NCBI GenBank assembly: GCA_030141605.1
Contig: JAQGDQ010000331.1
Span: 1 to 64,000 of the forward strand
Length of the DNA: 64,000 bases
Direction: 5' to 3'
Source: Tubiluchus corallicola
Taxonomy: Eukaryota > Priapulida > Priapulimorpha > Priapulimorphida > Tubiluchidae
In this document: piece by piece, positions 1-64,000 of the stretch
Numbering within the stretch: position 1 is the first letter of the stretch
Layout: each line of letters opens with the position of its first letter
Notes under the pieces: generated by a model
Told to the model about the DNA's origin: nothing
What the model saw: only the letters and a program-made list of their open reading frames with translations
The model's database searches: none
Translations under genes and position numbers: made by a program

Positions 1-358
1 TGGCAGGCTATATTCCCAGAATCTTTCCTATGTATATGATAACAGTTTGTGGTCTTATGGAATGTTGGCACTCATTAGTGTTCTTTGGTCGATTATATAA
101 GTAATGGTTCATTAATATAGAGAGCATTCTTAACTAATATAGCTGGGTGCAACAGATCATGTACTGGCAGAGAGTTGACATTCAACGTTTTGATGCAAAT
201 AATAAATGCAATCATGACTGATGAATAATCAGTAATGCCAGTTGTATTGTATGCGACATGGATCAACTTCCGCACAATACAGCAATGTTTCTGAGATGTG
301 CTTTCTTTGGGATGTTGTAATAAGGTGATGGCTGATATTTATTGCTGGCAACTAAGTG
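1..358. other. Left edge, no gene seen
   Basis: AT-rich sequence with only short random ORFs on both strands. No splice-bounded coding stretch, RNA gene or repeat was recognised. Confidence 0.5.
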
Positions 359-592
359 CTAAGTAGGGGGCGAGCATCCAATTCGATTCGAACCTAAAAT
401 TATAGATTCGAGTAATTCAGCACTTCTGCCACATACGTTCTTTATCATTAAAATGTTTGAAACAGCATGCAATTAGCACAATTTAGTTGCAGTTACTGTG
501 CAAATTTTTAACCAACTAATAGTGGTTTTACTGCAGAACAAAATCAAGTAATATGCATGACCTTTGTAAGGCTACTTTTTACTACTCTGAGA
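359..592. repeat. Dispersed repeat, copy 1 (inverted relative to 5122-5356)
   Basis: The stretch beginning GAGCATCCAATTCGATTCGA at about 372 is found again, reverse-complemented and diverged, at 5122-5356. Similarity runs through the ATTCGATTCGAACC block, a TCATTAAAATGTTTGAAACA block and a TTACTGCAGAACAAAAT block. Copy 1 lacks about 28 bp near its outer end that copy 2 has. It is probably a short non-autonomous transposable element; no target duplication could be fixed. Confidence 0.7.
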
Positions 593-2456
593 TGCACCAT
601 TTTTAATAATCTCTATTTAATATGAGTCAATAAGGAATAAAGTCGTGAGTCCGTGAGTAGGAATCGCTAGCCTTGTCTAAGTTTGTAAATTTTCATTTTC
701 AGCTGAGTAGCAGTTTCGACTGCTCACCTTGATACAAATTGAACTGAACATTATATCAAGGTTTATGATTACTACTACGAGATTGTAGCTAGGTATTCTT
801 ACTGTAATGTTAACATCGTTATAGCGAACTAGCTAGGGACCCAGAAAAAGTCTTATAATTTTACACCTAATTTTTAAGTTAGCGTTTTTGCATCAGAGAT
901 TCCTGTCACCATCGCATGCAAATCGAAAGAAGTGCGTTTCATTATTACATAAAGGCCTTAAGAAGCATTGAATGTTTTATTCAGTATTCGATGTGCAGTT
1001 ACCAACTTTGCATTGCCCTGACGACAGGTCATGTTTTCGAGATCTCAGGACAAATTTGAAAGGAGAGAGGTATTATTGCAGAACTTAAAAAGGTATCGGG
1101 CCAACTTTTGCAGCAAACTCTTCTGAAAACCATTTTTTACCAATCACTTAGCTATAGTGTAAGTATGATTTTCAGATTCATAATGATAATTACATATTTT
1201 TCATGAACGGTTTGCAATATGACAAGAATTACAAATGCTCCTTTCAAGTAGTTAGCCAAAGCTTAAATCGTGCAGTTAGAACCATTGTTATAATTCAGTC
1301 TTTGTTAAATTAGCAAACATACTCTAATGTTATAAAACAGTGAAAGGCAATCAGGAATGTGAGAAAAATATTATGAAGACCTAGCTAGATAATTGATGAC
1401 TTTAGTGTAATTAGATGCAAAATGGTTCGTCTCATCTTCTTTTTCTCAAGTTGAAGCAGTTGTAAACCCGTACATATTAAAACCGTACATATTGAATTTG
1501 TACATATTAAACCCGTACATATTTATTCACAAATATGTATGAATTTAGTCAGTACTGAACTTTGTGGTATTGACCCTAAAATTTCATTTAAGCTTTGGGA
1601 ATTAAAGTATAGTACTTTTGTAAAGAATATTTTGAAACAGATCTGGTGGGAAAATATGTATCCATGCAGGCATGCTTCATGTTTTAAAGACACAGTACAC
1701 TATGTGGGGTTTAATATGTGCAAAACTTTTCACTGTGTTTACCACACTAGTACTTCTATTCAGTCACTTTAACATTAGCACATAGTTATATACACATTGC
1801 TCAGAGAGTATACTACTAAGTGCCACGATTTTGCGTGAACAACATGTTCGTTAGAGCATTGTTAGCGTTTATGCATTGTCTCTTTGTATATATATGAAAC
1901 AGAATTACAACACAGCTAAAGTAAAGAACCGCACCTCTGTTTGTTCAGAATTATAAAATAATCTTATCCACTTATCCAGAAATACCAGATTCAGAAATGG
2001 CTAACTGGTGTTTTATGGCTATCTTTGACATGTTTGATAATATTCCATGCCAAAGTGTGCTTAATTTGAGCTGCTTTCCTAGCAAATTTTTCTCCCTTTT
2101 TTCTGTGATTTGGTAGTCTACTAAGTTCAGGTTTACATGACAACAAGACACTTGTGTCCTGAAATAAAGTGCTGGCCACTTGCTAGAACCAGATGCTAAC
2201 AATAACAGTTACTTTTCTGAGTTGGATAATGCAATTTCTTTATGTGTGGGCTCACAGGACAAATATGGGACAATTGTGTATTGTTAGCATCGAGTTCAGT
2301 GCTCAGTACATAATACCATTATGATTTAAACATATACTTGCTGTTCTGTAAATGACATTATTATTTTTAGGCATGTGGAAGCCTACAAAAAATTGGCAAC
2401 TGCAGGGAAAAGCTTGGTAAATATTATTTCAAGTTAGTGTGCCGTGAGTTGCTAAT
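593..2456. other. No gene seen; upstream of the zinc-finger ORF
   Basis: About 1.9 kb of AT-rich DNA. Apart from the 15-bp tandem repeat at 1466-1524 nothing is recognisable. A pyrimidine-rich stretch ending in AG near 2370 could be a 3' splice site for a 5' untranslated exon of the ORF that starts at 2457, but this is a guess. Confidence 0.4.
1466..1524. repeat. Tandem repeat, 15-bp period, four copies
   Basis: The core GTACATATT recurs at 1470, 1485, 1500 and 1515, an exact 15-bp period, with A-rich spacers between cores. It is a small minisatellite; no function is evident. Confidence 0.85.
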
Positions 2457-3281
2457 ATGGAAACATTATTGTACTACAAATGCACTGTTTGTTCTGATTA
2501 CTTTGTGAATGAGGAATTATTCTTTATACATACAAGGGCAGTGCATTGTAAAGTATATATTTGCCAAGGCAATGACACTTCACTTATAACTGATGGTGAT
2601 ATTATACCAGCAGTTAAACAAGAACCCCTTCCTATTGATGAAGCTGATGTGGGAGATAGTAGTGTACAGGAGGGAGCATTTACTGAAAACGAAATTTTAC
2701 TGTCTGTAGATGATGTTTCTGCAGTTAACAGAACATGTGCAGGAGACATTAGTGTGACAGATTTGATGCACTGTAAATCATTAAGTCCATTTATGACAAG
2801 TAGCGCCAGCAAATGTGGTCTCATTTTAGAAAGCGATGAGAGCAAAGTATCGTCACATATACCGTTAGCAAGTACAGCCAATGTGGATGTGCTAGATGCT
2901 CATCGTTTGAGCTCAGCCACAGTTGCTTGCAACCAGTATTCCAACCAGCCATTCAAAAGCCAAGCTATATTACCATTGTCCAGGCAATCTAATGAGAAAA
3001 AACTTTTTCATTGCATGTCAACATCTGTTAAGAATGCATTTACAAAGCCAAAATGTTTAGGACGTTTACACTCAAATACTTGTGTTTCAAAAAGATCATT
3101 AGCAGTTGCAAAGAAAAGAAAAATCTTATCAGCAGCTGAGAAAATAGAAGTATCTACACTATTGGATTGTGGTTGGAGTTGCCGCCAGTTAGCTACAAGA
3201 TTTCAATGTGGTAAAGACCAAATCAACAGAATGAGATTAAAAACTGGAGACTTCAAGACAACTGCATCTAATAAAACGTGA
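2457..3281 (+). CDS. Intronless ORF, N-terminal C2H2 finger and C-terminal HTH-like segment
   Basis: A 274-residue ORF from ATG at 2457 to TGA at 3279-3281. Residues about 9-30 form one C2H2 finger (C-X2-C-X12-H-X4-H). The middle is acidic and Ser/Thr-rich, without recognised domains. Near residues 218-262 a Lys/Arg run is followed by a segment resembling Psq/CENP-B-type helix-turn-helix (AAEKIEV, then CRQLATRFQCGKDQINRMR). That combination suggests a DNA-binding protein, perhaps descended from a Tigger/pogo-like transposase; no DDE domain is present. The ORF is much longer than others nearby and has a protein-like composition. An AATAAA overlaps the last codons (3270-3275). It lies between the inverted repeat copies at 359-592 and 5122-5356. 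It could be a true gene, the last exon of one, or a domesticated transposon fragment. Confidence 0.55.
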   Translation: METLLYYKCTVCSDYFVNEELFFIHTRAVHCKVYICQGNDTSLITDGDIIPAVKQEPLPIDEADVGDSSVQEGAFTENEILLSVDDVSAVNRTCAGDISVTDLMHCKSLSPFMTSSASKCGLILESDESKVSSHIPLASTANVDVLDAHRLSSATVACNQYSNQPFKSQAILPLSRQSNEKKLFHCMSTSVKNAFTKPKCLGRLHSNTCVSKRSLAVAKKRKILSAAEKIEVSTLLDCGWSCRQLATRFQCGKDQINRMRLKTGDFKTTASNKT

Positions 3282-3365
3282 CACATCATAAGCATTACTT
3301 TGAACAATTGCAGTATAAATGTTATGAATGATTACTAGCTTCATTATAATGCCCCCTTCCCCCAT

Positions 3366-3500
3366 ATATAATGTCAACCTTGCTTAACACCCAGTTTTTA
3401 TGTGCAAAACAAAATGTTTATGTTTGCATAGACATGTTTGTATTAATGCGCTTCGTTATAGTACCAAACTCGCTTAATACCAAACTTTTTCCATTGTCAA
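3366..3500. repeat. Dispersed repeat, inverted copy at 16430-16600
   Basis: Phrases such as TTGCTTAACACC, a GACATGTTTGTATTAAT block and CGCTTAATACCAAA reappear in reverse complement, diverged, at about 16430-16600. It is probably an old DNA-transposon remnant. Boundaries are approximate. Confidence 0.5.
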
Positions 3501-5121
3501 AGGAGGCATATAAAGAGGTTAGATCGTACTTCATGCTTTTGTTTGATACTCTTGGGTTCATGGGAACAGTATATTCTTGGGAACAGTATATGACAGGATA
3601 ACGGTATGTTATTTTTGCAGAGGCAGTCAGTCTAAATCAGTGAAAAGAAAGATCTTCTTGTAGTTATCAATTTTGGGGTAAATGCATGAGCCTGTCGGCA
3701 ACTTTGGTTGGTTTTCAATTCTTTTCTATTTTCATACTCGAGAAAAAAGGCAGAAGAGCTAGACTGGTGCATAATTTGCCCCAAGTTTAAATATTATCTC
3801 AAAGTTACCGACCCAAATATGATTCGTGAAGTTGTTTGTGTTAAAGCATCTTTCTAATTTGATGTATTTTTACCTAGATGGAAACAAAGAACAGTATTAA
3901 ATCATATTAAATTTAGTATACAATAGATAGGTTGGTCTATTACATTATAAATTCCTAGCTACATTTTAGTATAACTGATTAGTTGATGATAATAAACATG
4001 TCGACAAAAACTATGACATTATTGTTTCCTTTATCTACCAATCAACCTGTGCCTAAGGATATCCTCGATAAGGAGCATGGCCCTTGGCAGGTTACTATAT
4101 TAACTCAAATCACAAGGTTTTTAGAGGAAACCTATTAAAGTCAGAATAATTAGGTAATTACATGGACAATTGGGCATGATGCCAGATACTGCAGATCTTA
4201 CAGGCTTGCATGTTCATTCATAAACGTTTTGCCCGGGCAGAGCCAGGCAAACGGTAAATGCTCGAGTTATGCCATACTAGCGTATTTCTCGACAGAGGCA
4301 GAGCCTAATATTAAAATTTTTATTCAATTTTTCTTTGTCCTTTTCAAGGTAGGGATGAAAAAAGCCTTTTTATTTGTTGGTGGGCAGGCAGGTTAATTAA
4401 TAAGACATCCTAGAAAAGTCAAATGCACTAAAGGAAATGATTTTGAAACCATATAGTAATTGTATTACATTCATTTTATTTGTGGCTAGTGGCTACTGAA
4501 TGACAAAATAAATTAAGACAGAATGTGAACATGAGTTTATTATACAGGGGTCACATTATCACTGATCAAGTCAAATTAGCGGGCAGTGATACGTTCACTG
4601 CTCAGCCTGCCCCGTTTCCTTAAACCTTAGCAGCACACTATACTCACTACTGTCATGGGAAACTTGAATAAAACCCGTTAATCTTATTTATATTTTTCTC
4701 TGAAAGTCAAACAGCCGATGAGACATAAGCTATACCAGACAGATCGGACTGTTTGTTAAACCATTGTTAAACTACAACTATTTATATAGTGGTTAATTAC
4801 TGTTATTACAAAACATGTAGACATAGAGGATTACATAAATCCGACCTGCCACTAAATTGTGGGAACTAAAAATGGTTACTGGTAAGTCTAAAATCTGTTC
4901 TGCCAACAAGATAAGAGAGCTTTTGGCCTATAAAGCATTAAACAGTTAATTTGTTTAGTATCAGGTGTGAAAACATGCCATGTTCTTATTAGATACTCTT
5001 TTTAAATACTTATAATTACGGTTGAAATTCTCTACCAGAAAGCGAACTCAAATCGAATCAAATATTGTGACATTCAAATCGAACCGAATTTCAGTAATTC
5101 AAATTGAGTTAGATTTTCGAA
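3501..5121. other. No gene seen
   Basis: About 1.6 kb of AT-rich sequence with many stops in all frames. No convincing exon, RNA gene or repeat was recognised. Confidence 0.4.
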
Positions 5122-5356
5122 CCAGTAGTATAAAGTGGTCTTACAAAGATCATGCATATTCCTTAATTTTGTTCTGCAGTAAAATCACTATTAGTTTTGC
5201 ACAGAAACTGCAGCTAAATTCATGCTGTTTCAAACATTTTAATGATAAAGAAGGGTATGTGGCTGAAGTGCTGAATAATTCGAATCTACATTTTTAGGTT
5301 CGAATCGAATACGAACTAAAATTCGAACTCGATCGTTCGATGCTCACTCCTACTTA
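5122..5356. repeat. Dispersed repeat, copy 2 (inverted relative to 359-592)
   Basis: Reverse complement of the repeat at 359-592. It ends in TTCGATGCTCACTCCTACTT, the counterpart of the start of copy 1. It is the longer copy and keeps an AATTCGAACTCGATCG-containing part that copy 1 lacks. Confidence 0.7.
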
Positions 5357-5363
5357 TAATATT

Positions 5364-5390
5364 ATGTATATATATATATATATATATATG
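5364..5390. repeat. (TA)n microsatellite
   Basis: Uninterrupted alternating TA run directly beside the end of the dispersed repeat. Confidence 0.9.
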
Positions 5391-6821
5391 CTTGCTATTA
5401 ATAAATTTCTGGTACCATACTCTTATTAAGGATTATTTTGTAATCTGTATCTGGCATTCCAATTAAATTATCTAAAAAAATCACCTGACTTGAATTCATC
5501 TTTTCTGGTGAGTATGCTGATTTCTTCTATTGCTTACTTTGGTCAGTTTGCCAGTTCACATGGTTTTAGATTGTCGGAAATGGTGCTGACAAGGCACTGG
5601 TGTAACAACGTCTAGTTTTTTGCTAAAGTAAAGTGAAGTAAAATTCAAGTTGGTGATACCCTTCGTAGTGAATGGTAGAGTAGAGTTGAGCGTGGATTGT
5701 AAAAGAATTCTGGTAAATTTGTATTATAAACTTGACGTAGCCGTAGTTAGTAGCCTGATAGATAAATCGTTTGTTTCGTACACATGGTTAAATGTGGCAT
5801 AATTACAAGAGAATATACAAGTACTAGGAATAATAAAGCCAAATGCGAGAGCAACGTACGACGTTTACACGTTGCCCGTATTTTAAAGACTTTGGTGGTT
5901 AACCATTCTGATGTCTTCACGTCAGCCATGGTTAGACTTAGATCACCAATTTGAAAGAAAAAGGTAGTATTATACGATTATTAACTCTATAAATCAGTAA
6001 AACTAAAAAAATACAGATTTGTGAATATGACACATTGAAATCAATAATTATTGATTAATTAATATTTCTGTTAATAATCCTAACAAGTTAATAATCTGTT
6101 ATGTCCTAACAAGAAACAAGGGCAGTAAAATAATAATTTGAACATTTTAATAATATTTATAGTATTTACAATCGTAAATGTAGCTGGTGAAATAAAACTG
6201 TTAACATACATACCTTGCACACTTGAGATTATCGTCAATGGATTACAATAAACTTTAAGCAAATCACAGATAATAGGTAAGTATTGAAGCTGCAACAAGA
6301 TAATTATGCAACTGCAATGCACAGCTTAACATGTGGACTAATAAATATTTTGTAAATAAGTGATTTCCTACAAATAAATATCAGTACTTAATACATTTAT
6401 GTTATGAATAAATGTTTTTTCATGAACAAGGTAGATCTTGTACAAACAATCTGATTTCCCACAAGTAAAATGTAACACTCTGTAAGTATTGTGTTACGAA
6501 CAAATGTTTTTATATATAGATAGTTTATACAGATAAACAGATTCGCGTTTTCTACTAATATAATATAATTAACAACTCGTGTTGTTTCTTTCACATTTCA
6601 TTACCTTAGGAGAATTTGAGAAAGTATGATTTAAAAAATATGAGGGCTAAATAGTTAAAGAAGCATCTAAGTTGAAACATGCATGCAGAGAAAGCACTCG
6701 ATATTTTTTTATCAAAGCACAAGCAAATAATAGTAATTGTAATAATAATAAAAATAGACACTATGTGTGTATAAAACAAGCAGAAAGAAAACTGGCAAAA
6801 GAGTAAAACACATTGTGAGTC
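5391..6821. other. No gene seen
   Basis: AT-rich sequence of low complexity. The longest ORFs on the minus strand have no splice-site support and low-complexity translations. Confidence 0.4.
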
Positions 6822-6959
6822 GCACAGACCTGATACTATGTTTAGTGGAGTGAAATATATTCCTCCGTCGTGGTACCATTAATACATGTAGCACAGACCT
6901 GATACTATGCTTAGTGGAGTGAAATATATTCCTCCGTCGTGGTACCATTAGTACATATA
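6822..6959. repeat. Tandem duplication, 69-bp unit, two copies
   Basis: The unit starting GCACAGACCTGATACTATG occurs at 6822-6890 and again at 6891-6959 with only a few differences, so the duplication is recent. The minus-strand ORF through it repeats the same peptide twice and is not taken as a gene. Confidence 0.95.
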
Positions 6960-7039
6960 GTTTCAAAATAGCTTCACACCACAGTTATGATATGAGATTT
7001 TATATTACAATACTTGTACTTAATCTCACTTGGGGATTG

Positions 7040-8390
7040 GAGACAAAATAGATATTGGAACACCGAATGTGCAAGGATTAAAATCTGATCTTAATGTAGA
7101 TGCATTTAAAAAGATCTAAAAATATAAACCTAATATCCTAATATGTAGGAAACATACTTGAAGACCACAGAAGATAGCTACCTAGGGAAAACATACAATT
7201 TCTTCAACAACAGGAACAACAATACTTCTTTTCTTGGCATTGATTTTATATATATATGACAAAAGCTTGAACTGTACTTCTGATGTAATAAATCCAACAG
7301 GTTACTGCTAGGAAAACAGAAATGGCTTGTAAAGAGTTTACAATAGTAAATGGGTATGCTACAACATTACCTAATAGTAAGAAGCGTTCTCAAGTCAGGG
7401 ATGATTTTTATGATGATATTGAAAATTCTATTCCGAAAAGCTCAGTCTTAGTATTTTGAGCTGATTTTAATGCAAAAACAGTTTCTTTGCATGAATCCCT
7501 CCAACAGTTGTGAGTCAATATGGAAAAGGGCAAAATTAGTTGAAACTGCAATACTAAACAATCTGGTCTTTGCTAATACAGCTTTCCTTACATAAACTGG
7601 CCCACTTAATGACATGGGAATCCACCATAAAATAAAAAATCTTATAACGGAGATCCAAGAAAAAATCCAATACAAAATCAAATTTATTATATACTAGTCA
7701 GGAGGCTTCATGTGCCTATTGTCAATAATTCAAGATCCTATGCAGGTCTACATTTAGATACAGGTCACTCGCTAGTAATGCCAAGTTTCAACACTCAGTG
7801 GACCAAACTTAAACGTAAAAGAAGCAAAACGTAGATTTGATATTGAAAAGCTGAAAGATGAGCATGTACAAACAAACAACATCAGCAAACAATTGACTGG
7901 AATCTTTCTGTACTGGAAACAAAATCAAGTCATGAACTGGGATGCAATAAAAGAAGTTGTCAGAGAAACTGCTAGTGAAATGCTGGGCTATTCCTCACTG
8001 AACACCTTCCATGTCTTTGATGCTATCATTAGAAATTTATCGCATAAACAAAATAATCTCAAGAGCAGCTTCCAACAGATGCAAGATTTATCTAAAATTG
8101 CTCTACTCAAAAAAAGAGTGAAAACAACATTTTGAATCAAATCCATGACCGCAAAAAGAAAATCGAAGATATCATAATTGGAAACGTTGTTGGAGGTATT
8201 AAAAGCTCCACAGATGACTTAATTCGGTATTATAAAGCCATTTGGATTCTCCAAAATCTCAACAAATGACGGCATAGTAATAGATTCTGCTGGAAAGTCT
8301 GAATTAGTCTGTGATTTCTTTAAGAATACTTTTTACAGTGAAGTTAAAGAATCACTGGGACGTATTTCTTCTAAGAGGACTTTAAATTAA
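7040..8390 (+). mobile_element. Decayed non-LTR retrotransposon with AP-endonuclease module
   Basis: Translating across frameshifts and stops gives fragments typical of the apurinic endonuclease of non-LTR elements: an NVQGLKSD start near 7060, an ADFNAK segment near 7465, NQIYYILVRR near 7680 and a degenerate SDH-like site (TGHSLV) near 7765. The linker that normally precedes the reverse transcriptase follows (RRFDIEKLKDEHV near 7830; MNWDAIKEVVRETASEMLGY, 7932-7991). No reverse-transcriptase motif follows, so the copy is truncated as well as mutated. It ends about 300 bp before the first recognised BOP1 exon and could lie in its 5' intron. Confidence 0.75.
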
Positions 8391-8703
8391 GTTTAAAGAA
8401 TGTTGTTAATGAAAATTTTATGCTTCAATGCACTCTAGCAGTACCTTGTAAATCTTATTTCTCTTACTTGTGTGATAGGCAAGTTTTTATGAAAATGGTG
8501 GTGCCATCTTCAAAAACTATTGTTATGCAGATAAGTTTTGATAAAAATTGGTCAAGTTGAGACTAATGATATTCATAATGATACCACATGTATATATATT
8601 ACATGTTTCATTCCCTGACAATTTATGTCATACTAGTACATTTCATGGTATTGTCAGTTGCTTTGACTTGGATAGTCTGCCTAAGCACTTTTTTGTTTTA
8701 AAG

Positions 8704-8852
8704 ATTCCAACGATATGAATGACAACGACAGCATATCTGATGAAAGCATTTACTCAGAGTTGGCAGAAGCATCTAGCTCAAGTCATGAACAGTCAGACAT
8801 TAATAGTAATGATGATTTTGGGGAAAGTACAAGTGAAGTGGAAGATCAAGTG
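8704..8852 (+). CDS. BOP1: BOP1 first recognised exon (acidic N-terminus)
   Basis: The acceptor is a T-rich tract ending TTTTAAAG; the donor is GTAGGT. The reading is Asp/Ser/Glu-rich ([20 protein letters not shown]...), matching the serine-acidic tract near the start of other BOP1 proteins. The ATG at 8715 may be the start, with a non-coding first exon upstream, or an internal Met if a basic N-terminal exon was missed. Confidence 0.7.
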
Positions 8853-11800
8853 GTAGGTATAATGATTTAAAAGTCCTATTAATAAACTGAATGTTCATGT
8901 GTATATTAAGTGTTTTTCAACGCAGCTACAAGAGAAGAAAATAAATACTAACACGTAATTCTAGTGGTAGTCGTCAACTACCAGCTAAGTTTATTTCAAG
9001 TGCTGTTAAAACATTTACGATTACTCTTCAGCATCACATTTATACAAATATAATAGGTGCTTTATGTTTCTATTTTTCTTTAGATACACTGATTGTACTG
9101 AATAAGATTGATAGGAAAATACTCGAGTATATAAGTATAAAATATTATATCATGTATTCATAACCTGGTTTTTTAACTGAAAAAAAGAACTACCAAACTT
9201 ATAAACAATCAAATTATGAAGTTGTTAATACTATTACGTGTTATATTAAATATTACTGTGATTACCTAAACAGTATTTTATAGTGTTAACTAATTTAGCT
9301 TGTGACATAATTTTGCCATTTCTTGCACAGCAAAATGGTCAATTCAAGGAAAACTTATGAAACAATTAATATGCCATAGTAATGGCACAGCAGCCTTAAA
9401 TTTAAGATTTATTATTATGTGCAAATATTTGTGTGCAACATAGCTTAACTAACAGAACAAGGCTTTTAACAGTAAGTAATCTGCATATATATTCTTTTCA
9501 GTTATCAACAAAGAGATAGTGCCTAATGTTATAATGAGTTTTATAAGATCACATTCATTAGAAAAATTAATATGCACTATCTAATGTAATTATTTATATA
9601 AAAAATTAAAAAGCCTTAAATAAAAAATTAAGGATCATATAATCTTTGATCCATCTTTGTGAAGATGCTTTAACTTGCAGAACTCATTCGACTGTAGACT
9701 ATAACTAGCAACTAAAACAAGTGCTAAATGAGTAAGTGCAAATGCAAATACACATTCAGTAGAAATACAAGAAAAATAGTAACAAATGAATAATTACTGA
9801 TAGCAGGATACAATTAGCCTACTTTTATTCACCCATGTTATTTATTTCAGTGTTATAAAAATGCTTGCAATCTTTGTGCTGTATCTCTATATATTAATTT
9901 CGATAGCAAATATATATATATATATATATATGTATGTATCTGTATATATAACCGATTGGGGCTACAGCTCTGACGATGGCACCATTTTCAACGATCTATA
10001 TATCGAATGAAAGGTCTCGACCAACAGATTTGCACCTGGGGGTTTATTTTTTGAATCAGGCCCACCGGGAGGTGAAACCTCCAAAAATGGTCTTTTCTTG
10101 ACTGTTTTGTTGCAAAAATTTGCAAAACTTACACTCCTTATTTCTAGTGAATGGGAATGTCCTAGTAGCAGACTGTGCTGGTAATGGTTGGATAGACTGT
10201 TTAACGATGGGTGTACTTGTCACATTTAGAATTTGCGAGAGGGCCGCCGCGTCCCGCCGTGGGCGTTTTCCCGGACCCTATACGCGATCTTTTATAAATT
10301 TTGATCAAACAGTGTATAGAAAAAACCGTTCAGCTGCAGCTGGTGTGACTCTTGGAAAGAGATGTATAGCTCTTTGGAAAGAGAAGGAATAAGGCTACAT
10401 GGTGATGTGGGTCACATTTTAGAATGCCTCCTCCACTTCGAGCTGCGTCGAGTTCATTGGAGGTTCCATTTGGGGCAATTCTCGCTTAGCTAATTGCTGG
10501 CGTTTTGCATTGTGACATCATTCCATTGTACCTTGCCTATAACTTTGCTTCAGTAAAAGCTGCTGCTGACTTTGCATTAGGTAAATAAATGAATACTATG
10601 TAGGATGTTTGCACATTATTGATTATAAGTGTATTTAAATGCAATTTTTTGCAGGGTCTTTGCTAGTATAATAATTAAATGGGCTAAATTTATTTATTTT
10701 TGACTACAAACAAAATATGTTGTCGTGACATAATCCTAACCCTTGTTGTAGAGGGTATATATATATATATATACACACATTTCTTAATTGTTTTTAAAAA
10801 TTGCTTTTATGCTTTTTCTTATACAAACTGGCAAATATAAACCACGTGTGTGATGTGAATATATTCAAATCTGGTAACAGTAGAGAATAGTTCCTTGGTA
10901 CCATTTGTGGGAAACTTAATAGGGAAAGAGCTTTGGCAACAACACTTTTAAATTTACATAATAGTTCACAGCAGAAAAAGATCAAAGATTCTTCAGGTTA
11001 GTCTGACTAGTCTGTTCTATCACAAATAGAAAATAGTAGGCACATACCGGTATATAGACATGTTAGGGTTAATAAACTCTACTATTTTCTTTAGTTAAGT
11101 TTTTGAGGTATATACTTATAACAGAGAAGCTCATAGCAAAATTAATATGCTGTATTAAAATTTATTGTGGCAACAATGATGCTTGATAATATAATATTGG
11201 GTATCTGAGAGACTGAGACAGCATGTAGATTTTCTGGCACAATTTTTAGATATTTTTCACAAATCTATAAAATATTTTTCAGTGCAGATAATGCCACTGG
11301 CATTCAAAACAAAATCCCATAATTGTTAGGCCAGCACAGTGAAGAAAAAGTATAACATTGTAGTTTCACTGCATATTTGTAAGAAAGTATTCAGGTACAT
11401 ATCACAAGCTATTGGTTGGCTACTGTAAAATATTAACTACTCAAGGCAAAAGTGCTTTAACAAATCTCTATTTCCAAAAAGAAACTACAAAATTCAATGA
11501 AATAGTAACCTACAGACTGCCTGACAAAAATAACCAATGCATTAGTTGCATGATAGTTTTGTGTTATAGTGTGCAGCATTATCTTAGTGTTTGTTTTATT
11601 AGCTTCTGTATTATGAAAATGCCCCCCTAAATGATAAGAACTCGAACCTTTTTATCGGTAACATTAGATCCATTATTTTTCTTTTTTCTCGCTGTACATT
11701 TAGGTGATTCTTATATGCTTAAATTCCTTACCTTTTTTCCTGTAGCTAGGTCTTCATGATTCCTTTGCATGTGAGATTCCCCCCAAAAAATCCATTAATA

Positions 11801-14800
11801 TGTAACATGCGACTCACTCACTCTATTTAATAATGTACTTCTCACAGAAAATTATGGTTTAGGACCATACTGAACACAATTAAACTGAAACATAAAGCAT
11901 TGAAAATGTAACTTAAGTTAGAAATTTAAAACCTGTAAATTTTATCAGCAAAACATTTTCCATATTTCTAACTTGTAACTACCAGCTCAAGTTAATGGTT
12001 TATCTGTCCAATTTTCATGATTTGGGGATATATAACATTTGTGCATTAACACAACTAAGCTTACCAAAACTAATCATTGTAATTATGTCAATCATTCATT
12101 TGTTACATTCAAGGTGTTTTATATGTTTAACCCAATGCAACATCTAAACTCATCATCACTACAAAGCCAACTATGCCTGTCAATGAAGCCAGTTTGCCAT
12201 TACCACCAGTCTGAGCTTCAGCAATTATATCATCATATACAACAAATATCATCGCACCGGCTGCAAAAGCTAAAGCATATGGAAGTATTGGTTGTGCCAC
12301 AGACACTGCAAAAGCTCCTAATAGTCCTGCTAAAGGCTCTACCATTCCACTCAGCTGTCCCCAAAAAAAACTTTTCCAGACTGAGAATCCATAACCTCTT
12401 AATGGTAAACTAACTGCAAGTCCTTCTGGAAAGTTTTGGATTCCTATGCCTATTGCAAGATTCCGAGCTTTTTCAAAAGTTGCTTCATCTGTTGAATTAA
12501 TGGCACCAAATCCCACTCCAACAGCTAATCCTTCAGGAATGTTGTGTACTGTAATAGCAATAATTAGAAGAAGCATTCTTTTCCAACTATCCTGCTTGGT
12601 CCTATATGCAGCTTTTGCTGGTGATTTTTTATTATCATTTTCTACAACACTTTCTCTTGATGATTTAGGTGTTAACCGTTTCTTTCTGTAATATAACTCA
12701 CTGTCAGATGTAGAGAGTTTGTTTTTTGCAGTTTCATATTCAACAATTGTGATATGTGTTCCACTTTCTTTCATCAATAAATTGTCGAGGTGATTAGGAC
12801 TGCAGTCTGATTCAAATTTTATTTTATCTTTTTCATCATTCATTAAAAGTGCAATAGGACCTGACATTGCACCTAACTTGGGCAATAATAAGTCAGCTCC
12901 AAATACAAACAAAGCACCCAAGATAAACCCCACTGCAACTGGCACAAAAGCCCATTGACCTTTGCTACCATATGTTGGAGAACTCTCTGCTAATGCTATA
13001 GCTGGATCCAATAGAGACCAAAAACTTGCAGCTGTCATAACACCAGCAGCAAAACCTAGGCTACCATCCAGAATCTTTCGTTGGCCAGTTCTACAGAAAA
13101 ATACAACACTAGCACCAACTGCAGTTAGTCCCCATGTCATCAAAGTGCCTAAAAAGGCTTGTAAGACAGGATTTGCACCTTCAATCATGTCTGTTGCTTG
13201 TTATCACTGAAACACATAAAGCAAATATATATTCAGACAAGTGTTAAAGTGCAGGTATTTTCTTACCCAGTATTTTAGGTATAATAGCTTAGATTTGACC
13301 ATTTTTATGCATTGTGTAGAACTCCAATAATAGCAATATGACCTCCAGACTAACAGCAGGGAAGTTCCTTAGTCCATTAGAGAAATTTACAAATGACCAC
13401 TTGGTATTTTATTTATTATTTGGCAATATGTTACTTTCCACGGTTATTGCTTCTAACACATGATCAGCTCAACAGTTGTACTACATTATTTTTTCGCTTT
13501 ATCGGTGCTTTATCTTGCAAAATTAATCTGGCTATTACCAGAGATTTTGCGTAATTTGTGCCAACACTTCATTATTCTTAGTTGTTGAAAACTTTTACGA
13601 TCTTTACGTCTTTTTTACGATCAGTAATTGTAGGGTGCAGTGATAACGCTTTAGAAATCTACGAACATGTATGAGAAACCCAAGAAGTAGATTAGTGCAA
13701 CATACACAAAAAACTACTGAATGCATTTTGCAGTTTATATTTTCTTATGTCAGATAAATGGTGCAGTAATGACACACATTTCTCGTGGAACTACAGAAGC
13801 AGATTGAAAAGAAAATCTCTAACAGTTGCATCTTTTTTGCAACACCATTATATAAAGATCATAACAAATATAGCCAGCGGCCAATAAAGGTAATAAAACT
13901 ATTTCATGCAGCTGTGTTGCAATGTTCTACACAAAAAGAAAAAATATTCCCCAAGGTACAGCCTGCTATTAAGTTAGTTATGAAATCACATTTGGTTAAC
14001 TTGTTTCAACTATAGCTCATGGTAACAATAATATAGTACTGAGGCCTCCTAATATATGAGATGGGTTTGTTATGCATAGCCAAAGTTTAATTAAGTTAGC
14101 CAGTCTTATAAATGGATGTTATTACATTTAATCAAATAGACTGAACCCATTAGTGATCTGAAAGCACAATTTATTGAGAAGATAGTAATAACATGAAACA
14201 TAATTGGCAGCATTTAATTTTGTAATGATTGCAAATTTAATAAATTTCATTTACTCTGAAATGGTAAATTACCGGCCGAACTAACATTACCACACTTTAG
14301 TTGTTTAACATATCGAAAATACAGAAAACGGTGCATATTCTTAATTTGCCTGAGCAGGCTCAGTGCAGAGGCTACACCTATGTGATAAAAACTGAAAAGA
14401 ATCTTGTTGCCAGAAACTATTTTGAATATTAAGTCTTTGACTCCATTTATATCTTCACCAAACTCTTACATTACACAAGCTCACTAACCTATCCATCCGT
14501 CTTACTCTGTCATTCGTGACTTCAAATAAACCTATTCATAAAATTTAAGTTGTCCTGGTTTGCTAAAATCACTGGATAGTTTTACCAACATTAGGCACTA
14601 TATGTGTGGGAGTGTTAAGACTAAAAGTTGAGCTGACTGTTTACTTAACCATAAAAATGAACTGTTACAAGAGTGTGAATGGCCTGTGACATCATAACAA
14701 CAGTTTTTCAGTCTCACTTAATAAGTAAATTTCAGTAAGCCTCAATTAATTAACATTTATACTAGGCACAGAAACAAAAACTATAAAATTTACAACATGG

Positions 14801-17800
14801 GCAACGAATGCAAAATGCTTTTAGTGCCAAATCCAAGTATACTGTAGTTTGATTTTGACTAATGCAGTTTAGCTATGTATCTGTCATTTCTGAGTCGTTT
14901 ATTCTGTACGCTTATTATTTTTAAGTCTCAGTCTCTTTGAGCAAAAAAGGTGGGATTAGCCCACCATCATGTGTATGCTTGCTAAACTTTTCACTTCATG
15001 TTAATTTTAGAACTTGGAGGTGAAAAGCAATAAGTTGCTAGGAGATGAAATTGCCTTACCAGATGAACATGACAAAGATTCATCTGATGAAGAGGTAGGT
15101 ATTATAGATTTCATTATCAATCATTTTCATTAAAGTTTAAAAAATGAAAACAATGTGCCCAGTTAAGTGTCATCCTGTATACCTTGCAAGTGACCTGCCA
15201 AACGGTTAGCTAATTTTAGGATATTTGTTTGAACACCTACTTGCTAGCATATAAAAACAAAAACCCGTAGAATAAAATTTGATCAGTTATAAGTGAGTTT
15301 TCTGCAACAAATGTCACATAGACAATTTCTCTTGAGTGCTACCTGTGACAATATTAATGACTGTTATAGTTTATTTATTTATTCAAAGCAAAGTGTATTA
15401 TTGCATACTTCAATAAGATTTTTTAAGACTGGAATTAAATTTATTATTATTTTAGTTAGGATGATGAGAAATTAGTATTTCATTATGAAATTCTAGATAT
15501 TAGCCTCAGCTTCAGACATTTTTTATTAAAAAAAGGTTATATACACAAGTAAATTAAAAGTTTTATTAAAATCGCGTTAGACAGTAAAATCACGTTAAAA
15601 ATTGTCAAGTTATTACGCAAAGGACAAATGTTGATTTCACTATACATTTATGATAATATTAAAATGAACTGCGTTAACAAAAAAAAAACAAACAAACAAA
15701 ATGAAAAATATAATGTTTCAATAGTTACGGAAACTTGTTTCGGGTAGTTTTTCATAATGAATGTACTTGGAAACTCAGCACTGTCATTCAAGTAGGACTA
15801 TGTAAATTTACATAAATCATTATTAAAAGCTATATCACCGTATCAGAATAGCCCTGGTAATGAAATCTTCCACACAAGAACCTCTAAACTAGGCAATGAA
15901 GAACATAATGGATTCAGCTGCCATGAACACAATCTGAAAGCCACCAGGCAATTGTTAATGGGCTAATGGTGGATAATAAATTCTTCCTGATTGTGATACT
16001 GTTTTTTTATACTGTTAAATATGAAACGTCAGTATTACAGTAGCAACTTTCCATCTTCTCCCCATTAGCATAATCCTCAGATTCTTACTCTTCCTCTCAT
16101 CGTTGCCTTAGATTGTTATTCTTCCTGAAGTTGTTGCTTTTAATTTAACAGGAATGACATTTGGATTTGTTGTTTTGGAACTTGTTTCAAGAATTCAAGG
16201 TTATTTATGCCGGAATTTATACACTGTGCTTTGTGTTAGGGAGACTTGATATCAGGAACCCTTGCTTGGGATGCTTTTTTTGTTGTTCTATCCTCTCTAG
16301 ATTCCTCCATGAGGGCATTACCACAATTCACTCATGTGGAATCACATGGTGAAAAGAAGGATTTAAAAGACTCATGCAAAATACAGCAATGGCATACAGT
16401 TATACTCCTTTATACAGCCCACTTTGGGGCTCAAAATTTGGCATTAAGCAAATTTTTTCATTATAACAAGGTGTATTAATTAATACATGCATGTCTAGGC
16501 AAATTTATACGTTTGTTCTGCCAAAAATTTGGATGTTAAGCGACGTTGGCCTCATGAAAGAGGACGTTATAGCAAGTTCAACTGCAAGTTACAGGTCATA
16601 GGAAGGCTAATCTTACCTAAATGAGATTTACACAGTGAGTAAATGAGAAAGAAAAGGAGATTTTAGAGTGGCAGTTATGCTAGGTCTACAGTTCCTAGAT
16701 ATTATTTACAGGGACCAGTTATGAGAAAGAATCAGGTAACCAATAAGTGAGGAGCTGTTGTGTGTGTTTTGGGTTGAGGATTACCGGGCCAGATCAGTGA
16801 ACTGATGGATGACTGTTAGATTCAGTACTTATTTTGCACAGTTTCACCAGCCATTTTGCCTGTAGATATTTATGCTTTTGGGGTGTACGGTACAAACAAA
16901 CCTGGTTGAGATACCACTGCCGGTCTAGTTCTGTCTTAATCTCGACTGAATGCTGGATCCTGGCTTGCAAAGTGCCAAACTGTTTAAAAAACTTTCTAAA
17001 GGGCTAACTAGTGCTTGATCCACAAGTCGTAAAAATTAAACGTTTTATAATATTGAGCATTGACCTTTACACAAAATATTTGTTAAACTTAAAAAATCAC
17101 ATAGTGTAATGACTATATAATTTATTTATAAATAGCAAATAATTACAAGTGATTTGTGTAACATGTAGTTTTTTGTTAATGCCAGACTTTGCCAATAAGA
17201 AATGCAAATGTGACTCGTACTCTGTTCTTATTCATTTAAGTTGTGATAGAAAAGCAAACTCATAAGATGTGTTGAGCCACAATCCATTTTTAAGTCATAC
17301 AATATAGTTTTCATGCACTTTGTTGCCATACGTATAACAACAATGTCTGGTCAGTCTAAGCAAAATAAACTATCCAGCAATAGGCCTGGGAATAACACTA
17401 AAATTAATTTTCCTGAAAACAATCATCATACATTCAGTATAGTTATAATGAATTATATAAACTAAACTAAAAAAACTAAAATCCTTAAAAAAGTGAATGT
17501 TGTGACATGTATCCACTTAGGCAAGGGTATATTTAACGTTTAAACATTTATAAGCAATGTAAATTACAGCAAGTATGAACAAACAAAATGCACAAACTTT
17601 CAGTTCAGCTCCAAAAAAAGAAAAAAAGTTTGTAAATTCCTCAAGTTGTTCCCATAACACTTGTTGGGTTACCTCTTAGTAGAGCAATAGACAAACGTTG
17701 GAACAAAAAAATAGGGACGTATCGGATCCGGATATCATGCGCTGTTTGTACTTCTATTTTTCTATCTGTAAAACTAGTGAATGCGCACTGATTATGAAAA

Positions 17801-20800
17801 AAGATTAGAACGGGCAGGAAAAATATACATAACAGTTTAATTACCCTAATAGTCTTAATTTTTGTAAAAGGATTAGCATTAAAATCTTCAGAACCAGCCC
17901 TTTTCAGCAGTCTACTTTCAAAAAAAGCAACTTTGGCGGTCTTTTTAGTTTACACCAAATGCGCAGTAAGTGCTCAGACTTGGAGTAAAAATCAATGTTT
18001 GCTGTGTTTCTGTGCCTCTGGCACACAGGTCCGGAACTGGCAAAAATGGATCCGGTGCATCCCTACTAAAAAACTTGTTGATCTGATCTCCCCAGTGGCA
18101 CGTTGAATGCATTTGCCTAATGAGCTAAGGATTTCTTCTCTTCAATACCAAGACAGGCAAAGGTTTCAGTAGCAATCAGTGCAAAATGTAATGTTGGCAA
18201 GAAATTGTTCTATTATAAAAGAGGCCTGGCAGAACAATGGTTGTGATTTTAACTGTAATCACTGTTTTTTGGAAATTGCAACCCTATTTTGGCTCACTTG
18301 CAGTTTAGGTGGTTCTCCTCACACCCCACAACCTTCCTATATTTAGTCCCACTGCCAACACTCTACCTCCTTCTCATTCCAAACCTCCCCTCCCTCTCCC
18401 ACTCCATCGCCAAGAATGCGAAGCTGTCTAACCCAACATGCCTTGCTGCAAACTCACCAAAACTATTTGATTGACTAACTGATTAGCTTAGGTAGCTAAC
18501 AAACTAATTAACAATCTTTGTACGGTATGAAGCCTCAAATTAGCGTATGTTCCAATATTAATTATTTTATTATTCAAAAGAAAAACAAAAGTTACAAAAC
18601 AACGCCAGTAGAGTGCGCCACTTACTGGCATACACAGATAAATAGGAGTTATGTTTCAACTTTTCTTTACACCAGTGTGTAGATAAATTTACAAATTTCT
18701 ATTGTAGCCCTGCTTTCAGCGATATTTCTGATTTAGGCGATGTGAGAGTACCTTAAAAAACCACCTAAACTGCAATCTACCCCTACCCTATTTTAAACAA
18801 GGTTAGTTTTTCACACTAACTAAAAGTAAAAGGTCTTGATAGTATATTCAGGGGCCGCTGAACCGGCGCTCTCCTTTGTGGTCCCACTCTTTACTTCGGG
18901 CAGGGCCGGCTTTAAGCATAGGCAAACTAGACAACCGCCTAGGGCCTCACTCTCCAGGAGGGCCTCACGCCGAGGTAACATACATTATAGTTTTTAATAA
19001 ATTGCGTAATTTTATTTTTCTCGTATTTATTTCATTTGGGGGCCACCAAATTCACTTCGCCTAGGGCCTCCAATTACCTAAGGCCGACCCTGCTTCGGGG
19101 CTTGCGGGTGCGTAACCACGCCAATAATAGTAATTGTGACAAGCGATATTGCAATCTTACCGAGTTTTTTCTTCGATTCGATGAATCTAGTGGATTTAAC
19201 TAGTATTTTTTTAAAGAAAACTTACCATATATGTAATGCGCGTTCCCCCACAGAGCTCATGTTATGCGTGTCAACTTCACTACGGCGATTGCGCAAAGTT
19301 CTTTTTGTGACATCTAGCGGCGCTTGTAGAAAAATGTTGATCACCACACTGTGACATGGACTAGTAACCACAGTCCACACGCATTCATCGCTCTAGGAAT
19401 ATAATGGGTCTAGCGTCATCAAACTACTAGCTTTCTATTTACCACATTCTAGTACTTTTGTTTCCCAGCAATCCAGCATACTCGCCATTCACTGAATCAC
19501 TTAGCAAATTGATCACTTCATAGTATTTGATACTGCAACTTTTTCCTAAAATTGATATGGAAAGCTTAAAGAGGGGTAACTGCAAAAGCAGTTATGTAAG
19601 CGAAAATGCAAATACTTTTAATAAGAAAAACTCATTTGGCGATTTGCCACAACAAAAGAAGAACTTAAATAACTAAATTAACCAATTCTGTATAACTAAA
19701 GCATAGCTGTTACCCCCTACAAACCCTCGGGGCAAAATCAAATTTCGTGTTAGTACTTTGGAATTTTGAGGGTTACTCCCTAAAGGAGGAAGGTCGAGGA
19801 AAACTGGCCGAACTGTAGTTCCCCAGTGTAGGCTTACATGCTTATCGCATACGATACGATGGCTCATTGCGAAACCTTTGAATTTTTTATGAAGTCTGTA
19901 TAGCAAGAACAAGAACAACAACGTGAGCAAGTACTTGGCACTGGACGTCCAGCCAAAGCTGCTATATGTAGTGCTTTACAGCTGGCAAAGCTAGTGTATA
20001 TAGTAATGTCTGCACAAAAAACTAGTTTATTAAGATATACTTTCATGAAATTTAATTATCGAAGTTTTTTGTACATTACTGTGTATTTGGCTTGTAAGTG
20101 CTTCCACTTAGGTAACAACTCTATATATACATATACACATTATTTTTGATACTATCAGAAGTCATTTGATTTGTTGATTAATTGACTGTTTTTTTTTGGC
20201 TGATGCTGTCTATTCCAGATGGCTTTATGGCCAACTGGTTAATACCTTATAAACATGCTAGCTGCGTGCCTACAGACTAACTTGGCCTACTGGTTGATAC
20301 CTTATAAATATGCTAGCTGCCTGCTTACAGACTAACTGACTAAACTGTTGTCAAGACTGTATGGTTAGCTGGCCGAGTTGTTGACTGACTGGCTGCCTGC
20401 CTTCCACCTTGTGTAGCTGCTTACCTGACTGACAGATATGTTGAATGGCATTCTTATTAGCTAGCTGATTGATGCTCAGTTTAATTTGTTATTATTGAAT
20501 ATTTATTCATTTTTGCACGATTAGTTTGTTATGCAAAAGTTATTGAATGACGCTATAAAAATGAACATGTTTTTGCAAACACTGGTTTTGATTTTCATAT
20601 CTTGGTGTTGATATTTTGTGGTAAATAAGATACTATTACTGATTTACCATGTTCAAGTGCTACATTCGAAAGCATGTGACTTTTAAACTTAATCTATGTA
20701 TTATATTGATTCTCAGAATTTATAATTCATAGAAACCTATAAATTTTATTGAATAACTAAGCTTTTAGATTTACTTACAATCATTCCTCTTTTAGACATT

Positions 20801-23800
20801 TGGAGTGGATAAAATTTTTAAAATAGATTATTTACCTGTTTAACTGGCATCAAATGCTAACAAAAGCTGTTAATGTAGAAGAAGGCTAGAACACAAAACA
20901 TGTAGCTAGGCTCGGGGGGGGGGGGATTGTGCAAGTACTACTTTTCAGCTTATGTCTCAGCTCCCAAATGTGGTTTTTCTGTTCTGTCTTTCACCATGTG
21001 CAGTCCAAGCATTGGCTTACGCTTTCAATAGAAAATATACAGATTTTGCACTGGAAGTAGTATGGCAGATAATAAAAGGCAATCTTTTATAAAAAACACA
21101 GACTGGACATTTTGGCATGAGTTTGCATGATATTTTATTGTCATACGTATTTTGTGTAACAGTGATATCTTTACAGTTCAAATGTACTTTCATGTTTGTT
21201 TAACTTCTGTGACAGATCCTGGATTCATTTTTTTGAACAGTTTCTTCCTGAATATCTTTGAGCAAAACCTACTATCTAATATAGACCCAACATAACAATA
21301 AGGCATACGATGTTTGAGAACTTAAATTCTTGACGAAAAAAGCCGATTTCTCTGACAAAATGTTCTATGAATGTCTTGTTTCTAACCAGTCTCCTTGAAA
21401 TATTGTCGATTTCTATACCAGATATTTCTCTGTACTTTGCAGAAGGGAAAATGTAGTTAAGATTATTCTGCATACCATTTTTTCAGTGGTTTTTGCTTTA
21501 ATTAGTGCATTTGCAGAATGTTCCACTTGGAAATATTATATTTTCTGATTTGATACACAAACATGTGAACTTCTGAAACATGTAAAACTCAAGTTGCCAA
21601 AGCTAGCTTACTTAGACAACTACAAATGCCTACTAACTATACCTAAAGAAAATTTATACCAGAGTTTTAATGAAATTTTGACAGCAGTATCAAATAACAT
21701 ATCAAGATTAAGTGCAGGAAAAACTAAGTGTGTTGATGCAGTTAGGATAATGTAAGTCAACACATCAGCGTCAGCAAATTACATAATTATTTAGTCTATA
21801 AGCTTCAGATAGTACAACAAGAGAAATAATATGTGCACTGAATCTTTCAGCAGTCTCAGTTCGAGCAGTTACTGTTGTAGGAATTTTTTTTAGTTTTCTA
21901 ACATGAATACAAGACAGGCTGACATGTCTTTGCAAATAGTGTTGTTGTTTTGATAAAAAGAGCGGCAGTAATAGGTCAGGCTAAAGTCGTAAGCAATATT
22001 TCTACACACTGGGGAAAGGATTCCTACTAACTCTGTTTGACTTTTTTCTTATGTTTTGACATAGTCATTGAGACAGTGTTTGTGAAAATTGTTTAAAAAG
22101 TCATCTAAAAACCCAATCATAACCAGCAGCAGGTACTACATATTAGTTGCCTTCAAAAAATATTAGTTGAATGAGAAATATGAGTACTTTATTACCATTT
22201 TTGCCTGCCTTTTAAATAGGACATTCGGAATACGGTGGGAAATATTCCAATGGAATGGTATGCTGATTATCCTCACATTGGTTATGACTGGACTGGTCGT
22301 AAAATTATGAAACCTGCCACTGGCGATCATCTGGCTAAGTTTTTGGAGAGAATGGACAATGAAAACTACTGGTATGCAATTTTAACATCTTAACAGGTGA
22401 TTTTTGATGCAGCTTCTTATAGCCTTAGTGAGAACAGAATTCTACAAAACTATTATTCTTATTAAAACAGAAAACTTCCTAATATAAGGAGTTAAAAGAA
22501 TTAAAAAAAGAATACCACGGTAAAGAAATGGGAAGATGTAATGTTTCAGTTCTTGCAGTTCTATGCTCGTGTCAAATCAGGTAAGTTTACCGAGATGACA
22601 GTTATCGTGCTTGAATTGCAGATCAAAACTTGAGAAGGATAATTCTGGCATTTGAGGAAATATGTATTAGTTTTCTGCAGTATTTTTAGATTCTTGCAGG
22701 TGTTAGTTTAAAATTTAACTTCAACAGGTTTATGCATAATTAAGATTCTCTGCTTACAGAAGAATCTTCTTGATTTACCCACAGTTTTTATTTATTTTTA
22801 TTTTTATTAATATTATTATTATTTATGCCTTTATGTTTTTCTATTAACTCGCACACGCACAGGGTTATTGTCACTAAACTCACAGGACACATTCCCCTGG
22901 TAGGGGGATTTATGCATATGTTTAACCGCTCATCCCCGGGTCAAGGGTCATGGAGCAGGCAGGGCTTATTGTTTTTTCGTTAGACTGGATCTCGTCCTAC
23001 AGTACTTGAGCTATGGCACAATTTTTGGTATGTTGCTAGGTGGGATCGAGTTGATGTGGGAAAATTTTTTGGTAGGAGGCATAAACCAAAATTGGGGAGG
23101 ATAGGGGACATCAGTGCTTCCATCGTCAAGCTACAGTAACGTGTAATACGTCAAATGAAAGATCTGGATGAGACGAATTGAATTATATAAGTTTTGTTGA
23201 TTTTGGTTGAACCCTGAACCCCTCTAGGGGACAAAAACCGAAATCGCAGGTTGGGACACCAATGTTTTTTATTATTTTTTATTTATTTATGCAAAATATA
23301 CTTTACAAGTTAAAAAAAACCAAGACATTTACAATAACATAAACAAATATTAGCATTAACTGACTGTCAATGAATGCAATTAGTTGCAATCGGTAAATAT
23401 GCATTGACTACACTCTGGCAGTTTTCGTTGTTTGGTAAATCATTAGAATATGAGTTTCGAAGGTAACCAACTAATTTTTACACTTTTGCCGATAATTATT
23501 GAATGTATTTTAATTTAGGAAAACTGTGAAAGATAAACTAACTGGACAAGATGTTGTTTTGACTGATGCTGAGTTGGATGTAATACAGCAAGTTCAGACA
23601 GGCAAGTTTCCTGACAAGGAGTGTAACCCTTATCAGGTAACCATAGTAGTAATATTGCTATTCTTTCAGGTATAAACTTCTCTGCAGCTCTGAATTAAAC
23701 ATTTATATTTTGGCAGTTTGGTAATAAATGAACTGATGCATTAAACTTAAATAAATAATTTTTACATCTTAACTTCTAAGTATAATATGGATGACTTACT

Positions 23801-26800
23801 GTATAATGTGGTATGGAACCCAAAAATTTGTGAATAAAGTGTAATTACGATGTTAATGTCTTCGAAGATTATTTGCTTGAAACTGATGCTTTTATTATTT
23901 AAAAGCAAAAAATAAAAATTTTAACATTAGCTTTTTTAAATGCATAGCCATGGGTTGACTTCTTTTCACATGAAACTATGCTGCATCCTGTTACAAACAG
24001 ACCAGAACACAAGCGAAGTTTCATACCATCCAAGAATGAAAAAGAAAAGGTACGCAACTTTTTAATTTAATTCGATATAGTAGGTGATCTTTGTTTTCGG
24101 CGAACTGTATTACAACATAAAGGTCAGCTAACTGTGCTTAATTCTTCCTGGTGTTTGCAATTTATTTACCAGTCATTTTTTAATGGATAAAGTCAAAGCT
24201 GTTGCTGTTTTTCGAATGCCTGAAAATCTCGCATTCATGCCCAATGCAAATGAATAATATAAAAAAAGTTATTGAAATACACGTTTGACGTTTTATTCAA
24301 ACTAGTCCGGAATTCGAAGCATCAGGTTACTCACTTATTGAGTTTTCCTGCCCAATTACTTGCCCATAAATATGATATTTAGAATTCCATTTACCATTGC
24401 CATAAAATTCATTTTATATAAATTAAGAATATGCAATAGCTCTATTATAATGTCACAATATAAAAACTGGCTAAGAATTTATTACATGAACAATGAGTAT
24501 GAGAATGAAACTGGCATCACTATATAGAGTTACTTCCCAAGTGAGTAACCCCAAAAATGTGTTAGAAGTGACTGAGCATAGGTGAAAAAAATGATTACTT
24601 CTAATTTGCCACTGCCGAGAGATTAGTAAACTAAAGTTGGGTAGATTTGCGAATGGCAAGTGTGTATGTAACCTTGTACCATAGTCCACCATACTGTTTT
24701 ACAAGAAAGGTCATAGGTAAAGAATTAGGTGTTCACTATATACAAAGACTAAATTTATTACATGACTGAATTATATATTGCACTGTTAAAACAGCACAAG
24801 ACATATAATGTTAAAACATGATTAAATTAGACTGTTTCTAGCAGATGTTAGTAAATACCAGAAATTACATAATCCCAACTATAACAAAAATTATCAAAAA
24901 GTAACCAAATTAATTACCAAAATTACACAACTTCAAATTCAAGACTAGCTAACTAAACAGACATTAAATGATGGAAAAGAGAATCAGAGTTTCTACTTGA
25001 CAATCAGAAGCCATGAGGCAAAATTTATATTCTACAAAACCAACTCAACAGGGGTAAGATTAAGTCAGCTGCATACACACAAAAAGAATGAAAACATAAT
25101 GACTGGCATAGTACAAACAAAGGCAAAGGCAAACCAACAACAACCAGGCACCTTTGTAAACAACCAGTTATTACCCTAGCATCTACTAACTGTAACAAAC
25201 TAGAGAAACAAAGTTATGGACAAGAAGCCGACACCAATCAGGAAGATGCAAAGTGCATCCTATTCGGTTACTTTCATACCTGCATGGGAATAATGTGCTA
25301 AACCCACGACTCTGCAGTTTCCTCTGGCAACAGTTCTTACAGTACTGTAATATAGGTACTAAAAGGACTTTTCAGAAAAACCAAATGCTTTTGTTCAAAT
25401 ATTTTTAATTAGAGATGCTAAAATCATTTTTCAGGTTGGTAAGATACTACATGCTATACGAATGGGGTGGATAAAACCTCGTGTGCCAAAGGATAATACC
25501 CCTAAATTTTATGATTTATGGAAGGATGGCGAAAAGAGTACTAGTAGTGCAATTAACAAAAAACTCCAACACTTTATACCAGCACCTAAACTGAAGCTTC
25601 CTGGACATGAAGAGAGTTATAATCCTCCGCCTGAATACTTGCTCACAGATGAAGAGGTATTCATTCTTTTTATCCAAGATCTACTTGTAAGGAATACTAT
25701 GTAACATTACCTTATTTATTAAATGAAAATCGGACCCAATCTTAAACTACAGCTCCAAGCAATCTGCCCTGTATGATATTTAAAGTGAACATATTTTTAT
25801 TTTTTTTTCAAAAATGACTTAACATGAAAAAATTGGTGCCTCTGAAATGTAATTCTGCTATCACACGGCTAGTTGTTTGCTATTACATGCTTTTGCACTA
25901 GCTATGCTCGTGGAAATTCTGCATTTTTTAACTGCGATGTAGGCAGTATGGAGCCCTTTCACAGTTGAAAACCAAATAACAAGCTTAAAAAAATCGAGAT
26001 TACAAGTGTAAAAGCAAACTTTTGTTTACCCCTTTTTATAAGCGAATTAATTTTGGCAGCTACTAGGGATGCTAAAATCACTGTCTGTAATGTTGACTAG
26101 TAGAATTTGCACCTTGTCTACTTTCCTGCTATTTATGTCAACCGGGCATTGCTGTTACAGTACCAGTAAGTTAATTTAAATTGGCTTCTCCCTTATTTTG
26201 TCACTTTTTGACAAATGGCTTGAATTTCGTTTTTGTCACGAAATCATATCATGTGACTATTTTGTTATCAATTTAGTTATAACCAGGAAAGTGCAGCAGT
26301 TTTGTCATATACAAGTGTTAGATATTCGAGTATTGTTTTTAAAATTCATCACATAATGTGTTGATTTTGTTAGTTTACACAAAAGCATGCACATCCAATG
26401 ATGTGTTTTATTTTTAGAAAAAGGCATGGTCAGAACTCGAACCAGAAAAGAGGAAGCTTAATTTTATTCCAGAAAAGTATTCCTGTTTAAGACTTGTACC
26501 TGCATATGGATCCTTTATCAATGAGAGATTTGAACGTTGCCTGGATCTCTATTTGTGTCCTCGTCAAACAAAAATGAGAGTAAGTTTTTTTGACATACAG
26601 TAACTTTTTCAGTTCAATAAAATTGAAATTGTAGGTGGATTACTGTTTGTTCCTAGTGCTCTTGATTATTTAATGCAGAGACTGTTAAGAGTACACTTCA
26701 GCAACTTTCATTAGTCAAGTTTTGGCTTTTATTATAAAATTTACAAGTGCAAAATATGCCTTTGTGGCTCAACAAATATCATAAATGTATCGTGAATTTG

Positions 26801-29800
26801 CATGACATCTGTCTTCTATGGTAATGTTTATGTGGCAAGGAGAATATCTTGGTCATGGTGTGTGCTTTGCTTTGTAAATAAAAGTTAATGAGTCGTTCCA
26901 GGTCAAATCAACCACTAAAATGGCAGTTGCTATGTTTCAGATTTTCTTTTTTTACACATAAAGTTACTTGTAGGACTAATAAAAAGGCATTTTTTTACAA
27001 AGTTCTAATTAGTTATGAAGATGTGGCTAATTAGATGTTACCTACTGCTAACAAGCTTTTCTTGTTGCAAGCATTTTTAATCTTATTATGAAAGGACAGA
27101 CATAAAAATTGGTCAGAATACTTATGTGCTCAAGTACCTTACTTAGATGTTATTACAAATTTTTGTCTTTTCTGCACTATTTTTCATCAAAGGTAGCAAT
27201 GTACATTGTACTATGTAATATAATTTGGTAGGCTAATAACCTAAAAACAAGTTACCAAGTAAGCTTACTTACATTAATAGAAGAATTTCTGAAAATTTTG
27301 AATTTGCCCTTAACTTTAGGGCATAACTTCCTTGGGTAGAGTGCACTGACGTCCACTTCGGGCAATTATACGTGGCGGAGGCAGTGTTCATAGTACATAT
27401 GAAAATGGCACACAGTAACTGTTCTTTCCTTGTGGCCATGTGAAATCTTTTTTTTACTTGCTTTCATGAAATCCACAAGGATGTAATTTTTGTCAGAACA
27501 CCTCTGTACGATGTGTCCATAATTCCATTTGTTCCCATACACAGTAGCAGCATGCATAGTTATATCCTTTTTGTGCCACGCTCAAATTGTCTACTGAAAA
27601 TTGTTTAAAAATGCCAAAATTGGCTTTTTTGTTGTTTGCCTTATTATGTCAGCAACTACACAGCTGATTTCTGCCAAAATCTTACTGTATGAAGTCATTA
27701 ATATTATCGATACATACCGTAAGTTACGACTTCTTCAAATGCATAACAGCTGGAAATGCGAACATGGAAAACCTTTAATATGGTAGGAACTTTTGGGGCT
27801 AATTATTTCCCAAATCAGAGGCCTGAGACGAGTTTAAACAAATGAATTTTTTGTTCTGCTTTGCTATTTCTAGACCTGCAGATTATGCAGTTTTTGAGCT
27901 GTTACCTTTAAAAATAGCTTAGAAGAAATACTTGCGACAGGAAAAACTTGTTAGCGATAGTCAATATTCAGCCATATCTTCATAACTGATTAGCATTTTG
28001 TAAAAAATGCATTTTATTAGTCACACATGTAGCTGCTTTACGTGTAAAAACAAAGAAACTTTGAGACATAGTTGTTACCACCCCTGATTGATTTGACGTA
28101 GCAAGACCCTAACCTGAAATAGCAAAAATATAGTTTCTCTTGAGACTTTCCGCATTTCGAAATGTATTCCAGAACAACTCTATATGTAAAACAGAATGAA
28201 GATTGACAAAAATGTAAAAAATGAAGTGGAAGTAGTAATTTCCATGTAAAAGAATGGGTAACGAATAGTCGCTGCCCAGGGACTGGTAGCCTGCTCATGT
28301 ATGCTTATAGTTATTGAGATAAAAAGTGTTATACATGATTAGTAAGTGGTGGGGGAACTACTTCTGGAAATTTAGTTACTGCCTGTGACTATTTCTCACT
28401 TTGAGGTATCGCTAAGACACCTGTCAATTCAGCATCGTGTCTTAGAGGATGACTATTAGTAATGAGCTAGATTCTGATCTTGACACAGTTAGTCAAATTT
28501 AGTTGTAGATGCTACATTGTGACTTTCAAGTGTGTTGAAGTTGTTTTTAGAACATGACATTTTCAATGTATAGAGAATGTGAAATCGTGGCTTTTGATTT
28601 GTGGAAGAAAACTATTTTTAACAGAAATCCATAAAAATCACAAAAATGTCAAATGAAAAATGATTTGCAATTTTACAGTGCTCATTTGGTTGATTTTTTG
28701 CATAGCCTGATAAAATGGAGCAGGCAGCTAAAAAATGACTTCTTTTTTTCAGGTTCAAATAAAACCAGAAGATTTGATTCCAAAATTACCCAAACCAAAA
28801 GACCTACAACCCTTTCCTACAGCACAGGCAATTGTGAGTTTGTTGTACAGTGGGTGCCATTTATTAGACTCACGGTTATTACAATCAGTCGCTTAATTGA
28901 CTCCAAAACTTCTGGTATGGGTGGTTTAAGTTGATTAACTGGGTCAAAACATTTTGATCTCAAAGTGAGTCTATTAAGTGGTGCATACTGTATCTTGTAA
29001 ATACTGTCAAATTTTAGACAGTAATATAAAGTATTATGACACAGAGATTTGTTATGTAGTCTTGGAATTGTTATTGAAGTGTTTTGCCAGTTACAGACAG
29101 CAAATAATGTACTGGTAGCAACACTTATTACTTGAATGAGGTTTTTACACCATAACTCATCAAACAAATGTTTTTTTCTCCATCAGTTTTTTACCTATTT
29201 CATCATTGCTGTCATCTGTAGCGTTGTGAACAATAATAAAAACCTCGTCGCAGTATCTGCTGCATGCATTTTATGTAATCCTGGGCAGAGTACAGGTTTT
29301 TTAAGGACATTTCAAAGAGAGAAATAAATTGATATTTTCTGTGTGGTTGGCCAGAATCATTCGGTAGGTATTGTTTAGCCAGGGTCGATGTTATTCATAT
29401 TAGTTGTTCCCTGATCCAACTGTAGAGGTATGTAATAACACTGTAAATATCTTTTCGGTACGAACAAGCTGATATGGCTTAGTGTTGACTTTGCCATATT
29501 CAGGATTGTGCATTTATGAACTAAACTGCATGTTTATGTGGTTGCTAGCTTTCAGTGTTATGTTGCGCATTCTGTAAAAAATGTTACTGTTCATAGGCGT
29601 GTCCTTTTTAATCTATTCATGTATCGCATCAGCATTAGAGTTTTGCATTGGTAAGTGAAAATGCATTATTGTTCTGTTTTCTTAAAGTTACTGCACTGGA
29701 AAATCTGATAATTAGTAAGTACCTAATCATTAGGATGATTCAAACGAAAATATTCTAGAGCTATTTTTATATCCAGAAAATTTAGAAAATTATCTTTTTT

Positions 29801-32800
29801 TGAAGTATTTTTCTCAGAAATGTGCAAATTCTTTCTTAGATTTATTTTTTGCATATGCAATTTTTGTATCACTGCTGTATGTTATTGGATAAGGGTTAAA
29901 ATTGTAAGTCACAATTTGTAAGTGAAGCCATTAAGTGAAATATGTGTTTCATTTACATCACCTGTTGATTTACTTTTTAGACTGTGATTCACCGAGTTAT
30001 GATTGCGGGGTTTTTGATTTTGAATTTGTGAGATTTGATGACAGTAGCTGTCAAGAGGGCCGCAGACGTGTGTTATGTAGGTCACCGAAAATTCACTTAG
30101 AGAATTCACAATCTCTTGCAAGTGAACTTAATGTAATGAACTATAATGTGTATGAAATGACCCCATAAAAACAAGGAGGCCAAGTAGAAAGAACGTGTCA
30201 TCTTGCTAAGACACTTACCGACTACCCTCACTGGCAGTGCATGCTTGACACAGTGGTTTATGCCTTGACGAAGCTCATTGCACATGGTGTGCAATGTTAT
30301 CTGACATAATATTGCGGCTTTGAGCACTTGCCTTCGTGGTCAGCATGTACTTAATTTCACTCAGTGATGGTCAAACAATTGGTGTGTTGAGCATCTATTC
30401 TGATGTAAGCAGAAACTAGTTAGTCACAATTATGTTGGACATTCATAATTATATAAGCATAACCTAGGTAAATAAGTTTACATTATTTGATAGGAAATTC
30501 CAATAAAGATTATGACAGTTTTGCATTGTTACAATTTTTGAGAGACTACTTTTGTGATCTTTGTGACAATGTTAGCCCCCATGCTCAGCATGCAGACCAA
30601 GCATAGCATAAAACACGCGCATATATTCTTGGTATTTCTTAAACCATTTTTGGCGTAGATCAGGATCATATTATATAAAAAAATTACCAACTATTTGTAA
30701 TTTTTATTTTGATGTGTGAATTTTTTTTACAGGTGTATACAGGTCATACCAATATTGTGCGGTGCATCAGTGTAGAAAATTCTGGACAATTTTTAGCATC
30801 TGGTAGGTTCCAGTATGAGACAGATGCTAAATTTAGTAAAATTCAGAAATACGCTTACGTGTTATTGCTGGGGAATAAGCTGCTTTTTAGCAAAAGTGAT
30901 TCCTAACAAAGCTTTCAGATTTAGTTTACAATGATCAACAGGATTCATTTATACATGTTTTTAATTAATGTGAATTTTTTATCATCTGTCAGTTTTGTCA
31001 TGTTTATAAGGGTTTTTGAAAATATTTGTGTTGTTGGAAAAAGTATTTTCAAATTATTCCTGTGAAAAGTGCCCTTCTTGTTCAAGTTGGGTTTTCCTCA
31101 TTATGCATTTTTTGTTACTGTAATCTTTGCCAGATATAGTGTAATTATTTATACAAGTAAGAAAATCTGTAAATTTAGCCTAGATTTAACAATGACTTTC
31201 GATACTAACATTTATGTGGTTAGCTTGTTTAAGCTTTAGATAATTGATGCATTTTTTATATTTGTGTGTATCATTCACTGCTCCCGAATAAGTTATGTGA
31301 TCTGTTTAGATGCTTCAAAGTAATAGCTTTTTAACTTTTGGTAGCATGTAAGATGTGCTGATTTGCCTAGATTTTGGTATCAAAAGATTGAAGTAGTAAA
31401 CATTCTACCGAAATCTCATTGCCAATTTCCTTAGTGACAAATATAATTGAAAAATGTGTCAGAAATGTGTTTCACGTGATGTTAATTTAAACAACGTCAA
31501 TATTTTAGTAGAATTTTTCAAATTTTGTAGTTACTGAAGGAAAACTTAGAATTTTCTTGCAGCCTAATAACAGAGCTCTATTCAGAAAGCTGTTTAAGCT
31601 TATAGACATTTCAGGTTCAGATGATTGTACTGTTCGCATCTGGGAGATTGCAACGGGGCGATGCTTATGTACACTTCCAGTGGATGATGTTGTGAAAGAC
31701 TTGGCTTGGTGTCCTAATAGTAGCATTTGTCTGCTAGCTGTTGTAGTGTGAGTACACACAGTCATCAGATTCATGAAAAGTGCTGCAAGCTTTAGCATGT
31801 GTTAAGTGTGATTGATGGCTACTGAAAATATTTTTTCATTTCATTGTAACAGATCATTCAATCAAAAGATCTTTTCATTGTAACATACCTTTTAGCAAAT
31901 TATAAAATTCATATTTTCACCACTAAACAAGACTAAAGTATCTTGAATAGAAAGCAAACCTGTCATGTAACACATATAAGCAGAGTGGTAAAATGTACCT
32001 TGAAAAAAAAGTACAAATACAGAAAGAGCCTTAAACATTATAACCTTTTTTTCAAATGTTTGGGCACAATTGCCCTATATTCAATATGTATAAATTAATA
32101 TCGTGTATTCTGTAATTTCATGAACTTGCATTCAGGACTGACGTGCAAGATAACGCTAGGACTGTTTACGGCTATTTCTGCATGTGTTTGAAATGATAGT
32201 TTAAAATTTCTGCAAATTTTTATCGCTCACATAATATGATTTTGTTCTCTTATTTTATTTTGTAATGTAGACTTTTACTAGCAGTCACACGATACTAGGT
32301 AAAAAATATTTATGTTGCAGGAAATCAAAAGTTTTACTGCTAAATCCTGGAGTTGGTGATAAACACTTAATTTCCAGAACCGACAACTTGTTGAATGAGT
32401 TTGTGGAGAGCAATCAGTCAGACAATGATTCTTTAGTGAAGTGGGAAAAAGCATTACCACAAAGCTATTTTTTGGGTTTCAGGTTAACTTTGCACTTACA
32501 AAAGGTAATGATTTAGGATAGATAGTTAGATATTCTTAGGATTTGAATGTGATTGTTTGATGTGTGAACATTGTAACTTTCACTTGGTATCATAAATCAC
32601 ATTATAAAACTTGCCTACATTTGATTACAACAGCTGAATGCTAACAGTTACTACAAAGAAAAAGAAAGATGAAATTTTGTGGTAATTATTGACTGTTTGT
32701 TTAAGTTTTTCAACGCCCTCACTGATTCACCATCAATTTTTTTACTTTCATTCTTTCAATTGTACAATAACTTTTGGCAGCAATGGTATTGAGAATTCAT

Positions 32801-35800
32801 AAAAATGTAATGTCACTAGTTATGCCACTCTAGTGGACATATAAGGACATAAAGTAATAGTCATACTGACACTACCTATCGTTACCTTACAGTCTGCTTT
32901 TTCTTAAAACACTTTCAAAGTATATATGCGCATGTCTGAAATCACCCTAAAGCTGATAAAATCAGAAACAGCTTGCTCACTTATGTTACTAACCGAGTTA
33001 TGCAAGCACCATAGTTTCTTTGACGAATTCTCAAGTGCTGTGTGTAGTAGTGCTTTTATAGCATATAACTTACACAAGCTTGAAAAAACTGGAGAAAAAG
33101 CAAAGCATTAGAACAACAGCTTGTAAATTTATTATATGTTTCTTGGCAGAGTTAGAGTGAAACGAATAGCAGAGTGGTCAGGGTGTAAGAAATAGTAGAA
33201 TGATTAGAATGTGTGCTTGGCAAAGAAAATTAAGCAGCGATGAGTTTTGTTAGTAATTGGATGAGTGTTCTTCAAGAAAACAACTTTTGTATGGTTTATC
33301 TGCTGTACTGTCTCTAGCTAATTCTCGTTGATGTTGTCGGGTATATACAAACAATTTTTATTAAAATTCTCATTCAGCTACATGCCTCTGTTGGTTCAGT
33401 ATCTTATTATGTGTTGTTGATAATGGGCTAGATTCCAGTCTGCCAGTGAAACAGTTCAACATTTGTAGTAATAGCGATACAGAGTGGTCTATTCTGGCTT
33501 GCAATAACTGTGTAAAAAATATAAAATAATGCCAATTGTTGCAGTGCTGTGCAAAACTATGCAAGCTCCTAGTAAGATTATAGTATACTTATCTCTTTTC
33601 CTGTAGTAGTTCATTTTTTTACTTTTAGGATGCTTCTCGACTATCTTGGCATGGTAAAGGTGATTATTTTGCAACAGTCCTGCCTCAGGGTGAAAACTGT
33701 TCTGTATTAATACATCAGCTTAGTAAACAAAGATCACAGGTTTTTATATTTAACTATTTCATATTTTCTTCTATAACATTTATTTCGATATTTTTTCTAT
33801 AATGTTTTAAAGTTTGTTTGATTGTTTTTAAGAAGCTTCGTTGTCTATCTTTTTTACTTTATAACTGGAAAAGTTATAATGCAAAAATTAGAAATATGTT
33901 CATAAAATAGCCCTTTGGATACTTCTGAAATGCTATCATTTGTGTTACCAAGTTTTTTTTATTGTTCTCCAGCTGTTAACATTATAAATATATATATAGC
34001 AGTAAGGTGCTCTAAATTTTATCAGCACATGTTCCTCATTCTTGTAACTGTGATACTTTGTAAAAAACTGGTATTTTGACTAGTTCTTTTCCTTTGTTCT
34101 AGAATCCATTTAGAAAATCCAAAGGCTTGGTGCAGTGTGTGTTATTTCATCCGACAAGACCATATTTGTTTGTCGCAGTAAGATTCTTTTATTTAATTAC
34201 AAGTAGGGTTGATCGTGCTAAACTTGTAGGCAAAATTATGATGATAGCATTAGTTAAACTGTCAGCATAGTTTGCTGTAGAAATTTGTAGCTGATTCACA
34301 CTGCATAAAGTTTGAGTAAGTATTAAAAATATACATGGAAACTTTTGTACTGCGATGCATCAAGTTCTGGGTCTATTCCTACAAGGATGAAAAAATGTGA
34401 TCATTATTTGCCATTGCTGCTGAATGTTTTTGAGTTTTCAGAGCATTTTTCAAGAACACCTGGGCAGCAGGTAACAACACTATTTGCCAAAACCAAGAAT
34501 GGTCTAAGAATAGTTTTTGTCTGGCTTTTTTTCTACTATGAAGACTGAACATTTTGGTAAATTTGTCCTTGTAAATCCAACTTCAACTTTTTGTGAGTCT
34601 GTGCTCCATTTTCTGAAAATATTGATGTCTTTTTAACTATAGTTTACATTTTCAGACTCAGCGATATGTGCGAATATACAACTTGTTGAAACAAGAATTA
34701 TGCAAGAAGCTACTGACAAACTGCAAGTGGGTGTCTAGTATGGCAATTCATCCTCAAGGTAATAGTACAATTATTTCTTTCATATTCTATATACTTTTTA
34801 ACTTATTAAATGACTTTGTGGTGCAGATGAAGGCTGATTATGAGGTCCGTCAATAGGTAAACTTCAAAATGCCATCTGTGTAGTACGCTCACGTAATTTG
34901 ATATATAAAATAGCTGCATCGCCTAGTAACTTTGTATTTTTTGTTAAACTGCTATAGGACAATTTGAAAATACACGACTTTGCTTTACAGGCGACAACGT
35001 GATAATTGGGAGTTATGACTGCAGGTTAAGCTGGTTTGACTTGGACTTGTCAACAAGGCCTTATCGCACTCTTAGGTGAGTTTCAGATAGTGGTTCATAT
35101 TATCTGTTTCATAAAAATTTTCAGTTCAATTCTATTTTTGTTGACTGTATTCACTGTTTTCATAATTAGTTAAGAAACAGTGACCAGATACCATGAACAA
35201 TGATCATGATCAGTTAGTATGTAGGTTATCCTTTAACCTAAAGATAACTAGTCTACTAAACTCATCATTGTCATCATCGTCATCATGAGCAAAATTATGG
35301 TAATAACATAAGTGAAGTTGTTAGTATAGCTTTCTGTAGAAATTAGTAACAGGTTACCCTGCAAAAAGTTTGAGTAAGGATCAAATTTGGATGGAAATTT
35401 TTCTACCTGGATTTAGAAGATGGATCTAGTGTTGGTTCCATTTCTACAAGTAAACTGAGAGTAAACTTCTACCACTTTCATTCACGTCTCATAGATTAAA
35501 AATATCTTGTCATCGTTGTCGACGTCGCCCTGCCAAACGAAAGCAATAGTGATAGGAATAGCAAAACATAGTAGTATGCCTCTTTTGTCACTAAGTCACT
35601 TGTAGGATAGAATAAACTCCTAACCAAATGGCAGTAGCATCTATAATGAGGCTGTGCACTTTGGTCGCACTGAATTAAAATATTTAGACAATTTTTATAA
35701 GAATATAATTTTTTTCTGAGAAAGGTAGCTGATAATTTAATTGTCTAATGCAGGGTGGGGTAATTTTCGAAAATCTGTGCCTTTCTTCCATGCTTTCTTA

Positions 35801-36547
35801 CATAAAACTACATTCATCTATATATATAAAGCTATCGTTTTACTTTTGTGAAATTGTATTTTTAATCTGTAGAATCAAAATGACTTTCTATCCTAAACAT
35901 GACTTTTAATATGTTGTTAAAGATTTGTGCTAGTTTTTACTGCATACACTGTATACTGCATACACTTTACTGCATCAAAAGTTTTATATTCCAGGCATCA
36001 AAAGAAGGCAATTCGTCAAGTGTGCTTTCATAAGCATTATCCATTGTTTGCCTCAGCTGCAGATGATGGCACTGTTGTTGTATGCCATGGAATGGTGTAC
36101 AAGTAAGTAAACACTTACTATAACCAAGAGCATTTTAAGTTAAAAGATTTTTGAAGCACTACTAATTTAACTTTTTCTAATTTTTTAACAGTATAATTTA
36201 TTTTTAATGTGTGTAGAGTAAAGTCATATTCACTACTTCTGATAGAGATAATTTGAAGCACAATTTCAAGTACATTCGTGAAACTATTGTATTTTAAACT
36301 TCAAAGAAGAAGGCTGTTATTTAAACTTTATAGAAAAAGTTGCCTTATTTGCTGTGCGATGGTCTGTATATTAATAATTGTTAAATATTTTAGTGATCTG
36401 ATGCAGAACCCTCTGATAGTGCCGGTCAAAATTCTTCGTGGCCACAAAATTGACAACGATGTTGGGGTCTTAGATTGTAAATTTCATCCAACACAGCCAT
36501 GGTTGTTCTCTAGTGGATCAGATTCTACAATTCGGCTGTACTCATGA
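8704..36547 (+). CDS. BOP1: BOP1, ribosome biogenesis WD40 protein (17 exons)
   Basis: BOP1 joins PES1 and WDR12 in the nucleolar PeBoW complex needed for ITS removal and 60S subunit maturation (known for the family). Exons: 8704-8852, 15011-15094, 22220-22371, 23519-23636, 23948-24049, 25435-25656, 26418-26579, 28753-28833, 30733-30802, 31615-31747, 32321-32504, 33629-33739, 34103-34177, 34656-34758, 34991-35075, 35995-36102, 36394-36547. All junctions are GT-AG with matching phase and the product reads without a stop to TGA at 36545. From the ATG at 8715 it has 693 residues; human BOP1 has about 746. Residues 1-74 are acidic and Ser-rich, about 75-330 are the BOP1NT domain, and the rest is the WD40 propeller. 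The 8704 exon opens one base into a codon, so an upstream coding exon may exist and the true start is open. Intron 1 contains SLC39A11 on the other strand. Confidence 0.93.
9957..10145. repeat. Dispersed repeat, direct copy at 52682-52880
   Basis: Diverged but collinear with 52682-52880: GGCACCATTTTCAACGATCT versus GCACCATTTCGGCAATTTCT, then CTCCAAAAATGG and a TTTGCAAAACTTRYACTCCTTA end. A separate stretch at about 10605-10680 resembles 52550-52625. Just downstream (about 10220-10290) lies an unusually GC-rich patch. Boundaries are approximate. Confidence 0.6.
10757..10784. repeat. (TA)n/(CA)n microsatellite
   Basis: A short TA run followed by ACACAC in BOP1 intron 1. A similar TA run lies at 9907-9931. 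Confidence 0.85.
12127..13188 (-). CDS. SLC39A11: SLC39A11/ZIP11 zinc transporter, uninterrupted CDS
   Basis: A 353-residue protein, colinear with human ZIP11 from start to the shared ending ([12 protein letters not shown]), so it is full length. ZIP11 is a GufA-type ZIP transporter that moves zinc, and possibly copper, towards the cytosol from Golgi or nuclear membranes (family knowledge). Visible features: hydrophobic helices at about 8-32, 42-62, 78-104 and 205-232 and several after 240; a variable hydrophilic loop at about 115-200; metal-site motifs HNIPEG (215-220) and QNFPEG (251-256). In-frame TGA and TAA lie six and five codons before the ATG, which fixes the start. On this strand a good 3' splice site (TTTATGTGTTTCAG) sits about 20 nt upstream of the ATG, so a 5' untranslated exon is likely. 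It lies wholly inside BOP1 intron 1, antisense. It is intact and not a pseudogene. Confidence 0.97.
   Translation of the reverse strand: MIEGANPVLQAFLGTLMTWGLTAVGASVVFFCRTGQRKILDGSLGFAAGVMTAASFWSLLDPAIALAESSPTYGSKGQWAFVPVAVGFILGALFVFGADLLLPKLGAMSGPIALLMNDEKDKIKFESDCSPNHLDNLLMKESGTHITIVEYETAKNKLSTSDSELYYRKKRLTPKSSRESVVENDNKKSPAKAAYRTKQDSWKRMLLLIIAITVHNIPEGLAVGVGFGAINSTDEATFEKARNLAIGIGIQNFPEGLAVSLPLRGYGFSVWKSFFWGQLSGMVEPLAGLLGAFAVSVAQPILPYALAFAAGAMIFVVYDDIIAEAQTGGNGKLASLTGIVGFVVMMSLDVALG
16430..16600. repeat. Dispersed repeat, inverted copy of 3366-3500
   Basis: In BOP1 intron 2. TTTGGCATTAAGCAAATTTT and a GCCAAAAATTTGGATGTTAAGC-like block match the reverse complement of 3366-3500. Old and diverged. 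Confidence 0.45.
17712..18065. mobile_element. Short inverted-repeat element (hAT-like MITE)
   Basis: Begins TAGGGACGTATCGGATCCG and ends in the complement of TAGGGATGCACCGGATC, giving terminal inverted repeats of about 17 bp with a few mismatches. The length of 354 bp and the TAGGGATGCACCGGAT-type end fit non-autonomous hAT elements. It encodes no protein. The target duplication is unclear because the flanks are A-rich. It lies in BOP1 intron 2. Confidence 0.7.
18300..18773. mobile_element. Possible inverted-repeat element
   Basis: GCAGTTTAGGTGGTT at 18300-18314 is exactly complementary to AACCACCTAAACTGC at 18759-18773. The spacing of about 470 bp suggests a small DNA element, but no target duplication was found and the true ends may be further out. 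Confidence 0.35.
18901..19092. mobile_element. 192-bp MITE with 7-bp target duplication
   Basis: Ends CAGGGCCGGCTTTAAG and, read from the other side, CAGGGTCGGCCTTAG. The flanks carry CTTCGGG at 18894-18900 and again at 19093-19099. CGCCTAGGGCCTC occurs near both ends. This is a compact non-autonomous DNA transposon, probably hAT-like, in BOP1 intron 2. An ORF crossing it is an accident. Confidence 0.85.
22220..28833 (+). CDS. BOP1: BOP1 exons 3-8 (BOP1NT domain)
   Basis: Six exons encode the PES1-interacting BOP1NT domain. Landmarks shared with vertebrate BOP1 include DIRNTVGN and EWY at the start, [82 protein letters not shown] and [16 protein letters not shown]. The exons are 22220-22371, 23519-23636, 23948-24049, 25435-25656, 26418-26579 and 28753-28833. 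No residue block appears lost. Confidence 0.95.
22780..23290. repeat. Probable interspersed element in BOP1 intron 3
   Basis: Higher GC than its surroundings, bounded on both sides by T/A-rich TTTATTTATTTTTATT-like tracts. It has the look of an inserted element, but no second copy is in the window, so the call rests on composition alone. Confidence 0.3.
30733..36547 (+). CDS. BOP1: BOP1 exons 9-17 (WD40 propeller)
   Basis: Nine exons encode the seven-bladed propeller. Readable landmarks are [119 protein letters not shown] and [20 protein letters not shown] before the TGA. Introns here are mostly 300-2000 nt. Two of them (34178-34655 and 35076-35994) share a related 160-bp stretch. Confidence 0.95.
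34230..34387 (+). repeat. Paralogous intronic stretch, copy 1 (BOP1)
   Basis: The intron between exons 34103-34177 and 34656-34758 holds about 160 nt similar to 35290-35451: GCAAAATTATG start, GCTGTAGAAATTTGTA, AAAGTTTGAGTAAG, ATGGAAACTTTT and CTATTCCTACAAG end. It could be a dispersed repeat, a duplicated intron piece, or a pair of related intronic RNAs. No canonical C/D or H/ACA boxes were recognised. Confidence 0.6.
35290..35451 (+). repeat. Paralogous intronic stretch, copy 2 (BOP1)
   Basis: Direct, diverged copy of 34230-34387, located two introns downstream. The shared blocks occur in the same order and at similar spacing. It is preceded by a short TCATCATCGTCATCAT-type trinucleotide run. 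Confidence 0.6.
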
Positions 36548-36797
36548 CAAATTCCACATGTTATATCGTTAACGAACTATGTGCGCATGTTCTCTCTACA
36601 CCTCAGTTTGAGAAGTTGATCTGCACAGATTGCACAGAAGCAGAGTTTTCGTACATAATTCTTATTCACATTTTGCTATTTAGTTAATACTGTTGTCATT
36701 AATGGGAATCCTTAGAAAACTTACCTCAAAGTGAGCAATAACTAAATTTTTCATAAGTATTTGCATCTATGTGACAGAAGAGTATTGTCAGATCAAT

Positions 36798-36809
36798 AAT
36801 AAAAATAAA
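36798..36809 (+). terminator. Candidate BOP1 polyadenylation signals
   Basis: Two adjacent AATAAA hexamers, 251 nt after the BOP1 stop codon and the first after it. Cleavage would fall shortly downstream. Confidence 0.45.
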
Positions 36810-38433
36810 TATAAAAAATAACAGCAATGAACAATATTCTACTTTTTTTACAATGTGAAGTTTTAAACTGGTTTGAAATAATTATAAAAATGCTTTATTG
36901 CAATTTTTAATGTAATTCAAAATGCTGCATTGTATTGTTAGAGTTTTTTGTTGCTATGAGTTTTTTCTATTAATTTTGTGTAAAAATATTGAAAATGTAA
37001 CATTTTTCAGTTTCATATTAAATAAGTATGGCTTTTAAATTACCAAAGATGTCTTCTCAGGTCTCAGAAATCTGTAGCTAAACTTCACACTGCTAAAAAC
37101 TAACGCAACATTTAATAAGATGCTTGATGAATTTGCCTGTCACATGAAGTGTTTTTGTTGCCAAGATGCTGGAATTGTAAAAACTTTGCTTAAGTTAGCA
37201 AGAAATTAAATGAATGCCGACAAGCTTTAAAAGTTAATATAGAGTACTATATCTTATCCAAGCTCTGTAAATGATCTGTTAAACTGCTTTATAGCCAAAT
37301 ATCTAGTACTATGATCTTTGACAAGTTTCTAGGCTATATTTGTAGAACTGACCTGAGTGTATGTAATCATGATAACAAAGTTGTGTTCTCCATTGCTTAT
37401 ATGCACACAGTAGATGCTTACAGGGTGAAGTTATTTAAATATGTAGATTGATCAGTAGTACTTACCCATTTTCAGCTGAAAAGAATATAATAGTATAGCA
37501 AAAATAAAAAAACTACTATAGTAACTCATAAAATTTGATTACATCAGCTTGAAATAGCATTTAATAACATGGTAGTAACAATAAATACAGCACTGCTACA
37601 TCAAAAAGCTTTCTTAACTTATAATTATCTGCCATGCCGTCATTACAAGGACTCAAATGGTTTCATACTTTAGTAACATATTTAGTCTATTTTTTATTCT
37701 TATTACAATTTTTTTATTAAGTACAACTTTAACAATTGCCAACTATAAGAAGATTAGAAAATTCTTTTATTGACTGATTGCAGGTTTTACAGATACTGCA
37801 CAATAAACTTCTGAGTGTATGCTTTTATTTTCAATGTGAAGTAGGAAAAGTCCCTCACTTATCTGTAATATCGCAATATAGATGTCTAGGAATGCAAAAA
37901 TTAAACTGAGTAGGGATTAAATCAAATTTGATGTTTCACGAGAAACTTTTGCTACACAACTGATACTAAAGCGTGGTACTAAAACATAACTAATACTTGG
38001 TATGTGTGTAGGGTATATTTAATACACATATTTCATGTGCAGTTTCGAATCCTTTGTAAATGAGCGTCTGTAATTTGCTTTGTTTTGTAAGTCTTTGTTT
38101 TATCTTTGCTTGTATATGCAACTGTCACAATGCTTTTGCAAAATTTGCCTGAGTCAAAATCAGTGTGTAGCTGCAATATTTACTGCCCTCATTTCTGTGT
38201 TTAAATATGATAAGGAAAGCTGGAATATAAATATGGATGTCTTCTTTAGATGACATGTGTAATTTTAGATCATTGTAATCAGATTAGACAATATATATGT
38301 ATTCCCTAGTTAGTTATGTAAATAACTACTGTGTCAGAGTGCGAGTGCAAAGGTCCTTTGCTACTGAGATGAAGGTTTGGTCACTCTTTTCTGCAGACGG
38401 CTGTATTTGATTTGTCTCACGGAAAGTTTGACA
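36810..38433. other. Intergenic region between BOP1 and the PEP-synthase-like gene
   Basis: About 1.6 kb without a supported exon. It must hold the promoter of the downstream gene if transcription starts close to the first coding exon. CTGCAG at 38391-38396 could be a 3' splice site of a 5' untranslated exon. No TATA box can be singled out in such AT-rich DNA. Confidence 0.4.
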
Positions 38434-41155
38434 ATGGTGTGTTACTTGTGTGCGCTTGTGACAAGTGTCATAAAACACTTGCTTGTTTTTTTCGTTTTTC
38501 CGTACATTTTATACACTTTTTTCTTTGTTGTCCAACTGCCAAAAACCTTTGGAAGGTATGCTCAACCAGGTAAGAAGTAATTTCATTACGCAGTCATAAG
38601 AAAATTTTCAAGAAGCTCTGCTTTTAAATTTTGTGGCATTTGGTGATTTCTGTGGATTCTCATTTTTCACTTGATACTTTTTTGTACTTAATGGAACATA
38701 AACTTATTAATTCTACTACGACGTATGCTGCTTGGATGAGATTTGTTTAGAAAAGCACCATCAAATCAATGCATCACTTGCTGGTTTGAAAAAATGGCTA
38801 AGAGCTTATCGTGTGTGTATTATGCAACACTAGAAACTCATTAAATGGGTGAGTGACTGTCACGAAAACTATTTCAGAATAGTTGCATGTTTAAAATTCT
38901 TCAGTACTTATAATTTACCTAAAAATTGAATTGCCTATTTTGCAAATGCAAAATGCTGCATTTTAACAAACAATATCAAAAATGGCAATTAATAAGCTAA
39001 TGAAAGAAAATAAATAAATTAAGGTGGTGAAAATCTTGTTACTAATAATTTTATAGGCTTAATGGTTTTAAATAATGTTATTTCCTTTTTACTTTTTAGG
39101 TAGATGGTATACAGTGAAGAGAGCATTAGTATGGTTGTGGTGGTATATCAGGCAAAAACGACTTCCAAATGATGGGTCAATTCCAAGCGCTGATGAACCG
39201 CGTCTCAAATCCTCATCTCCATGTTATAAGGCTGAATATCCTCAAAAGCTTGCTTGTCATCCGCATGTAAATATTTACCATACCTGTAACTTGTAAAAAG
39301 CAGTGATTAAAATTTGGACTCAGCAGCTAAATGAAACTAACTGATAATCTGAACACACTAGTCAACCTTATTTTTATGAATGGTCGGTCTGAAAATGCGA
39401 AAATTGAAGAAAATAAATGGTTTCTAAACATGTTCATTGTTTCATCAGCGGGACCAGACATCTAATATGTACATGATTATGAAGTACCATATAGGATTTG
39501 TGCACTGTCACGTGTGTTGGCAACAACACGACTTGGTCTTTTTCTTAGTAATGCTCAATGGGTTTTGGAACTTGTCCATTTGTTCATTTACAATTATTCA
39601 TTACTCTCCTAGAATGGAAAATTAATAAAAATGTGCATGATCTATAGATTTCATGTGGCATTTGTTTTGATTGTACATGTAGTTTAAATATTGTAGTTTT
39701 TTACTATTGTTCTTCACTAATACTTCACTTCTTCAGGCTTTTGATTCTGTGTATGTGAATGGTGTAGATTACAAAGGAAATACCCTAGTTGCAAGAATTT
39801 CGCGTCAACCAGGAAGGATAGCTGAGGTAGGTAAATTCACGTTAAGTTCGTTTGAACTGAACTGAAGCCAGATTGACATGATGCAAGAACGTCAGTTTTT
39901 ATTAGTGGCTGTTAACAAGTTTGTAAATATTGATTTTTCCAATTTTGGCAAAATTAAACATGCTGCTTAAAAATTATGTGCTGACAAATTGATGAAATAT
40001 TATAGGCAAATTATTATGTTGTGGTTACTGAAGTATAGTTGGACTGCCTTATGTTTTAATAAAAAAACCTGAGATTACAGTTAATGTTCTACAGTTTGAA
40101 TGTAATAAAGATATTTCTGCAGACAAGTTATAACAACCAAGAACCCTAAGTCTTTCAGATTTTCATATCACTCTACTGAAATTGCATAATCTTGGAGACT
40201 AGGATTAAGTGTTTTGGTGTAATTCACTGTCATGTCTTAGGTGTGGTTGATGTTGCGACTGGGTGATGGAAGATATTTTCACTTTCCCCAATTTCCTGAT
40301 ACTATAGTTTGTAACACAAATGGTAAAGATTGGACTGCTGGTGGTCTTCAGTTTGATATTTTACAGTCACTTCTCAAATGGAGAATAACATTTAATGGCC
40401 TTCTTAGGTATGTTTTGCTGTGATTTTTCACTGTGCTTTGGAAGTAAATTAGGTTATTGTTATGATTGAATTTGGCATTGTAATCCCTTTGGGTTTTGTT
40501 CTAAGTAACATTTACTCCTCTGCAAATTTCTGGCATTCTTTGTTTCAATTGTCTGTAATGATCTGCAACCAGGAATCGGTAACAACTTACTTTTTGGTAA
40601 TGAAAGGTTGGAAACACTGTTATTAGATGGAAGAACATTTAAAGCAGTGGTTCCCAAACTTTCTCGGACCGTTACCCAAATCGGGAAACCCGGTCGTGTC
40701 CATTACCCCCCACCAAGTACTACTATCCAACTCAAAAAGTAAACACACGTATATACCACAAGCAAGCAAAATTGTTGATGTTTGCTCGTGACAGAAATAA
40801 ATTTCCAGGTGTTGTTGTATTGTTGCCAAAACAAGAATTACAATTACTGAACCTGCTCATTACTGAATGAGCAGGTTCGTTCGTTGAACGAGCAGGTGCC
40901 CGTTACCCCACCAAAAAAACCATATTACCCCCAGGGGGTAATTTACCCCTACTTTGGGAACCACTGATTTAAAGTAACATTGAAAAAGATGAAAACTGTA
41001 CACCATCTGCCACAAACCTATGGCTCCATAAGTTAAGAGCTATGAAACATTGATAATAACTGTTCAAAGAAGTAAATTATCTATACAAAACAATTCATAT
41101 GAACTGTATGGATACAATATAGATATAGATAGAAATGTACATATATATATATACA

Positions 41156-41196
<41 letters not shown>

Positions 41197-44100
41197 CATA
41201 TATATATATATATACACACACAATCCCATCATTGTTATTCCAGATGCACCAAAGTTGGGCATCCGACAAGCACATCAAAATATGTCCGCATCATTCCAGA
41301 CTAGCACCATTCCATAGGGGCAGAAAGCCAAGTTGATATTAAATAAGAAAGAACAAATCTGTTTTTCCAGAACGCCCCAAAACGTGTAAAGATCTTCCAA
41401 AATGCTTAAGGATTTGTTAAACTTATCTATGAATAACATTGCAACCAGTTACAGCATTTTGATAAAACTTGCACTATTGCATAATGGACATATTTTATGA
41501 ATTTTATTTCTTTCAGAGAAGGTCACAGGAATGAATGGAATGGAGAAGATGAAGGAAAGCTTGTACATATAAAGTTTGCTTTTGTGTGAGCATTAAAACT
41601 TTCCTTAGGTTTTTGCATAGTACTTAGAATGCTTAGAAGTGTTAAATATAGATTTATAATGACACTGTGTATAGCCTAAATTGCTACTTTGTTATTTTAC
41701 TTCCATTACCTATGTCAGTTATTAATTGTGTTTTTTCAGATTTACCGCATTTACTGGAAAGTTTTCGTATAACACGGATGTCGATGCAGATACTGTGTCA
41801 GATGCAGTAGCCAGGGAGGAGTGGAATGGTGCATATTTTGACCGACTGAGAAAGTTCAAGTAATTTGCACTTCTTAGTAAGGTTTCAAAGCTCTTTCAAG
41901 ATATCATACATCAGGGGAATTTTGGATGTTAGTAACAGACAGATCAGTTCTTTGTTAGACCCAAAAGACTATGTGTTAAATGCAAGGCATACACATGAAA
42001 ACTTTTACAGATTAGATTAGATTTATTATATTCAATGCCAATGTGTACATGTACATACAGAACAATATGTAACATACAAAGCTTATGAATCATCAGCACA
42101 CAAAAACACATCAACTCAGTACTATAAGAAAACTTGTGCACTGTTAACTTAATAAATGGCATGAATCAACAAAACAAACAAACATCCTTGACAAAGTATG
42201 GCCACACTTTGTCAGTATTAGTGAAAACTGTGGTAGACATGAACAATGGAAAATGCTGTTAGGCAATATTACTATAGCAAGAAATTGGTGAGAAATACCT
42301 AACAAAACAGTATTAGGGCTTACAGTATTAGGGATCTTGCATATTGTCTAATGTATGAATAGCAAAGGTCGCTATTGTTAGTTTTTTGTGTAATTAGTTT
42401 TGTCTTTTTTATTGTATCATTGTATCTTGTATTATTGTTTGCATTAATAATAATATATAGGCAAATGTGTCTTTAATTAGCTAAGACAAATGTTTTCTGG
42501 GTTTTGTTGCTGAGCACAATACTAGCTGCTTTTGTTCTTTTTGTGAATACTAGTGAAAACAATAGCAGGTATGAACAATGGGGAATGCTATTAGGTAGTA
42601 TTACTATAGCAAGTGAACCTGAATTGAATCTGTGTCTACGTGGTGTCCGTGAAAGAGGATCTGGAGTACAAAGCTGGAGAAAATTTGAGCGCTACATTGT
42701 TAGCACTGGTTATGCCGAGGTGGGTGTTACATTTGTTGTTTTCCTGGGAACTTTTACTTTTATTGTTTTTTATATTTTACATTTTTGATAGAGCGATTTC
42801 AAGGCTCTATCTTAATCAATATAGAACAGTAATTTTCAAGATTTTGAATAGAAAATCTATAGTTATGATTCCTGCAAGTTTGTAACATTACCTGTTGCTT
42901 AGGAAATATTTATTTTTCTTTAATTTAGTACGCAGTTACTGGTTCATGATGCACTCGAAAAAGGTGATGTCCAGTATTGAATATTAATGTATAAACTTTT
43001 ATTAACTGTAGGATGGGTGTGTGTTTTCTATAACTGCAGCTTGCATTCCTGGAGTTGTTTCTCAGTAAGTCGAAATTAATTGTTATTGTTTTGAGCAACT
43101 ATTGTTGTAATCCTATTTTTGATTTGCATCGAAACTCTGATCTACATTAGTGTATGTAAATTTTGTCACTTTACATTTTTGCTTAGTCTTTTACCATTTC
43201 ATTTAATATTTATAAATTTAGCACTTTTTTCTAAGTCACTTTGCATAAAAGTTTTTAGCACAATTTATTGATTTTTTTTATCTATACTTTTTTACATAAA
43301 GTTCTGCACTGTCTTGGTATGTGTAATGCCCATCATGGAGTGTTTTATTAAATTTTGCAACCTTCTTTATTTTAGCTACGTATGTGGCTATGTTGTGTTA
43401 CCCAGTGGACAGTTATGTCCTCTCAAGACCACGGATTTACATCTATCAGTTCTTGGAGAGTTGACCGCCATACCAGATAAATTTACTTTCAACACAATTG
43501 CGGGTCCAGGTTAGAACAAGATTTTGTTTAATGTTCATGATTAAGAAGAATGTCTTTATTTTCGTGTCTGTTACAACCACTTTTAATAATGTTGCATTTA
43601 TTATAAATTTCAGGAAGAAGAATTTTTACTATTGAAGTTGAGAAAAAACTTCAGCAAGTTCTATATACTGGAGACAGATGGAATGTTAAACTTATTGAAC
43701 ATCTTACTAATATTACTGTAAATGGTGTAAAAGGATGGGGTGTTACTGAATACTTATACAGGTAATCATTATGATTTACCCCAACAATTTTTTTGTGCAT
43801 GCAGCTTTAGAAATCAAGTTTACATGTTACCACCAATCACTAGCATCAAATTCATGCTCAAATAGTAACAATTGAGTATAAGTATATATGCATCTGCTAC
43901 ACATTTTGAAAAATGTTGGTCTTTATTGGAAAACCATCTGCGAATTGTAAATAATAAAATTCTACAAAACTTGCTTCCTTCGCCCGATATTGATTTTGCT
44001 ACTTTGTTAGTGTTTATAACTGCATTTTTTGTTTAAAACTCTAAATTTGCTGCTGGGCTATAAATTGTAATAAGTTGGAGAGGCAGTAGTTGTAGTGATA

Positions 44101-44220
44101 AGTTCTTTGTTGGTTTATAAAAGGTACTGTGTTTATAGTTATTTTGTGTATTTCCGTGTAGAAACGAAGAAGATTGTTCCGTACTTATACAGAAATCGGT
44201 ACCAATGCTGACTGAACCAG
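38434..44220 (+). CDS. N-terminal part: membrane segment and unrecognised region (11 exons)
   Basis: The first exon reads MVCYLCALVT then a hydrophobic stretch to about residue 33, followed by basic, Trp-rich sequence (GRWYTVKRALVWLWWYIRQK). This looks like an N-terminal membrane anchor with the rest on one side. The region to residue 436 has recurring motifs such as LGDGRYF, AFTGKFSYN, RYEQWGMLLG, LRGVRERGSG, GYVVLPSGQ and GRRIFTIEV. It seems beta-rich, but no named domain was recognised. Exon 44162-44220 is only 59 nt and is placed by phase and by its clear GTGTAG acceptor and GTACAT donor. Confidence 0.8.
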
Positions 44221-47200
44221 GTACATTTATCGAAAGTAAATTTTGATGTAGCAAATCTTTGTCATAAATAGATAAAATTAATTAGCCTAAAATAAGTCTT
44301 TGCCGTGATGGGACTTCAACTCTGTGTCGGACTTGACAAATTGGTTTCTGAAAAACATATATCTCTGAACTTTTGAAGTTTAGATCTTTACAAACTGTGC
44401 AAGCAGGTGGTGAATTGGGTAGCTCGGCTATTAAAATCAATAATTAAAAAACGTTAATTAAGTGGAAAAAATTGTTCTGGCTCGAAATCGCGTTGCATTA
44501 TGCAAGAATCTAAATCACTCGGCTATTGAATCTTCACATGTGCAGTTTTTAAATTTAATAAAACGGAGTGATTTCATGTGTATGTCGTAATTTGGTATTT
44601 GGTTGGTTTCGTGAAATTCTCAATAATTTGGCATTTATGCAGTAGTTCATGATCTGATTGTAATGTTGTTGTAGTTCACGGCTGAATTTAGTGAGACGTG
44701 TGTAATTGATAAATCATGTTTCAATGATGTTCATAATCTGTGGTAATTAACAAACTAGCAAAGCCCTTTTAAAATTTTTATGTTGAAGGTATGGTTGGAC
44801 CTGCTTTAGATGGAAATTACAATATGTGTATTATCTTCATTTGTTGTCATTGTTATCATCGTCATCACCATTGTTATCGTAGTCACTGTTACTGTTGTCA
44901 TTATCGTCATCATCATCACTACATTCCTTATTATATTCTCTTATAATGTAACTAACAGAGACATTTAAACAAACAACAGACAGTAGAAAAAGCAATAACT
45001 GCAATTAAATTTCATAATTCAGCCTAATGAATTTACTGTCACGTGTTTTCTCTCTGAGAGTAAACTCGCAAGTGTGAAAGATTTTACGAGTTACTGTTGA
45101 CAAGTTTTTGCAAACTCTCGGACAGTTGTACGCTTGTTAGTCTAGTCCCATTTTCAGAAAATTATAACCCCAGAGGCATTTTTTTCTAAAAGTTGGCAAC
45201 ATAGCCAGTCTTATCAATTTGATTGTGCTGAATCCGAAAACGTGAAAAACAAAATGGCCGCCAAGTTTTTGCACATACAATGTAAATTAAGATAACTTTT
45301 AAGAAAATTAATATTAAGAAGGCAATATGACATCATAGCAGGACCCAAGGAACACATTTGTGTAATTTTCATTTCAAAAATGACTACTGTTTTCAAAATG
45401 ATAACCAAATAATGTCAATCTTGCAGTTACATTTACAATTTCATTATAAGATTCATTATACTAATGAGAAACAATCAACTAGATCTTCTTGCATCCAGAA
45501 AGCTGCTACTAGCTCCAAATACTGTAAAGTGATTCAAACAGTCCAGTAAGTAAAAAAAATGGCTGACAGGATCCCTACATAGCAGAATGGTGAAAAACTT
45601 GATCTTTTCGCTTAAAAAACCTTGCACAACGTTAAAACCTATCAAGGTGATTAATTTTGGATATGAGGCCAATTGAACATCATCCAACATAGCTGTTATT
45701 TTCAAAATGGCTGACAAGATTGATACCTGTAGTTGCTAATTTTGAAAACCATATCTTAACCATTGGCGCAGTTAACATGACAACTTTTGTGTCAAAATAT
45801 AGGTTAGGTTTTCTATTTCAAGAAATCAATTTCTGATGTCCAGAAATGCCTATAACATCACCTCAGTTAAGATTTCAAGATGGCTGCAAAAATACTTGTA
45901 GCCGCTTGTTAATGTATTTGCTGTGTTGCCCAACATAAGGTAAATAGGATGATAATATTAGTATCTATATGTAGGCTTTAAAGGTCAAGGATATAAGGCA
46001 GTACCAATATGACCAACATTTTCAAAATGGCCAAAAAGGTAGCTATTGCTAGCTTATAAAAACCATATCTTAAGCTGTATGAAAATGGGAATACTGAAAA
46101 ACTGCTCTGTAAGCAATCCTTGCCGATACTGTTTGCGGTCAGACGGTTTTTATGGAAAGAGAAAAAAAGATATAAGTGATAAGAAATAACTTTATTCAGT
46201 AAGCCAAATTTGCCAAATTTAAAAGCAGGTCAGGAGTTTCCCTTGCCAGAGACTGAGTGCGAGCTAGTCAGAGAGTTTACTGAATGACTGCCAGTGATTT
46301 ACTAAATGTGTCAACTTTTTTGTTATATTTTTTAACAGCTAACATTTCTCTGATTCAGGAAGCTTTTTTAATTAGGTGATATTTCTGGTGTGCCAGCTGG
46401 TACCAACAATTACTAGATCAGTATCCTAGTTGTAAGCTTAGTGTCAGATCCAACAAGGAATAAGGAAAATATACTTGTCGACAAAAAAAATTCAATAACC
46501 CTATTAACAGCTAAAACCTATACGGTCGTCATTTTTGAAATAAAAATTATAGAAAAATGTATTCCTGACTGCCCTGGAATAGATGTCATAATGGCTTTTT
46601 AATGTTAATTTTCTGGAAATTTCTTTTTATTTATGTTAGTTGTGCAAAAACTTGGCCGCAAATTTTGTTTTTTCATTTTTAATCCCTTTCCACTAATTTT
46701 TCCAGCTAGCAATAGGTTTTTTGGATTCAGCAGTGTCAAATTAAAAAGATTGGCTATGTTGTTCACTTTTAGAAAAAGCATCTCTAGAGACTTATAAAAG
46801 CTCCTTTTTCAGGATTTGGGCCTAGACTATGTGAGTTACATACAGTCTATTACAAGTTTACTTATCGAGAAAACTCCCTAGTCTGTGACTTGTCATTAGC
46901 CTTAATTTTCGTAGACAACTGCTCCTTCCCTAAGTATCGTGTACGTTGTTACTTGTCGGTACTGACTGTAGGCTTAATTTCAGATGTGGCAGACAATACT
47001 CTTTACACACTTCCTTTCACTGATCTTGCATGTGGAGCTTCTAAACTTGTGGGTGGAAAGGGAACCCAACTGTCTCTGCTTTCACAACTCAAACAAAAGG
47101 TGATTCTCTAAAAAAATTATGAAACTTTACCCTATATGCTTATTAGCAAATTTTTGCTTCCGACGATATAGCCCAATCATTTTTTCAGCAGAAATTTTTC

Positions 47201-50200
47201 AATCCTATTTTATCATAGCTATAACTGCATTATCACTGTAGTAACTGATGCATAACGGATATCGCTGCATGGTTAATTTAATAAATTTGTTATTCATTGT
47301 TGTTAGAATGTCTGCCATGCAAAAACATATGAATGAGAAGAAAATAAGTCTCGTGTAAGGAATAAATTGTTGTGCGTGCAATAAAATATCTGCTAACATT
47401 ATTAATAATTATTTTGGAACAGCAAAGAATTTGTTCATAAGAGACACATTAGTAATGTTTTAGAGTCATTGAAACAGATGTACTAGCCCCACCTTCCTTC
47501 CTGTATATGCAGCAAAATAATATCATGTTGACAAAAGGTGTAACAGTAGGACAGAGTTTATAATGCTTATTGATGAACAAAGTCACAAAAAGGAGGTATA
47601 AAGAGCTCTGCATACTGCTGATATTATAGTCAACTTACAGAATAAAGTATTATAAAAACAGTGCAAAATTATTTGCTACTTGACAGACTCATTTTTGGAA
47701 TAAGGTAAAAATTAGATTAAGCCGTCTACACTACTACACGATGTACAATGAAACAATTTTGTAACTAAAAGGAGAGCAGTATGCTTTGGGTAACACCATT
47801 TTTGGAGGTTGGCATTTTGAACTAGTGCACTGAAACAGTTGATTCTACCTGAGACAAATAGCCTATAAATCTGGTCACCAGGAGCAATATAAAATCGCGA
47901 AGTATGCTCTTCGGAAATCAATCAAGTCTGCCAAACATGATTTTAAAAACAAATTGGCGCAAGACTTTTTGTCTAATGACACTCGAGAACTTTGGCAAGG
48001 ACTTAATAAAATTATGAATTACAAACCAAAATCAAAACATATTAACTTAGACGACCCAACTTTACCGGATAAATTGAATAATTTTTATAGTCGTTTTGAT
48101 AAAGAAACGGGACCATTATTAAATTATTTGAATAGGTCCACTTGCAATAACACTCCATCTCTTGTTATACAAGAAAATGATGTGCGGCGATAGTTTGCCA
48201 AACTGAAAATTAAAAAATCAGCAGGACCGGATCGTATAACACCGTGGCACGTGCGATACTGCTCAGATCAACCTTGCCTATATTTTTACTCATAATTATA
48301 ATTGGTCTTTAAGCATTTGTAAATTCCCTATACAGTTTAAGCAATCTATCATTATTCCTATGCCAAAGAGAAACCCAATTACTACACTTAATGACTATAG
48401 ACCTGTGGCTTTAACATCAGTGTTAAGCAAAACACTAGAACGTTTGATCTTACATTTCCTGAAATCTGTTGTTTCACCATTTTTGGACCCATTTTAATTT
48501 TCATATCGTGCTAATCGTCCCACAGATGATGCTGTAGGGCTTGTTGTTCATGATGTACTAATGGACCTTGATAAACGTAATTGTTATTCCAGAATCCTTT
48601 TTGTTGATTTCAGTTCAGCTTTGTCACACATCCTGCAACTAAAATTGTAGTATAAAATGACGGAACTTAACATACTTGACTGGCTGTGTAATGGAAACAC
48701 TACCATTTTTTCAACTAAGGTTGTTAATACAGGAGCTTCGCAAGGGTGTGTCCTGTCTCCAATTCTATACAAGTTTTTTATATATGACTGTGACGTATCT
48801 TCCCCAAATACTGTGATGGTAAAATTCGCTGATGATACCACACTGGCTGGCCTTATTTGCAGTAACAACGAGACTAATTATTTTCAGGAAGTTCAAAATT
48901 TAACACGATGGTGCAAACAGCATAATTTAGAACTGAATGTTTCAAAAATAAAAGAAATTATCGTAGATTTTAGAAAAGAGACTGATGGAAAAGCACCTTT
49001 GCTTATAAATAATACATCTGTACAAATTGTTAAGGATTTCAAATTTCTGGTAATAAAAATTTCGGATGATCTTAAATGAGAAGCTAATGTACTCTGTTGT
49101 GTAAAAAAGGCCCGCCAGCGTTTGTACTTTTTAAATCATTTAACAGTGCCCCTGCTGTGATGGAGAGTTTTTATCGTACAGTAATTGAAAGCGTCTTAAC
49201 AACATCCCTCACTGTTTGGTATGGTGCTACCACACAGGGAGATCGCAATGCTCTTGATCAAGTTGTTAAATGTTGTTAAACACATAGGGTGAATTTATTT
49301 CTTTGCATTTTTTTTATTTTTTCAGCACTATTTTATTATTTTATGAATTTATCTCTGCAATATATTGCAGCTGTGAAACAACACTGTTAAATTTTACAAA
49401 TCTAAAACTCTCCTGCATAACCATCTTCATCTGGAGAGGACATCACATGCAATGAAACAATCAGCTGTTGGTTTCGTCAACTGCTTTTTTTATGCTTGCT
49501 AATTCCGTCTTGATAAAATATAATTAAATGCTTTGGTTAACACTTAAGGATTTTTCTTTATTAAAGCAAAAGAATGGATGTTATACATCCACAGAACAAA
49601 GATTTCACATACGTATTTTATCTATTCCAGTTTTGTGTTCCTAAAGGATTTTGCATCACTGTTGCTGCATACAAATATCATCTAGAAGAGAATCAAGAAT
49701 TAGTGCAGTCTATTCATCAACTGCATGAGGTTGCGACGTGAGTGAATGCATTAATTATTAAAACTGTCTGTTGGAAAATCCCTTAAAAATTTTAATCAAT
49801 TTTCACTGTAAATTTACTGCAAATTTTAATTCTTGTTGCTAATTTTTTGTTAAATGTTTGCTTAAGAAAACAAAGATGTGGTAATTTGAACGAGATGTCA
49901 AAGAAAGTGTCAGAAATGTTTCAACAGAGCAGTATGAGCAATGTTTTAAAAGATGCTCTTGCATTAGAAATGGAGCAACAGTTTGGTGAAAATTGGAATC
50001 ACTTAAAAGTCGCTGTGAGATCCTCTGCTGTAGGTAAGATATCATCGTTATGCATAGCTCAAAATGATTCATGACCTAAAATATTATAAGGATGAGAACA
50101 TTTTAAGAATGATGTACATTAAAGAATGACTCTCTCGAAAGTTTAAGTTTGTTCATTCTTCATTGTAGCATGCTCATCTATACATACTCATCTATACATT

Positions 50201-53200
50201 AGCACTCAGGTGATTAAAACCTTGTTACTGCTTTAGGAGAAGATAGTGCAGAAGCATCTTTTGCTGGGCAAATGGAAACATTTCTCGGTATTATCGGTTT
50301 AGACAAGGTAATTAAAATTAAAGCCTAAATGATACTGAGAGTTTTTTATGTTTCAGTGAACAACTTTAATTTATTTTGTTATTATTGTTTTCATCACCGT
50401 CATTGTCTTCTGCTACTCGTCTTAGTTGCTTAACATTAATGTGTGTCTGAGGGAGCTGGGTACCAAACTGGAAAGTTTATATGGAAATAGTCATGCTTAA
50501 ATAGTCAATTCATTTGCCTATTTGATAGCTACTCAGCAGTGTTTAAAAAACATTCTTAGACAAGATTGTTTACAAAATCGCATATACACTATGGGACTCA
50601 CAAAATGAAAAAATTAATTGTCATCTAGATTTCAACTTTTTTTTCAGATATGTAATGCTGTTATTAAGTGTTGGGCATCCCAATTTGCATTTCCTGCAGT
50701 AGAATATAGAAGGTACGTTATTAATTATTTGTTGTCTAGAACAAACTGAAAGATTTGACTTTAGTTTTAATATCCCTTGGAATATTAATAATAATTTATT
50801 AAAACCATAAATACATTCCTATTATTTCCAGCAAGTACTGGTTTTTATAGGGCATGTTTATGTCTAGATTCATCATATTTACCTATATTAGTTTTTCTCA
50901 AACACTATAATTTTTTATAAACTTAGTTTCACTTAAATGTAAGGTGCTGCAAAAAATGTGTGGAAGTTTAGATCACGATGTTATAAGGAGAAAATAACAA
51001 AATCACTGAAACATGACCAAATTCGTGTTACAGATATTATTAAGGTTTTTGTATAAACACCACAAATTTTAGGCCATTCCTTTGGATTTTTTCTTCATTG
51101 ATTCAAATTTTAAAACAAGTTAAAAATAAACGCCGGAAAAAATTTCGTATGTCACTATTGTTAAAATTTATGGCAAGTGCTCCATGTATCCACCATTTCT
51201 TTTCTTTCGATAGCTGACACAGTTTCTTATTTCTTTAAGGGGCTTTGGTTCTAGCTCTCAAGAGTTTTTGGCTTTAGTTCTTCTTCATCAAATGGCTCTG
51301 TGCAGTCGTCATGTACTGTTTCTTTAAAGGGATTCCAAATACCATAATCCACGGGATAAACCCTTTCACTACGGAAGGCGATAGACTGCCGCCCGAGCTC
51401 AGCACTAAGTTCAGTTACCAAGTTCTGTTTGTTTCACTGCTACCACCATGCAAAACCATTGTAGAAAAGTTTAACAACCGTGGGATTGGGGTTGCTTTGC
51501 AACAAACAACACTAACCAGCCAATCAGCATCTGAAGCCAGGTGCATTCCGCAATACTGTACTGTACAATATATTCCCATGCAAAGTATTGGTGATGGTTT
51601 GTGAAACGTATGTTTAGTCGCTTGTTGTGCATTCTTCTAAAATGATTGCATATAATGGATTAGTAATATGACTTTTGTGAAAATTGGTTTCTAAATATAA
51701 ATAGAGGCTTATTTGTGTGGTTGTGCAGGTGGTAGTATATGTGAGTGCATGCATGTATGCGCATTGCGCATATGTGTGTGCAATGGTACAAATCAAACTA
51801 ATATTCACTATTAGTGTTTAATAATAAACGACTACTTGTTTATTTACAACATACAGTTTTAGTAACACACCACAAGAAGTTATTGTCAAATGTGCAGAAG
51901 CCAATCAGGCCCTGTTGAAAAGCAACTACTTAGTGATAAGGTTAAGGTCTGATGATTCTGGTAGCTATTGGTCCGTACATATGAATTCTGGTGCGACCCT
52001 TTCAAGAAAGGCTTGCATTTGCCCAAATATACATATATATATATATATACGCACGCACGCATGCACACACACGCACAGACACACATACACACATATATAT
52101 AGAGAGAGAAAGAGACTAAGACATACATAGTTCCACACATAGGCTACACAAACATGACAGAAAATGTCTGTTTGACACATAAAGTTCTAAGCTAGAGCTG
52201 GCATATTTTTGAGTAAACCTTAAATTCACTGTTCCATATACTCTTCACTATATAATTTTGAATTACAGTGTTGAAATATGATTACTTAAGGTCAACACAC
52301 ATTTCCTCTGCAGAACAGCCATATTGTTGCTGAAATAACTTGCAGATGCCTTTGTTGTATGCTCCTTTTATGCGATTAAAACTATAATTATAATCAGAAA
52401 ATTTGTACAACAGAGTTACACGTAGTAAAAGTTTGAGCAATATTCTGTAACTTTGCCCTGTTAAAAGCTACAGGCTTTGCATTAGACAAATGCTATAATA
52501 TCTAGCAGCTTATTTATGCACAAAGATAATAAATGGAGCTAAGTAAGATGTTCATGTGTTATTGATTATTTAAGTGTATTTATGAGCAAAATCTTTTTTT
52601 AGGGCTTTGGCTAGTTAATATATTATGTTCGATGGTATATGCCTCTATATATATATATTTATTTATTTATGTACGTAATATGTGTGGTTTATGCAGCTAC
52701 AGTTTTAACGACTGCACCATTTCGGCAATTTCTATATCATCAAACAAAAAGACTTGGTATAATGTGGTCCCATTTATTTTTCAAGTCGGGGCTGCTTAGA
52801 AGAACAGGAGAGGGGAAAAATCTCCAAAAATGGCTGTTTTGGCCCGTTTTTTTTGCAAAACTTGTACTCCTTACTTTGAGAGAACAAGAAAAGTACCAAA
52901 TGTGAAACCAATAATGATTGAGCACAATGGTGGGTGTAGTGGGCACACTGAGATTTCAAGGGAGGCCTACGGTTTCTGGCAATGTGTGCTTACTTGAAGT
53001 AATCTGCCCAATTTTTGCAAAAAAACTGCCCTTTGACCTCTAGAAAAATCGATTTCTACAATTGCTGGGGTATCTTGGAAAACAGTGAGCACACTCCCTG
53101 AAAGAGTAGGAAATGTTCTGTAACATATGTTCTGGAACACTTCTTGTCTTTACCTTTCAAAAAATTCCAGGCAAATGTTGTCATCACCCACCATTCTACT

Positions 53201-56200
53201 ATGTTACAGAGAGCAATATATATAAGTTAGCCTATTCCCAACTTAGAAGCAGTACGCAGAGACCGTGTAGACGTGTAGAATGTATGCGCATTACTGATCA
53301 GTGGTGGATGGATCTAATAGTGTTTGCCTAAGCACACAGTGGTGACATTGTGCAAAATGTTTTTGTGCACTTTATTATGCTGTTGTTAGCTGTGTTGTTG
53401 CTGTGATGTCGTCGACAGTAAATTATAATACATTCTTCTGTAGAAATCATGGTCAACCAGTTGCAGCAGACATGGGAGTTTGTATACAAGAAATGGTAAA
53501 TGCTGACAGTGCAGGTGTTTTGTTTACTAGAGATCCAGTTACTGGCAATCCTGGAATTATGACAATAAATGTATCCTATGGACTTGGAGAAGTAAGTACA
53601 CATTTACGGGTACATCAAAGAAAGCATAGCATCAGGCAAAGCAGTAAAAAAAATACAATCGTTTTTCTTGGAAAAAACACTTTTGATTCAAAACTCCAGT
53701 GTGAGCTGACTTGTCGGCATTTCCTAGCACAGTAATTTATTTCAATAATTGAAATCTAATGAAATAAGTGTAATCTAAATTTATAGGTGGAGAATGGCTT
53801 GTGAAATGCCTTTGCTAATGCGACTTAACCTTAGGTAATGGTTTTGAGTTCAAGAGTAATAAACTAGTAATTGACTTAATAACTCAATTTATTTCAAAAG
53901 GTGATCATGATTTGATATTTTGACGATTTGTGATTGTGTGTATTTTCTGATTCAAGGCTGTTGTGTCTGGGATTGTTGAGCCAGATACCATCACACTGGA
54001 GAGAAGCTTCAATAATAAACTTTCTGTAAAAGACAAAGTTGTTGGAAGCAAGAAAGCTCAACTTGTTCTTTCAGGTGAGCTATTGAAAATTTATACATAA
54101 CAAAATCTATTTATATATCCGCATTCTCTGAATTTTCCTTATAAAATTAAAACTTGTCTTAATTGTGACAGGCTTGGGTGGTATGGTATGCAAGACACTG
54201 ACTAATTATGTAATGGTTTAGCACTAAAATTCAAATTCAATTCAAATTAGTTTGAAATAACTTAACAGACAACTTTATTTAGATTTTACCTGTTTAAGCA
54301 GGATTATGCAACCTGCGCTGAAGTATACCAGGTTTTGCAATAAATGACTAACTGTAAAGCTACGTTGATATGACTTTCTATGTCAATATTTGATGGTGCA
54401 TTGGTATTTTTTATCTTAGACTCTGGTGGGATTAAAGAAGTAACTACTGCCAATGAGGCTGCTGATTGTTGTCTGAGTGATAAATTAGCCTTGCAACTAG
54501 GAGAAACTGGCATATTAGTAAATATCACCTTTATGGCTATTTTGTATGTTACCTTTACAAAAATAAAAAGTATTTTAAATAAAATACGTTAAAATTACCT
54601 TAAAATAACTTTAGTTGTCATCAGTCTTTTGTCTTATTTTACTTTATGTGAAATGTTTACTTAAATACTCTGAATACTTAAAGAGCTGGAATTTTGAGAT
54701 AATATTTTAAAACAGTGCTTGTTCACCTTAAATAAATGGTTCAATGCCCAATTTCTGAAAAGATTGCTGCCTTTCATAGTGCTTTAACAGCCCTACTTAA
54801 GTGGATCTTGTCACAATTCTTAAAACTTTGTGAGCTTGTGCTTTTTCCAAGATGAGTAATATATAATTGAAATATAATTGGAAATTTGACTTGTAATTTG
54901 AAAATTCAACTTTTCAGATTGAGCAGTCTTTCTCCGACCCTCGAGACATTGAGTTTGCCATCAAAGATGATGAGATCTATCTTCTGCAAGCTCGGCCTAT
55001 CACATCATTTAATACAGAATCTGATGATGAACTCATTCATGAATTTGATGGACCAGTTATCATGGAACAAGAAATGTTTACCACTGCTAATACTGGGTAG
55101 GAATTTAATATTTGCCTTAGTATATTATATGCTACTCAATGCTATTCTGTTGCCTTTACTTTTTCACATTTTTCCTTTGAAAATTTAACAAACTTTTACA
55201 AGATATTTTTAGAGTGCATGAACTATAAAAAATGGCTGTAAAAATGAAAGCTGAAGAACTCTCATTTCTACTGCATAATTTCGTAAATCGAAACATAATG
55301 CTGTTTCATGGCCTTGATAACGAGTTACGTTCTGGTGTGAGAGTTGCTGGATTCCGACTTGCAGAATTGTCAATTGAGCAATCAGTATGTAACGTAACAA
55401 GCTTTGTAGAGCTGTAGCTGTTTATCACTTGCTACATTAAACAAGTAATTTTGTTGAAATACATTGCTGCAGCACATATTAAAAATATTTTGCTCGCTTC
55501 TAACCTGAATGCATGTATTATTGTTTGTTTTTAGAGAAATGATGCCACAGGCAATGACTCCATTAACAGTGGACATTTTTATAGGAACACTTGGTGGAAT
55601 TGGGCAGGTAAGCAAAAAACACGTTGCAGTTCACGTAATTTGTATATTAAAATTTACTCATTTCCGTATTTATATTATTTTTGTTCATTTACTTTTTCAC
55701 TTTTGCTACTGATTAAAAGCTTTTAAGCATCAACAGCTTTGGCTACAAGAAATAATTAAAATTTATGATTTGAAAATATCAGTTTTAAGATAGAAATAAA
55801 CTAGTTGTTCGTGAAAGGAAGACAGGATGATTTGCCACATACCCCATTTTCAAGTCCAATAAAAAGTATGCATTTTAACATGATTAATACTGCAAAAGCA
55901 TTTCTGATAATTAAATAATAAGTTAAAAATTTAATTGATGGGCGAGCCCAACTATTGATGACATCACAAACTAACATTATTCTCAGCAGCAAAAATATTC
56001 TACGAGCGTGTTGCACATGTTGGTGAAAGCGAAAATTGTAGTACAGTGTTACTGTAAAATATTCAATGTGTTGTACTAAAACTAGGCAGATAGGCGGATG
56101 TTTTAAGATACCGCTGTGCTCACGCATGAGCTGTCGAATGTGCGTAGTTCATCAGAAACTAACACATCTGAACTGAGAAGTACAGCATCTGTTTTTTTGT

Positions 56201-59200
56201 AATGCGTTTCCGAAGTGCAAGCGCTAGTGCCCATCTAACTAGCAAATGGTGAAATGCATGTAACAGCGAAGAACTAGTGCCGCAAACTCGAACTTTTGTT
56301 TGTGTGGTAATAATTCTTTTACGCAAGTCATTTTTGAAAAAATAGTGTGTTCCCTTTCAATATTTTAAAGACTAGATTGTTTTGACCTACGGTTTAAGAT
56401 TGGGTCCGGTTTTGCTTGAAACAACACGTTTGAAGCGCACTGCTAGCAATGTTCATGAATGCTAGTATGAATATCAAAGTACAAACCCAGCATGTTTTAT
56501 GATACATAGTTATTTAAACCCACTAAAAAATTGATTGCTTAGTTGTAGTTGTACAGTTTTGTGGTACAGTAAATTAATCTAAACCTCAAAAATTTCACCT
56601 AGCACCATTCAGGATAACTTGTACAATATTATAATTTTTTTACATAAACTTTGAAACATTGGAAGGTGAATAAAATTTAGTTGCTAAAAATACTAAATGT
56701 TTAATACTAGGTCCAATTTTCAGTTTAGAGAAACTACAATTGTTTTGGGGATTTAAGGTTGTGGCAGTTTTAGGTCACTAGCATATCTTTGCCTTTTGAG
56801 CGGCCCATTTCTGATGTCTACTAAAACTATAATCTGTTTTATAGAGTCTGTTTATGCCTATTTGATTTTTTTTGCCTTCTTAGTCATAATTTGATTTTAA
56901 TAATGATGCGATGATTCTACATTTATGTTAAATAGCTTGAAATGCAACAGATGTCTGCATTTATGTGGCCTTGTCATATACCTCAGTATGCACCAGCACA
57001 GAGTTATCACTTCTTTATAAATGTTATATCAGTAAGTTAAAAGGTTAACTTTAAATGTTAGTTGTTTTTTGACTTATATTTTAGTGTGTTTAGTCCTTCA
57101 GCCTTGTCAGTAAACAGTTTATTCCACTGGAGTATTTCTTTTTTGTTAAGCAAATACTTTCTGCATTTTCACTGCAGTACTGGTCCAAAAGTAATTGGTC
57201 AGAAATTCAGTACTGCAGAAAAAACATATGACACTAGAATAAATGTAGAATCATCAGCATATTTAATGATGTTTATTATTTACAACGTCAAAATGTGGTG
57301 CACTTCTGCTGGTCATTAAAATCACTTATAATTTGGTTTATGGTGTTGACTTTGTTCTTGATTAGTCTAATTTGCTTTTCCCTTACAATTTGATTTTAAA
57401 ACTCAGTCGATGATTCTACATTTATGTTAAATAGCTTGAAATGCAACAGATGTCTGCATTTATGTGGCCTTGTCATATACCTCAGTATTTACCTGCACAG
57501 AGTTGCCACTTCTTTATAAATGTTATATCAGTAAGTTAAAGGTTAACTTTAAATGTTAGTTGTTCTTTAGTGTGTTTAGTCCTTCAGCCTTTTCAATAAG
57601 CGGTTTATTCCACTGGTGTATTTCTTTTTTGTCAAGCAAATACTTTTTGCATTTTCACTACAGTACTGGTCCAAAAGTAATTGGTCAAAAATTCAGTACT
57701 GCAGAAAAAAAGCATGTGGCACTAGAATAAATGTAGAATCATCACCATATTTAATGATGTTTATTATTTACAATGTCAAAGTGTGGTCCACTTCTGCTGG
57801 TCAGTAAAATCATTTTTAATTTGGTTTATGGTGTTGACTTTGTTTTTGACTAGTCTATTTTGGTTTTTCATTACAATTTCATTTTAAAACTCAGTCGATG
57901 ATTCTACATTTATGTTGAACAGCTTCAACAGCAACAGATGTCTGCATTTATGTGGCCTTGTCATATACCTATGCAAGGACTTTCTTGTAGTTGCCACTTC
58001 TTTATAAATGCTTTATCAGTAAGTCACAACTTAAGAAGTAATTGATGTACATTTTTGTGCATTTATTTTTGGTGATTTTTATTGAAAGATTTTGCCGCAG
58101 TGGCAATTTTTGTCTTAATCAAATGCCCTTCTGCTATTTTTTCAAGAATTCCTGTACTACAGTGAAAAAGCTTTAATTGTGCTGCAGTGTAAGCTTTATG
58201 ATGCTAGTATAAATGTAGAATCATCACTGTATTTGTGCTGCCTACAAAGAAAAATTTGCTTAAACTCATTTGCTATGCAGCTTTGTGATACAAAAGTGGA
58301 ATTATTACAGGTAAAGTTTTCACTTACGATTATACTTGTTTTTATGATGATTCTACATTTACATTAATTACACAGTTTCAACGGCGACGTATTTTTGGCT
58401 CTGTGTGGCCGTGCTATGTGCCTATGATTTTACCTGCTTACTGTGGCCATTTTTTTGCTAACTGCTTTCTAGTAAGTCTTACTGGTGTTTTCCAAAAAGG
58501 TAAATGTGTTTTATCCAACGTTTAAAAAACTTCAGACAAACTCATATTCTGAACATATGAAATTTTAGATCTGCAATTTTTTCTTAGAATGTTGCAAAGT
58601 TACTAAATGTTCTGTTCTTGCTATTGTTATGTGCAATTTGATTTCTGTGAAATCAGAAAATGGTAGAAGTCAGGCATTTGTTGTATATCTAGGAAAAAAT
58701 AAATTATTCCAAGCAGACATAGTTTAGAAAATTGGAAACGTCCCTACAGTGGAGTATGCAACAGCATAATTTTTTGGATAACCCCCACTGCATTCTTGCC
58801 TCTGGAGAAGTGATAATCAATGCTGTAATATCCTCCATCTTTAGATTTGAAGTTTTTTAAACGTTTTATCTTGAGAATCATACTTGCTGTGATTTGTGTT
58901 CGTTAGGTCATTTATCTGTTATTGATAAACATGCTCTTTGTGCACTCTTTTGCTTGTCTTCAGTATGTAATTGTTTTTGTCAAACGTTAAACTGCAAATT
59001 GTGCTGTTAGTTCAAATTCGTGTAAAAATCAAAGGTTCAGTCTTCACAAAGCTCTGCTTTCTCGTTATTTAGCCCCATGCAGTGAGATTTGGGAGTTGGG
59101 GCTGAAACCATCTCTCTGTTCAGTCTGTCTGAAAAAGATATAGCTAGATAAAGACTAACCATATTGAGTAAATGTGTGCGTGGGTGTATGTGATTGCTTC

Positions 59201-62200
59201 TTTTATTGCTGTGATTAGTCATTTAATTTATTGTTGTAGAGAATGATGTTTATGATGTTTGTTTTATACATGATGCATACATGTGTTTTTGCATGGGTGT
59301 ATGTGTGTACTTTATAACAATGCGAATTTGAGAAACTTGAACAGCCCTGTTGATGGGAAATGTTACCTTTAGGAATAACTTGCATAATCAAGGGATGTGT
59401 TTCTTGCTAATTTTCCATTCTTCAATCTGTGAACAAATGTTATTTGAAAAACTTGAAAAAAATGTAAGATGCTAGGTGGCTGAGTAAGTTTCAGTCAGAA
59501 TTAAACATTAAAAGCCACTAAGACACAAAGCAAAAGCTATTTTTATATATGATTCTGGCATTTGTGTGACCAATGATTATAGTGAAGAGAGGTGATGCCA
59601 ACACCCAAGAAAAAAAGACATGCTTGTTTCAACTACAAACATCAATGTAGAATCATCACTGTTGATAAATCTGTATCGTTGTTGCACAGTCACTTATTGA
59701 TAGGGCTTTAAATAATTTTGTAGCTACGTGTAATTGCATTGACATATATTACTAGGCAATGCACGAAAAGTTTGCTGGATTTCGTATGCCAAGCTATTCA
59801 CCAATTGCCTTTGCTTCTTATAGTGGTCACTTTCTGATCAATATGCTTAATGTAAGTTCATCATAGTTATCAATTTTTATATTTGTAACCAATACTACAG
59901 GTCACCCAGATGTTTGCAGTTTTGGCATTTTGTTTGAAACTACTGTTGCATACATGATAAATGTGCCATTTTTTATAATTATTAAGGATACCATTTTACC
60001 ATTCTAATAGGCATTTTATTGTGTGATTTCTTAAGAATGGGGCTTCTGTTGTACATTACATTGTTTGTTTGTAGAAACAGCAATTCTCTGTGAAAGAGTT
60101 CGTTTGTGTTACATCACATGCATGCTTGAACGAAGAGATTTTGCGTGATCAGCAAAAATTACTTTTTGCAATTATTCTTTTTTTAGTTACGAAATTTAAT
60201 TTTTAATTTTTTCTAAATTTGACACTAAATTGAGTATATACATTGGTTTCAATATACCATGCCTTTTTTCATTAATGGACAAATAAAGTTCACTGTTTAC
60301 GCATTGACTGATTACTTCAATATTGGATTACCACTAAAAATACACAGTACACTTAAGCAGCATTCTGTTACCAGTATAATGAATTTCACTTTCATTTTTG
60401 TGTTATCAAAACTACTAATACAGATTTGTGAAGCACTGAACCTTTTCATTTGTATCTTATTCTATGTTTGAAAGTAGAAGTAGAATTTGTGAATAATAAT
60501 ATAAAAGTGATGTAAGTTATTTTTGAACTGTTCTTTATCTAACAGTATGAACTGGTCACTTCAATAAAGCTTCTTCATAAGTTCTATTTGCATTAATCAC
60601 TATTATTAACAGTTATGGTTTGTACCAATATTTATCTTTCACGGTTCTTTTTCTTGCTTTTTTGCAAATTGTTTAATTGTGCAACTGAGACAATTTTTAG
60701 AAAATATACTTTGTTAACATACTATATGATGACTTAAATTGTATTTACTTGTAAATATTAAATGTTTTATTAATGGGAGTTGCAATAATGTTAATTTTCA
60801 TACATTTTGTTACTTTAGTAAAGGAAGTTTTCTGGCTTAATGAGTAATTTAAAGGGTGCTATTGATTGAACTGCTAATGAATCACTTGTTAATGATAATA
60901 CATGAAATAACTCTTGTGTTACTTAGTAATCACTTTTACGATACTGCAAAAATTCGAAAGTAATTAAACTGAGTATGCTGCATTAATAATATTTTTTATA
61001 TCTGCAACTCATTAACAATGATACTGTATATTTGCTCACTCAAAATTCATTCGCATGTAGGGTCTGTATTATATGAATGAATATACTATGCTTGGTGCAA
61101 CAGTTGCTTCATCTCGAGTGTACATGGAAATGATATTGTTTGGCAGACGTTTGGATGACTCCATAGAGGATATCATTATACATCGTTTTAAAGACACGTA
61201 CGTGCCTTTATGGCGGAAAGTTCGATCATGGATTCATGTGATGAGTGTATGCCATATTAAATTATCATGATATATAATAAGTTTTTAAAAACTAAATAAA
61301 ATGCTAATATTGTTGGGCTGAGTTGCTTCGTTTTCTGCTTAACAGATGTTTTCAAACTATGCAATAGACATTTTAAGTACAATCTACATGAATGATTCTT
61401 TATTAAATCATTATCGGCTTTGTTAAATCCACGGTAAGTAAGTTTTAGGGCTTTTTGTAAAGCTGTCTTATTGTAAAGCTATTTTTTACTTTTTCTATAG
61501 TTGCTGGTATACAGAATTTATTCTCATCTTCTTCGTAATTTCTATTTAAATGTAAAATAATGTTTCTACTTGTTGTATAGTCACCTAAGTATTTACTGCC
61601 AGGTGAGTATTGCTCATTCCTTCGAGTAGAATAAAGTAAGAATTAAAAATAGGTGATCGATAATTACGATATATAGGAGGGTGACCGGTTGTGTTATATC
61701 AGTGACGATTCTGGTATGTATAAATATAATTTTTTGAAGTTTATTTTTAACTACATCTTTGATATGCTGATACGTCGAGTATCATATCAGGTGGATTTAA
61801 TTATCACCATCTTTATTGGCACTTGATAAGGGAAAGGGAAACCCATTGTAAGGTAAAAAGCTCACATTTTCATACGTCTACAAATGTCTTCTTATTACAG
61901 AACAAGAGAATAAAACCTTGTTGGTGCATTATCTTATCATAATGTTGATTATTAGTATTTATTAAGCTACATATAGTAAAATGTAATTGCTTTAATTATA
62001 ACACAAGATAATGTAGCATGTTGTAAGCAAAAAGTTGTCATAGTAAGTCTGTTTAAGTGACTGAACTAGACTAAATGGTTTAAGCAGATACACAATGTAA
62101 TAGTGAAGTTTCTTATTGTGTGCTTGCTAGAAGCTTCTTATTTAGCAAATGCTGTTATGAAACATTCGTTGTGAAAGCGGGGTTGTGTCAATAATTTTTT

Positions 62201-64000
62201 AATGTAATTTAATTGTTTTATTAATTATATATTAATTTAATAATTAATAATAATATAGTAAAGTTGGGAATCAGTAACCATAAAAGCATGATTTTAGTGA
62301 GCTTATTATTGTTTTGAAATTATTGTCATCTTTTATAATGATTCAGCAGTAGAATTTGGTTGAAGATCTTGATTTGTCACAGACTCCCGAAAAATTATTT
62401 GTTTTAGATAACACAGTAAAAGGATCAGATTAACTACAGAATCAAATAAAATCTTTTTATTAAAAGGAAAAGATTGATTGAATTTACAAATATGCTTTGG
62501 CTTTTTCCGAAGTATAACTGGAATTCCTTGCCACCAAATGTTACTCATCATGCTCGTTCAGTTGCTCAGAAGGATTATATCGTTGATGGAAACTAGTACG
62601 TGCATTTCTCTGATATTATTTTATTCTGAATTTTATTCAGAATCTACAAATTGTGTATATTTTGTGTAACTATAGTTGTGTAAACTCATAAGTAAATGTT
62701 TAAAATTGTTCTCAATGTTATGTTAATTATTTAATTATGGTAATATGTACCGTTCTGTAGTGATAATAGTTTTCATTCTGTAGACAATGTGGGAAACAAC
62801 TGTTCTCAGTCTTGGTTAAAGCGTTTTTCACAGTAGACAAAGAATCCAAAGTGACATCTTAAATAATTAATGCCTGTTCTATTCACTTATCTTTGGGATA
62901 ATAATGATTCTTACATTCTACCTGGTAGTGTGAAGTGAGTGAGGGCCCATGTTCACAAACCATCACTAAATTAATGATATCGTTATCAATAGTTAACTGA
63001 TGGCTTTGCGAAACTAGCCTCAGCAAACATCAGGAATTTGTTAATGGTGATTTAACTAACCAGTGAGTGTATTTGACAGAAAAACAATTCTTCGTGTACA
63101 AGAATCGTTGGAAAGAATATGTCGAATATTTCAAATAGGAACGAAAAAAGAATTCTAAGGCAACTTTCTTAATACATAAACTTCATTTCTGTAATTACTT
63201 ACCTAAAATGTTCATGTGTGTTTTAAAGGAACAGCCTAAGAGTGACTAAAGGTTTAAAAGTTTGGTAGCACTGATTACACTTCTGGTTTCTGTTTTTTTC
63301 AAAGTTATATGATTATGGACTTTCTTGCTAAAAACACCAACAACTGCTCATATTAAAATTTATTATGTATGCAACAGTAGACCATTTAAACTTTAAAGCT
63401 TCCAAAATTATTTGTAAAAATATGATGATGAGCCTAATGTAATTTGCTTTGATATTTTTTGTAAAATGAGTATTTTAAATATTCTTTTCCACTCTTGTTT
63501 TTTTGTTAACTTTTCCATAATTTTATTTTAGAGTTTACTGTAGTCATGTGTGAAATACGTATACACTATTTGCAAAATATTGCAATTTTGTTATTATAGT
63601 AGTGAATACGATAAAAATAATAGATTAGTTGCATAAGTTATTTACCTATTTGTCCTAACTAATTTATATTGTTGTTTCCTTTTAATAGCATCTAGCTATT
63701 TTTACATAGGCCATGTATGAGGGGAATAGTGATACATTGCCTATTGACACTAAGGCAGTAAGGGTATCGATGGAAATGTCTCTTTTTGGGCGCACATTAG
63801 ATGATGATGTTTCAGACCTTGTCAAGCAGCGATATAAGGCAACTTATGTACCAAAGTGGAAACAATATAAAGTATTGGTTTTTATGTATGCTGTAGGTAT
63901 ACATTTATTATTTTAAATGTTTTGTTTCTGCAAATTAAAGAAGTATTGAATTTGTGTTTATGATGAGGTATTTTCTTTGACTATAAACTTGCTGCTATGT
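38434..64000 (+). CDS. PEP-synthase-like / PPDK_N-domain protein, 3' end beyond window
   Basis: Constitutive exons: 38434-38569, 39100-39266, 39737-39826, 40241-40407, 41517-41585, 41740-41859, 42554-42719, 43012-43064, 43376-43509, 43614-43761, 44162-44220, 46984-47099, 49631-49737, 49867-50033, 50237-50307, 50648-50712, 53444-53591, 53957-54074, 54420-54517, 54918-55096, 55535-55607. Together they read 817 codons without a stop; all junctions are GT-AG with matching phase. Duplicated exons follow (56936-59851; 61061-61246 and 63710-63892). Residues 1-45 contain a long hydrophobic segment, about 46-436 an unrecognised part, and about 455-762 the ATP-grasp PPDK_N domain. In PEP synthase and rifampicin phosphotransferase this domain binds ATP and passes phosphate to a swivelling histidine domain, here outside the window. 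The start ATG (acaATGg) is preceded by an in-frame TGA at 38365. The substrate is unknown; PEP synthesis should not be assumed. Confidence 0.88.
40645..40966. mobile_element. 322-bp hAT-type MITE with perfect 8-bp target duplication
   Basis: Starts CAGTGGTTCCCAAACTT and ends TACTTTGGGAACCACTG, the classic hAT terminal repeat pair. ATTTAAAG flanks both ends exactly (40637-40644 and 40967-40974). It lacks a transposase ORF. It sits in the intron between exons 40241-40407 and 41517-41585 of the PEP-synthase-like gene. Confidence 0.93.
41137..41221. repeat. Long (TA)n/(CA)n microsatellite
   Basis: Several TA runs separated by CATGCA and TTGGACA, ending in CACACA. ORFs made of Ile/Tyr on both strands here are artefacts of the repeat. 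Confidence 0.95.
42010..42180. repeat. Possible retroelement tail
   Basis: GATTAGATTAGATTTATTA is followed by a low-complexity, A-rich stretch. It resembles the ends of some retroelements, but there is no second copy in the window. Confidence 0.2.
42222..42291 (+). pseudogene. Relic tandem duplicate of exon 42554-42719
   Basis: About 60 nt match the start of the real exon, including its 3' splice site: TATTAG/TGAAAAC here, TACTAG/TGAAAAC there. Both contain GAACAATGG, ATGCT.TTAGG and ATTACTATAGCAAG. Spliced from exon 41740-41859 in the same phase it would read NENCGRHEQWKMLLGNITIA (real exon NENNSRYEQWGMLLGSITIA) and then hit TGA at 42289. Similarity stops near 42281. It is a dead duplicate exon, or less likely a poison exon. 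Confidence 0.8.
44838..44925. repeat. Imperfect ATC/GTT trinucleotide repeat
   Basis: Runs of TCATCATCATC mixed with GTTATCGT and GTCACTGTT units in the intron between exons 44162-44220 and 46984-47099. Confidence 0.8.
45245..46095. repeat. Diverged minisatellite-like array with AAAATGGC cores
   Basis: A core close to TTCAAAATGGCTGACAAG recurs near 45250, 45557, 45705, 45880 and 46025, spaced about 145-175 bp where adjacent. The core is often followed by TAGCTGCT/TAGCTTGTT-like sequence and AACCATATCTTAA. The units are too diverged for exact boundaries. It fills part of the 2.8-kb intron before exon 46984-47099. Confidence 0.6.
46984..55096 (+). CDS. PPDK_N ATP-grasp domain (9 exons)
   Basis: Numbering from the ATG at 38434: VGGKG at 459-463 (nucleotide-binding Lys), RSSAVGEDSAEASFAGQ from 562 (the RSS arginine that contacts phosphates), IQEMVNADSAGVLFTRDPVTG ending at 646 (written in parts: VNADSAGV then FTRDPVTG), YGLGEAVVSGIVEPDT from 657, and LLQARPIT ending at 762 (ATP-binding Gln and Arg). 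All hallmark residues of a working ATP-grasp module in PEP synthase and rifampicin phosphotransferase are present, and the length of about 308 residues is normal. So the enzyme half in this window is predicted to be active. Two large introns inside it carry a broken retrotransposon (47868-49290) and simple repeats. Confidence 0.93.
47868..49290 (+). mobile_element. Broken non-LTR retrotransposon, reverse-transcriptase part
   Basis: Interrupted reading frames give the pre-RT linker (FKNKLAQDF, LWQGLNKIMNY), the RT start (KKSAGPDRITPWH), QGCVLSPILY, the catalytic FADDTTLAG box near 48830, and the following NLTRWCKQHNLELNVSKIKE. There are several stops and frameshifts and no endonuclease, so it is 5'-truncated and dead. 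The motifs fit the CR1/L2/jockey-like group. It lies in the intron between exons 46984-47099 and 49631-49737 and has not disturbed either splice site. It is a different family from the fragment at 7040-8390, as far as the non-overlapping parts allow. Confidence 0.85.
52028..52105. repeat. (TA)n, (CA)n and (GA)n microsatellite
   Basis: A TA run, then CGCACGCACGCATGCACACAC, then TA and AGAGAGA. Overlapping ORFs on both strands are repeat artefacts. Confidence 0.9.
52682..52880. repeat. Dispersed repeat, direct copy of 9957-10145
   Basis: Same order of blocks as 9957-10145, ending TTTGCAAAACTTGTACTCCTTA. The neighbouring 52550-52625 also resembles 10605-10680, but there it lies on the opposite side of the main block. 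Confidence 0.6.
56910..56925 (+). promoter_or_regulatory. Intronic element T1 (before V1)
   Basis: GATGATTCTACATTTA, ending 10 nt before exon V1, so it overlaps the likely branch-point and pyrimidine region. It is exactly complementary over 16 nt to the A1, A2 and A3 elements. Confidence 0.85.
56936..57031 (+). CDS. Variant exon V1 (96 nt, phase 0-0)
   Basis: First of five homologous exons. It joins exon 55535-55607 (ending GTLGGIGQ) without a frame change. It reads LEMQQMSAFMWPCHIPQ then a tail with HFFINVIS. Acceptor TTAAATAG, donor GTAAGT. If only one variant is used, it encodes residues 818-849. It differs from V2 at only two residues. Confidence 0.85.
57172..57218 (+). promoter_or_regulatory. 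Intronic hairpin after V1
   Basis: CTGCAGTACTG (57172-57182) and CAGTACTGCAG (57208-57218) are perfect complements with a 25-nt loop, 22 nt upstream of A1. The copy after V2 (57658-57704) has one mismatch. It may shape the intron or simply be part of the duplicated unit. Confidence 0.55.
57240..57255 (+). promoter_or_regulatory. Intronic element A1 (after V1)
   Basis: TAAATGTAGAATCATC, the exact reverse complement of the T element. It lies 208 nt after V1 and 153 nt before T2, so it can pair with T1 (looping out V1) or T2 (a hairpin within the intron), among others. Confidence 0.85.
57409..57424 (+). promoter_or_regulatory. Intronic element T2 (before V2)
   Basis: Same 16 nt as T1, again ending exactly 10 nt before the exon. 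It is preceded by ACTCAGTC. Confidence 0.85.
57435..57530 (+). CDS. Variant exon V2 (96 nt, phase 0-0)
   Basis: Nearly identical to V1: the Y-A-P-A-Q-S-Y stretch becomes Y-L-P-A-Q-S-C. Acceptor and donor are the same as in V1. The surrounding intron is also copied, so V1 and V2 arose by a recent tandem duplication of a unit of about 490-500 bp. Confidence 0.85.
57728..57743 (+). promoter_or_regulatory. Intronic element A2 (after V2)
   Basis: Same 16 nt as A1, 197 nt after V2. Exact complement of all four T elements. Confidence 0.85.
57897..57912 (+). promoter_or_regulatory. Intronic element T3 (before V3)
   Basis: Same 16 nt as T1 and T2, ending 10 nt before exon V3. Confidence 0.85.
57923..58018 (+). 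CDS. Variant exon V3 (96 nt, phase 0-0)
   Basis: Keeps the QQMSAFMWPCHIP core and the HFFIN end, but has a different middle (MQGLSCSC). Acceptor TTGAACAG, donor GTAAGT. The intron copies upstream and downstream remain recognisable. No stop or frameshift, so it has been kept as coding sequence since duplication. Confidence 0.85.
58210..58225 (+). promoter_or_regulatory. Intronic element A3 (after V3)
   Basis: Same 16 nt as A1, although the rest of this intron is strongly diverged from the introns after V1 and V2. With T4 it can form 17 continuous pairs. Confidence 0.85.
58346..58361 (+). promoter_or_regulatory. Intronic element T4 (before V4)
   Basis: Same 16 nt as T1-T3, ending 14 nt before V4, in an intron otherwise unlike the others. 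Its survival there argues for a function. Confidence 0.85.
58376..58471 (+). CDS. Variant exon V4 (96 nt, phase 0-0)
   Basis: More diverged (FQRRRIFGSVWPCYVPM, then HFFANCFL) but still exactly 96 nt and open. WPC, P and HFF.N positions are shared with V1-V3. Acceptor TTACACAG, donor GTAAGT. The flanking introns have lost most similarity to those of V1-V3 except for the short complementary elements at 58210-58225, 58346-58361 and 59642-59657. Confidence 0.8.
59642..59657 (+). promoter_or_regulatory. Intronic element A4 (after V4, before V5)
   Basis: TCAATGTAGAATCATC, 15 of 16 positions as in A1-A3. It lies 1.17 kb after V4 and 98 nt before V5. It can pair with T4 over 15 nt. Confidence 0.75.
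59756..59851 (+). CDS. Variant exon V5 (96 nt, phase 0-0)
   Basis: The most distant copy (AMHEKFAGFRMPSYSP, then GHFLINMLN). It shares the exact length, phase, a mid-exon proline and the HF.IN end. Acceptor TTACTAG, donor GTAAGT. It lacks the 16-nt element that precedes V1-V4. My recollection of relatives in other animals is that this segment also contains an HLFIN-like motif, so V5 may be the ancestral or default exon; this needs an alignment. Confidence 0.8.
59852..61060. other. Intron between V5 and W1, nothing recognised
   Basis: AT-rich sequence. No further copy of the V exons or of the T or A elements was found by eye. Confidence 0.4.
61061..61246 (+). CDS. Variant exon W1 (186 nt, phase 0-0)
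   Basis: Follows the V exons in frame. It reads GLYYMNEYTMLG, then RVYMEMILFGRRLDDSIED and a FKDTYVPLWRKV end. Acceptor GCATGTAG; donor GTATGC, chosen so that its end aligns with W2. It is homologous to 63710-63892 over its whole length. With one V exon it would end at residue 911. It continues the segment after the ATP-grasp domain. Confidence 0.8.
61346..61433 (+). other. Candidate exon or dead exon after W1
   Basis: Acceptor TTCTGCTTAACAG and donor GTAAGT (61434) bound 88 nt. In the phase left by W1 it reads MFSNYAIDILSTIYMNDSLL and then meets TAA at 61424. It could be a decayed variant exon, a poison exon, or chance. Confidence 0.25.
62513..62595 (+). other. Candidate unassigned exon
   Basis: A pyrimidine-rich stretch ending CCGAAG and a strong donor GTACGT (62596) bound 83 nt, open in phase 0 (YNWNSLPPNVTHHARSVAQK...). 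The sequence looks protein-like but matches nothing I recognise, and its end phase does not fit W2. Confidence 0.25.
63710..63892 (+). CDS. Variant exon W2 (183 nt, phase 0-0)
   Basis: Reads AMYEGNSDTLP, then VRVSMEMSLFGRTLDDDVSD and YKATYVPKWKQYK. Shared with W1 in register: V..MEM.LFGR.LDD and TYVP.W. It is one codon shorter, with the same phases. Acceptor TTTACATAG, donor GTAGGT. It is either an alternative to W1 or an added repeat; more copies may follow beyond the window. Confidence 0.8.

Follow-up and report, generated by a model that had tools for sequence, protein, structure and literature searches.

Alternating complementary intronic elements in a candidate array of alternative exons of a dikinase-like gene from Tubiluchus corallicola

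Gene and exon array

The window, by which we mean the whole analysed stretch of 64,000 nucleotides of Tubiluchus corallicola DNA, carries a gene whose predicted product appears to be an animal dikinase of the RPH/PEP-synthase-like kind. The protein matches the PPDK_N profile (E 4.7e-81), is aligned with 5fbs over 6-328 and 596-901 (the ATP-grasp and swivel ends) and keeps the sequence TELGGLLSH, consistent with T/SXXGGXXXH, the swivel motif of PMC12167813. Both an ATP-grasp domain and a swivel domain with the catalytic His motif, the marks of a dikinase, have been found, and it is these ends that the product has in common with the RPH-type enzymes. The score obtained with the RPH profile NF041857 (NCBIfam), 381.8 bits, lies below the 999-bit cut-off and indicates a relative rather than a member of that family. 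The gene differs from the RPH-type dikinases in being an animal gene and in its central domain, which has no sequence match in PDB (0 matches up to E 10; a shorter central piece matched only the end of an ATP-grasp part, E 0.45) and carries the putative alternative exons. Exon V is located in this central, second-substrate domain, and two more exon arrays, B and D, are present in the gene. Among the matches listed in the open-licence literature there were no animal RPH/PEP-synthase genes with exon arrays. The placement of exon V in the substrate domain and the stoichiometric register model described below are additions to an earlier sequence-only reading of this DNA.

The V array comprises five open exons, V1-V5, each of 96 nt and phase 0-0 with an AG acceptor and a GTAAGT donor (Table 1). 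Homology detected by tblastn is clear for V1-V4 and weak for V5 (best E 0.015). Judged by their common length, phase, splice sites and homology, the five would be tandem-duplicated alternative exons, with V5 probably the ancestral copy as suggested by its likeness, by eye, to the paralogue's exon. The reading frame does not force mutual exclusivity on V exons that are all of 96 nt and phase 0-0.

Table 1 Coordinates of exons and of T and A elements at the V locus
Feature	Description	Coordinates	Strand	Basis
Exon C	upstream; would join a V exon; encodes EMMPQAMTPLTVDIFIGTLGGIGQ	55535..55607	+	tblastn, splice sites
T1		56910-56925	+	pattern search with mismatches
Exon V1	96 nt, phase 0-0	56936..57031	+	splice sites, frame
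A1	16/16	57240-57255	-	pattern search with mismatches
T2		57409-57424	+	pattern search with mismatches
Exon V2	96 nt	57435..57530	+	splice sites, frame
A2	16/16	57728-57743	-	pattern search with mismatches
T3		57897-57912	+	pattern search with mismatches
Exon V3	96 nt	57923..58018	+	splice sites, frame
A3	16/16	58210-58225	-	pattern search with mismatches
T4		58346-58361	+	pattern search with mismatches
Exon V4	96 nt	58376..58471	+	tblastn, splice sites
A4	15/16; 98 nt upstream of V5	59642-59657	-	pattern search, spacing to V5
Exon V5	96 nt, no T	59756..59851	+	tblastn, splice sites
Exon B1	downstream; 186 nt, phase 0-0	61061..61246	+	tblastn, splice sites

Distribution and history of the complementary elements

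The V exons are interspersed with two elements: T, GATGATTCTACATTTA, present in four copies (T1-T4) identical at 16/16 positions on the + strand, and A, its reverse complement, also present in four copies, of which A1-A3 are exact and A4 matches at 15/16. T and A alternate without exception around V1-V4, and the coordinates of all eight bear out the order T1-V1-A1-T2-V2-A2-T3-V3-A3-T4-V4-A4-V5 proposed in the sequence-only reading. Its remark that T lies close to the acceptors, at 10-14 nt, agrees with the measured gaps of 10, 10, 10 and 14 nt for T1-T4; the distances from the donors to A1-A4 are 208, 197, 191 and 1170 nt, respectively. V5 is the sole V exon without T. Pyrimidines occupy 10 of 17 positions before each of V1-V4, with a longest run of 4, which does not make a strong polypyrimidine tract. 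In the acceptor table behind these counts V1-V5, B1, B2 and C were placed correctly, and ten other rows, lacking the AG, were displaced by at least one base.

With up to two mismatches, T/A has eight matches in the 64-kb window against 0.12 expected, a number reached in 0 of 100 shuffles. All seven exact matches in the genome (343,548,820 bases) come from the array and the backwards control pattern has none; with one mismatch 39 matches were found (16 for the control), eight being the array itself and the other 31 spread over 29 other contigs. Among non-simple 12-mers occurring twice or more on each strand within 6 kb, T/A is the sole family in 124 kb of the contig, and all k=11 word families in the V region belong to T/A except one, local to units U1 and U2 (57172, 57208, 57694). 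No T/A-like families were found in the B and D arrays (k=11, at least two copies versus one, simple words excluded). The same k=11 test of the paralogue region gave nine words, most of them kilobases apart and two forming one near-palindrome, which we take as chance; in the paralogue at 102000-104000 the best partners of T and A reach -9.7 and -10.1 kcal/mol. No Rfam family passed its gathering score in 55600-61100.

Being near-copies of each other (90% over 401 bases), U1 and U2 do not count as independent evidence; the 60-nt stretches preceding T2 and T3 are likewise similar (88%, against 75% when shuffled). Gapped global identity of intron pieces was uninformative, since with this scoring shuffled ones attain about 65-78%. 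In exact words of 10 nt or longer, the overlap of introns 2 and 3 is confined to A (19 nt) and T (16 nt), and that of introns 3 and 4 to A (19 nt) and one 10-mer; a 19-nt common word was reached in 0 of 1000 shuffles for either pair. Introns 0 and 3 have 16 nt in common (2 of 1000 shuffles), and introns 2 and 4 also a 12-mer that is neither T nor A. The longest exact inverted repeat is 17 bp in each of U1, U2 and U3, where shuffle maxima were 12, 13 and 13 and none of 300 shuffles per unit attained 17 bp; in U4 the longest one (18 bp) is 58517-58534 with 58848-58865 rather than T4-A4, and on T4-A4 the test is silent.

The claim that T4, A3 and A4 were kept in otherwise diverged introns has thus held, as these introns share almost no 10-mers, and the independent evidence for selection comes from these three elements. 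T and A look selected because they have been kept as islands in diverged introns, and the property common to both is their complementarity; that selection acts on T-A pairing is well supported by these intron comparisons. T and A are invariant within the array, which leaves no covariation to read.

Predicted pairing and a candidate mechanism

The calculated energy of any T with A1-A3 is -19.7 kcal/mol and with A4 -18.1 kcal/mol, in keeping with the earlier proposal that every A is a possible partner for every T. RNA folding of the region, suggested at the same time as a check, has been carried out on 56850-59870: in the partition function all eight elements are paired at at least 0.92, in mixed registers and including the non-neighbour pairs T4-A2 (0.91) and T2-A4 (0.64). 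In the fold of 56850-58700, which lacks A4, neighbour pairs are preferred (T1-A1 0.72 or A1-T2 0.28, A2-T3 0.84, A3-T4 0.83). A coarse enumeration resting on helix energies and loop penalties of our own choice leaves exactly one T free at at least 0.96 without A4 and zero T free at at least 0.97 when A4 is set at -16 kcal/mol or stronger, and at -10 kcal/mol this rule fails. The models disagree on the left-over T, which is T2 in the fold without A4 and T1 in the enumeration, and in that fold the unpaired probability of the 26 nt preceding V2 is only 0.22 although T2 is left over. Scrambling of A1-A3 raised acceptor accessibility only from 0.12-0.32 to 0.28-0.48, and one of the three scrambles brought no rise at V4.

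A separate docking site for T in 55608-61060 has been sought, with 73810-79262 of the same gene serving as the control stretch. The next partners of T after A1-A4, at 58296 (-12.2 kcal/mol), 56144 (-10.7) and 59842 (-10.4), do not exceed the control, which reaches -13.5 kcal/mol, and the idea of docking in the flanking introns was rejected on these grounds. The best partner of A beyond T1-T4 (59544) has -13.8 kcal/mol, the control stretch covering T only. In a comparison of 18 donors, that of V5 is the best partner of T (-10.4 kcal/mol; 0 of 200 shuffles; C, V1-V5, B1 and B2 placed at the donor, the other ten off by 1-3 bases); masking of this donor by T was rejected since the value is unremarkable against the control stretch.

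Taken as a whole, these data suggest that the RNA picks one exon through tags folding together in different registers, and we regard it as rather probable that V1-V5 are alternative dikinase exons among which intronic T/A pairing decides which V is spliced in. A T-A helix over the stretch just upstream of the acceptor would hide a V exon: a T_i-A_i helix would loop V_i out, and an A_(i-1)-T_i helix would seal it from the intron side. If only A1-A3 take part and neighbours pair, one T would be left over because T and A alternate and four T face three near A. When V_k is chosen, T_i-A_i helices would loop out the V exons before k and A_(i-1)-T_i helices would seal the later ones as far as V4; V_k itself would mark the point where the pairing register shifts. 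A4, which is mismatched, is transcribed 1.2 kb after V4 and just upstream of V5; if it paired too, all four T would be bound and V5, having no T, would be used. Models that include A4, namely the longer fold and the enumeration, agree with the earlier idea that V5 is the default.

The specific leave-one-out rule, with an acceptor free only at the register shift, the rest up to V4 looped out or sealed, and the late, mismatched A4 as a timer with V5 for its default outcome, is put forward tentatively and may well be wrong. It includes the observation that four T and four A permit five neighbour-paired states, the same number as V exons. The register rule would account for the choice among V1-V4, and the skipping of V5 then falls outside it. 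Pairing in cells, masking of acceptors, mutual exclusivity, the leave-one-out rule and the role of A4 are all what we infer.

Alternatives, related systems and significance

Insect Dscam exon 6 resembles the V array in its tandem homologous exons and its complementary intronic elements engaged in competing pairings. There, selectors lie upstream of each variable exon, one docking site serves many of them, and the paired exon is used (PMC6071210, PMC11802352). In the V array T and A are both multiplied and alternating, with T 10-14 nt from the acceptors, and it is the unpaired exon that would be used. In place of several selectors facing one docking site, four T and four A were found and no single docking site, which upholds the earlier contention that both partners have been multiplied. 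Docking-selector or bidirectional pairing might still operate if one A (e.g. A4) or one T docked, its partners were selectors activating the adjoining exon, and the spare copies were by-products of unit duplication. Such a scheme is known for insect exon arrays (PMC6071210), and A4 is close to V5 and T1 to the upstream-exon side of the array. We consider it unlikely, as with a single docking site the remaining arms of that kind would be dispensable and yet T4, A3 and A4 have been retained, pairing 10-14 nt from an acceptor would be likelier to block than to help, and no further candidate for docking in the introns on either side exceeds the control stretch.

Alternatively, the duplicated unit may by chance have carried an inverted repeat, with exons chosen otherwise or partly decayed. 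Duplication alone accounts for T1-T3, A1 and A2, given the recent near-copies U1 and U2, but not readily for T4, A3 and A4 as islands in introns with almost no common 10-mers, for inverted repeats that 0 of 300 shuffles reproduced in each of U1-U3, or for the intact frame and splice sites of five out of five V exons; a neutral origin therefore seems quite improbable. Inverted repeats flanking exons are a route to circular RNA, and V1-V4 each lie between complementary introns that could promote back-splicing; this is very improbable as the main explanation, the helices being of 16-17 bp and T so close that pairing would cover the acceptor which back-splicing requires. T and A could also bind protein, or T be a conserved part of the acceptor with incidental complementarity. 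T is indeed placed where splicing factors bind, but separate binding gives no reason for an exact 16-nt reverse complement in both elements, T is not a strong polypyrimidine tract and V5 does without it in the same array, which leaves this explanation with hardly any probability. A mobile element that brought the exon between 16-bp terminal inverted repeats would resemble the T-V-A outline, but it has a negligible chance of being correct as the unit DNA has three matches, all at the V locus, with no dispersed copies elsewhere, and target-site duplications beside T or A are absent by eye.

The pairing-register reading has further relatives. In srp, RIC-3, MRP1 and some Dscam clusters elements also occur on both sides of the exons and permit a choice of register; that bidirectional pairing employs two different element pairs (PMC6071210), whereas one pair is used throughout the V array, where the k=11 families reveal no two distinct complementary sets. 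The stem duplication model of Ivanov and Pervouchine 2018 (PMC6071210) likewise derives competing structures from an exon duplicated with stem arms; judging by how its figures are described in the text, one arm is duplicated there and both arms here. In the fly and human sets of the same article internal introns had no tendency to pair together (p 0.45). Human ATE1 exons 7a/7b are made mutually exclusive by competing intronic elements (R1-R5), and their choice is affected by polymerase speed (PMC11802352); ATE1 has two exons and few distinct elements, the V array repeated alternating ones. Among the matches listed in the open-licence literature, no alternating arrays like T/A were found.

How near-equal exons are limited to exactly one has so far been only partly explained. 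Docking-selector pairing explains the skipping of upstream exons, and the downstream ones need more (PMC6071210). If the proposed pairing is true, a single pair of sequences in an alternating many-to-many array would deal with upstream and downstream exons alike, as far as V4, and the arms would be unable to diverge because every T must fit every A. The docking-selector rule would then be inverted: instead of one paired exon among free ones, the V array would have one free exon among paired ones. Homeobox matches indicate an animal, and the arthropod cuticle family PF00379 gave 0 matches, a weak result given that the 14 controls gave 0 too. RNA-pairing control of exon arrays may thus reach beyond insects, and since the V exons lie in the second-substrate domain of an enzyme resembling antibiotic phosphotransferases, the choice of V could alter its substrate.

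The T/A array and its origin

In the dikinase-like gene, five homologous 96-nt candidate alternative exons (V1-V5) are placed after an upstream exon whose last base is 55607 and before the downstream exon B1, and exclusivity is not enforced by frame, since two V exons together keep it. A 16-mer (T1-T4) lies upstream of V1-V4 and its reverse complement (A1-A4) downstream of them, and the located positions match the order T1-V1-A1-T2-V2-A2-T3-V3-A3-T4-V4-A4-V5 claimed in the sequence-only reading. The only property that T and A evidently share is complementarity.

Positions of the elements and exons. T and A were located by pattern search with the 16-mer; V1-V5 are all 96 nt, open, phase 0-0, with AG before and GTAAGT after; D1-D3 lie beyond the window and are given in contig coordinates, followed by those of the contig piece L001.
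Feature	Position	Strand	Remarks
T1	56910	+	GATGATTCTACATTTA
T2	57409	+	as T1
T3	57897	+	as T1
T4	58346	+	as T1
A1	57240	-	exact reverse complement of T
A2	57728	-	exact reverse complement of T
A3	58210	-	exact reverse complement of T
A4	59642	-	one mismatch
V1	56936-57031	+
V2	57435-57530	+
V3	57923-58018	+
V4	58376-58471	+
V5	59756-59851	+	without T
B1	61061-61246		186 nt, phase 0-0; homologous to B2; same domain as V
B2	63710-63892		183 nt, phase 0-0; homologous to B1; same domain as V
D1	67176-67263 (L001 3176-3263)		88 nt; D1-D3 homologous; same domain as V
D2	68557-68644 (L001 4557-4644)		88 nt; same domain as V
D3	71256-71343 (L001 7256-7343)		88 nt; same domain as V

All seven exact T/A copies of the 343.5-Mb assembly are found here, and a backwards control pattern gave none. 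With one mismatch tolerated, the assembly yielded 39 matches versus 16 for the control, eight of them being this array and the remaining 31 lying on 29 other contigs. In the 124 kb examined T/A is the sole non-simple 12-mer family with at least two copies per strand inside 6 kb. DNA of the repeat units carrying V1-V4 (U1-U4) has no match beyond its own locus, and Rfam gave no family at gathering score over the V locus.

The longest exact inverted repeat of U1, U2 and U3 is 17 bp in each, a length reached by none of 300 shuffles of each unit (maxima 12, 13 and 13). That of U4 is 18 bp (58517-58534 with 58848-58865) and unrelated to T/A; lying in the V4-V5 intron, it could bring T4 and A4 effectively closer. 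U1 and U2 are 90% alike over 401 bases because of recent duplication, and the sequences upstream of T2 and T3 are 88% alike (75% when shuffled); the informative tests are comparisons between diverged introns. The only exact words of at least 10 nt that introns 2 (V2-V3, with A2 and T3) and 3 (V3-V4, with A3 and T4) have in common are the 19-nt A and the 16-nt T; introns 3 and 4 (V4-V5, with A4) have in common A (19 nt) and one 10-mer, and introns 2 and 4 have A (16 nt), one 12-mer and two 10-mers unrelated to A. The 19 nt were reached by none of 1000 dinucleotide shuffles for introns 2/3 and none of 1000 for introns 3/4, and the 16-nt T of introns 0/3 by two of 1000. Had gene conversion been at work, longer common tracts would be expected. 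The original observation is thus confirmed, and the T/A array exceeds chance or recent duplication.

Going by the one V-like exon of the paralogue (below), V5 is probably the older copy, V1-V4 having been added upstream of it. Five base differences, spread over three codons, separate V1 from V2; four of them fall in the two codons whose amino acid changes (A to L, Y to C), which hints at diversifying change.

Pairing capacity and folding models

Any T can indeed pair with any A, as had been proposed: 12 of the 16 combinations pair over 16 bases (-19.7 kcal/mol, A1-A3) and the four with A4 over 15 (-18.1 kcal/mol). The elements are unchanged in diverged units, though pairing of each T with its own A alone would allow change in step; this is compatible with a requirement for each T to match all of the A's. 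In return, covariation, the usual proof, is not visible within this one genome. A weaker T partner just before T4 (58296-58317, -12.2 kcal/mol) may be due to chance, as a control stretch reaches -13.5 kcal/mol.

The proposed spacing of T to the acceptors holds, T ending 10-14 nt from each of those of V1-V4. By eye, the likely branch point of V1 is a yUnAy match 41 nt ahead of its AG, and V2 and V3 are preceded by counterparts. Pairing of T with A would thus bury the interval from branch point to acceptor. The tracts before V1-V4 have 10/17 pyrimidines (longest run 4); those before V5 and B1 are no richer (9/17), so pyrimidine poverty is not special to T-bearing exons.

The suggested RNA folding check, run as a partition function on 56850-59870, paired all eight elements at 0.92 or above and left the registers mixed (T1-A1 0.64, T2-A4 0.64, T3-A3 0.91, T4-A2 0.91). 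When A4 was left out (56850-58700) neighbour pairs led, with T1-A1 at 0.72 or A1-T2 at 0.28, A2-T3 at 0.84 and A3-T4 at 0.83, and T2 or T1 left over. We also enumerated the 143 non-crossing pairings of the eight elements in a coarse model, with helix energies and loop penalties of our choice that were then swept. Without A4, helices of -12 kcal/mol or stronger left exactly one T free in at least 0.96 of the ensemble; with A4 no T was free in at least 0.97 at -16 kcal/mol or stronger, and helices of intermediate strength gave mixtures of none and one. The rule failed at -10 kcal/mol.

These counts suggest a leave-one-out logic, in which four T's would compete for the three near A's (A1-A3), the left-over T would mark the exon to be included, and the late, mismatched A4 would seal the last T so that V5 remains. 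Against it, the full-length fold has no clean register, the left-over T differs (T2 in the fold without A4, T1 at 0.68 in the coarse model without A4), and in the fold without A4 the 26 nt preceding V2 have an unpaired probability of no more than 0.22. With A1-A3 scrambled, the modelled accessibility upstream of the acceptors went from 0.12-0.32 to just 0.28-0.48, V4 showing no rise in one scramble out of three. Nothing in these results accounts for the skipping of V5 when another V exon is used. Masking of the V5 donor by T was dropped, the possible mask having failed against a control stretch. Control of exon choice by RNA pairing is the best available explanation and a probable one; the leave-one-out register, drawn from the modelling, is a testable but doubtful proposal.

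Comparison with known exon arrays

The available parts of four papers (PMC6071210, PMC8042237, PMC11802352, PMC9013439) present competing pairings as the accepted mechanism in insect Dscam and other arrays, laid out as one docking site with many selectors or as two sets (bidirectional form). According to the part of PMC6071210 available, pairing in fly and human arrays tends to join a flanking intron to an internal one, with no such tendency between internal introns (p 0.45); the V array, with both arms in internal introns, is therefore unusual. The same part proposes that stem arms duplicated along with exons create competition. The V locus resembles a whole-stem version of this idea, which was not met in that part. 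No alternating array of this type was among the matches listed from a partially covered literature. The general kind is already known; this variant appears to be new.

The encoded dikinase and further exon arrays

Upstream of V the exons code for an ATP-grasp domain of the pyruvate-phosphate-dikinase type (PPDK_N, E 4.7e-81), and the gene spans, by eye, about 46.98 to 82.14 kb, past the end of the window (33% G+C). An animal source is indicated by 118 homeobox matches, with 150 of 186 candidates scored; an arthropod cuticle family gave no match, but neither did the controls. One of its introns holds a degenerate stretch resembling, by eye, a LINE-type reverse transcriptase (~47900-49280). A hand-assembled 922-residue isoform and 5fbs match at both ends, over residues 6-328 and 596-901 (E 1.3e-89); the available parts of PMC12167813 and PMC4844700 give 5fbs as RPH from Listeria. 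The isoform scores below the cut-offs of the rifamycin phosphotransferase (381.8 bits, cut-off 999) and PEP-synthase subfamily models (417.1 bits, cut-off 945), and is thus a relative, not a member.

The second-substrate domain of RPH is the central one (residues 327-754), with RPH-Lm pocket residues including Tyr351-Ala357 and Val368 (PMC4844700, available part). A direct structure-database search with the central domain gave no match. When an archaeal relative is used as a bridge between 5fbs (alignment E 4e-9) and the isoforms, V would correspond to about residues 358-363 of RPH-Lm, between pocket residues Tyr351-Ala357 and Val368, by a weak alignment in a variable region.

A tandem dikinase paralogue on the same contig gives matches from 98.2 to 112.7 kb (contig pieces L004-L005). 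One V-like exon was seen there by eye (~99 nt, L004 8789-8887), its C-terminal end reading FINMLN versus FLINMLN in V5; tblastn with V queries found no convincing match in the paralogue, nor were T/A elements found there.

Within the gene itself, B1 and B2 may form a second alternative pair and D1-D3 possibly a third array, judging from their homology; neither array has a T/A-like family. If the V, B and D arrays are all exclusive, 5 x 2 x 3 = 30 isoforms would be possible.
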